64,000 nt of DNA from Ectocarpus siliculosus (Eukaryota > Sar > Phaeophyceae > Ectocarpales > Ectocarpaceae), in contig FN649729.1 in the NCBI GenBank assembly GCA_000310025.1, positions 1,676,283 to 1,740,282 on the forward strand, read 5' to 3'. Under the pieces are notes generated by a model. The model saw nothing but the letters and a program-made list of their open reading frames with translations, did not search any database and was not told where the DNA came from. Below, in pieces: positions 1-64,000 of this stretch. The position numbers and the translations under genes are program-made. Every line of letters begins with the position of its first letter. The first letter of the stretch is position 1.

Positions 1-928
1 CAATAAAAAAGGCATGTGGGAATGCTGGGAGATGGAGGAAGTGTGACGAAGATACACAATTTCCCGAAACCGCATGACTCTGTTTATATTCCATGAAAAA
101 AGGGTGTAGACGTGGAGCGAGGGAAATGTCCCCAGGTAGCTAACCGTTAGAGTGGCCTGTTTTTTTTTTATGCCTCCCCGTCCGTAATTTTAGTCGTCGC
201 CCCCCCCCCCCGCGTACAAGATGAAGAAACATGCGACAAAATGGTGATTTGTGCCTGGTTGGTGATAAACCCGAAGGCATGGTAGGGGCGTGTGAGGCAC
301 TGAAATAGTCCAGGGCAAAGGTCACCATCGTACGTGCGTTTGGGTGGTTAGACTTTTGATATTCGAGGAAAGTCTTTTGTGGAAGACCGAATGTGCCATT
401 TACTGTGTGAACGGAAGAATTCGGAACATCTCCTACAGTAGACGCACGTATGTACCATATTTGGGTTCTTGTTGTACCGACCTGGAGGCGTGCTCCTTCG
501 GATGTCTTGGTTCAGTTTTCTGGGGTCCTAACATGAGAAACAATGTCTCAAAGAGTTCTCATTCTGCTGCCTCACTGCTACTGCGGCAAGAGGTTGATAA
601 AACACAAGTCAACTAGACCCAAGGGCAACGTGCTGAGGAATTGATAGTGTGTTCCACGCGGCCCGCTTTGGAGGGTCACGCCGGCATGGAGGTCAGCAGC
701 AAACGATGTCAAGTTCGGACCATAGTTAGAAAACAGAATCGTAGTCTTTCTCTCACCCACCCACATCTTTCTTTCGGAGGTGGGGGATGGGAGAATGCTA
801 CGCGCAGGGGGAGGGGGGGCACTTAGGACAGGCCTCACCTTAGTATTTGTGTGACTTGGAGTTGGAGCCGGCATTGCTATATGGCGTAGAATGGGGAGTT
901 TTCTGAAGGTTAGTGTATTGTATATTGT
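1..928. other. No gene recognised
   Basis: I see no open frame with family resemblance or convincing splice structure here. The stretch has short homopolymer runs (poly-T near 165, poly-C near 200) and nothing else that I can interpret. Confidence 0.5.
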
Positions 929-1023
929 ACAAGGTTTTCGGCGCTGCGCGCCCCCGCTTTATTTGAAGCGATTCCAAGGCAATGTTTTCTCTGAAAGTGG
1001 GTTAGGATGTTGTTAAAATGAAG
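929..1023. repeat. Short direct repeat C, copy 1
   Basis: About 95 bp that recur almost unchanged at 1793-1887, with only a few substitutions or single-base indels. Both copies contain a GC-rich hairpin-like core (GCGCTGCGCGC) followed by a conserved AT-richer tail. The two copies bracket the first ~0.7-kb repeat A. At this size they are not an ordinary target-site duplication, so they are more likely termini of another element or the result of a segmental duplication. Confidence 0.75.
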
Positions 1024-1100
1024 GGGGTGCTCGGCCGGGGGAGTCGTCGAAGAGATGGCGGCGAGACATGGAGTCGAAGACTACAGAAGGAGTGCGACGC

Positions 1101-1790
1101 AACAGAAGGAGTGGGAGGAGTGGGCCGGGGTAGCCATCGAGAGTGGAGGTAGAAAGGAGTGTATTTTTGTATTTTCTGGACCTTTAGAAGGGATTATCGG
1201 AACCGGAGCACGCAACACCGTTGCCGGAATCGGAACAAACAGCAGACCATTCCGACGCGAGAGCGGTGAAGAGAGAAACAAAAATTAAAGACAACGTGGA
1301 TACACACACACACACACCGAGAGGGGAGAGAGAGAGAGAATACGGTACCAAGGTGATAGGAGGTGAGTGCATACTGTGTGAAGGTGTTCGAAGAAAAAAA
1401 ACAATGTACAGCAGTAGCACACGGAATCGGAACAAACAACAGACCATTCCGACGCGAGAGCGGTCAAGAGAGAAGGCGAAAACGAAAAGAGAATGTGGAT
1501 ACACAAACCATCAGAGACATAGAAAGACGGAGGAACGGAGGAGAAGGAGGCACACACAGAGAGGGCCGTACTTCGAGTGGAATGCGTGGTTTGATGGTAC
1601 AGAGCGGGGTGACAGCAGCAGGCGAGAGAGATAAAAGCGGAAGATAAAAGTGGAAAGTCCACCAAAGTGCCAAATTTCCAGAGGAAATGCTGCTTTGTGA
1701 GAGCCCGAGAAGACCGGAACGGAGCGCTCACAGAAGCCGAAAGAAGCGAAATGAAGCGTTCTCAGAGAAAAACTTAAATTGTACGAAGAC
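1101..1790. repeat. ~0.7-kb direct repeat A, copy 1
   Basis: About 690 bp repeated in the same orientation at 6843-7578 with high similarity and several small indels. Each copy contains an internal duplication of a ~45-bp segment (near 1227-1275 and 1426-1475), (AC)n and (AG)n runs, and purine-rich sequence. The long open frames across it follow from the purine/pyrimidine bias and match no family. The two copies lie on either side of the LTR element at 2002-6588. They could be terminal repeats of an older element into which the younger one inserted, or simply a duplicated repeat. Confidence 0.7.
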
Positions 1791-1792
1791 TA

Positions 1793-1887
1793 CAAGGTTT
1801 TGGGCGCTGCGCGCCCCCGCTTTATTTGAAGCGATTCCAAGGCAACGTTTTCTCTGAAAGTGGGTGTAGGATGTTGTTAAAATGAAG
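1793..1887. repeat. Short direct repeat C, copy 2
   Basis: Second copy of the ~95-bp sequence at 929-1023, lying immediately downstream of repeat A copy 1. Confidence 0.75.
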
Positions 1888-2001
1888 TTAGGCACCGATG
1901 GCAGTTAAAGTTTCCGTGAAGGTGGAGTTCCCATGATGGAGGTTCGTGTGTGATTTAAGGAGATGTAAAGGTCCATGATTTGTTTTCCAGTGCCCATTAC
2001 C

Positions 2002-2188
2002 TGTTTGGGTGCGGTAGCCCGTCAGAGGCCGAAAGAGAAAGAAGGTTGACTCAAGACCTTGGTTGATTAGAGAGTGAGAGACATGCGGTAGGCAACACCA
2101 TCGCCATGCAGCATGCCCATCAACACATTTCATCCGCGTATCCCCCGGAGGTCCCGTAGACAGTATACTCTGCCGAGCACCCCAAACA
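2002..2188 (-). repeat. 3' LTR of the gag-only retrotransposon
   Basis: 187 bp, identical to 6402-6588, with TGTTTGGG/CCCAAACA inverted ends. TTACC precedes it at 1997-2001. Confidence 0.9.
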
Positions 2189-4914
2189 GCCCCCCTGCTC
2201 GGTACGAGATACGATCTACGAAATCCTCGTCACGACTATCATTGCCAGGTAAAACGGCGATAAATCAAACTACGCATCCAAACGGAAATCATCCACCATT
2301 CATTCCATTTCAAACAATTTCCCAATAAAACAATGTTCTACGAAATCTGTCGATCTCCCAATAAAACATGCTCTACGAAATCTTTCAAATGTTCTGATGA
2401 TATCAAATAACTATCTCCTAAAAGGTCTGTCAATAATCATTTCACCCTCTTGAGAAAAATGCTTTACCAAATTCTCAAGAAGTCAAAACACAAACAAATA
2501 CCCTTGGAAAAATACCCAGCAAAGATACACATTACATCAGAATCACGTCAGAACGGGGACGGGTAACTCCGGGAAAATGTGTCCAACGTCCTGACTTACT
2601 CAGAATAAATTCCTCAGATAAACATTCATGTTTCAACTCATTGACCAGCTCAAATAACCTTCGGAAACACAAAGGCTTCAACCATGACTTACGAGAACAT
2701 GCCAAATCCTTCCTCCAATACCCAATACCTTGACAAATATACCAGTCCACCAGCAGCCCCCCTGCTGTAACATCCATCCATCCCAAACACGAAGAAACCA
2801 AACAAACAAGTCCAAAACAAACATGAAGAAACCAACAAATCACAAAACAGACAATCAATAATCCCGCATCCCCCCTGCTGGGACATCTCATATAAACGCA
2901 ACGAAAATCCCATTCAATATTCAATTCCATGTCACCTCCGTAGGTAAAACGCGGAAAACGATCCAAACACGAACTACCCAAATCCCATTAGCCAACATCA
3001 ATTCCATATAAAATCCCCAGGGAAAACACGGAAAATCTCAACATGAACTACCACCCGATGTCAGAAACACTGCTTGTTGTGCTGCAGCGGACAGCATGGT
3101 ATCACATTCCCCCCCCCATGATTTCCGACAGCAGTGCAACAATCAGGCGTGATTCCGCAAAATCCAGCATGCTAATTCTGCATCGAACTTCATCAACTCC
3201 AAACCGAAACAAGAAAAGAAAATATATCAAAGAAAAGACGTCACACGTCCAGCGCATACCAGTCTGCCGTACAGGCCTACTTGGAAAGGAAAATTGGTAT
3301 TCCGCAAGGATTGACTCGTCGGGTACCGGTACATCGGGGGGACAGAGAAACGGTGCGTGCCCCCCAACGTCTTTACCCAGCACGTCGAACGCCAAGCCAA
3401 CGCCTACTACATATATCCAGTACCATCAGAAAAACATAGCAGTAACTACCATAGAGAATGTTATCCCAACAAAGATGGAAAAACCAGAGTGGAACAAACC
3501 GTACGCAGAAATTATACTACCACCGCCAATTGAGATATTTTCCTGGCAAACAACAGCCCCCCGGCCGCAACATTCCATTTGCCTCCCAGAAAAACAACAA
3601 TAATCAGCCATGGAAATTCCCTGCCATTTGGCCGTGGGAATTAGTGTCCCTGCAAGGTAAAACGCGGGTGGGTATCTCTACAGAACAAAACAAAAGCAAA
3701 TCCAAACCTGCAAATGTGCCAACGATAGGAAAAATGATTTGCAGACATTCAAACAACGATGAAAAGTGCAGCATTGTATCTGAAGATCAAAACACAAGAA
3801 CAACATCCTGCACACTACAAATAATAGAAAAATGACAAGAAGAAAACGCAAACAAACATCACGTGCCTTGGCGAGTTTGAGACCCCAGCAGAAGTCGCGC
3901 TGCTTGCCGTCATTGTCGGACTCGCCCGGTCTTCCGAACTCCCTTCCCCGCTTCATGATCCTCCTGTCGTTGTTCCGGTCGCGAACACGGGCTCCCCGGC
4001 CGTTGCCCCCGCGACATCTTTCCACGGTCGAACGGGGTGTCCACCCCCATCACCGGCCCCACTCTCCCAGCCTTCAGCCGGCACAGCTCCCCCGGGTCGA
4101 AGGGGCGCAGCAGTGCCCCAAACCAGGCCACATCCATCCCCTCTGCCTCGTCGTTGCTACTGCTGCCGATGCTGCTGCCGCTACTGCTGCTGGAGCCATC
4201 GACCAGGTCGTCCACCCCGGGATAGTTGGCGCCGCGCACCCCCGAACACACGGTGCCGGGATCGAAAGGGTGCGTGGACGCCCCCCTCTCGCCACAGACG
4301 CTGTCACCCCAGCAGCCATCAACCTCACCTGCGCACCAACCGCCATCATCGCTGTCGTCGTCAATGCCGTTGACCACCGCTTCCCCGTTGCTGGCCGTCC
4401 CCCCAACCGATACGGTGGGGTAACGTCACCGACGGTCGCCATCGTAGCGGCCGGTGCCATCGCCGCGGTCGCGGGTGGTGCCGTCACCGATGTCGCCACT
4501 CCAGCCGCCGATGCCGTCATTGTAGCCACCTGCGCGGGTTCTCGAGCCATGCTCCCCGCCGCCGCAGCGGGAGAAACAACACCGTCGGGTGCCGCCGCCG
4601 TCGCCGCTGGAACCGCCGTCGATACCGACGCTCCAAGCACCAACGCGGGCGCTCCGGTCGTTCTCCCCGCCACCGTCGCGGAGATAACAGTGTCGCCGGG
4701 CACCGCAACCGTCGCCGCTGGAACCGCCGCCGATGCCGTTACTCCAGCTGTCGCCGCGAGCCCTCCGGGCGCTTCCTCCGCCGTCGCTGCGAGGGAAACA
4801 CTACCGCCGCCGTAAGTCGCCATCGTCGCCTCTGGAGCTGCTGCCGATGCCGCCGCTCCTGCCGCCACTGCAGGAACTCCGGCAATTCCCCCCGCCGCCG
4901 TCGCGGCGACAACA

Positions 4915-6150
4915 CTACCGCCGCCGTAGGTCGCCGCCGTCGCCGCTGGAGCTGCCACCGATGCCGCCGCTCGTGCTGCCACCGCGGGGACTCGGGTCAT
5001 CCCCCCTGCCGCCGTCGCGGGGGGAACACTGCCGCCAGAGGTCGCCGCCATCGCCGCCGGAGCTGCTGCCGATGCCGCCCGCTCGTGCTGCCACCGCGGG
5101 GACCCCGGCCGTTCCCCCCGCCGCCGCCGCGGGGAAAACACTGCCGCCGGAGATCGCCGCCGTCGCCGCTGGAGCTGCTGCCGATGCCGCCACTCCAGTC
5201 GCCAACGCAGGCGCTCCGGCCTTTTCTCCCGCCCCAGCGGCGGGGAAAACATCATCGCAGACACTGCCACCAGCGTGAACCATGTCCACAGAATCATTCC
5301 ATCCAAACCATCCGTCATCATCACCGTCCACAGCGCCGCCAGCGTGAACCACGTCGACGAAATCAGAGCGGTACTCGCTCTCTGCCATCACCTCGCCGCC
5401 AACGTGAACCAGGTCGACAAAATCAGAGCGGTACTCGCTCTCTACCACCACCTGCTGCTGTACGACCGAGCTTCCACCGATGTCCATGCAGCTGCCGCCG
5501 CCATTGACGCCCATCCAGCAGCCACCGCGGACGATACGGCCGTCATCCTCGCCGCTGCTGCCATGAAGATGCACGGCGCAGTTCCGCCACATATGGCCGT
5601 ACTGACCACAGGCGCCGCACGTACCCTCGAACCTGCGGGGTGCGGCGCATTCTTCGCCGTGGTGGCCGTTCCTGCCGCACCGAGTGCAATGGTATACCGT
5701 ACCAGGCGGAGAGGGTGATTCCTGCTGGAAATACACGGCGTTGCTCCCGCAGTCATATATCCCACCAACTCCGGTTGGCGGCAGCTGCTGTTGCTGCCGC
5801 GCCAACTGCTGGTGCTGCCGCGCCTGGTGGCTCTGAGTGAAAACGCAATGTTGGTTCTGCTGACTGACAAAACCACCACGAGACCACTGCTGTACCTGCG
5901 ATGGCTGCTGCTGCCATTGAGCACTCCATCGCTGCTGCTGTTGTTGTTGTTGTTGCTGCCGCCTAAGTCTCTCCTTCTCATACTCGGCAGCCTCCGCAGC
6001 TCTGAGCACCTTCACCAGCCTCTCCACCTCCGACTCGGCAGCTCGTAGCTTCTCTGCTGCGTTGCGCGACCTCTCCTCCATCTTGATGCGCACAACTGTA
6101 CCCTCCTCCCTTTGCGAATCTCTTCCTATTCCGCCGCTTCTCTCCGCCAT
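4915..6150 (-). CDS. Gag-like protein with two CCHC zinc knuckles
   Basis: The 411-residue frame starts with ATG at 6150. Residues ~24-64 form a charged, probably coiled-coil helix. A glutamine-rich stretch follows (about 65-125). Two zinc knuckles of the C-x2-C-x4-H-x4-C type lie at about 155-168 (CTRCGRNGHHGEEC) and 178-191 (CGACGQYGHMWRNC). These are the nucleic-acid-binding motifs of retrotransposon nucleocapsid domains. The rest is low-complexity, with a repeated acidic segment around SEYRSDFVD and then Ala/Gly/Pro-rich sequence. Other open frames continue into the Ala-rich and acidic region down to about 3910; one of them (3910-4377) has a repeated PFDPG-like peptide. As a family these elements package their RNA into particles using Gag; nothing beyond Gag is encoded here. 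Confidence 0.75.
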   Translation of the reverse strand: MAERSGGIGRDSQREEGTVVRIKMEERSRNAAEKLRAAESEVERLVKVLRAAEAAEYEKERLRRQQQQQQQQQRWSAQWQQQPSQVQQWSRGGFVSQQNQHCVFTQSHQARQHQQLARQQQQLPPTGVGGIYDCGSNAVYFQQESPSPPGTVYHCTRCGRNGHHGEECAAPRRFEGTCGACGQYGHMWRNCAVHLHGSSGEDDGRIVRGGCWMGVNGGGSCMDIGGSSVVQQQVVVESEYRSDFVDLVHVGGEVMAESEYRSDFVDVVHAGGAVDGDDDGWFGWNDSVDMVHAGGSVCDDVFPAAGAGEKAGAPALATGVAASAAAPAATAAISGGSVFPAAAAGGTAGVPAVAARAGGIGSSSGGDGGDLWRQCSPRDGGRGDDPSPRGGSTSGGIGGSSSGDGGDLRRR

Positions 6151-6401
6151 AGTCTATGCTTGAAAAATATCCCGTACCCTGCTGTCCCAGCCCTGAAGCG
6201 CTGTCCCAGCAATACACCCCCTGCTGTCCCGGTCCCCGATGGCCACCGTCCCAGCTATACACTACCCGCTGCCGTGCTGTCCCGTCCCCGTTGGCCACGT
6301 CCCAGCTTAGCTATATATATCGTATTCGCCGCCCCATTGGCCCGGCACATACAGCTCAGACGCCAATACCCACTACCAACACCAGGCCATACAATATATT
6401 G

Positions 6402-6588
6402 TGTTTGGGTGCGGTAGCCCGTCAGAGGCCGAAAGAGAAAGAAGGTTGACTCAAGACCTTGGTTGATTAGAGAGTGAGAGACATGCGGTAGGCAACACCA
6501 TCGCCATGCAGCATGCCCATCAACACATTTCATCCGCGTATCCCCCGGAGGTCCCGTAGACAGTATACTCTGCCGAGCACCCCAAACA
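6402..6588 (-). repeat. 5' LTR of the gag-only retrotransposon
   Basis: 187 bp, identical to 2002-2188. It is followed by the matching 5-bp duplication TTACC at 6589-6593. The gag-like ORF begins about 250 bp inside it on the minus strand. Confidence 0.9.
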
Positions 6589-6842
6589 TTACCCCTCCAT
6601 TATTATCTGACACACATCCAGAACTCAGAACTGCAAAAAATAGACAAAATTGTTGGCTGAACTGCGAATGAAGAAAGACAGCACTACCAATTTAACGCGC
6701 TAGCTACTACTTAAACTGCAAAAAAAGAATAGCACTACCAATTTAACGCACTACTACTTGAACTGCAAAAAAAGAATAAAGACAGCACGAAGAATTGGAC
6801 GCAGTACTTGAATTCTGAACAAATGAAGTCAAAGAGTAGCTA

Positions 6843-7578
6843 CAGAGGAGTGGGAGGAGTGGGCCGGGGTAGCCATCGAGAGTGGAGGTAGAAAGGAGTG
6901 TATTTTTGTATTTTCCGGACCTTTACAAGGGGCTATCGGAACCGGAGCACACAACAACACCGTTGCCGGAATCGGAACAAACAACAGACCATTCCGACGC
7001 GAGAGCGGTGAAGAGAGAAAAGCAAAAAATTAAAGACAACGTGGATACACAGACACACACACACACCGAGAGGAGAGAGAGAGAGAGAATACGGTACCAA
7101 GGTGATAGGAGGTGAGTGCATACCGTGTGAAGGTGTTCGAAGAAAAAAAAAAAGTACATACCGTATTAAGGTGTTAAAAGAAAAAAAAAAGTACTGCAGT
7201 AGCACACGGAATCGGAACAAACAACAGACCATTCCGACGCGAGAGCGGTCAAGAGAAGGCGAAAATGAAAAAAGAATGTGGATAGACAGACGGTCAGAGA
7301 CATAGAGAGACGGAGGAACGGAGGAGATGGAGGCACACACAGAGAGGGCCATACTTCGAGTGGAATGCATGGTATGATGGTACAGAGAGCGGGGTGACAG
7401 CAGCAGGCGAGAGAGATAAAAGCGGAAGATAAAAGTGGAAAGTCCACCAAAGTGCCAAATTTCCAGAGGAAATGCTGTTGCTCTGTGAGAGCCCGAGAAG
7501 ACCGGAATAGAGCGTTCACAGAAGCCGAAAGAAGCGAAATGAAGCATTCTCAGAGAAAAACTTAAATTGTAAGAAGAG
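6843..7578. repeat. ~0.7-kb direct repeat A, copy 2
   Basis: Same-orientation copy of 1101-1790, slightly longer through extra A-rich and (AC)n tracts and a local duplication near 7130-7190. It diverges by a few per cent, so it is older than the LTR insertion between the two copies. Confidence 0.7.
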
Positions 7579-9424
7579 GTGGTAAGAGCCAATATTTATA
7601 TTTTACCATATACATACATGGTATGAAACACATGTTGATAAGAATCTTCACTAGATATACTCGTGTGTTTATACTACAATTTTACACCTTTCGGTACATT
7701 TTTGGACGCACCACTCGGGGGCACCAAGATAGGATGAAGAAAATTCCAGTGTATGCTCCAGATAGGTGTACTTCTTCTGCTACGTTCTCTAGTCAATACA
7801 TACATGACATACATGTATGTACTGGAATAGAGTTTTGGACTGGAGCTTGATGAGTTTTCAGATTTAGAAAGAAGACTTAACCAATTGACTCAGCGTTCAC
7901 GAGAGAGACCAGTCCTGCACATGAAGCCACTGATATTTGTTCGGCACTGAAAAGTGTAGTACTCTACATACACTGAAAAGTGTAGTACACGTCTCACCAC
8001 GAAAAATGGGGGGACTGTCGCCATAGTAATGAGCCGCGAACCGCGAAGCGCGACATTTTTTCCCTTCATCCTCAGGAGGGAAAAAATACTATAAATATCG
8101 AGGATCTTTCAACCATCGCGCTGTCCCTTCCGCAAACCTCCCCGGGGAATGGTACGTCAAAATAATATCGCCTTTGTTTGACGAGAACGAGGTCTATAGA
8201 GCACCAATTTACGATCTGCTGGGTTGTGAGGAGGAAGCTAACTTGGGCACTCTTCGTCACACCGGTTTCGCCGCGCTCTGACAACAGATGGCCGTGCTTG
8301 ACACATTTTTGTACCCAATATCATCGAGAATTCTTGCCCTCGTCCCCGGAAGTTGGACGAGAGGTAAAGGAACACAAAAGCGGAGATCTCCTACACACAC
8401 ACGCAGCAGTTAGTTGCTCGGTTTCCAACCCGGGGAAAACAGAGGAAGCACTCTGTAAGCTAAACACGCAACACCGCTGGGAGGGGCAAGACCGCACCGG
8501 CGAGGGAAGGGAGCCATACACACAGCTCGTGGGGGATGTCATCGCCATTGCTGTTGCCTTGGCGTGTGGAGAGATGAGGGATCATCGGAAAACGAAACCT
8601 GTTGCGCCTGGGGCAAAACAACTACGAACTGATCCCAGTACGCAGACGCGGCGTTTTTTTCTTGCAGGCTGTGCCAAACTCTCGCGTTTCTGAGCGTGCT
8701 ACAGCCTCCTGGTTGGTGTTAATCTCCTCACAAGATGGAGCATGGACATAGCTCGTGGCGGATACCTTCGTTATTGTTGTTGCTTCGGTGTGTCGGGAGG
8801 GGTCACCCGGAAACAAAACTGCTGCGCCCAACATGGGGCAAAAACGAAGAGCCTTTTTGGTGCCCAGTGCCATGGCGTCTTTCCCGCATGCATGCACTGC
8901 CGAATAAGTATGATAGATGGGAGTCATTGCCATACAGAAGCACTACAAGGACATTCGTGTAAGCTACCAATGTTCATTTGTGTCTGTGTCAGTACTGTTA
9001 GGTGCCGATCGTTGGAGGTACTGCTGTTGTGCAGCTGAGGCGAGCATGTGTGTGTTGTGCGTGTTCCTCCGCTGTTGATTTGGAGTAGTATTTTCAACAA
9101 ACTTCCAGCGGGAGCAGGTACAACGTCGTGGAAGACCCGTTCGACTATTGTTCCACAAGTAATGAATTGCGCGTTCTGGGTCGCTGCGTTGCTGCCTGGA
9201 AAGCAGCGCGTAGTCTCGCACCTTGCAAAGCATCGCAGATAGACTACTGCAAGGCTGAGTCGTCACCAGCGGCTCATTACCCCCCCCTACTAGTACATAG
9301 GACGAAACACACACGCACCTAAGGCAAATCACTATGCGGGAATTTTCAGCGCGTCTAGATTTACCCTTCTTGCTGCTGCTTTTTCAACGTATGGTGGTCT
9401 TGGTAAAGGCACAAATCGACTAAT
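7579..9424. other. No gene recognised
   Basis: Short open frames only, none with a recognisable family or consistent splice structure. There is a short repeated phrase, CTGAAAAGTGTAGTAC, twice near 7946-7990. The frame of the coding repeat at 9425 appears to stay open upstream to about 9340, so that element or gene may begin in this stretch. Confidence 0.4.
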
Positions 9425-10162
9425 AATCCTTGCTATCGCCAACCACTTGGCATATGAAGCCTTTTGCAAGGGGAATTTCGACGACGAAACAGCCTTGCTT
9501 CGCCTGAAGGCTTTTCATACCAATAGGATTCGGAGACGGTTCACCTTCGAGCTGGCTCGTTTTCTGTCCGTACGAACTCGTGATGTTTTCAAACGTCATG
9601 GACTACTTCTTGATCAGTTTCCACCACGGCCGATAGGTTGGGATCTCGGTAGTAGAGCAGATAGAAACGACCAGGATGGCAATGATGAGGGGAATTCGTT
9701 TGGCAGCGATGAAGGAGGAGGAGAGGGAACCGGAGGAGGACAAGACAGAGACCAAAACAACAGTGGAGGAGGGAATCATGACGTGGAAAAGAGCAAGAGT
9801 TTCGAGCCAGATAACCTTCCCCACCACAAGCGACGCAGGGCCAGAGAAGAATATCGAAAAGTTGCTGTCAAGACGATCATGAGAACGATGGAGTTGAAAG
9901 CACGGAGGATGGTGGTGGTGAAAGCACTCCAAAACGAACTCGAGTGCAAGGTAGCAGCCTTCGCAGAGGCGTGCTGTTTTCTTCTGTTGCTACCGTTTCT
10001 GTCTCTGATCCGGAGAAGAATAGAGTAGTCTCCCCCATGCCGCCCCCTCACAGAGTCCCAGTTATGTTATTTAGAAGTGTTTTGTGTCTTCCACCGCACT
10101 GAGACTGACGTCTTTTCATTGGTCAGCCGGTTAGCGCGGTCGATGCTAATACTAAAAACACA
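9425..10162 (+). repeat. Dispersed repeat with protein-like coding, copy 1
   Basis: About 740 bp that recur in the same orientation at 20030-20712. An open frame runs from upstream of 9447 to 10028. Its N-terminal part reads like a folded domain (AIANHLAYEAF, GNFDDETALLRLKAF, RTRDVFKRHGLLLDQFPP). A Gly/Asp/Glu-rich linker and a basic KRRRAREE patch follow, the latter a possible nuclear signal. There is no ATG at the frame's left edge, so the true start or an upstream exon is unknown. In the aligned block, differences between the copies are enriched at third codon positions, which suggests past selection on protein. Similarity continues ~130 bp beyond the frame. I do not recognise the family; it could be a host gene family or a fragment of a transposon protein. 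Confidence 0.55.
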
Positions 10163-10768
10163 TACACACCACGGACAATCTGTCCTAACACCGGGTCGAA
10201 AGTTGCAAGTTTGAAGTGTCTGCCTTCGTCGAGATTGACGAAGTCCCACACAATCGTAGGTCGCTTCAGATCCGGTGAATGTGAGACTGTCGGCATTCAG
10301 GGCTGGTCCCAGGAACGCCGCTTTATTCTGATAAGTCTTGCGACCATGTAAGTCCAACGAGCAAGCTCAACTAACTCTCTCTGTGTACTATCGGTGATAT
10401 GTGAACGAGGAGGGTACTGTAGTTGGGCTACGAAAAAACAACGCCCGCGTTTCTTTTAAGGCTGATATCACCCTATTGTAGATCATCACGATCCGGTCGC
10501 GACTTCTGCGCACAGCTAACTTTTCTTCGCGGGTCCACCAACGGCTGGGTATACAACCACCAAAATATGGATTTACTATTTACTGTAGGCGCAGCCGGTT
10601 GTTTTTTCGAACAAGGAAACCGGAGGTATCTTCCGGGGTTTTGGTACACCGCCGTAGCACGAGGGGAGACTCGCAGCGAAGACAGTGTCGTTCGGATGTT
10701 TTCTTGTCGGGTAGATACTGTAGAGGGATGGCTGTCCCTCGGTGAGGCGGAAAGCCAGCTGAAACTAC
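10163..10768. other. No gene recognised
   Basis: Nothing beyond short open frames without family resemblance. Confidence 0.4.
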
Positions 10769-11160
10769 AGTAGGAACGCCCCCGTTATCGGGGGGGGCAA
10801 TGAACAGCGGGAGGAGAAGCAGCACGGGTAGGAGGTGTCCTTGACCGGGTTAGACGATCACTTTCATGTGGCCGTCTACTTTCATGGCCATGGCCAGAGC
10901 TGGCAGCATGGCGGCATGGGACAAAACGCGGCGCAATCAGCATGCATGCGGCGAGTCTTGTAGGCTTGTCTTTCTCCTTCGAAGACGCCCCAGCTGAGGA
11001 GGAACGCCCCCATGATCGGGAGGACAAACAGCGGGAGGAGTTGTAGCACGGGTAGGAGGTGATCTTGACCGGATTGATGAGACAATTCGAGAAATTGCCC
11101 CCTTTTCATGTGGCCAACTGGTGGCCGAAGCTGGAAGTAGCCTTTTGGACAAAACGCGGC
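10769..11160. repeat. Imperfect tandem duplication (~230-bp period)
   Basis: Two diverged copies, beginning near 10769 and 10999. Both contain GGAACGCCCCC, CAGCGGGAGGAG, CACGGGTAGGAGGT, TTTCATGTGGCC and GGACAAAACGCGGC in the same order. Long minus-strand frames through them are similar to each other only because the DNA is duplicated. I see no recognisable product. Confidence 0.65.
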
Positions 11161-12473
11161 AGTTATCTCCGAACAGGCACGAAGAAGCAGGTGATGCTTC
11201 ATCGTCCTACAGCTCCCGAGCTCGCGAGCTCCCAACATCCCGAGATTGTGTTGTTTCGTGCTAAGGGTCGTGATCACCTGGGCAACAGTACATACAAGGG
11301 TGCTGCCTACCCATGTTGGGAGTCCTCGAAGACGAATGTGTTCAGGTGCGAGGACGCGTCAGCCCGAAGGTCGGGACGTGCGATAGACTAGCTGCTGTAG
11401 ACTTTACAATACATACAAGATAGCACAGACCTTCGCTCAACGGCGTGGCGAGAGGCGATGACTGTGTGGTGGTGGGAAGCAGACTTTGTTTAATCAGCGG
11501 CTGCCTTGACCGATAGCTCCCAAGCGTGCTTCGAATCCGGAAGAAGATGTACTGTAGTGTGTCATTGTTGTCTTCACCGGTCTGCACTCAGTGCCCGATG
11601 GTTCGCGGTCACAACTAACCCAGTGGGTCTTCACGACAACTTACGCATAGACTAGAACGCATGGATACGGGACTCGAACGTGTCAAAGTCCCATGCGGCG
11701 TTCTTAAGTCGCGCACCCTGTAGGTCGAGAGTTGGGACGGGCTGTCATTACTGGCCTTGTACAAAGGGAATATGTGCAGTCACTGCTCTCGTCATGTTGT
11801 TCTTGTTGTTGTCTTCATACTAAAAACCGCTCCGGTCTCCGCTCAGTGCCTATTGCCCGTAGTCCAACTGACGCAGACTCCTTCCATGGGTCGAAAGCCA
11901 AATACCCCCATACACCTTCGCTAGAAATCAATACAAAACATGGACCCCAGAAAAGTCCTCCAAGATGCGATTTACTATGTAGCTTCCCAACACAACATAT
12001 ATGAGACACACAAGACAGCTACCAAACTGTTTTGTTGAGCCTGTTACCCGCAGGGGAGATGTCCCTATATGATGTCTGGGAAATCGTAGACATACAGGTA
12101 GCTTTTTCTGCCGCTATGAATTCATTGCTAATCTGTCTCTGACTCTTTTCTACGATAGAGATGGATTCGTTGGGTAATATTAAGAAAAAAAAGAAAAACT
12201 ACACACACAATCGACCCCGGTCAAAAGGGGTGAAAGAAAGAAGGAGACAGAAAGAAAGAGTAAGAAAGAAAAAGGAGAAAGGAGACAAAAAGGAAAACAT
12301 AAAGCCCCCTCCAACGCTCCACCGGAACAACGAAAATAGGCAAATACTAACGCGACACCAAACAAATGAATGGCTTACCAGGACAACAACATCACCATCA
12401 CATCCTGCCATAGAGATACGATGGAATAATATAGGGACACGTCCGGCTGGTATTCCTGTCATCGCCTCCATCA
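11161..12473. other. No gene recognised
   Basis: No family-like ORF. An A/G-rich stretch at 12180-12300 produces open frames of low complexity. On the minus strand it would be the pyrimidine-rich sequence just beyond the 3' end of the LINE. Confidence 0.4.
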
Positions 12474-15400
12474 TCAACAGTCCGGAACATATCTCTTTAT
12501 CCGTTCAGCCATATCCGTCCTGCTCTCTTCGGTTGCAGTCCTGCCTTCTATCTTTCGACGTTTCCTCCCCCGTGCCCCGTTCCCCCCCTGTTCGGCTGTC
12601 CTTTTGGTGTTCTCTCCGGTGGTTTTTCTTGTTCCGTTCCTCCCGTGTAGTCTGCTTTGCTTCTCTTGCTCCTTGTGCCATAAGACCATGAACTGCTCCG
12701 CTCCCTCTAACACCCGTTTGTACCACGGAAACCCCATCTCCCTCTTCGCTGCGAGTGGCCAGCATCCACACGGTATCCCGAACGTCCTCAGGTCGTCATC
12801 CGTGGATTCGGCATTGGCACCGAACTCTACGAAGTTGTAGTTCAAGCATAACACCCAATTCTTTTCCGGGCACCCGCAGCCTGGGTCCCCCCCCCCCCAC
12901 GATATCTCCGAACATCAATCGCTTCGGGAGTCGCCCGTCCGGTTGTCTGGCCAATACTCCTGCAAACAGTAGTCGTTGTTGTCGGACAGTAGCCTCCACG
13001 CTTTGGCATCCGACCTTTTTGAGGGCTTGGGCGTATGAGAGCTGCCGACAGTGGCCGCGCGTGCGGCGGTAGTCGATAACCCGTAGCAGAAGTCGGTAGT
13101 GCGTGCTCGTCAGCAGGTCGTAATAGTGCTTGCGGTACGGGACCCACGTCGTGCATCCGTACAGCCGGACCTTAAGTCCCCACGGTGCTGTCGTCTTGTC
13201 GAAGAGCTCCCGGGCGTACTTACGGAGGCACGCCCACGCTTCTCTGCTCCGTTGGTTGATCTCCTGCGTGAGGTCAGCATCTTCCCCAACCCGACTACCC
13301 AGATATCGGAACTCCGCTGTCTGGGGGTACTTCTGTCCCGTCGCTTCGATTACCAGCGGTGTCACACGTGGTGGGGGTGACGGTAGCGGCGACCCCTTCC
13401 TTCTTCGATTGTTTCTCCTGCACCTTCATCAGAAGAGTCTCTGTCTTCTTCTCCTACACTGTCAGCCCGAAAGATCCAAACACTTCCATTATAATGGTCA
13501 TCATCCGCATTCGGCCGATCTCGATACGAACCCAGCGTTGTCTGCGTACAGTATGCCCCACACCGCCTTCCGGACTCGTTCCAGCGGTGTCGTTGCCCTC
13601 GTCCTAGTCTCCCCCTCGAAGTATACCAGATCCCTGAGGATAACTTCGTCTTCGCTGAATCGTACCAGAACTACCTCGAGCTCTGCCGCGAAGAAGATGT
13701 TAAACAGCAATGGTGACAGCACGCATCCTTGTCGCAGTCCCTGGACGACCTCCAACCAGTCAGAGAGCGCCCGTCGTCCATGCGTACCCGAGTTTGCATG
13801 CCGTCGTGAAACTGGCGGATGACGGCGATAATTTGCTCTGAGATCCCCGATCGGGCCAGTACACGTCACAGCACCTCCCAGTCGATTGAGTAAAAAGCCT
13901 TCTGGAGGTCAATGAAGCACATATACAGCGGGATATTCCGCCTCCGTGCCAGCTCCTACACTCGTCGTACGACGAACAGCATGTCGACGGCGGACCTTCC
14001 AGGTCGGAAGCCGCACTGCTCTTCCGGCAAGATGTCGTGCTTCTCGCAGCAGTCACTGAGACGGCTAGCGACCATTTCAGGAGCACCTTGCCCGCATGCG
14101 ACAGAATTGATATCCTCCTGTAGTTGTTACACGTGGGTCGATCCGCCTTCTTGTAGACTATCTTGATGGAGGCATATTTCCATTCCTGCGGGACCTCCCT
14201 CCCTCCCGTTCCACGCGTCGACGAGGATGGCGTGGAAGCGTTCGATCACGATGGGCTCGTCTACGTCGTCGATGTTGAGTAGTTCTAACGGCAGGGAATC
14301 ATGACCAGGCGCTCTCCAGTTGTTCATCCCTCTTGCTGCTCTCCGAGTCTCCTCTAGGATCGGTGCGGACCCCAGGTGTTGCGAGCCGTCAGTGGTTGGT
14401 ACCTTCGGTCGTTACTATACCTCCTCGATGATGGATGGGTTCAACGTGGGGGGGTTAGAGTTTAGTAGAGAGCCGAAAAACCTCGCCCACCGTTGGAGAC
14501 CCTCATCCTTACTCCTCAGCGTGACACCATTCTCATCTTTGGCGTGCTGCTGTCCGCCTGTCTTCTTTCCGCCTAGCCCAACTGAGCTCTTGCGGTGTTT
14601 CTACAGTCCCCGCATGTCGCGATCCTCGAGGATGGATTCCATCCTAGCCACATACTCCTCCAAGTGAGTATAGATGCCGCCATCGACTGCTGTACGTACT
14701 GCCTTGCAACGACCCGGAGTGCTTTCCATGTTGCTGGGTTTCGGTCGGTTGTCGACGTGCTTTCCTTCGCGCGGCAAGGGCTGCCTCGACTGCTGTTCTC
14801 GTTTTGGGGCTGTGGCAAACGTGGTATCCAGGTCCCTGCCGACAGCACTGAATGCGCTGCTTCAAGGATAGTTTGTGTGAATTCCCTCGCGTCTCCCGGG
14901 GCGTTAAAGGCTGGGCTGGTCTGTTTGCTGGTCAAGGTTTTGGAGGAACTGATCGATCACCTTGTTCCTCTGTTATTCCCCTACGGCGTTTGCGACTGAA
15001 CTGCCGTCGTTTCGGCTTGTCGTCCCGAGCTGAGCGGTTGTTCGCGATCCGGATACTGAGGGGGTTAACAGTGGTCACCACCACGCTGTGATCGGAGTTC
15101 GGCTTGGTCGGATATGTGGGTTGGGGTGTACGACTACGTTGCGTATTTTACGTCGGTGTGCTTGTCGCGTTAGGATGTAGTCTATACGCTTAAGGCCACC
15201 CACCCTTGTGCCCTTGGCGCCGTTGAAGGTGTGTGATATTCCGCCTTTCCGCGTACTGAAGAAGGTGTTGATGGCGAGTTTGTTGTCTATCGCGAAGTTC
15301 AGCAGTCGTTTGCCGTTATCGTTCAGCTAATCACGGTCATAAAGGCCAAGAACTCCCTCCTCCGCCAGGCTATCTCCCTCCGTTCTCTTCCTCGTTCGCG

Positions 15401-15480
15401 CAATAGCATCCATCATCACGTACACACACGTCGCCGGAATCAGCTGCATGAGGTTTTTGCCTTGATCTCAAAGGAGGCGT
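12474..15480 (-). mobile_element. Decayed non-LTR retrotransposon (LINE)
   Basis: On the minus strand, three blocks appear in the correct order for a LINE polyprotein. At 15060-15440 lies the C-terminal part of an apurinic-type endonuclease (NDNGKRLLNFAIDNKLAINTFF, then ...RVGGLKRIDYIL), interrupted by an in-frame stop just before it. At about 13500-14100 lies the reverse transcriptase, with [28 protein letters not shown] and the active-site line GILYADN; note N instead of the second Asp of YADD. At 12474-13365 lies the C-terminal region (FRYLGSRVGEDADL, then WYKRVLEGAEQFMVLWHKEQE). Frame changes occur between the RT and the C-terminal block (near 13365-13500) and again near 12850. The endonuclease start is missing. 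It is a dead 5'-truncated copy. The clade is uncertain, RTE/Jockey-like by layout. Confidence 0.85.
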
Positions 15481-16074
15481 GTGGGGGTAGAGTCATGATA
15501 TGTTGAAGTTTTAGCAGCCTCTACTGCCGCCCTGTTCGAGAATCAACGATTTCTTGTTTTCCCGATGCCTTCCGGCCGGTCTTGTGTGTCTCATGTGCGT
15601 TTTCTGGTGCCCTTGCGGTTTGTTTCAACATCAATCGACAACTAGGTTAGCATCAGGGTCTTATCCACTGACCTTTAAGGACATGTGGCAGAACTCAATG
15701 AGTTCGTGCATGTGTCTCCCTGTTTGATGTTGTCCAAGGGCCGTGAACTTAATTTTCAGTAGTTGGAGCACCGTTTAGTGGGCCCCAGCCTGCAACAACT
15801 TACTTGCTGAAGGCAACCACCACTTGTGGCGTTCTTCAACCAGTGTCGTGATAAACTTGGCTAATAGCATGGCTTTTCGTGTCGACCCTAGCGATGTGTG
15901 TTCACCGAACCCCGTGGTAGCTTAGGTCGGTTTCACGAAGGCGCGATATCCAAACAAAGTGCGGTCCCAGCAACTGTCTGTTGTCCTCTGTTCGTCTTCG
16001 GCTCTGCGAGGTCCGAACAACGAGATTAAGACCCATTCAACACAAGTTTCTTGCGACATCACAAATCACACCAG
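15481..16074. other. No gene recognised
   Basis: Lies between the LINE's truncated end and the first modelled exon of the 7TM gene. It may hold its promoter, 5' UTR or an unrecognised first exon. Confidence 0.4.
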
Positions 16075-18532
16075 ATGTGCCGGTCGTTCCTTTGGGGCGG
16101 GGAGGGAGTGCCTATGTACGACGATGTGGGGACGTGCACGTGCTCCTGTGGAGAGAACTGGAGAGCGTTCAACATCGTGGGGCATGCCTCGTGCGTGCCA
16201 TGGGCCGTCTTCGAAGCTTTCGGCTCTGTGGGCCTGGCCTTGTCTCTGGTGCATCTCGTTCACGCGGCCTACAACTTGAAACAGCAGGTCGGTGATCTCG
16301 TATATCGAGTGCGCGTGTCGGCCAGTTTTTTTTATTCTTTCTGGGGATATTGTGGGATGCGTATGTACGGAGGAGGGCTTTTGAAACGCCACTGGCCTTC
16401 ACGGATTTGTTGGCAAGGCTTGGGGTATGGAGGATTTCCGACGTCGTGCACGGAGCAGTTTATGTTAAGGAGCCCAAGCGAAGGCCTCGAGGGCATATCT
16501 CCACAGATACAGCTCATCAAGTATCGTAGATATTTTATCATTTTTCACACCAATGAACCCACATCCCTCCTCTCTCTAGCACCCCTTCCCGGTATTTTCT
16601 CTTTCGATGCTGTACAATACGGTTCCAGCCAACTTGGTTGCGCAAGATAGACATAACAAACACCTGTCGAACACACATACGCACGGATACAACCGCAGCG
16701 TCGCTGTGAGGCCATGCAGAGCGATCGCGGGATGGCGGTGAGGATGCGTGTCGACGTGTATCGCGAGCAGCTCAGCATGATTACCGTCATCCACGCGCTC
16801 GTCATAGGCCTGTACTTTGCCTTAGGGCTGTGGCTACCAGACGAGAGCGTGCGGTGGTCGGCGGTGGCCCTGGGAGTGTCGCACATCTTGTCGGGCATAG
16901 GGGCCGTTCTGACAGTGCAGGTTCTGATTCGGAGGTGAGTGTGGTGCGACACGTAGAAACACAGAGAGAATCGGCACTACATACAGTAGATGAAAGGCTG
17001 CGTATTCTCCACACCCATCGCCGTCCTGGTCGAAAGAACACGCGTTCGAAGATATTGCTATTTGATGCTCATAGGAAGAACTGACTGGACGGTAAATGAT
17101 TTGTTGGCGGCCCTCTTCCTCTTTGGTGCTGTATCGGCGTTCAAGAAGAAGGATGGATTGGTTGTCATCAGACAACAGTAACCCGCGTCCAGCGTGATAT
17201 CGAGATGGCTTCCGCGATGGACATCCCAACTTCCTGAGAAAACACATCAGTTCTCAAGTTGACATGACCCTATCCTCCATCTAGACCCCCAAATCTCGTG
17301 CTACCTGTCTACGCTCCGGTGACGATATTCAAAACTGCGTTGCTCATCCTAAGACTTTATGATGCAAGAATGTCAACTGATTGCCTTCGCCCATGGTCCT
17401 AGGATTTTTTCTTCCTCCATGCTAAGAGTCACACCGTGGAGTAGAACGGCCGTCTACGACATGTAAGCATCTCGTGTAGCACGCGCCTTTCCATTGATGT
17501 TTTCACTCCCCTCTGCTCAAGTCTACACGAATACACATGTCTGTTGGCGAGTTTCTGCACGTGCGAGTCATACTCCCGCCCACCCAATAAGTTCCGTAGC
17601 CTTCGTTCATTTTTCCTTCTGAACCGTGTGTGACATGTTTCCTTTATTGCTCGTTCGCCTCGTTACGTTGCTCTCTCCGTGGGGCACGCCGTCAAATAAT
17701 CAGCGTTGATCCGCGCCTCCTGAAGATGGACGCCGTCATCCTCAAAGCGTCGGCCGCGCTGGCGCACCCGGTGGGGCGGTGCCTTACCTTCTCCAGCGTG
17801 TCCATTGGAGCAGTATTCTTGATTTTCCTGACATTTATCGCGTGGACGGGGCAGGGCTACAAGATTGCCGCCATCGCGTACATAGTTGTAACCGTTCTAC
17901 GCATCCTGCTCATTGTCATGTGCAGCCGTTCAATGATCAACATTATTGACGGCTCGATGGCGCGCGATATCGCCAGTCAAAAGGCGCAAGGCGCTCAGAG
18001 GGGCCGCAGTGTCCTGAGCGGCGACAGTACTAGCTTCAAGAAGATAAAGGCTGACCCCAAGCTTGCGGCGGCGAAGAGAACGATCCTCTCGGCGCTGTTC
18101 TTCTGCATCACCCTGACGAGTATCGCTTCAGCTTTCCTCATCTTCGCGCTCACGACAGAGTATGGAACCGATAACCCGATCGTGTTTCTGGCCTTGCCGT
18201 TGGCCTACGGCCCCCTGATCGCGCTGTCGTTTCACGTACAGCTGCACTCGAAGAGAAACAAGGCGCTCCTACGGCGGGTTCCCGTGCAGAACCCTATCGC
18301 CACGAAAGGAGAAGTTATTGGCTTCGGCAGTGGTGATGGGTTCAAGAAAGCCTCCGGATCCGTGGGGACCACCACCAGCGCCAAATCGGGCCGGAACAAC
18401 ACAACAGGCGGTCGTGTCGTGCCGACCCAGGGTACAGCAGAAGAGGGGGGGGAGGGAGGGCAGACGCCGGCCTCTCCGGCCAAAGATCCAGTTTGCGAAA
18501 TAATAGGCATGGTGCAGGAGGAGGAGGTATAG
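16075..18532 (+). CDS. Orphan seven-transmembrane protein (three exons)
   Basis: Exons: 16075-16287, 16699-16934, 17704-18532. Both junctions keep phase (0, then 2) and use CAG|GTCGGT...CCGCAG|C and GGAG|GTGAGT...AATCAG|C. The product has seven hydrophobic segments: one in exon 1 (CVPWAVFEAFGSVGLALSLV), two in exon 2 (around MITVIHALVIGLYFALGLWL and VALGVSHILSGIGAVLTVQV) and four in exon 3. A ~110-residue hydrophilic, Ser/Thr/Gly-rich tail ends in acidic residues. A Cys-rich stretch (TCTCSCGENW) precedes TM1. A basic loop of ~45 residues lies between TM5 and TM6, as in many 7TM receptors. I do not recognise a named family (not obviously rhodopsin-like; a TOM1/THH1-like or lineage-specific 7TM family is possible). 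The start is uncertain: ATGs at 16075 and 16114 are both in frame, and an upstream exon cannot be excluded. Confidence 0.7.
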
Positions 18533-20029
18533 CCACATATAAACATGGGGGTATGCGACAGTCTGCATGTGATTGCGAGCTGGCAGCTGCCATACCTTCT
18601 TCTCCGTGTAGACAAGGAAGGAGCGGAAGGTGGCTGGCCGACTCCTGCTACAAGTACGGGGGAAGAAGGGAGTCGGGGGCGAGCACGAGGGTGGTGGACC
18701 GGGGGGGAGCAGCGGCCGCAATTTCGAGCACGATTGCCGCACCAGCCGTTCTTTCTTCCGATAGCCACGATAGAGGTGGTGTGTAGATGGCTAATACATG
18801 TCGAGGTATTGTGTAGAGGGCTGTACAGTGGTATTGCTCAATGGTCCCTGACACACAATTTGAAAAGTATCTCCTGCACCCTGTCGATTACCGAACGTGC
18901 TATATATTGCAAGAAAGCTGTGTCCTAGAGCTTTCGAATGAATCTACTTTCGTTGCAACCAAACGGTTTCGTGCAGAGTCATCGGCGTTTTATATTTTTC
19001 TGTCTTTTGTACCTTCGTTTCTTTCTTGAATTTGGAGTACTTTTTCGAGGTGTGTTATTTTCCTTTGTTGTTACCCTAGTCTTGTCGGCCATGTCGTGGA
19101 GGGTCACGAGAAAAGTGTTTCGTGAAAATTCGCGGCCGCGACAGGGTGCCCACAGAAAAGTGAAAACGACACCTACGTCCTAGAGAGGTCGAAATGAAAA
19201 AAAATCAAATGGTGCCGTAGTTGCGAGAAAAGTAAAAGTTCAAAAATGATTTTTGGATCTTTTATTTGATTTTTGTATACCCCCCCCCCCCCCTCAGCGC
19301 CTCATAGGTGTCAGAAAATATTTTTCCCGGCACCCTTGGCCGCGACCAAAAAGTTATGGAGGGCCAACCGAAAAGGGATCCTTAAGCAATTCCACTGTAC
19401 AGTGTGAGGGGTGGAAGACTCCTGTAACAGAGGTACAGGTTCGGCAATACCCGCTACACCAGATACCTATATTGAATTGAATTGGTAGGGTGATGTTGCT
19501 GGGATCATCACTGAACGTTCGGTCTTCCATCCGGGGTGGCGGCAACCGGCTCACTTCCAAGCGTCAAAAACGCCCTAGAAATATAAGGGTGTTTCCGGGT
19601 GGCCCTCCAGTCTATTGTTCTTAACTCGGCTGGCCGAAGTCTTGCTGAGTGTAACGAACACAACGCGTAGTTACTACGCGCTAGGGGAATTGTAGAGAGT
19701 TTAGATGATGAGTGCTCAGTTTGTATCAGCAACAAGATGTGTGAGAATCTAAAGCAGGTGGTGCGAGATTCGGGTATGGGTGGAACTGTATGTCGATATC
19801 ATGCCAATCCTGTTGTTTTCTTGTTCGTGGATGGGGTGTCATGACTTGTTCTGATACTACTACGAGTCCATTTCATTTTAGTCAACCTTTTTGGGGTCAA
19901 AAGTCACGGGAATCGACGGCGTCACGTGTTAGACTACATAGTACGGGCAGATGAAGATACTGGGTAGAGAGATCAGAACTGTTTTTTAAGGTAAAGACAA
20001 CACACACAACAACACACACCACAACGATC
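18533..20029. other. Intergenic, no gene recognised
   Basis: 3' flank of the 7TM gene followed by AT-richer sequence with a poly-C tract near 19277-19292. There is weak inverted similarity between about 19115-19160 and 19320-19350, around a GGCCGCGAC core. No coding signal was found. Confidence 0.4.
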
Positions 20030-20712
20030 GTTGCTATCGCCAACCACTTGGCGCACGAAGCTTTTTGCCGGGGGAATTTTGACGACGACAGAGCCTTAGT
20101 TCGCCTGAAAGCTTTTCGTAGCTCGTTTTCTGTCGATGCGAACTCGCGATGTGTTCAAATGTCATGGGCTACTGATCGACCAACTTCCACCAGGGACAAT
20201 CGGTTGGGATCTCTGCGACAACGATAGTAATGACGGTAATTCTTTTGGGAGTGACGCAGACGAAGCAAAGGGAAAGGGAAGAAAGGAGGACGAAGACGAC
20301 CGACCATGGAGGAGGAAACATGGAGGAGTGGAAGAGAGCAAAGGGTTAGAGCCAGATGACCTTCCCCAAAACAAAAGACGCAGGGCCAGGAAAAAGCTGC
20401 CAAGAGATTGTTGTCAAAATGATGATCAGAATGATGGTATCAAAAACAAGGAGGATAATGGTGAAAGTACTTCAAAACGAACTCGAGTACAAGGTTATAG
20501 CCTTGGTAGACGCGTGCAGTTTTCTTCTGTTGCTACATACGATTTCTGTCTTTGATCCGAAGGATAGTTTAGCCTCCCCCATGCTGCCCCCTCGCGGGGT
20601 CCCAGTTCATGGCAGATAGAAGTGTTTTGTGTTTTCAACCGCACTAAGACTGACGTATTTTCATTGGTCAGCCGGTTAGCGCGGTCGATGCAAATAATAA
20701 AAACACACACAC
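20030..20712 (+). repeat. Dispersed repeat with protein-like coding, copy 2 (broken)
   Basis: Copy of 9425-10162. It keeps AIANHLAHEAF, GNFDDDRAL.RLKAF, RTRDVFKCHGLLIDQ and the downstream non-coding block (TTGGTCAGCCGGTTAGCGCG). It lacks about 40 bp in the N-terminal part, which puts the two halves in different frames, so it is a pseudogene or dead copy. The frame from 20136 keeps the acidic linker and a KNKRRRARKK basic patch. Confidence 0.6.
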
Positions 20713-21117
20713 GAGTGGAGTCGATATGGCGCGATAGTTCTGGAGGGAGAGGAAGCGCCCTGTTCCAGTATTTCTGTTAAGATGTGGTAGCACTGTATGA
20801 GTTCCTTGTGCACAAAGACGCGGTTGTTGACGGAAACTTAGGGGAGTAGACCCAAACTGACAACTCAGCGCGAGCTTTGCTTAAACTAGATTATGATATT
20901 CTAGGAGGCGTGCCCAATAATATTGTATGAAGGCTGTGCATGTCCAAGATGGATATGGCCCGCGGCGCGGGTAGACGGAGGACGCAAGATTAGACTAAAA
21001 CATTTGAACGCGCGTTCGGGAGGGAGCGAGGAGAGGGCCGGAGAGGGAACCCCCGAACCCCCGCTCCCCCGGTATAGGATGGATGCATTTTTTTTCGGAG
21101 ACCAAGTGTATCCCGGT

Positions 21118-21190
21118 CGTCCCGGTGGTCTAGTTGGCATTTTCGAAAGCTTCTTGAGGTCAGGTCAGGGGTTCGAATCCCGGCGTAAGC
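21118..21190 (+). repeat. tRNA-derived SINE head (A and B boxes)
   Basis: TGGTCTAGTTGG at 21125 fits the RNA polymerase III A box, and GGTTCGAATCC at 21170-21180 is a perfect B box, with the ~45-bp spacing found in tRNAs. The flanks do not form a proper acceptor stem, and the T stem pairs over only three bases. A tRNA-derived SINE or tRNA relic is therefore more likely than a working tRNA gene. Confidence 0.5.
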
Positions 21191-21264
21191 GAGCTTTTCT
21201 TGCAAAGAAAGGGAGTTTTTCTCTCGCCTTCCGCTCATGGCCTATCATAGCCTATCATAGTGGA

Positions 21265-21400
21265 TAGCGCTAGTTGGTGTGTGCACAGAGGGAAGAGAGT
21301 GCTGCACTCTTCTCGCATTAAAAATCGAAGGCAAAGTACCGCAGGAGGGAAGGGTAGAGAGGGGCTCTTCGGTGTGACCACGGGTTGGAGTAAACGACGC
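21265..21400 (-). repeat. Short dispersed repeat, minus copy
   Basis: The reverse complement shares CTTCGATTTTT, GCGAGAAGAGT, GCAGCACTC and ACTTCCCT-like blocks, ending AACTAGCG, with 30700-30850 in the same order. Divergence is considerable. Confidence 0.5.
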
Positions 21401-21633
21401 TGTGAGCGCTGATTTGAAACCTAGACAAAAAAAAAAAAAACGTGGGTGGCGGGAGTGTCCGAGGCACTTGAATTTGCTCCGGTAAACAGTTGGCTTCAGA
21501 TTGCATTCCACGAACTCCGAACAAACGAAACAGAGGTGAGCGCGACACAGATTTTTCGTTGTGAAGTTGGCCCTCAAGAACCAAAGCTTCCCAGACCTTG
21601 TTATGTTCTTACAAAGGGAAGGTGCAAATAGTG

Positions 21634-22158
21634 TTATGTCAGCACCGATGGCGTGAAGAGTCCTTCGATGTACTTGACCACCCGTCGGACCAACAGAGTA
21701 TGGGCACACCCGAGGTCAACGCCTACGCCGCCCGCCAATAAGCTGTACGGCGCGTTTGGTGCCAACAACACGCATCCGGAAAGTGCCGCACCCGACTGGA
21801 GCAGCAGCCATTGATTGTGCGTACCATTCCAGCGGTCGCACATCGCGGCCAGCGATTTCAAATCAGCGGTGTGTGTTTCGTTTTGAACCACTGGCAAAAT
21901 GGAAAATGCTGGTGTTGCCAACAACACTTGCAAGACACTCTTGAAGAAAACCCAGGGCTCAGGCTGCTCTGCGCTTTGTGTCTTCAGCAACGAAGCGAGC
22001 AAAGCGGTGGTTTCTCCTACCGCGATCTCGCGGGCACCCACCCGCGAACAACAAGCGGTTCTGATGCGGAAAACCCGACTGGATACACCCTTGCACACAC
22101 GATCAACGGCAACCTTTTTAAATGTGGCGAATGATGTCGGATGTCGACGCCCCCCCAT
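21634..22158 (-). CDS. Hypothetical protein, unrecognised
   Basis: A 174-residue frame from ATG at 22158. Composition looks coding, with two hydrophobic stretches (VLQVLLATPAFSILPVV and a Gly/Ala/Leu-rich one near the C-terminus) that could be membrane segments. No family is recognised. It lies 580 bp downstream of the last FAM210-like exon on the same strand and could instead be an exon of a longer gene, since the frame stays open upstream to 22248. It may also be chance. Confidence 0.3.
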   Translation of the reverse strand: MGGRRHPTSFATFKKVAVDRVCKGVSSRVFRIRTACCSRVGAREIAVGETTALLASLLKTQSAEQPEPWVFFKSVLQVLLATPAFSILPVVQNETHTADLKSLAAMCDRWNGTHNQWLLLQSGAALSGCVLLAPNAPYSLLAGGVGVDLGCAHTLLVRRVVKYIEGLFTPSVLT

Positions 22159-22738
22159 CTCTCTTTCCCGAAGTGTCAGACACGCAATGCTCGACAGTAC
22201 AAACGGCCCGTTTCTGTTGCGGTCGCACCCTCGGACGCGACGACACACACACTTTTCATCTGTGAGTCGTCCAGAGCGATTTAGCTACAATCCGCAAGAG
22301 ATAAACGAAAGATGCATGATGCTTTCTTCGATTCAGCGACAACTTCTTAGGAGGGCTGCCCAGTTTGGTGAGTTCTTAAGTGATCGGACAGCTATAACAG
22401 ACACTATGCTCGATTTCGAGCAGCAACTCCCCCAACTATTTTGGAGAGTCACACGCCCCGCGGGATACGCTGATCGATCTTGTGAGAAGCCCCAAAGCGC
22501 TTCGAGGATAGAACAATGATTCGGGCTAAATGATGCAAAGCAAATACGTTTTTCGCATCTACCAACAACAATCGGGTCTGTGGCGAAACCGAAACTAACT
22601 TCGTCCCAACACTGTCTCTCTATTATTAACTTTTTCTTGGCCAATCGAGCCGCGATTCAGCCCAACAGCTGCAGCACAGTGCCTCCCTCAAAACCCCTCG
22701 CGTGATGCTTCCACGTACTCCATTCGTCGCAATCGCAA

Positions 22739-25700
22739 CTATCGCGTGCTACCCCCTTTCCTGCCACCCCCACTACCATCGTCCGCGTCCGAGCCCTCGT
22801 CCTCGTCGGCATCGGAAACCTTGGCGGGGGCTCTGCCCAGAGCACGCGCCATCCTCGGCGTGATGGCGATCGCGCCAAGCAGCCGCACCGGCTCGAGCAC
22901 CTTACACGTGGCCCAAGCGAGGACAAAGCTTCGGGCGCGGTGGTCCTCGACCATGGCCCCGAAAAGCCTGTCCGAATAGCCCTGGGCCCACTCCGGCGCG
23001 CTCTTCATCCATTCTTGCATCTGACAGCGAAAACCACGAACACAGGTCCCAAAACAGACAGGGGGGCGTCGTCTGGGGTATATCGTCGGCCATCGATTGA
23101 CCCAGCGCTTCGGTTCTTGAAACGAGGGTTTGGTTATTCCCGTCGCCAGAGCTGCAGTCCGAATCCTGCCTTGCGTACGGCACGACTACGCTGTACGCTA
23201 TGTACCGCCCTTGTGGAGAGGTAGGGGACACCACTCCGAACAACCGAACGGGCGTTCTGTTGCAGATGCCAACGCCGTTCTGATCATCACCCATTCCCAA
23301 TACGACGAACGCCGTACACATACTCAAAGGATACGGCATCCAACACTGCAGGCGTTTTGTGACCCTCCTATTCCGAAATATTTCGGCAACCCTGCATCCA
23401 TCCAACCAGGCGACGGCGGGGACGGCAATAAATCTCACGTGCTCGATCACCGCCGTACCCCCCGAGGGCAGACTGGTCAAGACCCCGTAGTCGTAGATCC
23501 CGTAGAAGACAGCGATGCTCCCGAAATAGATGCCAAAGTACGTCCCGATACCCACCGCCCCGTACTTTCGCCAGAGATCCTGCCATTCAATAGTTTGCCG
23601 TCGTGCGAGTTGGAACACGTATAATGAATGTCAGACGTAGAGGGCACCCCGCCTGTGGCTGTGGCCACCGCTGCTGCTCTCTCCCGCCCGGGGGCGCGCG
23701 TGCTTGCCTGTCTTTGAAACAAAGGCAGCCATCGCTTCGGGCTTTCGACACGAGTGAAGGAGAAAACACACCGGAATCAACCAAAGATGGCACAGCACAA
23801 GGACGGCAAAAACCAACCTGCAGGCGATTCGAGCTCTCCTTGGCCTGGTCGGAAAGCTGCGCTCCTAGCGTCCCGTCCAGGCGAGCGTTTCTCAAGTCTC
23901 GACGGGCATCTCTCAGGGTCTGCCAAGAGGCGGCATGGTCAAAACCCATTTCATGGGCCGAAGTGGGGGTGAATTGGTGAGCAAGGGAGCAAGGGACAAC
24001 AACGCACGTGTCGCAGTTGCGCGAGAACGCATGAAAGTCATACGGGGGAGATCTTCGGCTTGCCTCCTTGTCTCGGACATCCGAGAACAAAGATCAACAT
24101 TTCGACGTTTCACGGAGGTATGCATATGCAGCAAAGAAGAAGAGGTAAAAATAACACGCATTCTTGAGAGCGCGACCACCGACAGGAGGGTGTGCGGAAA
24201 AAGAACGGACAGCGGTAGAGAGCGTAGACGGAAGGGCCGCAGGGCGCGCGTGTAGCAGCCACTGGGTCCGAAGCTGCCTTTGGAGTTTCTGTTTGAGCAG
24301 TAACCAGAAACGGGTATACCCGGGTACTTTATCACCAATTTAGGGTACGCTTAGAAATCAACGCGCCTGCACCCCCAGGTAGCCGGCGGCATCTCCAGAC
24401 CCTCTGGTGTTACCCATGCTGGTTACTGGTGTACCCGGAAACGGTCGATTTCGTACCCAGAAATGGTCAAATAACCCCGGCGCCGAAGACTCTAAAACCC
24501 GCAGAAAAAACCGTGTACCGCACATACCCGCACGACACACCAGTCAGTCTAATTTCACATATTTATCGACTTGTGGGCCCGGGCTCCTCTCCTAGAGGGG
24601 GTCGAACTCGCTCGATCCGCGAGTTAGCTCGCTGTGGTGCTCGTACATTAGGTAATGACAGAGAGACAAAACGGGCACGACCTGCCTCATGCTTCCGAGG
24701 CACAGCAGCACAGGAGCACAGCAGCACAGCAGCACAGCAGCACAGCAGCAGCAGCAGAGCACGGCGGATGGTTTCGTCGCGATCTACGGCGGAGGCTGTC
24801 GGAGATTGGTATCCTTCGAGGCCATGTGCCCGTCAACGAGCGTTGGTGGTTTGTGTGGCTACTGTGGGGTATGTGCGGTACTGGTGTGTCGTGCGGGTAT
24901 GTGCGGTTTACAGTTTTTTCTGCGGGTATTAGAGTCGTCGGGCGTCGGGCGCCAGGATTATATGACCATTTCTGGGTACAAAATCTACCTCTTCCGGGTA
25001 CACTAGTAACCAATATCGGTAACACCAGAGGGTCCTAATTCCAGCGGAAGTTGCACCCGATGGAGTTTTTTTCAGAAATGGGTACAAAGGTTTTTCGGCC
25101 AATCAGCTGACAGCCTGGGCGTGCAAGCGTGTTGATTTATAAGTGTACCCTAAAATGGTGATAAAGTACCCGAGTATACCCGTTTCTGGTTACTGGTCTT
25201 TCTGTTTCCACCAGAAAGAAAATAACATCGCTGTTGTACATACAAGACAAATCATCTCCGGCACCTTTGCTTCTGCCGGCGTAAGTGAGCACCGTTCCCA
25301 TACAACAGTAGTCATGAATATCCCTCTGGTCAGGCTTCTCTTCTTCAATGCCTTGTGGCTCGATGAAGCCGCATCATGTAAGATCGATGCACTACTGCTA
25401 CTGTAGTTAGAATTTTCCCGTACTTGGCAGGGGGCTGATGGGTTCCATACCTCTTTCATGGTGTTCATGTCGTCTCTCTTGTCCCTCATCCAGTCCTTGG
25501 CGTCCTCGCTGGCGTCGGCCCTGGCGTGCCTTATCCTGTCGCGCATCTCGACGAAGGGGCCTTCCCGATCCCGAAGATCAGGATTTCCACCCTTGACGGT
25601 TCGCTCATTGTCGCCTATCGACCCTGCTGGTTTTTCAGCGGCTTCGGCTTGAGGGTTATTTAGCTTCGCCGCAGGAGGGTCCATGTTGCTGCTTGCACCA

Positions 25701-26341
25701 CGACCACCGGAACCCGCTGGTGGTCGAATCTCACTGGGGGACGGCGGAGTCTTGCTGCCATGACCGTTACCGCCACCCGGTTGTGACGGGGAGGCGGCCT
25801 CCCCTCCCGGCTTCTTGCCAGCAGCGCCACCGGTAGCAGGTGCGAACACGCGCGATAAAGTCCGCAAGCCTGCCGCCTGCACGAACACTACACCGTGCCC
25901 TCCCGATGGTAATTGATTCACCGCGCTTGACGAAGGCATCCCTCCCGCCCTTGATGCATCGCCCTGGCGCAGCAGTACAGCACCGACCGTAGGGCGCAGC
26001 CAGTCTGCAGTAGCAACAGCTCTACCGCTGTTGCAATGCAGGTTGCGCCGAATGCAAGTGGCGCTATTCCCACCAACACTACCGCTAGACCTGAGTACAC
26101 ACGGCGGCCCTTTCACCGGTTGCATCGTGGCCACAGGGGCGGTTCCTCGTGCTGCCGATGTTGAGTACGTGTTCCTGCATGACGGGCTCCTACGACTCGG
26201 CTTCGGGGAGGCCTTGTTGATCGGCCCGGGAATCGACGCTATCGTTCTCGATGCAGGGAGAAGCAGAGAGCCATCGCCAAGCCCAGTCCGTCGCAACACA
26301 ACAGTTTGCACTGGTCCTAGCCTTCGCGCAACCATAGCCAT
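22739..26341 (-). CDS. FAM210/DUF1279-family protein, probably mitochondrial (four exons)
   Basis: Exons (minus strand): 26341-25451, 23919-23818, 23579-23439, 23020-22739; all junctions are phase 0, predicting 471 residues. The DUF1279 domain spans the last three exons: DLWRKYGAVGIGTYFGIYFG begins it, a hydrophobic helix follows, and the second half carries FVLAWATCKVLEPVRL and ITPRMARALGRAP, the conserved C-terminal signature of FAM210A/B. In animals these are mitochondrial inner-membrane proteins affecting mitochondrial translation and mass. The N-terminus (MAMVARRLGPVQTVVLRRTG) is basic and amphipathic like a mitochondrial presequence. A long low-complexity Gly/Pro/Ser linker follows, then a charged helical stretch continuing across exons 1-2. 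This makes the protein longer than animal FAM210A (~270). ATG 26341 was chosen over in-frame 26560, which would overlap the divergent neighbour. Intron 1 holds a fold-back transposon. Confidence 0.8.
24286..24294. repeat. 9-bp target-site duplication, left
   Basis: TTTCTGTTT directly abuts the fold-back element and is repeated exactly at 25199-25207. Confidence 0.8.
24295..25198. mobile_element. Fold-back MITE, Mutator-like (long TIRs, 9-bp TSD)
   Basis: 904 bp with long terminal inverted repeats. The left arm (24295 to about 24545) pairs with the right arm (about 24876-25198), and the right arm has extra sequence in its middle. The ends read GAGCAGTAACC and, reverse-complemented, GACCAGTAACC. 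A perfect 9-bp duplication TTTCTGTTT flanks the element. Long TIRs with 9-bp duplications are typical of Mutator-like (MULE) elements. The unique centre contains a (CAG/CAC)-rich microsatellite at about 24700-24765. No transposase is encoded, so it is non-autonomous. It sits in intron 1 of the FAM210-like gene. The open frames across it are by-products of the repeat. Confidence 0.85.
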
Positions 26342-26549
26342 AGTCTGGAGCCCTCTTCCTCTGCCGCCCACGCTGAACTCGACGCCGCAACAGATACAGA
26401 GACAGAGGGGGTACAATCCACCCTGCGAGGCTTTATGTCGACAGGGACGAAAGACAATAAATGCGGCGGGATTATCGCTCGACGCAGTACAGCCGCAAGG
26501 GCGCAAGGGCCGGCGGCACCCACGCACAGCAGCACAGCGCGAGAGCCGC
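26342..26549. promoter_or_regulatory. Probable bidirectional promoter (FAM210-like / UTP7)
   Basis: Only 208 bp separate the chosen start codons of the two divergent genes, so both 5' UTRs and core promoters must overlap here or extend into the neighbouring coding sequence. No TATA-like element is evident. The region is GC-rich with a CA(GC)ACAGCAGCACAGCGCG stretch near 26524-26541. Confidence 0.5.
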
Positions 26550-29500
26550 ATGTCGTCCATCGGCGTGAAGAGAAAGCTTCCGCCTCCACCGGGAAGCCCT
26601 GGGTACTTGGCTTCTTCTAACGGAGGAGGGCGAAAGGACGGGAGCAGAGGTGCCGGGCAACAAGGCAGGGGAGGAGGACTTGGTGGAGGTCGTGGCCGAG
26701 GGGGCAGAGGGAGAGGGAGAGGCCATGGTAGAGGTCATGGTGGTGGTGGCAGAGGACGGGGACGAGGTGGTGGTGGTGGGGCAGGGGCAGCCCGCGTGCG
26801 AGGCGAGCAGGCCATGGATCGACAGCTGGAGAAGTATGCCCGTGGACCAGGAAACTCCACCGAGGTATATACAGAGTATGCTTGAGTCGTGAGCAACGCG
26901 AAGGCTACAGCAGCACCCGGAAACCACTGCCAATACTAACGGCAGTTGTTGTCCAGGTCAAAGAGCAGCTCAACGGATGGATACTCCAGTAGTCTGGACT
27001 CCTGGCAGGATTGAACGACAGCCGTTGTGAAGCTTTTACCTTACGGTGACAAAAAACTGCTGAGCTATCTTTTTTTTTCTTTTGTGAACATGTCCAGTGT
27101 TGAGCCTCGCAACCCCCACGCTGCTTTTGGTCCAACGTGTCTTCAGAGGCATTTGCGCCCGGGGCGAGGCGTGTTTGGGATGGTTGGGAGCACAACATCG
27201 CCAAGCGACCATTCGAAATTCGAAGGATTGCAGGCAGCGGTACCGTCCATGACATAGGAGTATGGATGCAGCGCTTTACGTCCCAGGCGAATGAATCCAG
27301 GTTGTTCTCAGTCGGGCTTCACTGCGCACCCGTTGAAGGTTGAGGTTTTTGCATCGCAAAGCCACCACGCGTGTATGTTTGTAGATGCCGCGGCTGCTAT
27401 GAAGGTTTGAAATGGGTGCCGAAGAGAGACAGACAAGTTACTACCACTCTTCCTCTCTCTCTCTCTCTCTCTCTCTCTCGCTCTCTCTCTCTGCCCCCCC
27501 CCCTCCCTCCCTCTCTCCCTCCCCGTCTCGCTCTCACTCTCTCTCTCGCCCGTCCCTCCTCTTCCCCCACCCACTTTGACTCCACCGTACGCGTTAAACA
27601 ATCATACCATGCATCACCCGCCTCCCACACTGACTGAATGCACCACCGCTGCTGCCTCGGACTACTCCAATCTCGGCGTCATTTGCACGTGAAGAAATTG
27701 ACCGACCAAAAGCTGCGAAGCGGCCTGGAGCGGACGGAGAAGAAGTTCGAGGACGCCGCCCACAACACGGCGGTCGCGGAGCTCCTATTGCCCGAAGATG
27801 CGGGGTTCCTAGAAGCGGAGGGCATGGAAGAGACCTTCAAGTTCGGCCAAGATCAGCTAAAGGTACGGTTGAGTTCAGCGACGAGGACATCGACAACTGC
27901 AACTGCGATAACGGACTTTGTGGTCGGCCTGCCATTGAATGGCTCGGCTTGCCGGGAATGTAGATACTCCGACCGTGTTGATTGCTCGTATGTTGCATGA
28001 AGGGAGTGCACGTGTCTATCGCATATTTCCCTCCATCACATGCCGCGGTTTGAACCCCCCCCCCTTCTGGCCCCCCCCCCGGTGTTTACCATCGGGGTTG
28101 GGTTTTCGTCGCTTGGCAACGACGTTGTAAAACAAGCCCCCCGCTCGGTGTTTGCCATCGGGATTGGGTTTTCGTCGCTTGGCAACGACGTTGTAAAACA
28201 AGCCAATTCACTTCGTGAACTCGGCAACCAGGTTACCGTTTTTTTTTTTTCTACGTCGTTTTTTTTTTTGGCGGTAACCATAATGGTGGTCGAGTAGATC
28301 ATGTTGTGCGGGGTGGAGAACCCTCACTCCGCGCAACGGGGGATGATCGCACCACGTTGTGTTAATATTGGTCAAGCACCCTCGAGGCAGTTACACAGTG
28401 CTTACAACTGTCTCTGGAAGTGAAAGCACCAGAAAATAAATTAGGTCATACGTAGCTGTCATCCGTACGCAAGGAAGTAAGCACAAGATGCCGAACACCC
28501 TTAGCAGGATGCAGCGCACCCTTCATGCGACTCGCCGAATACCTCACGTCGCTTCGCGCTTGGTGATGTGAGAGCCTGGTCCGGTGAGAACCCGGCATGC
28601 TCCGTCCCGGCTTTGTAGGGATGCGAGGTCAATGGTCTAACGACTACGGCATGCACGACTATGAGTACACACCCCCCCCCTTCTGGCCGACTGGTGTAGA
28701 GCGGTTGTGAACATTCCACGGTAGAATCGCCGCCGCCGGCCGCTCTTTCTTTTGAAAGTTGCCCCTAGAGAGTACGAGTACATGTCAGCACCCCGCCTGC
28801 CGCACATGTGACCGTTGCATCATGCAGGAAGCGGTGGACGTGAATACGGCTCGGGAGATGTTCGACCTCTCCCTGCCGGACCTCGGGCCGTACGCGATCG
28901 ACTACACCAAGAACGGACGCTTCTTGCTCTTGGGCGGCCGAAAGGGGCACCTCGCCCTCATGGACACGCTCAGGATGGACATTCAGATGGAGGTGTGAGG
29001 GTAGTAACAGGCCAAATGCTTGATGGTGCGCCGTGCTGCCGAGGCGTCGCCGTCTCCCGCCACCTGGAGTGGATTGCGGCCCTGTTGCGTTTTTGTGGGT
29101 GGGGGGCGGAAGAGGCATGTACGTAGGAGATCTCCCGCGTGGAGAGGACGCGTGCCGGTTTGGCTGTTTCCACGGGTTGTCTTCGGGAAATCTCCTCCGT
29201 GTGTGCTCACTCCCTGTTTCGTTTGTGGACACCCCGCAGTGAAAGAATTCGCAGTCAAGTCTACGAGGTGTATTTTTTTTTTCGTTTGGAGCAAGGCCGA
29301 AGAGCGTGGGCTGTTGCCAATTTCCTGGCAATCTTGACTTGTGTGTGTTGTAATCGTTTGGATTATGTTTTCGGGTTTCAGGCAGGTTTGAACCGAAAGC
29401 GCTCGCTAACCGTACTGCTTTCATGTAGTCTACTCTCTGTTTGGCTGAGCCTCCGAGTCGGACAAGCTACGCACGGAGAAGAGAGCTGTGCTTAGCTTTG

Positions 29501-32500
29501 TTTCTCAACTAAGAAAAACATATATCTTGTCTGCTGTTCTTCTGGGCTATTTAGTTTTCTGCTGGCTGTTGTTGCACAGGACTGCCTCATTAGCTTTGCT
29601 CGTGGTACATCACGTGGACTTGCCTGTGACCACGATTTCATTGACTCTATAAAGAGTGCGGAAGACAGGACGCTCGATAGACGTCAGCACGTCCTTTCAG
29701 CGCAAAGAGAAAATTATCAATAATGATAGCAACATCATGAACAACAACAACAACAACAACATTAACAACAAGCAGACGTCTTCCTCTCAGACAATCGGCG
29801 GATCCCTTACCTCTTCCCGGCTTGTGCACCTTTGTTTCTATCTTGGCAGGTGCAGCTACGAGAGACCATCCGAGACGTCAAGACCCTGCACAACGAGAAC
29901 CTGGTAGCCGTAGCACAGAAGAAGTACGTCTACATCTACGACAACCAGGGGGCCGAGGTAAGAGACAAGAAGGTCTAAGAGAAAAGCTGACCGCCTGCCT
30001 CGCTTCCACGTTTTTATGCACGGTCACCTCTTCTTTCGTTATCTCTCTCTCCCCCCCCCCCTCCTTGTATCTCTCTCTCTCGTGTTTTTGGACGCGTTTC
30101 TAGCTGTCTCTCGCCTTCCTAGTCTCGCATTCTCGTCTTGGTAAAACATGCCGTACAAGAGTCCTTTCTTGTTTCACCACGCAGCATGTGTGTCCTTGTG
30201 TCGTGCCCCCGGTTACGCGGTAAATAGGATGGGGTTGGTTTTTGTGTGTCGCGTGCCCCCCCCCCCTCCTCCTGCGTAGCCCGTCCCCCAGTCCTCCTCT
30301 CCTCTCGTCCTCACGTAAAACCGCCCGTCCAGGTGCATTGCCTCCGGGAGCACGTGGAGCCGCGAAGGCTGGAGTTCTTGCCCTACCACTTCCTGCTTGG
30401 GAGTGTGGGACGCACAGGGTACGTCAAATACACGGACATCAGCACGGGGCAGCTGGTGGCGGAGATGGGCACCAAGCTCGGGGCGTGCGACAGGTTAGGT
30501 TAGATTGCGTAGCCAAGGTTTAGGGTTAGCTGTTAGATTGTTACCGTCGGGGAGTCTGGAAAATTGCTGTTTGAGGAGGAAGTCAATGGGGTTGTGCTGA
30601 ACACGAGTTAGTTCAGGGTGCGTTGGGCTGAGAATCATCTTGTTTCTTTCTTTTCATATCTTTAAGTCAACGCTCGCACACCCCGAGCATTTTTGCCGTG
30701 TGGTAGAGTCAATCCCGTGGTCAGACACACAGCAGGGTTCCTATCCCTGAGGGTGCCTACCGTACGGTGCTTGGCTTCGATTTTTTCCGCGAGAAGAGTA
30801 CATGCAGCACTCCCTTCCCTCCAAGTGTACACACGAACTAGCGTTCTTCCGCAGCCGGGAACGGAAGCGAGAAATAGAGAGTCGTTTTTGCTTTCGCTTC
30901 GGTCGTGACACCTATGTCGGACGGGATGGCAGTACATGGGATGTGCAGCTGTAATATTCCCCCGGAATTCCTTGGCGTGATCCATCGGACGGTGAGCCTT
31001 TGAAGACTACACTACTACATGTGTACAGTCAACCTCCCAACAACAGCAGTATCTAACAAGAACAAGACGGCACAGAATAGCAACAGAAACAAGCCATAAC
31101 AACAGAATTATCCAACATTTACGTGCTCGTCGCACCTTGGCGTGTGACCCCTTCAGCAAGACCGCCTCGACAAAGATGAGTCTAGTAGCGCTTCGGCTCC
31201 TCTTGGCCGAGGCGCCCTTGCTGATTGGACCAGCCGCCAAAGCGTGAAGCGAGCGCGGGAGTGTTGGTTAACTGTTATTGGTGATGCTGCGATTCTGTGC
31301 GGTCTTGTTCTGTTGCTGGGTGCGGCTGTCTGTCCAGGTCTCCCTCTGGCGCCCGATGAGCTATCCAGTGTCAGACTAGGTCTAGCAAGCGAAATACCAA
31401 TGTGTTTTTTTTAGTATATTTTTGGCGCTTGTACTTGTTTCGATCTGTACGTTGGCTAGGCTTTAGGCTTTTCCGATCGAGGTACAATTTTCTTTTTCCC
31501 GTCTCGGTTTGGAGGAAGGAAGACAGTAGCGTCGAGGTGCGGGACTTTGTGCGCAGCGTTTTTATATCTGTAAGCACCGGAAACGCATCAACCGAAAACA
31601 CTCTTCTGCAACTACATGTGTACCGCCCAGCCCAAGGAAAAGAGCAAAGTCAGATTTTAGCACCCTTTCCCAGTGTCCTTTCTTCTCCAACATTAGCTCC
31701 TCTCGAGGACAAGTTGTTAACGGTCAAACCGCTAAGGCATGCAAAACATGAGTACTCCCCCCCTGCTCCTGACGTTCTGACACTCTCTCTTTTGTTGTAT
31801 GCATAGCCTGCGAGCAAACCCCCACAACGGTGTCCTACACGCCGGGCACCACAACGGCGTCGTCACGATGTGGTCCCCGGCGATGGGAAAGCCCTTGGTG
31901 CGAATGCTGGCGCACCCGGCTCCGATCACGTGCCTCGCTGTCGAAAAGGGCGGACACTACATGGTCACGTCGGCGATGGACAAGCAGGTGTGTGCTTGTG
32001 TTCGATGTGTTCGCGAAATGGGCCGATATTCGTCCTCGCCGTGGCGCGGGCGATTGGGTTAGCGCGCAGGTTCCTGGCGCGTTTCAGCACATTCGTCTAT
32101 GCCGCGTTGATGCCCATCCCCCTCTTTCTTCGCGCTTGATTCCGGCTGACTGCTTGCCCGCCACACCCTCTTTAGTCTTTGTATCTCTCTCTCATCTCTC
32201 TTCGAGAACCTGCCGCCCGTTTTCTTTCGGCCTTGAGTTCTCTCCGTAGCATCTTCCTTTGTCCCTCCTTACCTGATTTTGCTCTTCTCTCCTCCTCTCT
32301 CCGTATCCCTCTACCTGTCCGTCTCTGTGTTTTCTCTCTCTCTCTCTCTCCACCCCTCTGCCTCTCGCCTCTCTGTCCGTGTCCATTTCCTTCCTTCCTT
32401 CCTCCCTTCCTCCGTTCCTTCCTTCCTCCGTTCCTTCCTTCCGACGAGAAGACCAAGGTGTGGGATCTCCGAACGTACAAGGAGGTTCACTCCTACTTGA

Positions 32501-35500
32501 CCAAGACTCCCCCCACGGACATGGACATCTCGGAAAGAGGCCTGCTCTCGCTGGGCTTTGGGTGTCACGTCCAGGTAGCGCTAGCAGACATGACTCTGTA
32601 AATGTGAACGTGCTGAAGGAAACGGCATGGTGTCGGGGGGGTTGTCGCAAATATCGTTCCGTGCGGTCCAGGCTGCTCGTGTTGAATACATCTGCGGGAA
32701 GGCTCGCTGATTTTTTTTTCTCGTGTGACACGTCTGAATTTCTGTTTTCGGTGTTCTGCTCCCGCTGACATAGTATCTGCCTCTTCCCTTCTGCGCCCTT
32801 GTGCCTCGATTTTCGCATTCAGTGGAGCCAACAAACTTAGCATCTAAAGAAATAGCCTATGTTTTACAGTAGTAGTCGAGTTGTTTTTCGCCTGTCAGTT
32901 TTGGGGACGTCATACAGAGCAGAATTACCCCCTTTGTACCTATAGCCGTGGATATGGTACCCCTCTTTCTTGCATGTGATGTACCTCCCCTATTTTAATA
33001 ACCTCATGTGACTGACCCCGCCCCTACCTGCTTCCTGCGCGTTCGCGTCTCCCCCCTTTGTGACGAAAAACGCCGGCGTGAAGGTATGGAAAGATGCGAT
33101 CGCCACCAAGGCAAAGGCCCCGTACATGGAGCACGACCTGCCGTCGAGGTTGATCCACCGGACTCGCTTCCGCCCGCTGCAGGATGTCTTGGGATTGGGA
33201 CACACTGAAGGGTAAGAGAACGGGAAAGAGTGGTCGTGACGCTTGCAGGGGGGTTGGCACGGAGATAAGGAATCGAGAGGGAGCGGGCGAGAACGGGAAA
33301 GGAGAGAACTGTAGCTCCCACCTTTGTCTCATAACTCATGTAGTCATCAAAAATCAGTAACAGCAGCAGCAAACGGTGATCATCAGCAGTAACAACAGCG
33401 ACAACAAACAGTGATCATCAACAACGATAACACTAGCAAAACATAAAAGTTATCACAACAGCAATGACAACAACAAACAACATTCCACCCGCGAAAGGTA
33501 CTCCTCGATGGTCGTGCCCGGGGCGGGGGAGCCAAACTTCGACACATTCGAGGCGAACCCTTTCCAGACCTCCAAGCAGCGCAGGGAGTCGGAGGTCGTG
33601 TCCCTCCTCGAGAAGCTCACCCCGGAGACAATCGGCCTCGACCCTTCCTTCGTCGGCAGGGTCGACGCCGACCCCGTCGCGCTTCAAACTGAGCAGGTGC
33701 GTACAAAGGTATTCAGCGCCGTGTGTGCCTCGGGGGCGGGTTCTCATAGTCGTGCATGCCGTAGTCGTTAGACCATTGACCTCGCACCCCTGCAATGCCG
33801 GGACGGAGCGATATGCCGTTTTTCGCCAGCCCAGGGGGGAGGGGGGGGGGGGGGTNNNNNNNNNNNNNNNNNNNNNNNNNNNNNNNNNNNNNNNNNNNNN
33901 NNNNNNNNNNNNNNNNNNNNNNNNNNNNNNNNNNNNNNNNNNNNNNNNNNNNNNNTCACCTGGCTTGAGTATTTCTGTAGGGCCATACTTGTCAGTTTTG
34001 GCAGGGGAGCGCTGGGTCGCTTCCAGCATGTGGGGTTGACGAGTGGAAAAGGGGCTTGAAAAGGGGGAATCGTTGCTTGCGGGTCGCGGTCCGGGGGAGG
34101 GGGGGTGACGCGTACTCATATCGGGGGGCGGCGGGGGGGGTCGATGTATTACTGAATCCCGAGATGGGTGTGCGAAGTCCCTACATCCCAGCAGCCTTTG
34201 CCCGAATGAAGATACGAAAACTTCACTCGCTTTCGTACAATATGTATCAAGTAAAAAACGGGGGGAGCTGAGGGGGTTGCTCATCACTAACTAACTCAGC
34301 TCTCACCAGCACACCTAGTCGCTAGGTTATCCACACAGAGGCTAGGCATGTCGGTAGTGACCGCCGGAAAACTCAAAATGCCCAGGTCTAGATGTGGAGG
34401 TACTCGATGACTGCTGTGGCGAGCCCGTAGAAGTTTTTTTTGGCTTTATGGTGTTGCTTCATGCGGTTTCATGCAGTTTAATCGAATGTGTTCAGCACCG
34501 GTTTGTAGTGTTCGATGACATGTAGGAGCTCCGTTTTTTTGCGGAGTGCCAGTTCTGTATTGTCGTGTTGTTGGTTTTGTCTCGTTTTCTGTGTTGGCAT
34601 GTGTTTGGTTTAACGGTACTCTCTTGTTTGTGGTTTTTTCTATTTTCTTTCACGCTTGTTCACCTTACACTCCCACCTACCGCGTTTGTCGCTGGTGTCT
34701 GTTTTTTTTTTTTTCGTTTCTCAGCGAGCTATCATGGAGGCCGCCAATACGAGAGGACCGAAGGTGGTCAAGGAGAAGAAGAAGATGAGGGGCAGGAGCA
34801 AGGTGAGCACCCGGCGAACAAGCACGCAGCAACAATTTAGCAACGAGCGTGGCTGTTTTCCGGGCATCGAGCCGTCGCTCCTGTTGCAGCAGCTTGTCAG
34901 CAGGGCGGTCGTTCAAAGTCGTAATCTGCGCACGTCTTAGATGGCCTGCAGTAGGACGCCTGGTTCATGTTGCGGTCGAAAATTGCTGTCATGCTTTTGG
35001 AAGCACAGTTTCCAGGCACTGAAGTGAAGGTGCTGTCAGCTACCCAGATATTTGTAGGAAGCGGCCGAAGAGCCTACGGTGTCCACCGCGCCACCTGGAC
35101 AAGGGTTCTGTTTTTTTCACGTTTCGTTTTCATTGCTGAGAGAACGAGGCTGCACACAAGCGGCGCCAAGGGGGCCGAAGTGTGTTCGTGTCGCCGGCCT
35201 ACCGCATGCAAGCGCCCTGCTTTGCATGTATTTGTGCCTCCAAGACGCCTTGCTTGCGGCGCGTGATGTTTCTGTCGTCGGCACCACGAGGTTCCCGGGT
35301 GCGACAAGGGCCCCTGGTGGGGTGTTTTGCTCACCATTCTTGGGCGTTTCCTTGTTCTCTTCTTCTGTCGATTCCTGGGACATGTGCCCCTGATCACCCA
35401 ATTTCCGAAGACATCAAAGTATCATTTCCAGCACAAGTCGCCTGGTCTGCGAAATTATTTGACGAGCCTTATACGACGTAATCGGTCTGTTGTGTTGCGC

Positions 35501-35771
35501 ACACCTTGTTTCTTGAGCATTGTTTCCTCTTGCTATCGCCGGGCATGCCTGGTGCGCTTTGTTTGCTGCATGGGTGTACCCCAAAAAAAAACACTAGGTG
35601 GCCAAGAAGCTCCAGAAGAAGCAGAAGAATGTCGTGGACGTCGGGGCGAAGAAGCTGAGGGAGAAGAGGGAGGCCGAGCAGGGGAGGGAGAGAGCGAGAG
35701 AGGACACCAGGAAGAGAGAGGCGCAGGCTCGAGAGGCCCCTGCCGCCCTCGGCCGTTTCTTCAAGAAGTAG
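26550..35771 (+). CDS. UTP7: U3 snoRNP / small-subunit processome protein UTP7 (WDR46), eleven exons
   Basis: Exons: 26550-26864, 27695-27862, 28828-28992, 29850-29957, 30333-30493, 31807-31987, 32452-32574, 33084-33211, 33498-33696, 34725-34802, 35598-35771. All phases agree, giving 599 residues (human WDR46 is ~610). Diagnostic family blocks are [101 protein letters not shown] and [19 protein letters not shown], together forming the WD40 propeller and the BING4-type C-terminal region. The last two exons are Lys/Arg-rich and end LGRFFKK, comparable to the basic end of WDR46. UTP7 acts in the nucleolus in 18S pre-rRNA processing. Unusual is the N-terminal Gly/Arg-rich (RGG-like) segment of ~60 residues. 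A 100-base gap (33856-33955) lies in intron 9. Intron 5 uses a GTTAGG donor. Confidence 0.93.
27450..27560. repeat. (CT)n/(C)n low-complexity tract in UTP7 intron 1
   Basis: More than 100 bp of almost pure pyrimidine, mainly CT dinucleotides with CCCT interruptions. The open frames across it are artefacts of the composition. Confidence 0.9.
28081..28204. repeat. Tandem repeat, two 66-bp copies, in UTP7 intron 2
   Basis: Copies start at 28081 and 28147 and share GGTGTTT.CCATCGGG and TTGGGTTTTCGTCGCTTGGC with only a few changes. Confidence 0.85.
28599..28670 (+). repeat. Short dispersed repeat family D, copy 1
   Basis: About 72 bp with the core TCAATGGTCTAACGACTACG followed by GCATGCACGACTATGAG. 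It recurs at 33743-33809 (minus) and 59698-59775 (plus). It lies in UTP7 intron 2. Confidence 0.8.
30700..30850 (+). repeat. Short dispersed repeat, plus copy (UTP7 intron 5)
   Basis: Matches the reverse complement of about 21265-21400 in ordered blocks (see that entry). Confidence 0.5.
32165..32445. repeat. Long pyrimidine tract before UTP7 exon 7
   Basis: About 280 bp of strongly pyrimidine-rich sequence with (CT)n and repeated CCTTCCTTCCTCCGTT units, running straight into the 3' splice site of exon 7 (exon start 32452). Confidence 0.85.
33743..33809 (-). repeat. Short dispersed repeat family D, copy 2
   Basis: Reverse complement of the family D core, in UTP7 intron 9 just before the assembly gap. 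Confidence 0.8.
33856..33955. other. Assembly gap (100 N)
   Basis: A run of N next to a poly-G tract in UTP7 intron 9; coding sequence is unaffected. Confidence 1.
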
Positions 35772-36382
35772 TAGTGTGTACTGTAGCTGTGCTTTGTTTT
35801 ATCTGTTTTTTGATGCGTCGAGTGTGTCATCCATGCACAGAGCAGTTTGTTGTGTCAGGGTGTTAGCCGTTTTCATAGATTCCCTTGCTGCTCGGTGGTT
35901 CTGACTATTCAAGGCGAGGTCGGAGGGTACATTGTTCAACGACACGTGTGATGTCTACACTTCGTTTCAATGCTCTTTGATGGCGTTTTGTTTGAAAAAT
36001 GATACGGCGTAGCCTGCGTGCAGCGTGGCCAGAACATTTTCTCCCAGGAGCATCTAAGATTACGAGTTTGTGGCCACCCCTTTGGCGTAAAATTTCAAGG
36101 GCCTTGTACAATCGGAGGAAGCGTTTTGCCACCTGCTACGAACGAGCAGAGTAGCCGCCCTTCACACACAACGGCGGAGTTTTTGTGGCCAAATGTAATG
36201 GTGAATATCGTAATCAGGCTTTTCGCCGATCTTTTTTTCGGGTGTCCTTTTTTTTGCTTGCGCCTGTGCCCACTTACAACACCGAGGTCTCGAGCCATCC
36301 TTGTTTGTGCTGAACCGCCCGTATGAATATGAACGCACATCCTGCATTAGATCATCATGCGAACATGCGTTAGAACGGCGGT
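35772..36382. other. Intergenic between UTP7 and the patatin-like gene
   Basis: No coding signal. The two genes run head-to-tail, so this holds the UTP7 3' UTR and the patatin-like gene's promoter or 5' UTR. Confidence 0.5.
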
Positions 36383-36706
36383 ATGGTTTACAAGCGGCCG
36401 AGAGAGAGAGGTTCTATGCCAACAGCAGAGGCTTCGGATCGGTATCTGCCCAACAGTCACCAGCCAGCTGGAGAAAACAATACTGCCTTTCTCCGGGCTC
36501 TAAATGATCAGCCTTTTCCTCTTAAAAAGAGCAAGCCCGATCACGCGATGGCCCCGACGGCTGCAAAGAGGAACATTTTTTTGGGGTTTACACAAAGAGC
36601 GGCGTTTTTGTGTCAACCTCGGGGACGGCCAAACATGTACTACGTTCCAGAAGTCAAACGCAGCATCAATCTCGCCGCCCGTGGGGCCACCCTGGTGGCT
36701 AGCAGT

Positions 36707-39700
36707 ATGCGCGGCTTCAGGGCGATGGTAGTGCTCAGCAACGTCCTTCACGTGGGCGCCTTCCTTTTGCCAATCTCCTCTGTTCTACGCGGCAACACGG
36801 CGCCGAAATCGACCTTTCTCCCCTCTCCCCACGGGACACCTGATCCCGCCGCGTTGCGGAGACGGTTGACGTTGTCCGCAGGCTCCAACGACGAGGGCAT
36901 CGTTGCGTCTCCTGCTGTATTACCACCATCCGGCAAGCCAGTACTGAGCTTTCCCGGGGGTGGGATTTTCTTTTGGGTGAGCCCCTTTGTCTGGAGTATC
37001 TACGACAAGCTCAATTCTATATGCAGTTGTACGCGGCGCAATTATAGTCTATGGCAGCAGCAGCGAGCATTGCGCCAACAAGCACGACGGGTGTATGAGA
37101 GCGATGGCAGTGCGGACAAAGGCTGGCAATGCAGACTGCACACAGGATCACTATCTCCGCCAAACTTGCGCTACCTCCGTAACCCCCAAACGAACGCTCA
37201 ACCACACTGACCGGCGATGATGCAGCAGTATACAGACACCCAATGTTCAGCGTACATGTACTGCTGAAGACGAAGCAAGCCGTTACAGCAGTAGCCTAGA
37301 TATCATGTCGTATTCAAAGTTGTTCTGGGGTGTCGATCAATCGCAATCTATGGTGACCTCGAAAACATCAAAAACTTGGGATTAGGGCGACCACGACACT
37401 GCCCATACACATACTCTTCATGTGGCTGGGTTCTACGCCCACACTCGTTTCCGAGACTGTCGTCAGCTTGAAGTACCTCGCGTGATCGAAACCCCTTCCT
37501 CCGACCGTCCGTGCTCTCCCCCTTTGCTTGCGTGTCCAGTGGCAAGCGGGTGTCATTAGCGCGTTACAGGAGCGTTACAACCTATCGTCCCTCGATTTTG
37601 TCGGTGCTTCGGCGGGGTCACTCGCGGCCACGCTTGCCGCTTGTGACGCGGATATGGATCTCGCCATGAAGTTGGCTCTCGACCTCTGCGATACCAACGA
37701 GGTAACGGCGGGTGCACAGCGCGCAGTGAGCAACGGCGGCACTGCTGACGGTGGGGTGGTTGCCCCGCCCTCATGCGTGTAGACAAATGCAGGTGGCCAA
37801 CGGAGGTGGCCTCGCCCCGATACGAGATGATCGAGGTCACCGTGCAGTGTACACTCTTTAAACGCAGGCGACTACTGCCTGTAGGTTATTATACTCAATT
37901 GCATAGGTCTATCTGTAGTATTGGAGCCCTCCTCCTCTCAGACATGTTCCTCGTCTATATTGTGATGTTGAATGTTATCATGTCTTGGCTCTGCCGTACC
38001 CAACATCTATGGAACACTAGAACCAACTCGAGCTGGCCAATCGTATTCTAATTGTTCACATGTTCAATGCTATAGCCCTGGCGATGGACGTTGTGCGTCA
38101 CCGCAGATTTGGACCCGACCGCTGGGACTTGCCGGTGTGTGGGGCGCGATGGTGGAGGACTGGCTCGACGAGCTGCTTCCAGACGACGCGGACGTAATCT
38201 GTCAAGACCGCGTGCATTTGTTGGTGGGTGCGGTTTCACGAAGAAGCGCTGCTGGTCGACGTCCAAACTCAAAGACAACACCCGCTACGCGCATCGCACC
38301 TGGTGTATCAGGGAACTACTTTTGCTTCGGCGTCAGGACGTACTTGTACCTCCCGTACAGTATCGAAAACAACTGGAAAGGTTTCATCAAGCAAGCAAGG
38401 GTTCACGTTTGGGGGGGATACGAGTGCTTCCTGAAGTGATTCAATCCCGCCCTCAGGCCACTCGCCTCTATAGGCAGATGCAGCCTTCGCCACCGGCGCC
38501 GGGTTGTGGCCGTTGGTTGGCCGCCGATGGAGCTGTGCCTACTGCAACATCTTAACGTTCTGAGTTGAAGGACGCGGTACGTTCAATGGTAGCAGGGCCA
38601 GAAAATTCTATTCCGCATTCTGCTTGTCATCGACAGCACGTAGGTTCTGGGCAGATTGTTCGCAATCTCTTCCAGTTTGGTCGGAAAGCTTACCTCTCTA
38701 TCGATCAATACGTTCCGAAACAATTTCTCGTGTCCACGATGTGGGGTTTGAATCGTTTACATCAGGTGATCGGGATCTGGCCCAGACCGTTCAGGCGACG
38801 AGCGGTGTCGAACTTCACGAGCAAGAGTGATCTCATCAAGGCGTGCATGGCCTCCGTACACATCCCGTGGTTCATGGACAAGCACTTCTCGGCACGACAT
38901 AGGGGGGGGCGGTACGTAGTCGGCACATACACGGCGAGGTTCTAGAGCTCGTGGCGTTCCTCGTCGAAGGAAGCCTGATCAGCACGTCGTGTTGACAGTG
39001 TTGTTCTTAAATTGCTGGCTGTGCCGGTGTATTGTAATACGCTGCGGATTTTCATTTGGGTCTTTTGGTTATGGCTTGTTGCAAGCTTCTGCTTGCTCCT
39101 ATGGTTGACCGACTTGTGAGGAATGACCCCCAACTGTCCGCCGCAGGCCGTAAACGCATCTCGTATGCAAGGCAGAGGAACTCGTTTTGTGAGACTCCAC
39201 GTTTTTATGGCAGGCTTTTCGGCCAAGCCATTGCGTTTGTGCAACAACAGAGTAGGCGTACCTGGCGGGGTGCCACGCACGAAGACATCGACACCGTGCG
39301 ATCTGCTATGTAGAAAACGTGTGTGTGTCTCCGTGTCAGAACGCAAATCTCGAAACATTCCACATCCCCAGAAAAAACTGGTAACAGTTCTGCGCTCGAC
39401 CAAGGAATGTGATTCCCTCCAGGCTTGACGCTCCCTTGATCCCCCGCCTTGCCGTGTCATTGACATTGCGTTTTGCACCGTTTGGATTTCCCGGGGTGCA
39501 ATACAGCAGTACTGCCGGTGTAGTGGCCCATTCTGTGGCGTCAAAATATTGATGTTTTTGCCGAGGTTCTGGTATTGTCACTCACCCTTGAGACCCTCCC
39601 CAACCGACCGCCTCTCGTCGCCAGATTCGTCGACGGTTCCTTCAGGGCGAGCCGCGAAGACCTATCGCTGGGAGACGACAGACCAACAGGTGACGAGCAC

Positions 39701-40089
39701 CATTTTCATAAAAGAAGGAGCACGTTCTGTTTCACGAAACGCGAAACCGAAAACTGCGGGCTTGAGACACAAGCTTCCGAGAGACGCAAGCTTCGCGAGA
39801 AACCGTGCATTCTTTGGTGTTGGCCTTACCTCCAACAGCCCGATTGACGCCCTCGCGACACCCTTTCCTCAACACGTCCTTGCTCTAAATCGTTCAAGTG
39901 TACTTCGACTACGATGAAGACGAGGTGATGGCAGCGAGGCGAGGCAAGTTCCTGAGCCTCACGAACCAGGAAGGGCTGTTGTTCATGAGACAAAGGGGCT
40001 ACGAGCACGTGCAGACGATGCTGGCGGAGGGAAAGCTCGACTGTGTCAAAGAGGCGGCCCTACCTTTGCAGAAGGACACTGCCGGATGA
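36707..40089 (+). CDS. Patatin-like phospholipase (six exons)
   Basis: Exons: 36707-36976, 37540-37701, 38107-38223, 38766-38911, 39625-39689, 39899-40089; phases agree at every junction, giving 316 residues from ATG 36707. The frame is open further up with ATGs at 36548 and 36383. The oxyanion-hole region reads VLSFPGGGIFFW (residues ~79-90), the nucleophile elbow is G-A-S-A-G with Ser114, and the dyad Asp235 lies in RFVDGSF, so the patatin Ser-Asp dyad is complete. PLGLAGVWGAMVEDWLDELLP and VSNFTSKSDLIKACMASVHIPWF are patatin-fold blocks. Such enzymes hydrolyse acyl esters of membrane lipids or triacylglycerol. Starting at 36707 gives a hydrophobic leader (MRGFRAMVVLSNVLHVGAFL) resembling a signal peptide with a GAF-type junction, compatible with secretory or plastid entry; the upstream starts would bury it. 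Localisation is inference. Confidence 0.85.
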
Positions 40090-41499
40090 TTGACCGGCAA
40101 AGATTAGAGCGGGTACTGCTATTCGTCGTCGAGGGAGAACGCTAGGCCGGCGGTTTTGCACGAGTCGGGGAGAAAGCGCACCCTTTCGGCGTCAAAAATC
40201 AGAAACCGGACAGTTGTGGCAATTTATGTCTTGTGTTTTCCTATGCTAACTCCTGGAGACACTCACTTCCTGCCGGCGTTTGCGTGCTGCCGCGAGTGGT
40301 CTGGGAATCGTACTGAGCTACGACATGAGACTGACGCGTTGTCCCAGTGTTGTTTTTCCCCGCGGTACATGATGGGGTCTCACGGCATTATGCAAGACCG
40401 CCGTTGTACAATTTTGTTTTTTGCTGTCGGCAGCCGAACGTTCTCTCGCCACAGCGCGCGCACGAAAGCGTACACGTGTGCCGCATCCTACCAATGGTAG
40501 GCACATGGATGGGGGCAGCTACACCATCGGCGGCAATGGGCTTCCAGCAGACAATCGAACCCTACGTTAGGCACACCTTCCAATTTCTCTTTCCCCCTAC
40601 TCCGTTGCCACTCCCTGCAGTCGTTCAAAGCTCGTCACTTAATTATTGCCCCCCTGCGTCCATGGTCTCCGGACGTTTCAACCACTCTACTTCTTTGTTG
40701 CTCTGTAGGCGGGTTCACGTTCTGTAAAACGAAGACGGGGCCAGTATTCGGTAGTACGTATGATGCAGCCGCGTCTTTCCCGTAGCCCACGGGTCGGAGA
40801 GACGAACCTTTATGCGCTTCGAGCTAAGGAGCGGAGGGATTGAAATTTCAAAACAAGGATCGGAGATACCGCCTGTACTTGGGGGAAGCTATTGAAAAAG
40901 ATCGCACAGGTGTGCTATATCCCCGGCCCTTCGGTACTTCGTTGTCCATCGCCAAAATATGTCCGCATTACAGTACAGGTTGAAAACAACCTTGGGTTCG
41001 ATTGCCTGCAACAAAGGCTGGCATTTATTGAGAAAACATCAGGCATGTACTGCCCTAGGACCCATCGACCGAGCGTATGCGACTGGGTTTCACCTACAAT
41101 CGCACCGCCCTCTAGCCGCGCACGCATGGGTTAACTTGTTCATCGTATTGAGGTCAACCTCCAGAACACCGGACGCCTTTATTTCTTGCCTCGGAACGGC
41201 AACTCCAACGGTATTGTAAGGCGTGTTTGCGTCTAGTGAATCTATCATTGCCCTTGTACACCACCACTCAAGTCTACTGTTGGAAGATGCAAGAAATAAA
41301 ACGACGCCCACACGGGTGATCTCCAAGCATGTCCAGTCTATCTAGTCTACCAGGGAGGGGACTAAAACATCGTCATACAACACACCCTGAATCGTTGCTT
41401 TGCTACACTTCACATTCGAGCTAATGGATCCCCCCGACCAGCACATCCTCGATGAAAACAGCAGTCATTTGCTCATTTTGTTACGACAACAGCAGCTCT
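40090..41499. other. Intergenic between convergent genes
   Basis: Lies between the 3' ends of the patatin-like and PsbQ-like genes. I see no coding or repeat structure that I can support. Confidence 0.45.
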
Positions 41500-44400
41500 T
41501 TACTGTCGTGCGGGGTCCGCGACAAGATCTTTGACCAATCGAAGGTCCTCCGGCGGCGCGAGGGCCAAGAAGTCGTCGAGGCTGGCCGCGAGAGCGCGAC
41601 CGGAATCTCGCACGTCGTCGACGTCCTCTTGCGATACCTTCACCCCATCCTCCTGCTGCTGCAGAGCAAACGACATCACTTCGTCCAAAGCCTGCCACAC
41701 GAAGAATATCGTCACGGTCGTGGATGGGAGAAGAATCTTAAATGTGAGCGCGATATCACCAACGGAGAGTCTCTGTACCCCGTTTGCTCACGGAACGACC
41801 GCATGACAGGCGCGGCCTACCTCTGCTCTCGCCGCGTTGCTTCGTGGACGCGATTCCCTGGGTCTCCGCCATCTTCACTCCGACAGCAAAATTCTGAAGT
41901 TTTAGCTTCAGTCTCATCGTTCGATATCCGTGGGTGGAAGGTTCATTCGCATCCCGCACCCCTTGCCCGACCCGGTCTCAAATGCTTATCTCGAGCTACA
42001 GTGCAAATCTCGTGGCACCCCAAGTATGGTTCGGTAGGGAATCCCAAAACATGACCCCTCTCCGAGTTTCAGCAGCTTCCACCTCCTGTGGCCGACACGA
42101 CCCGGCCTTGACTGTTCCTGTCCGTTTCGCCATGGGAACGGCCGGTTGAACAGCGAAAGAGGGTCCTGCGTGCTGCGCGCCACAATTTTTGTTTTTTTTA
42201 TGATTTTCTTCCTGAGTGACCATGCGGCTGTTGCAGAGTCTGCTTCAGAAAAGGTTGTAAGGTGATGGTCTCTGTCGCTTTGGGCTGCACGCGTTGCTCG
42301 CGTAGGCGTTGCTCGCGTAGTTGGCGATGCGCGTCTCTTACTTTTTTCCCTGTTGTGTCGTTGTCCATGAAGAGAAGCAGCAGCACACCAGTCGAGACAG
42401 AAATCAACAGGTGCTCCGCCTTAGGTTTATTTATATTTTGCTGCATATGCATGGGTGGCATGCATCGAATAATCGTGTTGCTGCCTTTTGAGCCTGCTGC
42501 GTAGTTAGTCGTAACTTGAGCGATAAGGCAGATGACAGCGCAATCTTATGTACGAAAGTGAGGTATGGCAACGAACAGTCTGCTCCTTCGTCCAGCGGTA
42601 CACATCTTCGCGGACGGACTTCATACTGTAGTTCGTCCGTGTAGTCATGTTCTTTGTTGTTCTCACTTCGTCACAGGAATAAAGAACGTCCGCACTACTC
42701 TAGTCTATTTGGTTGTTGTGTTTGTTGTTGCTGAGCCCGCGTCGGATACCGCCGTTCGTTACACATGTCTGACAACCTGCGGTGGGCCAAAGGGACGAGA
42801 GTGAGTGAGTGTCTTCTCGAGAGTGAATGCGTTGTCTTATCTCCGCTCTCTTATGTTAGTCTACCTTTCTCTCTCGCCTTTCGCCGGTGGGGTCCCAACA
42901 ACTCGAACTACGTCAACCGCAGTGGCTTCGCTTCTTGCTGAGTAAGAGGCTACCCGTGCACCTGGCTGCTGCATGTGAGGCGATGTGCGCTACCTGTTCA
43001 TGTCAAGCAATGGACTTGGGCCCTACCTAGTGCTGGCCATGCAGTGCTCTGTGACATTTTCCAGCGGCCCAGAGCGAGCGACGACCACGGTGGATTTTCT
43101 ATGCTTTCTTTTCCCTCCTCCCTCAAGCCTGTCGCGCCTGGCTCACTTGTCTTTTTTCTTTTTTCATGCTTTGCTTTTTGGGGTCCCCCAGCCACCCGCC
43201 CACCTATCATTTCAGTATTAATTTTTGTTGGGAGGGGTGTTAAGCTTGTACCATGCCCACCGACACGTCCAAGGCTTGGGGGAATCATGGTAGACAAGCA
43301 CGAGCATTCCCCCAGGGAGCAACCGAAGCTTACCCCGGAAGAAGCCGCAAAGAAGGTCTGCTTGAAGTGCAAATCCACGGAGTTCGGGCCGGAAACTTTG
43401 TTCCCTGGAGAAAAGTGAGTGTACTGTAGTTTCCGTGTTCCTTGTTTCCGTGTTGGCAATGCTGGCGGCGCGTTGGCAACGCTGGTCATCGTCACGACAG
43501 CAGCGTACAGGAGCGCCTTCCTTCGCAACGCTACCAACCTTTCTTCCTGCGGTGGTTGCTTTATTTGCTAGCCTGTGACCGTTTCTGGTCTCTCGTCACT
43601 TGACAGTCACATGATGATCCTGTGGCTCTTGATTGATTGTCCGCGGCGAGTAAGAGTTTGGCAGCGCTCGTCCTTTTGCTTCTTCCCGGCCTTGTCACAT
43701 CATTTTCTAGTGTGCACCAGGTCGAACCGTACGCACCATACGTTGGACTTGCGTGGTTTTGTGGCTCGCGGCCTCGTCGCAGCCACAGGGTTTTCACGTC
43801 ATGTTGGCTCTCGCTTGTCCCCAACCCTCGTCTTTTTCTGCGTGCCGCTTGATTGTCCGCAGCAGGCAATAAGTTCGCAGCGCTCTCCTCTTTTGCAGTT
43901 CAATCTTCTTTGTGGCTCACGATGCCAACATGAACCCTTCTTGCTTGTTGTGCGTCGACAGGTGCCTCGCGTGTGACGTGCACGTGTCATTAAGTATGGA
44001 GGAGCCGGACGAGCCCGACAAGAGCACGATGGGTTCTTTCTTTTGCTNNNNNNNNNNNNNNNNNNNNNNNNNNNNNNNNNNNNNNNNNNNNNNNNNNTCT
44101 TACCAGTAGGGTCCATCATGCGGTGGTATTGGACGCTGTACCCGATGGTCATGCGGCAAAAGAAGCAATTGAAAGAACCCTTCCTGCTCTCGTCCGGCTC
44201 CTCCATGCTAAGGGACACGTGCACGTCACACGCGAGGCACCTGTCGACGCACAACAAGCAAGAAGGGTTCATGTTGGCATCGTGAGCCACAAAGAAGATT
44301 GAACTGCAAAAGAGGAGAGCGCTGCGAACTTATTGCCTGCTGCGGACAATCAAGCGGCACGCAGAAAAAGACGAGGGTTGGGGACAAGCGAGAGCCAACA

Positions 44401-47400
44401 TGACGTGAAAACCCTGTGGCTGCGACGAGGCCGCGAGCCACAAAACCACGCTCTCGACAAAATGACTAGCAATCACGTGTCATCTTTGGCGGACGCTGAC
44501 GCCGAACCTCCGGCATCGTCAACCACACAATCACGGACGCGCGACGCTGCGCTTCTTGCGCCGTACCTCATGCAAATAAGAAATGCTGCGCTCGCCGGGT
44601 TATCGGACAGCGCCCGCCTTGAACGCTCCGCCAAGCGTGATGCCACAAACGAAGCCGTCGCCAAGACAGACGTCGGAGCCAGCGCAGCATCGCCACATCC
44701 CGTTGCCTTCAGCATCGCACAGGAATTTGGCCTCAACCGAAAGCAGCGGCTAGCGTTTTACATCTCCTGGCTCAGCACAGCCCTGACCGTCCTGAAGCAC
44801 TTCGGCTTTACATCGGTGGCGGAGCCGGGACAGGAAAGTCGCACGTGCTCAAGGCCATGAAAACTTTCATCCACTGTCCGGCTATTGCCGGTCAAATCCC
44901 ACCAGGCCGTCTAAAAACCGTTGCATTTCAAGGGGAAATGGCCTCGGCTGTGGGAGGGCAAACTGCACACTCCACTTACTCCAGCGACGGAGCAAGTGAC
45001 GGAAGTTTATCGGGCGACCACGATGATCGAACTTCGCTTAACGAGAGCAACGCACTAGAGTGAAAGAACGTCACCACCCTGGCTATCGAAGAGGTCAGCA
45101 TGATCGGCTGCAAACGTTTAGTTAGTCTTCACGAGGCCGGATGCTCCATGTTCCCACTTCACAAGGGGAAGCCTTTCGGCAACCGTGTTGTCGTCATGCT
45201 CGGCGACTTCAACCAACTGAGGTGAGGGGTATGTATATGTGTGGCACATAACAATACTTGAAACGTTATACTTTTTCTTAATACTGGCGCTAACTGTATA
45301 TTCGCCCTTAAACTTTTACACGCTCCTCTTTTGCCATGGCTGTACGTTGATGTCTAGTCCTGTCAAAGCCAAATCCTTGGCTTGTGGAGCTGGTATAACG
45401 CGGCAAACCGGAGGGACATGAACGTGACTGAGCGGTTCGGCGCGGACTTATTCCGCAGTGCCAACGCGAGCGTTATTGTGGACGAAGACAACAACCGTTT
45501 CAGCCCCACCTACGCGCCGATCATGGAGCGGAAGCTTCTAGGTGAAGACGACGCCGACGACGTTGGGCTACTAAATAGCCGACTGCTAACCGGGTCTCCT
45601 GGCCTACGCGCCGACAGCTGCTTCCACGGCCTTGTCATCGCCTTCCGAGACCAGGGTACGTGTTCTTCGGGAAAATATTAACATTTCAGCGCACTTACAG
45701 AGTTAAATCGCTATTTCAACCTACTTTTTACTCCGACCCCCACCCTGTTCAGTTGAACACAATCCTGACGGTTCCAATGATACGACGCACCTCGTGCAAG
45801 GCGAACGGAAACCCGCTCTTCCTTGCAGCGGCGTCCGACGTCTACATCACTCATCTCAGGCCCGGCTTTCCGAAACAGGTAAAGAGCATCTTCGTTGACA
45901 GACTTGGACCTAGCCAATGGCATCTCGTCTACTGTACTAAAAAGCCATCCCCAATATATATATTCCGCCACAGAAAATCCCTCCCGGCACGACGTCGCCG
46001 GCTGGGCTTCGGGACGAAATCAACTCCACCGACGACGCCTCCGCCAACGATCTGCCAACAGTGGCATGCCTTGCGGTTGGTGCGCCGGTAGTTGTTCACA
46101 TGAGTCCGCAGTTCGTCCTACTGGGGGTGTGCAACAACTCTGACGGTGTCATCCACAGCATAAAGCTCGACCAACGTGAAGACTATCTCGTCCATAGCAC
46201 CCCGGGTTACTGCGTCGTCAACCTTCGATACCCACGGTCAGAGTTCTTGTCTGCATCAAGTCTGCGGATGAGGCTGGTTTGCAGCTGGATGGGATGCCGC
46301 GCGGGGTGGTCGCCTTTGCCCCGGTGGAGAAACCGTTCACGGTGGTCGGCATCGGCAAGAGAAAGTTTACTATCCGCCGACGGCAGCTGCCGCTAACTGC
46401 CGGGTATCTGTCGTCTGTGTATCGCAGCCAGGGACAAATTATGCACACCATCATCCTCGACATTAGGAACCCGCCAAGAAACAGGATGGACCCCGCCGCC
46501 GTTTACGTCGCTCTATCTCGCGCCACGTGTCTTGAAGACATACATCTGCTTTTCCCGGTAACCTTGGAGGACCTCAACAAACCACGAAACAAGGACGTCG
46601 TGGCCCTCATCGAATACCTGGAACGCCTCGACAAAGCTACCCTTTCAGCGTTCCTCCAAGATCCAACACGGTTCGCGCCGGTCTCAGCCTCACTGGCTGC
46701 TCGTGCCGACGTCGGGCCGCGGGCGCTGACCAAGAAACAACGGAGGAAAGGCGCCAACCGCCATGGGCATGGTGCCACTCGAAGGACGGCACACTTGCTG
46801 CCGAACAGCGACAACAACTGCTTCCTCAACTCTTCTCTTGCTTTGGCGCTTGCGGCATGGGATGCTCAACAGCTGCCAGACACATCCGCGTTAACTCTAG
46901 CCGGCGCGGCGTTCATCGCATCGGTTCAACTTCTTCGGGACTCCATATTCAACGGCTGTGCATTGCCTCAAGATATCTTGGTACGCCATCGTAGTTTAGA
47001 CTACTTATAGTAGGGTGTCCTCAACTTTACGTCGACCGCAACTCAATGTTTCCCCCACGTTTTTCGTTTCACACCAGGTTGTAGCACAGCAAGCACGTCA
47101 CGCAATCTTCACCAATTCGGGAGTGCCTGGCCTTGGTTCTGAAACGGGTGCGGTGGCAAGCGTGTACGAGGCCATCGCGAAACGTTGCCCTCAAGCAGCG
47201 TTTTCGCTAGGGCCGCAGGCCCTAGGCGCGGCAACTGGTGGTTGCTCGCGGCACTTGAGCCCCCCGCAGGGGCCCCCCGGGAGGGCGCCCCCCGCGCAGG
47301 GGCCAAATTTTTGGACGAAATTCGACATACTTCTTGCAAAAAATCGTTCAAAAACTGCATAAAAGTGTCAATTTTTGTGTTTTTCACCCGTTTTGCGACA

Positions 47401-50400
47401 GAGTATATCTCATTTCCCAGTGAAAAAGAGAGACCTGGAGAAAAAAAAAAAAAATCTCGCCTTAAGACCCATGTCTATGGTTTCAAAATGTTGGAAATAA
47501 ATCTCCAAATGTTGTCAAAGATTTGCGCGCGAATATCTGCTAAAGGAACATTTGAGTACCGTTTTTATGCGCAAAAATATCTTATCGTGTGGTTTTCTCG
47601 GAATGCAGCAGAAGTGCGGCGGGAATCGTGGTCTACTGCTACCAAACGATTTGATACAGACAAACCACAAAAGCGTCATGGAAACTGAATGTAACGAGCT
47701 CGCAAAGATTTCCCCACAACCCTTGATGCACTGAGCTGATGCTGTGCCCGCCAATATGTGGCGATAGCGCTCCGGGTGTGCGAGAAAAAATGTTCTCGGA
47801 GTCAAAAAGAGACCAAAACGTGCGTCAGCGCTTCCCAACGGCAAAAAGTCGGCCGCTTGAGGATACGTGAGTACAAACCTATCCAGCTCTCGCCCGTTAG
47901 ACGATCGATTCACGTTTTTTCTTCTTGGGTGTCTTCTCCATCAACGACTCTCACCCGGTTGCGCGTGGGTTGGCAGTGGCCGTGCTCAGTCGGCAGGGAG
48001 GCACATCGTTGTGCGTGCAAAGTTGTGGACACAACGCTTTTTTCGTTTTTTTTTTTCACTTGAATAGAGAGGACTTGTTCCTCCGTCCCAAAAAAGACTT
48101 TTTCAACACGTCGAGTTCACAGCGACGCGCCTCCCTGCCTGTTAAGTACGTCCACTGCTGAACCACGCACACCCGGATGAGAGCCATTGATGGAGAAGAC
48201 ACCCAAGAAGACAAAACATGAATCGATGGTCTAGAGGACGAGAGCTGGATAGTTTTGTACTCACCTCTCCTCTCAAGCAGCCGACTTTTTGCCGTTCGGA
48301 GACACAAACCACGTTTTCTCCGTGCCCTCCAAACCCCCCCGTCTGTTTTTTGTGCACGCTTGACGAGCTCCCGCCATGTATCAGCCGGCAAAACATTGAC
48401 ACGGTGACTCTAGGGTTGTCCGGATCCCTCTATGAGCTTGCTACGTTGAGTGTGCGCTGCGCAGTGGTTAGTGTTTAGGACGGAAGGGGCGGTCGGCTAC
48501 TAATCTCGCCGCTCTTGGAAAAGATTTTCGCGACCTGCCCCATTTCAAAATGTTTGTCAAACATTTTGTCAAACGAGCGACTTTTGCCCCATTTGAAAAT
48601 GTTTGGGAACATTTTGCCGAAGATTTTCTCCCATAAAAAGTGAAACAAAATCTTTATTCACAAACCTTTGAAAATTTCGACATTTTCGCGCGAAGATTTG
48701 GCAACCATAAACATGGGTCTAAAAAGGGTGCAGAAACATTTTTCGCGCCTGCGGCGAGAAAATGCCGCGCCAATATTTTTCGCCTGCGGCGAAAAAAAGC
48801 GCGACGGATTTTTTGAGGCGCGGAATGCCGCGCCCGCGGCCCGGGGCGCGCGTTTCCATGTTTAAAAGAAAATAATGCGGGGCCACGCCAGCGCGCGCCA
48901 TTAAGAGAATGCTGCTCTGAAGTCTGGCCTGCCAACGCCAACGTCCAGCACCACCTCGTACTTCACACGCCTAGGGTATTTGGGCTTGACTGGAGATACT
49001 CCAACGATTGCACTATTGCCAACCACAGCAACCTGCACATCACGGCCGACCAGTCAGCTAGGTTAAGGAACGCCACCGTCATCACGGTGCCGAATGGTCA
49101 CTCCGACTCGTTCCAAGAGAAGATTGCAGAATTCTTCAACTCCGGAGAAGGTTCTGATCTTGCGATCCCCGCACAATCACCGTGCCCGTACTGCGCAGAG
49201 ACCATCGCCTTTCATACGCAAGTGGACGTTGCTTCCTTAGACTGGAGATACGGCACCGGACAGTTTATTTTTCAGGTGTTCGCAAGTCTTCCTGGGCCGT
49301 GATGACCTGGCCATGTCGCCCTCATTGACTGTAACTTTGGGGCGGAATTCTCCCTTGTTGGAGTTTCTTATCATCTTCCTCTTGGCGGCGGCTCCCGCAA
49401 CCACTTCGCCACTCAAATGCGTTCGAGGGGTCGGTGGCACAAATACGACTGCCTACAAGGCGGCCTTACAACCTCTTCTGACGACTTCGACCCTACCTGG
49501 CACGAGTCACACCCCTACATGCTGGTCTACCTGCGGACTTCGATGTGCATCGCTACACCGCCGGCCTATGATGAAGCCCATCAGGACGACCAACTCGTAC
49601 GAACAACGCTACACCGGGTGACATGGCTACCGGAAGCCCTTCCGGTCGGACAATGCCAAGCGACCACCATAGTTCTGCACCTGTCAGCCCGTCGGGGAGA
49701 GCTGCATGATATCCACTACCTGTACTTTCTAGGTGCTTTGTTTCGTTTTTCTGCTCAGTCGTTTCAGCGTGAGTGCTCTTCTGCAACTTGTCTAGGATAG
49801 GTGTGCTATGTCAATCTTTAGTTAGTAGTAGTGTGCCAATCGAACGTGTCCATGTCGTACGAGACTGTAACAATCTTCCTGTAAGCTGATCGGGCGTCTT
49901 CATGTCTACACACCTTGGGTTGTTACCCCATGCTTGGTTACCCCAAGCTTGCTTACCCGCTGAAAAATTCGAAAGCTTTTGACAGGCAACGTGACGGTAC
50001 TCGTCGAGTTGCTATCACAATGCGCCCCAACATTCAGCCGCGAAATAACGAACACAAGCAGCTCACTGCTCATACAAGCCAAATCGCCTGGCCTTCATCT
50101 CCTCTGGACACGTTGCTTCGTGGACGTGATTCCCTGAGCCTATACCATTTCACTCCTACAATGATTGCGCCCAACATTCAGCCACGAAAGGAATTGCTCG
50201 CTCGCACTGGCCAAACCGACTTCACCTTGATGCTCGCCAGGCCTTGATTTCGATAGAGGTCCCCCAATATGTGTTTCTCCCAGTTGGAATCGCTGTAGCG
50301 ATCCAAGATCTTGGCAAAGTCCGGATTTGACAGCGGCGGAGACCTTAGAAGGGATCTCGCTTCCTCCCAACCGCTTGGTTCCTCCAAGAGATCAAGCACC

Positions 50401-51056
50401 TTCGCCGTTGCTGCCTGTAGCAAACGGTGATTACAGCAAACATATCAGCATGTCGGGTCCACTACGTGTGGCATGTAACAAAGCAGGCCTCGAAAATTCA
50501 ACTAAAAGCCTTGCAATCATGATTCTCGCCGTGCACTCAGCAGGATGCGGTGCTTCATAGGACCGGTGTGGCTGTGGAGTTTCGTCTGCGCTGAGAGAGG
50601 GTTAGAAACATTTCCCGGGTCTTTGCACCGCATAATTCCCCCTTACGACCACACGGTATTCGAACTATTCTCCATCAGAGCATGAGAGGTCTAATACTTT
50701 CCCAACTCCGAGACTCCAATCGGGACCACATCTAGAACGTCTACAGTATGGCCCACTGTATCATTGCTGCAGATCATTTACGTAGAAACGAAAACCACTG
50801 TTCACAAACGTGGCCAAAACCGGACAAAAACAACAACAATGCATCCTGTTTGGGGGAGTAGGAGATAAAGCGTCGTAAAAGGCCGGCTCACCCGTAGTTT
50901 CACGACGGGAAGCAGCAGAGGGCGCGGCGGCGGTACGGCCGTTCTCCGATCACGCTGAGGGTCCAACGCCGAGGCGGGAGCGGCGAGTCCGCCACAAGCC
51001 GCCGACCCAATCAACAACGTTGAGGACACAAGGCGAACGACAGACGCTCGGGACAT
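41500..51056 (-). CDS. PsbQ-like thylakoid-lumen protein (three exons, 8.5-kb intron)
   Basis: Exons (minus strand): 51056-50892, 50414-50226, 41691-41500, all phase 0, giving about 181 residues. Exon 1 encodes a thylakoid-type signal (RLVSSTLLIGSAACGGL ending APASA, an Ala-x-Ala cleavage site). Exons 2-3 encode helical sequence: VLDLLEEPSGWEEARSLLRS, PDFAKILDRYSDSN, ALDEVMSFALQQQ and ALAASLDDFLALAPPEDL. A lumenal four-helix bundle of about this size and pattern suggests PsbQ (oxygen-evolving-complex) relatives; the assignment is moderate, not certain. The in-frame sequence is open 12 bp above ATG 51056 to a TTTTTCAG, so an upstream exon carrying the ER signal and plastid transit peptide needed in these algae is likely. 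The second intron (41692-50225) houses opposite-strand genes and repeats. Confidence 0.55.
41825..41885. repeat. Short direct repeat near one end of the giant intron
   Basis: About 55 bp with the core GTTGCTTCGTGGACGCGATT recur near 50104-50162 (roughly 80% alike), close to the opposite end of the same intron. Confidence 0.6.
41902..42690 (+). repeat. ~0.8-kb dispersed repeat R, copy 1
   Basis: Starts TTAGCTTCAGTCTCATCG and recurs in the same orientation at 63175-63985 with about 80-85% similarity and indels. Shared blocks include CCCGACCCGGTCTCAAATGC, GTCTCTGTCGCTTTGGGCTG and TTGAGCGATAAGG. Both copies end near an AATAAA, suggesting a transcribed, polyadenylated element. There is no coding or terminal repeat, so the class is unknown (SINE-like or an untranslated transposon remnant). 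Confidence 0.8.
43287..44047 (+). CDS. Zinc-ribbon-like protein, two exons, cut by gap
   Basis: Exon 1 is 43287-43414 (ATG 43287, ends GAGAAAA|GTGAGT, phase 2). Exon 2 starts at 43962 after GTCGACAG and runs into the gap. The product carries VCLKCKSTEFG, then CLACDVHVSLSMEEPDE, giving two C-x2-C pairs. A third C-x2-C follows in the diverged inverted copy beyond the gap (NCFFCRM), so a multi-Cys zinc-binding fold is likely. The N-terminus is short and charged (EEAAKK). I do not recognise the family. The gene lies inside the giant intron of the PsbQ-like gene on the opposite strand. Confidence 0.5.
43753..44047. repeat. Inverted duplication, left arm
   Basis: Reverse-complement match to 44098-44452 across the 50-base gap. 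It covers the intron and second exon of the zinc-ribbon gene. The arms are near-identical outside the exon end and differ inside it. Confidence 0.85.
44048..44097. other. Assembly gap (50 N)
   Basis: Located at the centre of the inverted duplication. Confidence 1.
44098..44452. repeat. Inverted duplication, right arm, with second zinc-ribbon exon
   Basis: On the minus strand it carries a copy of exon 2 (44240-44104) bounded by GTCGACAG| and CCTACTG|GTAAGA. The product is CLACDVHVSLSMEEPDE followed by NCFFCRMTIGYSVQYHRMMD. It is longer than the gap-truncated left exon and differs from it in sequence (ESRKGSFN versus PDKSTMGS), so it is not just the same read placed twice. Its upstream exon is absent: plus-strand helicase coding begins within 10 bp of the arm's end. 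Confidence 0.7.
44462..49800 (+). CDS. Pif1-family helicase fused to a USP-type ubiquitin peptidase, interrupted
   Basis: Helicase motifs occur in order: FGLNRKQRLAF, Walker A GGAGTGKS (44817-44840), LAIEEVSMIG (motif II), VVVMLGDFNQLR (motif III), GYLSSVYRSQGQ and AAVYVALSRAT (46400-46530). After a basic linker, LPNSDNNCFLNSSLALALAA (46798-46860) is a USP Cys box. CPYC at 49177 looks like a USP zinc pair, and LVGVSYHLP, NHFATQM and HPYMLVYLR (49350-49540) form the USP His box. GT-AG introns are visible (about 45232-45357 and 46981-47078, the latter phase 0). Roughly three frame disruptions or unmodelled introns, plus a ~1.7-kb insertion at 47200-48905, mean it is probably not working as read. 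Pif1-type helicases of this form occur in Helitron-like transposons and as host genes. No Rep/HUH domain or Helitron end is seen. The true 5' end is uncertain. Confidence 0.65.
47200..48905. mobile_element. Insertion with long hairpin inside the USP region
   Basis: This segment separates the USP Cys-box half from the finger and His-box half and has no coding of its own. It contains an inverted repeat with arms at about 47755-48060 and 48078-48390 (~300 bp, roughly 80% complementary, ~20-bp spacer). On either side lie GC-rich palindromic sequences (GGGCCGCAGGCCC near 47212; several GCCTGCGGCGA units near 48750-48795) and AAAATGTTTGTCAAACATTT, a near-perfect palindrome near 48548. No clear target duplication was found. 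The class is unknown; a composite fold-back element is the best description. Confidence 0.6.
50104..50162. repeat. Short direct repeat near the other end of the giant intron
   Basis: Partner of 41825-41885. Next to it a second short duplication (CCCAACATTCAGCC, at about 50027 and 50171) is also present. Confidence 0.6.
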
Positions 51057-52422
51057 GGACTCTGGCTGCTGAAAAACAAGAGGGGGCGCGGGCGGGGAAC
51101 AGGAACATTGAAGTTAGTCTGGTGGACCCTGATAAACTGTTGAGTACGAAAAGGGAGAGAGATGTTACAGACAGCAGTATCCGGGGAGGACGAACAGGGG
51201 TGTAGGTGCCCATGCGGGTACATGTGCAAGTTCAACAATTTACAGAGACTGGACCGACCAGATCGAGCTAGCTCTTTCGAAGGGCATGTCCCTCGTGATC
51301 GCAAGGCACACTGATTGTAGGTGATCTGTGTATGTTTGCTCTATGATGATATGTAAGACATAGATGAGCTAGCTCCTGATCTGTCCCTGCTGGTCCCTAT
51401 GCATTTATTTTTTATTTTAACGTTAAAACAGGGCCTCACATGCGAGGAGGCAAAAGCGCAACCTCTACAGGTAGTAAATAGTAACTATTGATGTGGGTTT
51501 CAGAAAGAGTGGGGTATCATGAGCGGGCGATAATTTTTTTGTTCCCTCTTGGGATTCAAACCTTGTGTTTTGTTAACCGCTTAAGCAATTGGGTGCAAGC
51601 CACTCTCGATTTTATTAATCAGTTCCAGGTGGTACTGGGTACTGGGTAGTCAAATGAAAGGGTAGAGTAAACGAACCGAGGACAACACCCCCCCCCCCCC
51701 CCGACAATCCCTCAAAAAGCGAGGGTAGTGCTATTTTGGTGCTATGTACTCGGTAGTTTGCTCCATTACTCTGTACTCCTGTATAAAATACGTGGAACTC
51801 TAACGTACCTGTGCTAGCGAGGCCGTTATAACTTACTCAGAACGGCCACACAACACTTCACTTTTCATATTTGCGTTTCATCATCATATACCTACGACAT
51901 GCGATACCAATCATGTACCTTGTCCTGAACTGAGTCGTCAAGAGTGCAGGCTGTGTCAGAAGACGGCCGCCGTGCCGAGAAACGCGGGCGATGTCGAGTG
52001 TGGGATATGCGCCCAACCCATGAGCTCGACGCTGATGCAACAAGCGTCGGCTCCGCCACCCAACCTAGGGCCATGCCTCCGTCTGTTCCACTGCTGCTGC
52101 TCGTGGTAGCTTGACCTTGGAAGAACCGCTGGCGACTGGCGGCGTAGCGGAGATTGCAAAGATTGCACCAAAAGCAGGCTACGTAATGTCGCCGCTTCGG
52201 TGCCGTCTTTGGCCAATCAACAATCTACAAGGATACTGGTTTTTTTCGTAGAGGGGGGTGGAGGTGGGAGATCCTGGAAAAAAAAAAAACAGGGAGGATA
52301 GAGAGGGTTGGAGAGAGAAAAGAGAAATGGTCGCGCCCAGGACAGATCAGAGTGAGACAACACCCCACACCTTCCTACACACACCTTCATCTCCTCTCTC
52401 AACTCCTCCACTTTTAGAAACC
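51057..52422. promoter_or_regulatory. Divergent intergenic region (PsbQ-like / aldolase)
   Basis: Separates the divergent PsbQ-like and aldolase genes and so holds both promoters. It has a poly-C tract near 51688-51703 and a degenerate tRNA-like stretch on the minus strand near 51535-51610. Just before the aldolase ATG there is a CT/AC-rich leader (52360-52420) ending CTTTTAGAAACC. No TATA box can be supported. Confidence 0.4.
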
Positions 52423-55400
52423 ATGAAGCTCGTTCTTGCTTCCGCTGCCACCATGGGCGTTGCCTCGGCTTTCGTGGCGCCCTCGTCTTTCTCCGGCGCC
52501 GCCGTCGCCCCCCGCGTCTCGAAGGCGTCGACCTCGACACACATGAGCCTCAGCGAATACAAGGACGAGCTCGCGCAAACCGCGAAGGCGATCGCAGGGC
52601 CAGGTGAGCTAGCTGCCTGCGGCGTGCGGGGCTGCCTGCAAGCGGTGGACCAAGCGGCGCTGCGCTGCGCCGTGTGCCGTTGCTTGTTTGGGGTTGTCTG
52701 GATATGTTTGGGTGTACCTTGCTGTGGTCCTTGCGGCCGGCGCTCTACGCATACGTAACCACATGTTCACGCGTGCGTATGATGGGATGTGCTCATGATG
52801 CGATTTGGGCACGCGGCACCTGAGCCTGGCCCGTGGTCATGCAGTGTGCGCAGTGGGAGCTCTTGACTGGCTACGGGATGTGGGTGTGAGGGTGGTGTGC
52901 CAGCGCAAGGCTCATGCAAAAGAGGGAACCCGTGTATGCGTGTGTGCGGACGTGCCGAAAACGCGGGAAGCAGCAAATCTCGCTGTTTTTTTTAGGCAGA
53001 AGAATGGGTGAAGAAGACCACGAACAACGGCACGTGCATGCGGGGACCACACCGATGATAACGACCGCCGGTCGGCACCGCGAAACCCTTTCTAGTGCCA
53101 GGTTGAGAGATCCAGAGGCGATATGCTTGTCCTGCGAGCTTTGTGTTTTTGCTTGTAAAGAGAGGAGAGAGAACGGGTGACGTGTGCGAGGGAGGGTACC
53201 TTTTTTTTTTTTTCGGGTGAAAAACGTCACTGCTGCTGTCTCGTTTTTACTTCAATACCGGAATTTCCAACCGTGCACCTATGCATACAATATAGCTGCC
53301 GATTTTGTGTGAATTGCGGCGAAGGACGTCGCCCCTGCTTCAGCAGTTGTGGTCTGTGTAGATTTGGTTGTCTAGAGGCTGACTTGAGTGGCCGTCCTAT
53401 GTTCGGACGACAGCCGTGTTTGTCGACTGCAATAGGGACGGTACCCCGAGGGTAGTACAATCGCTACTTACAGCGTACCCATCGATCATTCATCAAGCGC
53501 AGAGGCAGTTTGTACCTGGAAGCGGGCGATGCCATGTTGCATGGATTTCGGCTGGATGAATTCCTTGGTATTGTCTTTTAGAAGCCGAGTAAGCACCAAG
53601 CATGCAATTGTCTCAAGCCAAAACCCAGTCACTCATACACATGCATGCCACGACGATCTAAAAAAAAGGTTCTCGTTTCTTTCGTGTAATGACGTGCACC
53701 ATCATTCATCATGCATGACACATGTTCATACCGTTTTTCTGAACCACAGGCAAGGGTATCTTGGCCGTTGACGAGTCGACCGCCACCATTGGCAAGCGGC
53801 TGGCGTCCATCGGCGTCGACAACACGGAGGAGAACCGCCAGGCCTACAGGGGTAAGTGCCGTGTCACATCACCCCATGTTCATGAACCCCGACATGTGTA
53901 TATCTACCACTAAAGCTGTATGTCAACATGCTACGTGCGTCGTTGGTTCAGTCCACGCGAGGCTCGGCGTGTGTGTGTATTTCTGTCTGATCCGGGGAAG
54001 GGGGGGGGGGGGATAGGGCATCCCGAGAAAGAGATGGCGCGCATGAAACAAGCCCTGGTTGATAGAGTTGGCTCCTTCTTGCTCCTCCGCCTGTGCGGGA
54101 TGCGAAAGTACAGCAGTTTGCCTGTGTATGCATACATGATGCGATACCGGCAGCAGGGTGTCTACCTTGGATGTATGCATACTTGGGCCTAACACCAGCG
54201 ATGCTGCCCATGAAGTGCTATTCGATGTGACGTGCATGCGAACGTGGAGCGCGCTATACAAAATGCTAGGAGCAGGGGGGCGGATTGATTAGTACACTAC
54301 TCCGTAAACGATGTAGGGTGATGGAAGTCCTCAGGCGCTTAGCGCAAACGTGACGCAGTTGTGCATGGGTGTCCACACCGCCGCCGCATACCTCGAGCTA
54401 ACGGAGCTATTTTGCGTAAACATCAGCTGACCTAGCTAGACATCGATTGCTATCGCTCTTGGTTCCAGTCATGATTTCGTGTAAAGTGTAAAATAAACAT
54501 GGACACGAGCAGCATGTTGTGTTCGGCTCCCGTGAAAAACGCCTCTTTGCACCCCCACCCCCTCCTCCACCGTACCGTAGGCATGCTCTTCACCACCCCG
54601 GACCTCGGCAACTACATCTCGGGGGCCATCCTCTACGAGGAGACCCTCTTCCAGAACCACGCCGACGGAACCCCCTTCGTCGACTGCCTCCAGAAGATCG
54701 GCGTCATCCCCGGCATCAAGGTGGACACCGGCCTCTCGCCCCTCCCCGGAGGGCACGAGGTGGAGACGTGGTGCTCGGGCCTCGACGGGCTCGTGGAGCG
54801 CGCGAAGAAGTACTACGCGCAGGGCGCCCGGTTCGCCAAGTGGCGCGCGGTGCTCCAGATCACCTCGGACGGCGCGCCGTCTGCTCTCTCCATCCAGGTT
54901 CGTTCTGTGGTTTTGGTGTTGGTGCTGCTGTTGTTTGGCTCTTTGGGATATGGAGTCGTCTTGCCTCGGGACTGGACGAAGAGGTGGCACTTCAGCCCGA
55001 AGCTCCTTGAGCAGCACGTATTGGTGCGTTCCTTCCTGATAGAGGAACAAGGCGAAGGATTAACAGAGGGTGGCAAGTATCGGAAAGGGGCTTGTTCTGC
55101 GATGTGGAAAAGTTGTGGATGTCCACGTGATGCATTCGCCGTTGAATGTCACAATCACCTCTTTTTTTTTTTGCTTGGCTTGGCACCCTTTAAACGACAT
55201 GCAAGTTGCCCAGCTGTGGGGCCCACCCAACTGGTCTGAAAGCATTTACCGCCGACCCCGACAAGATTCGGTAAGAAACGATGTGTAACTGACGCCAACA
55301 CACCCCTACACGCGCATGTTCTCCTTTTTTTTTTTCATCTCGGGCGTGCAGGAGAACGCTTGGGGACTGGCGCGCTACGCACGCGCCGTCCAGGAGGCGG

Positions 55401-56935
55401 GACTCGTGCCCATCGTTGAGCCGGAGATCCTCATGGACGGCGACCACAACATGGCCACCACCGCCGCTGTGCAGGTTTGTTTTTGGTAGTTTCGCTCTTC
55501 GATCCTCCGTTTTTGTGATTTCCCAGTCAAGTCCCACGTCGGCAGATTCCCAGATTGAAGCTTTTGTCTTGTACGTTCTCTTGCGTGTCGTGACGGCTGT
55601 GCACTTACTTTCGTGTTTTGCCCTTGCAGAGCATATTTCTCTATGTTACTGGTACTTGGGATTCGATTGCACGTAGGAAAAAACTGAAATTCGATTGGAA
55701 GTTGAAGTACGAACGCTATGTGACCCGCGTTGTTTTATTGCAGAAAAGTCACTTGTACAAGGTGCGCATTCCCGTCACCCCCCCCCCCCCCCCCTCCCCT
55801 TTGTGGTGCAAAGACGATTTGCGAAAACATTTTCAAGTCGAAACCCAAGTCAGCTATTGCATTCATGCAGGTATCTGCTTGGGCGCAAGTGTCGATTCTG
55901 GAAAACTCGTCGCTTGGCTTGGACGTTTGTTTTGGTTTGATCCCCGACTCACCCGTTGAGCGAGATTCCCACCGTAAACTCCCGTATGCATACAACAATC
56001 CATGTCACAAAAATTGCTCGATTTGAGCTTGACGCCTCCTCCGCTCGTGTCCCCATTGACCCCAACAACTCGTCTCTTGCCGACCGTGAACACCTGGGTG
56101 TAACAGGAGAAGGTCCTGGCCGCCGTGTACAAGGCTTGCTCCGACAACGGCGTCTACCTGGAAGGCTCCCTGCTCAAGCCCTCCATGACCTGCCCCGGCG
56201 CGGACTGCACCGAGCCCGTCACCCCGGAGGAGGTGGCCGCGACCACCGTTAACGTCTTGGAGCGCCACGTGCCGGCCGCCGTCCCCGGCGTGATGTTCCT
56301 GTCCGGCGGCATGTCCGAGGAAGAGGCGTCGATCAACCTCAACCTCATGAACAGCACACCGCGCAAGGGCCCGTGGTGAGTTTTTTGTTTCCATGTTTTT
56401 GGCGCGTCCACCGTCTAAAGAGGCGAAGTCGATGAAACGCTCAGCAAGACTTTTGAGTGCACGGGGTTTCTCTCATTCAATACCGTAGGTGGAGACGGGG
56501 GGCACATGTTTTGAATTGAAACGACGGTGTGTTTTCGTCCTTTTTTTCTGTTTTCGCATTCTTGACAGGGGCGTTCTTCACTTCATGACACTATATTGTG
56601 TGTTGGTCTCGGTGGATGGTCTTGCCTATTGTCGATTTTTTCCTTGCACGCACGCTTCAAACGCCATTTTCTATACCAGTAATTGTGAACTCACATTTTT
56701 TGTTTTTTCCGCCGCCGCCGCCGTATTTTGCAGGTCGCTCTCCTTCTCGTACGGCCGCGCCCTCCAGCAGTCCACCCTCAAGGCGTGGCAGGGCAAGGCC
56801 GAGAACCTCGAGGCCGCGCAGGCGCAATTGAAGGCACGCGCGCAGGCCAACTCGGAGGCCAACCTCGGCAAGTACGTGGCGGGCTCCCAGCCGTCGGCCG
56901 ACGAGACCCTCTTCGTGAAGGGCTACAAGTACTAA
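52423..56935 (+). CDS. FBA: Class I fructose-bisphosphate aldolase, plastid-targeted (six exons)
   Basis: Exons: 52423-52603, 53750-53851, 54581-54897, 55352-55474, 56107-56375, 56734-56935; phases agree, giving 397 residues. It interconverts fructose-1,6-bisphosphate with dihydroxyacetone phosphate and glyceraldehyde-3-phosphate (Calvin cycle and plastid glycolysis). The N-terminus [20 protein letters not shown] is a signal peptide with the ASAF-type junction of stramenopile plastid precursors, followed by a Ser/Ala-rich transit region. [11 protein letters not shown] (residues 61-71, Asp68), FAKWR, IVEPEIL and [10 protein letters not shown] (Schiff-base Lys265) are the class I catalytic blocks, and [11 protein letters not shown] is the phosphate-binding loop. 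The C-terminus ends GYKY, with the terminal Tyr typical of class I. All introns have GT-AG ends. The start has a CT-rich leader and no competing upstream ATG in frame. Confidence 0.95.
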
Positions 56936-59827
56936 GCACGCACACCGCTGACGTGTGTACGTACGTACGTTCGCCACGGGCGCGTGGTTGTCGTTGCATA
57001 GTGCTAGAGAGAGAAGAGGGAAGGGAATTTTCGTGTGAAGTTGTGGGATGAAAAGGGAAAAGGCCTCTTGTCAGAAATCCGGCTTGAGCGCGAAGGGCAC
57101 TTGGAGCCGGGGGTGTGTGGGAGTGGGAGTCTTTGCTGCTGCGTCAATAGTAGGGAGTGATGGTTGGTTGGGTGTCTTTTTCTGTTCTTTCGTCTTGTTG
57201 GGGTGGTGGGCTGCAGTGAGTTAAGGCCGTACCCAGCCAGCCAGCCCCCCCTGCTGTTGCCCCCGGCGACGGTGGCTCGCTGCTCTCATTTGGCGTGCGC
57301 TGCACGAGGCGCACAAAAAAAATTGTTCCCCCAGTACCCGGTCAGCGCTGCGGATGGATCCATGCCTTTTGGTGGCTTGACTCCTCCCTCCCTCAAATGG
57401 CTTTTGTCATGGTAGTGGGGAATTCCGTCCCTCACGTAAAAAAACCCTCACTCACCCTCTTTCCTCGTAAAGCGGCACGCTTGGCGAGGGACGGAGGTAG
57501 GGAGGGGCGCAAGAAAGCATTTTTTGTGTGTCGTTTTTTTTTGGCTCGACGCCGCGAAAGCTGCTGTGCGACCAAATTTAGTCGTAGAAGAAAAATGTAT
57601 GCATTGCGTGCACCGAGAGATAGAAACGTCTTAAAACGGGCATGTAAGGTTTTTTGGTGTGGGCAAACGTAGGGATGTACAGCGCTGACCAAAGAGAGGT
57701 GGGGGACACACGACAGCCAGGCGATTGTGACGAGAAAAGGTGCATTATAATTAGGCGTCGCTAAAGGCAGCGGGCTAGGTGCTACGCTTCGCCTATCAAT
57801 CAACGGGGGGGGGGGGTGACGGCCTGTTCGTTACCAGGAAACCTGGCGCGGGCAGGGCGAGGGCGCCTGCCGACGTAACGTGTAGTAGGTGCAAGGCGTG
57901 GGGGTAGAGGACCAGGGTAGTTTTTTTCGTGTTCACCGTTTACACTTTTTAGAGATGGGAAGAGACTGCCTTTTTTTTTCTGCTGCTTTCGCCCCCTCGC
58001 TTTACGTACGCTTCTTGTCGCAGAAAAAGACGGTAGAGGATTGTTTACGAAGCGGGGACGACGCTCTGTGACACACGCGCGGTTTGGTTCCCTTTCCAAG
58101 CGCTTTCTTTTCCTCCTGGCGCTCCGGGTTTCTCTCGGATGATGGAACATTCAACTTTTTACTAAAGAGAAGAGAAAGGTTCAGGAACCGCTGTGCGCTC
58201 AGATTTTCACAGCCTTTTCTTGCGCTTTTGCATTTTATAAGCTTTAATTGCACCAATCATGATGAATCCACTTCTGCACTCGACGGTGATGAGAATGTTT
58301 CCTCCGGCTTCACACACGCCGAAAAGATGTGCAAAACCGAAATGGACGAATATACACACCTTCACCTGTTGCCAAATGGCTCATTCTGTACGGACGCTGT
58401 GACACCCTGCCAAGGGAGTCGTCCCCAGGACGTCCACGGGCAGGAACCCTGCCAGGGTGTCGACGCTGCCTGAGTTGTATTATCAGATCCATCTGTGGGC
58501 CGTGAGAGGCAACAAATCACGTTGCCACCTCCAAGAAGGGAACATCCCTCCATACACAGCTATTCGCTGAGATACTTGCTGTAGCTGTGGATACATATAT
58601 ACATACATGGATACCGCTGTCGACAGACTGTATTAGTCTACACCTCCCATAGACGCACACTGCGACAAAGTAACACTACATTGTTGAGCGATTTTGCGCA
58701 TGCGTCATCATTGAAAATGAACGCGCCCTCTCACTAGCATCTTCGGGTGATGTTCCGGTCTAGTCTCTGTTGGATGTCAACAGATGATTTGGTGTGCACA
58801 TACGTACATACATGCGTATTATCTCGATTTGCTCGGGCAGAGGCATGCATACGTCGAAACCTCGCTCAACCAATCAGAACTTCCATATTATGCTTCACGT
58901 CGGCGATTGACTTTCTTTTGCGGTCTGTCCCTATTTATGCAGCAGCCCTGACGTATGGAATGGCTTGGTTTACCCCAGTAAGGCATCCAACCTTGGGCGA
59001 CCAGGCAACAACAGTCAAAACACACACCGCCGCCTGGCTGTGCATAACCGGTCACAAGCTTCAAGCTTCCCCTCTTGAGAACGAGCGTGCGCGCCAACCA
59101 GCGGATACAAGCTCCGCCACGGGCGATCGCTCCTTGGCAAAGCGCTCACAATCTTGCACCCAGGAACTCGTCAATACTGCTGCTGTTGTGGAGAAGACAT
59201 GCGCGAGACCTGCTAGTTGCCGAAACGGCATCCTTACCGCCATCTACTACAATACGCGGGAGCGGGACCACCTCGACCACACCAACAACAACGTGAGCGG
59301 CATGCACTTCTGCAAAATAAAAAATGCACATTCAGCACGCACGAACTGTTCAATCCTGCTCAGCCAACCCACACTCCAACGGGATTGGGTATACAGGGAG
59401 TGTGACGAAAACATGAAGTAAGCGATACCCGCCAACATGGCACACCGACTACGAATACAGCTTTCCTGTTCCCGCACAAACAAAAATTGCCACAGGCGCT
59501 ATCTCTTTGCAGCTCCAGTAGTGCCGCGTGTTGACTCTCCGACCCTAGAGGTTATAGCACGGCGAAGGTTCCACCATCCTAATAATCGGCACGACGCTTC
59601 CCGTTCTGAGGGGGGGTAGAGTGGTCACAACAGGCCTCAACGCGGAAGACGTCATAAACGCCAACCTTTCCTCACTCTACAAAATCGCCCCCCGCGTGCT
59701 CCGTCCCGGCTTTGTAGGGATGCGAGATCAATGGTCTAGCGACTGCGGCATGCACGACTATGAGTTCGAGTACACCCCCCGCGTCTCCCCACCACCTCTT
59801 ACGAACCAAGCCTGAGAAAAAATCCTT
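56936..59827. other. Intergenic between convergent genes
   Basis: The aldolase 3' UTR comes first (with four tandem ACGT units near 56957), then 2.5 kb without recognisable coding. A 9-bp-stem palindrome (GACACCCTG...CAGGGTGTC) spans about 58400-58461. Family D repeat copy 3 lies at 59698-59775, just beyond the 3' end of the next gene. Confidence 0.45.
59698..59775 (+). repeat. Short dispersed repeat family D, copy 3
   Basis: Same core as 28599-28670 (GCTCCGTCCCGGCTTTGTAG identical), with a few substitutions after it. Confidence 0.8.
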
Positions 59828-62587
59828 TCACAAAACAGCGCTAGAGGTCGAATCGGCAGCCACTACCGTCGTGGTCGGGTTAAAGGCGCCACCGTATCCC
59901 CCCGCACCCACCCCGCGCCCCCCGCCTGCCGCCGCCGGCTGCGGCGACGGGCCAGCCCCACCCCCCCGCGCGCTGGCGGCCGGCGCCGGGTACGCGTAGC
60001 CCCCGGGCGTCGGCAGCGGGGTGCCACCACCACCGCTAGACGGAGCCCCGCCTACACCTAGGTTGGACGGTCGCGAGGCTTGGTGGTACCCTTGAGGGGC
60101 CGCCTGCGGCGGCGGCGGCGCGCCAAACGGCTGGCCGTAGTGCCCCTGTCCGCCCCCCGCCGCCTGCTGCTGCAGCTGCTGCTGCTGCTGCGGAGGCGGC
60201 ATCATGCCGTACTGGGGTCTAGGCTGGGGTTGTTGTTGCGCATACCCGTTGTTGTTCGGCGGCGGCCCCGGCAGGGGCATCGGAGGACCGGCCATGTAAC
60301 CCCCCCCCGCGCCTCCGGCGCCCATCTGTGGCGGCCCCGCGCCGCCTAGCTGAGCGGCTGTCGGGGGGGCGCCGAATTCTTTCACGATCTTTGTGTGGCC
60401 ATACCTGTGAAACGAGGGAGGGGCGGGGGGGTATCCTCTTGGCGACAAACCAGAGATTTCAGCCAAAAAACAGCAATGTACACCGGACAGGTGGGTCATA
60501 ACTTTGTTAACCTACTTCATTGGCCCAATACTCGGATTCGTCGAGAGCGACTCGTCTCCCATCTCTGTTCGAGTGTGCTTCGCCGAGCCATCCATCCGGT
60601 GCAACTTAACCGTGCAGCCTGATCTACCTGAAAGCCCCCCGTCATCTGTATCACGCGGCATCTCAAGACCAGCTTCACTCCAAGTTGTACCGACTCTCTG
60701 GATCACGACGTACGGTATCTCCGACATACTTCCAATCATCCGTCCGCTTAGTCGCGCTACTTCCGGGTTTCGTGTTCCCGAATCTACCAACAGCTTCAGC
60801 AAGTTTCTGTGACCACCGGTTATCAAATACCAGTACGTAGACGTGTTTTTCACGAAACGTGAGGAACAGCCCGTAAGACGAAGCATCTTACCGAAACATC
60901 ACGCCCCGACCGAGGTCCCGCGATTTTCAGAAAAGTACACCCAAGAACAAAAACAGAGGGCGATCGGCCATCCAACACCATTATCATCAACCAATGCACT
61001 TTTGGCTCACCTGGCCTGCAGCACCTTGTCCGATGCGCTCGAGTGGAACCCATCCGGCTTGATGAGCTTAAACTTCTTCCCCGTTTGTTCCGCGGGCGGC
61101 GGCTGGCTCGGCCCGGCCGCGCCCGGCCCAAACGCACCCTGCAGCAAACAAGCAGGAGAGCAAAATGCGCACCAGACAGACGGGATTGTGGGTAAGAACA
61201 AACAAAGCCCTGAACAAGTTGCTAATCCCTTGGTGAGAGAAGGCGGGGCTTGGGAGAGCTCCCGTGTGGTAGGCTGGACAAACACTTGGAGCGATTCGAT
61301 CGCGGCATTCGGTAAGTCTCGCCGACGAAAAGAAAAAGCCAAGAGAGACACCGGGGCAACCGTATAGTTTCCAAGGAATCTTCACTCCACTCCGCGCCCA
61401 TGAGGCAAATAAGAAGACGCCTGCCGAGATAAAAATTCCAGTGTGAACAAAGCTACCCATGACTCGCGCTTCCACACCCAAAAGCCACACGTCCTGTGCA
61501 ACCTTCATACTTCATGTATAAGACGGCTCGACCGACCACCCCCTTCCACCCCCTCCTCTGAAACAGCTACAGCACTGTAGAACCCATATTTAAGCTTTTT
61601 GCTGGCCCCGCACTCCCTAACTCGACCCTCACCGGAGGTACAGACGGCGGTGGCGCCGCCCCCGCCGTCGCGCTATTCGGCCCGGACCCATGCGGCGGCA
61701 GCGGGGCAACGGGGGGCGCTCCTGCCCCACCACCGCCCACAAAAGACCCTTCTGCCGCCGCCGCCGCCGCCCCCGCCCCCGACACGGCCACCTGAGCCTG
61801 AAACTTCGACGACAGGTCTACGGTGGACATGAGCGGGGAGGAGGGGCCGTCTCCCGGGCTGCTGCTCGAGTTCGCCTTCGCCTCCGCTCCGGGTCGCAAG
61901 CTCTCATCCTCGAAAGGTGGCCGTCCCGAAAAAGCCTCCGCGGCCTTCGGCGACGCGGCCGGGGAGCCGCCGNNNNNNNNNNNNNNNNNNNNNNNNNNNN
62001 NNNNNNNNNNNNNNNNNNNNNNNNNNNNNNNNNNNNNNNNNNNNNNNNNNNNNNNNNNNNNNNNNNNNNNNNNNNNNNNNNNNNNNNNNNNNNNNNNNNN
62101 NNNNNNNNNNNNNNNNNNNNACCCCCCCCCCGACCGGCGGCGTCGGCAGAGGCAAGGGCCCCGTTGCAGCAGGGGGCGAAGCGCCAGGCGGGGCGGGGTA
62201 CCCACCGCCGCCGCCTTCACCGGGCGGTGAGTACGACCCGGGTTGCTGGGCGCCGGCAAAACCCGCGGGTCCCGGCGGGTATACCGCCGCCGCTGCCGGG
62301 GGGGATGCCATACCCATGGGAGGCGGCCCCGCCATGCCCGCGCCGGGTCGCGGGGCGAGGGGCACCATTGTCGGCGCCTGCATCAAGGCGCCGAGAGCAG
62401 CGTCCATGCTACTAGCGCCTCCTCCGCCGACGCCTCCCCCGTGTAGTTGTTGGCCGTAGGGATGGCTGCCGCCGCCGCCGCCGCCGCTGCCCATGCCCGG
62501 GACGCCGTGATGCTCGTAGTTACGCGGAGCAGCGTCAGACGTGATTCCCATCGTGTTGACAGCGTAGTCCGGGTTCCCGGCTTCGGC
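59828..62587 (-). CDS. Gly/Pro/Gln-rich low-complexity protein, 3' part (three exons)
   Basis: Exons (minus strand): 62587-61633 (contains a 148-base gap), 61138-61011, 60404-59828. Junction phases are 0 then 2 and agree. Exon a begins after TCTTACAG with EAGNPDYAVNTMGITSDAAP and continues into Gly/Pro/Ala-rich sequence. Exon b carries the only ordered-looking stretch, GKKFKLIKPDGFHSSASDK. Exon c starts YGHTKIVKEFG and then becomes Gln/Pro/Gly-rich to the stop. Composition is typical of disordered, condensate-type or RNA/coat-associated proteins, but I recognise no family. The 5' exons are not identified; they lie beyond 62587 or outside the window. The frame across the gap cannot be verified. 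Confidence 0.6.
61973..62120. other. Assembly gap (148 N)
   Basis: Falls inside a coding exon of the Gly/Pro/Gln-rich gene. The frames on its two sides differ as drawn, so its real length is not 148. Confidence 1.
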
Positions 62588-63174
62588 CTGTAAGAGATAA
62601 GAGATGTTAGGCACACGGAAGTGGGCATGTCAAGTCAGCAGCAGATACTTGTTGCGACATGCAGAAGCGGGGATCGAAAGGCGAGGTATGTTCTGCTTGA
62701 AAAGATGCCCGTAGTAGGCTCGTCGACAGAGCGCTTGCAACACGGACTGCTGTATGTTCGGAAAGTCCTCGAAGAATGATTTTTGTTGGATGCCCTTTTC
62801 AACACGTTTGACGCACACGGCGTGGTGCAGCTGCAGAAGTATCGAGCCTCGAATTCGATCTAGCTGGGCGCGGAAACTATTATTTACGACATGCTGCAAA
62901 AAACAGCTGACCACGGGCATGTGAGCCAATGAGGTAATGTAGGTGACGGTAGATATCGCGTGGCCCGGTGTTTACTTAGGGCTAGTACAACAAGTGGAGG
63001 TGATGAGAATCGCGGCATTGGGACCGTCTCCTCGAGAGCTCTCCGAAAGTGCATCCATGAATTTATGCACGCTCTTCCGTCATGGAGTGGTCAAGCTTCA
63101 AAAATTGGTCCAGGGGGTGTGCCACCTGATGTCACCTACGGTGTATCATCCGGGACGAAGGGCCCGAGAAATCA
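62588..63174. other. No gene supported
   Basis: Upstream flank or intron of the Gly/Pro/Gln-rich gene. A 99-residue open frame at 62630-62929 (minus) has a plausible helical composition, but its splice phase does not fit the downstream exon and no family is recognised. Confidence 0.35.
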
Positions 63175-63985
63175 TTAGCTTCAGTCTCATCGTCCGATAT
63201 CCGTGGGTGGGTGGGTGGAAGTTTCATTCGCATCCCCCACCCCTGGCCCGACCCGGTCTCAAATGCTGATCTCGGGCTACAGTGCAAATCTCGAGGCGCC
63301 TAAAGTATGGTTCGGTAAGGAATCGCAAACCATGACCCCTCCCCGAGTTTGAGCAGAGCCTGCACCTCCTGTGGCCGACACTACTCGGCCTTGACTGTTC
63401 CTTGTCTGCTTCGCCAAAGGAACGGACGGTTGAACAAGGAAAGAAGGTCCCGCGTGCTGCGCGTCACAACTTTTTTTTTTTTTTCGGTTGTGATTTTCTT
63501 CCTGAGTAACCGTTGTACACATGTGGTTGCTGCTGTGATGCTCGGAATATGCTGCAAAGGTCGTACGGTTATCGTCTCTGTCGCTTTGGGCTGCACGCTG
63601 TGCTCGCGTAGGGGATGCGCATCCCTTAATTTTTCTCTGTGTCGATATTCATGAAGAAAAGCAACGGCAGCACGGTTGAAGATACAGCCAACAACAGACG
63701 CTCCGCCTTTTTTTTTTTTTTTCTTGCTGCATATGTATCGGTGGGAAAGCATGTAAGCGGGTTGCTGCCTTACCTTGAGTCTCCTGCGTAGTCGTAATTT
63801 GAGCGATAAGGTAGATGGCAGCACAATCGTATTTGCGTAGTAAGGTTTGACAACTGGTCGTTCGTGTAGCGGTGCGCATCTATCGCGACGGCAAGCGCAT
63901 TGAGATACTAGTTCGTCCGTGGTGCTTCTAGTCATCATCATGTTGTTTCTTGTTGTCACTTGATATCACAATAAATGAAAGAAAG
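63175..63985 (+). repeat. ~0.8-kb dispersed repeat R, copy 2
   Basis: Same orientation as 41902-42690. It keeps the start TTAGCTTCAGTCTCATCG, the conserved central blocks and an AATAAA close to the end (63970). Poly-T tracts near 63472 and 63709 are copy-specific. Confidence 0.8.
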
Positions 63986-64000
63986 TCTCCACAGTTCGGA

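Follow-up and report, generated by a model that had tools for sequence, protein, structure and literature searches.

A decayed, probably Helitron2-type transposon of Ectocarpus siliculosus and the USP-like peptidase joined to the helicase of its relatives

What kind of gene runs from a Pif1-type helicase directly into a ubiquitin peptidase? The question is raised by a locus of Ectocarpus siliculosus lying in a window of 64,000 nucleotides (the whole stretch that was analysed: contig FN649729.1 of assembly GCA_000310025.1, positions 1,676,283 to 1,740,282), for which an earlier note, made from the sequence alone, had suggested either an unnamed class of mobile element or a lineage-specific gene. 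We consider, with a probability of about 0.8, that the gene makes up the coding half of a Helitron2-type rolling-circle transposon now in decay, in whose relatives a USP-like peptidase is fused after RepHel. The first suggestion is set aside because those relatives carry a Helitron_like_N Rep domain and because Helitron2-type termini and empty sites are present, and the second because pieces of the peptidase are spread over 16 contigs and the 5′ terminus of the element matches 198 sites in the genome.

The earlier note was correct in that the Pif1-type helicase is read in one frame with a USP-like Cys box, and the motifs lie where it had placed them. All coding segments are on the forward strand. 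Helicase motifs I to III are encoded in one or more exons at 44462..45222, with a frame change near 44764 and a stop at 45061-45063, and include GGGAGTGKS (44815-44841), IEEVSM (45085-45102) and GDFNQL (45202-45219). They are followed by an exon between motifs III and V (45358..45654) and by another with motifs V and VI (45971..46779; frame change at 46231-46237), whose exon and frame are shared with the USP-like Cys-box segment (46780..46980). SSVYRSQGQ (46411-46437), YVALSRA (46504-46524) and the Cys box DNNCFLNSS (46810-46836) are all read in a single open frame of 270 aa. Further downstream come a CPxC pair and then a His box of the USP type. The peptidase exon past the intron (47078..47218) is cut by an insertion of ~1.7 kb with a fold-back structure (47200..48915, borders approximate). 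The peptidase is then resumed at 48916..49215, up to the CPYC pair (49183-49194), and at 49342..49563, with FSLVGVSYH (49348-49374), the His box NHFATQ (49399-49416) and the following Asp in RWHKYD (49432-49449). Between ~49215 and 49342 there are two frame changes, and a TAG within 49229-49249 falls in the frame that is kept open in another copy (C83). With its frame changes, stop and insertion, the window copy of the gene is broken.

In Pfam scans, the window pieces matched PIF1 below cut-off (E 6.5e-4) and UvrD_C_2 (E 0.016), no UCH match was obtained on the raw pieces, and no Rep domain was found at 43751..44451 or anywhere else in the window. The earlier note had itself named a missing UCH/USP match as a result that would speak against its reading, and on the window itself that is what was found; the assignment to USPs made below is based on the relatives and on profile comparison, and not on the Pfam scan of the window.

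The gene is contained in an element of 8,130 bp (41892..50021, forward strand; ends uncertain by about one T), delimited by terminal hairpins, an empty site and copies of its 5′ terminus. The region 44462-49800 outlined by the earlier note indeed belongs to a mobile unit, but it spans only the coding half of the element. The 5′ terminus, TTCTGAAGTTTTAGCTTCAGTCTC (41892..41915, forward strand), has copies across the genome and folds into a hairpin (DNA fold z -5.12; none of 200 shuffles as good). The 3′ terminus (49970..50021, forward strand) consists of the partner of the 5′-end repeat and then a hairpin, the weakest that was observed (z -2.49; 5 of 200 shuffles as good), and 38 of 39 other genomic matches stop at 50020-50023. 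A 5′ hairpin paired with a 3′ repeat-plus-hairpin occurs in two families, different in sequence and the same in structure. Helitron2 is defined by asymmetric terminal repeats and hairpins at the ends (PMC3627910), and the element has such repeats and hairpins at both ends. Adjoining it, a paralogous empty site (50090..50189, forward strand) carries both flanks uninterrupted: the joined flanks of the window are identical to it at 82 of 103 positions across the junction (~80% identity, E 4e-19), and the insertion was precise and left no target duplication. Empty sites without target duplication are also seen for C53, where 40 of the matches listed cross the joined flanks, three of them inspected base by base.

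Inside the element, upstream of the helicase, there is a 5′ region shared with the short non-autonomous copy L016 (42040..43189, forward strand), the start of a small Cys-rich frame (43286..43415, forward strand; PKLTPEEAA..CLKC), which has a similar piece in copies of family A and matched no Pfam family, and an inverted repeat (43751..44451, strand unassigned) with arms at 43751-44046 and 44156-44451 that are 94% identical and flank a gap of 50 N (44048-44097). Long terminal repeats had been considered at 42040-43189 and 49953-50022, and this candidate was dropped, as the shortened copy L016 shows both to be the two ends of the element.

Less damaged relatives in the same genome display a fuller gene order than the window copy: DUF6570 and a Helitron_like_N Rep (HUH nuclease), a linking region, the Pif1-type helicase and, in the helicase's frame, the USP-like peptidase. 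In C207, Pfam reports Helitron_like_N (PF14214, E 2.3e-23), DUF6570 (4.4e-19) and PIF1 (2.3e-12); the order from Rep to peptidase was read there by joining two contig ends, C207 and C5, over an overlap of 2,244 identical bases. C63 has the same domain order at 95-97% (Helitron_like_N 6.2e-20), with an interrupted peptidase. In the divergent C15 (Rep 2.4e-9; helicase 40% and peptidase 27% identical), NPF replaces the NHF of other copies, so its His has been lost. Rep, helicase and peptidase are joined in C207/C5, C63 and C15, and the helicase profile matches solved PIF1 (E 4.4e-4). The Cys box is accompanied by helicase motifs in one open frame at all six loci that have it (the window, C5, C207, C63, C491 and C15, where C5 and C207 may be a single locus), and the eight other fetched loci with peptidase pieces have neither helicase, in the stretch fetched, nor Cys box. 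A frame shift proposed between CPFC and the His box in the C5 family was abandoned, since C83 and C15 show that frame as the conserved one. The genome also harbours an ordinary-type Helitron (C64, 1108-aa frame) in which no peptidase was seen. Searches of viral-contig and genome-contig collections gave no confirmed relative.

Is the peptidase a USP? The assignment is good but unproven, and it comes from sequence comparison. The order of residues (Cys, CxxC, His and, about 10 residues on, an Asp preceded by W) follows that of USPs. Of the zinc pair proposed by the earlier note, one CxxC pair (CPYC) is visible and the full finger of two pairs is not. On the spliced C5 domain, UCH is found below its gathering score (E 0.0054; 16.8 bits versus a Pfam cut-off of 23.9), and 2 of 13 peptidase pieces match it at E≤1, the best at 0.055. 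A profile comparison (hhalign) with five host USPs scored 32.9 (E 4.6e-4, probability 32.8%) over no more than the 57 columns that surround the His box, while the reversed profile scored 12.5 and the best of 200 column shuffles 20.6, none reaching the real score. Searches of the PDB with phmmer and with profiles found no counterpart of the peptidase, and two AlphaFold runs yielded no usable model (mean pLDDT 36.1 and 34.0).

The sub-cut-off UCH score would also fit a different class of papain-like enzyme, either OTU-like or a self-processing protease, that cuts a Rep-helicase polyprotein instead of ubiquitin, and judged by eye the Cys box DNNCFxNS is similar to that of an OTU as well. Moreover, self-cleavage has been proposed for the OTU proteases of Helentrons (PMC4067079). 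We nevertheless regard this possibility as unlikely, given the USP-like order of Cys, CxxC, His and Asp with its preceding W, and given that no OTU model is listed in the Pfam scans of window pieces and relatives. VTD enzymes, for their part, carry an Asp-x-His motif (PMC9741609) that is absent here, where the His box is NHF or NHY and the Asp comes later, in RWHKYD.

Alternatively, the peptidase might be a recent passenger, a fragment of a host USP captured by a Helitron and without a role in transposition. The capture of gene pieces is a known habit of Helitrons (PMC4289320), and host USP genes are at hand, with 48 UCH matches in the genome. By contrast, families whose peptidases diverge by 37-73% have the domain at the same position and in the helicase frame, and it does not closely resemble any host USP. 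Between families, its dN/dS is 0.08, 0.10, 0.13 and 0.13 in four comparisons, versus 0.12 for the helicase, ratios that are rough because dS is saturated (2.3-3.2); the peptidase is, thus, as constrained as the helicase. Within family A, the dN/dS of the helicase is 0.51. The passenger is consequently disfavoured and we find it quite improbable. Strong constraint between families, together with the multi-exon structure, could also suit a host or domesticated helicase-deubiquitinase gene that came to lie near repeats by chance. However, the gene is framed exactly by the termini of a Helitron and by empty sites, the copies are numerous, including three without a single difference along 1.3-2.1 kb, and the window copy is broken, which makes such a gene hardly credible.

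Compared with known systems, the Helitron2-type element identified here resembles Helitron2/HLE2 (PMC3627910) in its asymmetric terminal repeats, a 5′ hairpin that uses the 5′ repeat, a 3′ hairpin immediately preceded by the 3′ repeat, a T at the 5′ end, the lack of target duplication and a RepHel protein. It departs from Helitron2 in the C-terminal USP-like fusion, since the proteins of Helitron2 have been characterised as consisting of RepHel and nothing else (PMC4067079). As the earlier note aptly observed, other eukaryotic transposons bear proteases. For instance, Helitrons and Helentrons that bear OTU or VTD deubiquitinases have been described, and activity has been demonstrated for zebrafish VTDs (PMC9741609, PMC4067079). 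Helentrons share with our element the rolling-circle type and a ubiquitin peptidase on or beside RepHel, but their peptidases are of the OTU or VTD class, unlike the USP order seen here, and they have a C-terminal AP endonuclease (same sources), of which no Pfam match was found at E≤1 in the 750-aa frame of C5. Peptidase C19 (PF00443) has in common with our enzyme the Cys box, the His box GxWxxxD and the order of catalytic residues, the differences being the sub-cut-off score, the single CxxC pair and the fusion to a transposon helicase. A precedent for C19 exists in a Trichomonas protein with transposase_11 and Peptidase C19, and Ginger1 similarly joins a transposase to OTU or Ulp1, a ubiquitin/SUMO peptidase (PMC2836005). 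Both are DDE-type cut-and-paste systems, in contrast to a rolling-circle RepHel.

A single spliced protein probably extends from Rep to peptidase. In such a protein, Rep would nick and join single-stranded ends, the helicase would unwind the strands and the fused peptidase, putatively active, would remove ubiquitin. Its target may be the transposase itself, which would thereby escape the proteasome, or the proteins of repair and chromatin that are present where the DNA is nicked.

We found no report of a USP-type deubiquitinase on a Helitron in the literature searched. PMC9741609 suggests that Helitrons benefit from a deubiquitination that differing classes of enzyme can supply. A USP-type fusion to Helitron2 RepHel that selection has maintained in divergent families would add an independent example beyond the Helentron branch. 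It would also make it testable whether a Helitron shields itself or the repair machinery from ubiquitin, and the coexistence in one genome of peptidase-bearing (C207/C5) and peptidase-free (C64) Helitrons makes a comparison possible. It is conceivable, at slightly less than even odds, that deubiquitinases of at least three unrelated classes (OTU, VTD and USP/C19) were acquired by Helitrons, each tied to RepHel. If so, rolling-circle transposition in eukaryotes would generally require the removal of ubiquitin, which would then be no accident of animal Helentrons.

The helicase and peptidase motifs named in an earlier note were confirmed at their positions in the window, and its claim that the Cys box (DNNCFLNSS) is joined to the helicase holds, as a single 270-aa open frame contains this box together with motifs V and VI. 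In Pfam searches with raw window pieces, PIF1 (6.5e-4) and UvrD_C_2 (0.016) were weakly matched and no UCH match was obtained. An insertion of ~1.7 kb, at about 47200-48915 inside the peptidase, contains a long fold-back, with arms at 47859-48013 and at 48118-48272 (83%). As the window copy of the gene is damaged, better copies were sought in the same genome assembly (189 Mb, 492 contigs), where the exon carrying motifs V-VI and the Cys box had 13 matches. Helicase motifs and the Cys box were found together at six loci (the window and contigs C5, C207, C63, C491 and C15), in all six within a single open frame. C5 and C207 are contig ends with 2,244 identical bases in common, and may represent one locus. 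The remaining matches were a second piece at C491, a peptidase-side match (C83) and five helicase-only matches.

Among the five helicase-only matches, C64 was looked at. Its 1108-aa frame contains Helitron_like_N (1e-34) as well as PIF1 (9.8e-55); UCH was absent from this frame at E<=1, and tblastn found no peptidase in the surrounding 7.9-kb stretch. Peptidase pieces are spread over 16 contigs, and no helicase was found in the stretches around eight such loci (C83, C461, C25, C24, C16, C53, C122 and C2). All eight, however, also lack the Cys box and, consequently, they are shortened copies rather than separate peptidase genes. C25 is identical to C24 over 2,104 bases and to C5 over 1,305 bases (stretches L027, L028 and L009), which suggests recent spread. 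C2 carries a pair of divergent peptidase pieces on opposite strands in a head-to-head arrangement (L034 1573-2868).

The peptidase was retained while the element families diverged, as indicated by dN/dS (12 pairwise comparisons in all). Between families A and B, which differ in their termini, dN/dS was 0.08 for the Cys exon, 0.10, 0.13 and 0.13 for three further peptidase pieces, and 0.12 for the helicase, with saturated dS (2.3-3.2). Values were 0.10 (Cys exon) and 0.51 (helicase) for C5 against C63, 0.33 for the Rep (Helitron HUH) domain of C207 against C63, 0.21 and 0.26 for C5 against the shortened copies C16 and C53, and 0.22 and 0.21 for the window against C83.

Regarding its identity, the peptidase presents, in order, the Cys box, a single CPxC, YSLVGVSYH, NHF and GRWHKYD. 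On the spliced C5 domain, UCH scored 16.8 bits (E 0.0054), below the cut-off of 23.9. A profile of 12 of the 13 aligned peptidase rows (one C63 row, whose second half is out of frame, was omitted) matched a profile of five host USP stretches with a score of 32.9 (E 4.6e-4, probability 32.8%), the match covering 57 columns around the His box; the reversed control scored 12.5, and 200 column shuffles averaged 12.1 (best 20.6). Neither of two AlphaFold models was usable. Taken together, USP likeness has good support at the His box and is plausible at the Cys box, and a USP fold is unproven. The divergent C15 copy (L015 3111-3644) has NPF instead of NHF, and has thus lost the catalytic His. In the available text of the sources, OTU and VTD domains on Helitrons or Helentrons (PMC9741609, PMC4067079) and a C19 domain on a Trichomonas DDE transposase (PMC2836005) have already been published, and the accessible parts of a study of Ectocarpus transposons (PMC12477816) describe 13 Helitron families and do not mention a peptidase. 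Among the open-licence papers listed, no USP/C19 domain on a Helitron was found.

Family A copies have TTCCCAAGCTCTAGCTTGGG as their common 5′ end, whereas at the 3′ end the partner repeat precedes a hairpin. The window element begins with TTCTGAAGTTTTAGCTTCAG at 41892 and ends at 50021, with the same plan in different letters; these features are those of Helitron2 in the available text of PMC3627910. DNA folding of the 5′ hairpin gave z -5.12 (window) and -5.99 (C53), equalled in 0/200 shuffles each, and that of the 3′ hairpin gave z -2.49 (window, 5/200) and -5.49 (C53, 0/200). The 5′ terminus pattern had 198 genome matches (<=2 mismatches; control 0), and 38 of the 39 other 3′ matches scored, from 163 candidates, end at 50020-50023. 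A shortened copy on C207 (L016 4395-5777) has both window-element ends and lacks the coding part, its own 5′ hairpin not being found by the strict pattern. On the same stretch (L016 2127-6410), a family B element is nested in a family A element. In the window itself, another copy of the element's 5′ region lies at 63310-63926, near the right edge. The joined C53 flanks matched at least 40 uninterrupted sites; the three read base by base have a single T where the join has TT and, thus, target duplication is absent. The joined window flanks match 50090-50189 across the junction (82/103 positions).

Upstream of the C207 helicase (PIF1 2.3e-12) lie DUF6570 (4.4e-19) and Helitron_like_N (2.3e-23), the latter with 53 matches genome-wide. 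C63 shares this Rep-helicase arrangement at 95-97% amino acid identity, and C15 shows 45-48% in Rep, 40% in the helicase and 27% in the peptidase. In the window, tblastn (E<=0.01) found no Rep, DUF6570 or linking region, and a 50-N gap lies directly upstream of the helicase, within an inverted repeat (43751-44451, 94%) that may be either genuine or an artefact of assembly. Consequently, Rep has likely been lost or disrupted in this copy, although the assembly is incomplete at that point. Copies of both families also contain a small Cys-rich frame (PKLTPEEAA..CxxC, CFFC..IGY), seen at window 43286-43415 and 43802-44329, L012 8544-9014, and L030 2743-3108 and 5792-6280; it has no Pfam match above cut-off and may represent a second gene carried by the element.

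Rolling-circle transposition by Rep and a Pif1 helicase is established for Helitrons, and these two domains would carry it out here. The fused peptidase would most likely trim ubiquitin off the transposase, or off proteins at the nick. In the available text of the respective sources, proteasome protection has been proposed for VTD Helitrons (PMC9741609) and a link to repair has also been proposed (PMC2836005); we infer that either role could apply to the Ectocarpus element, with about even odds between them.
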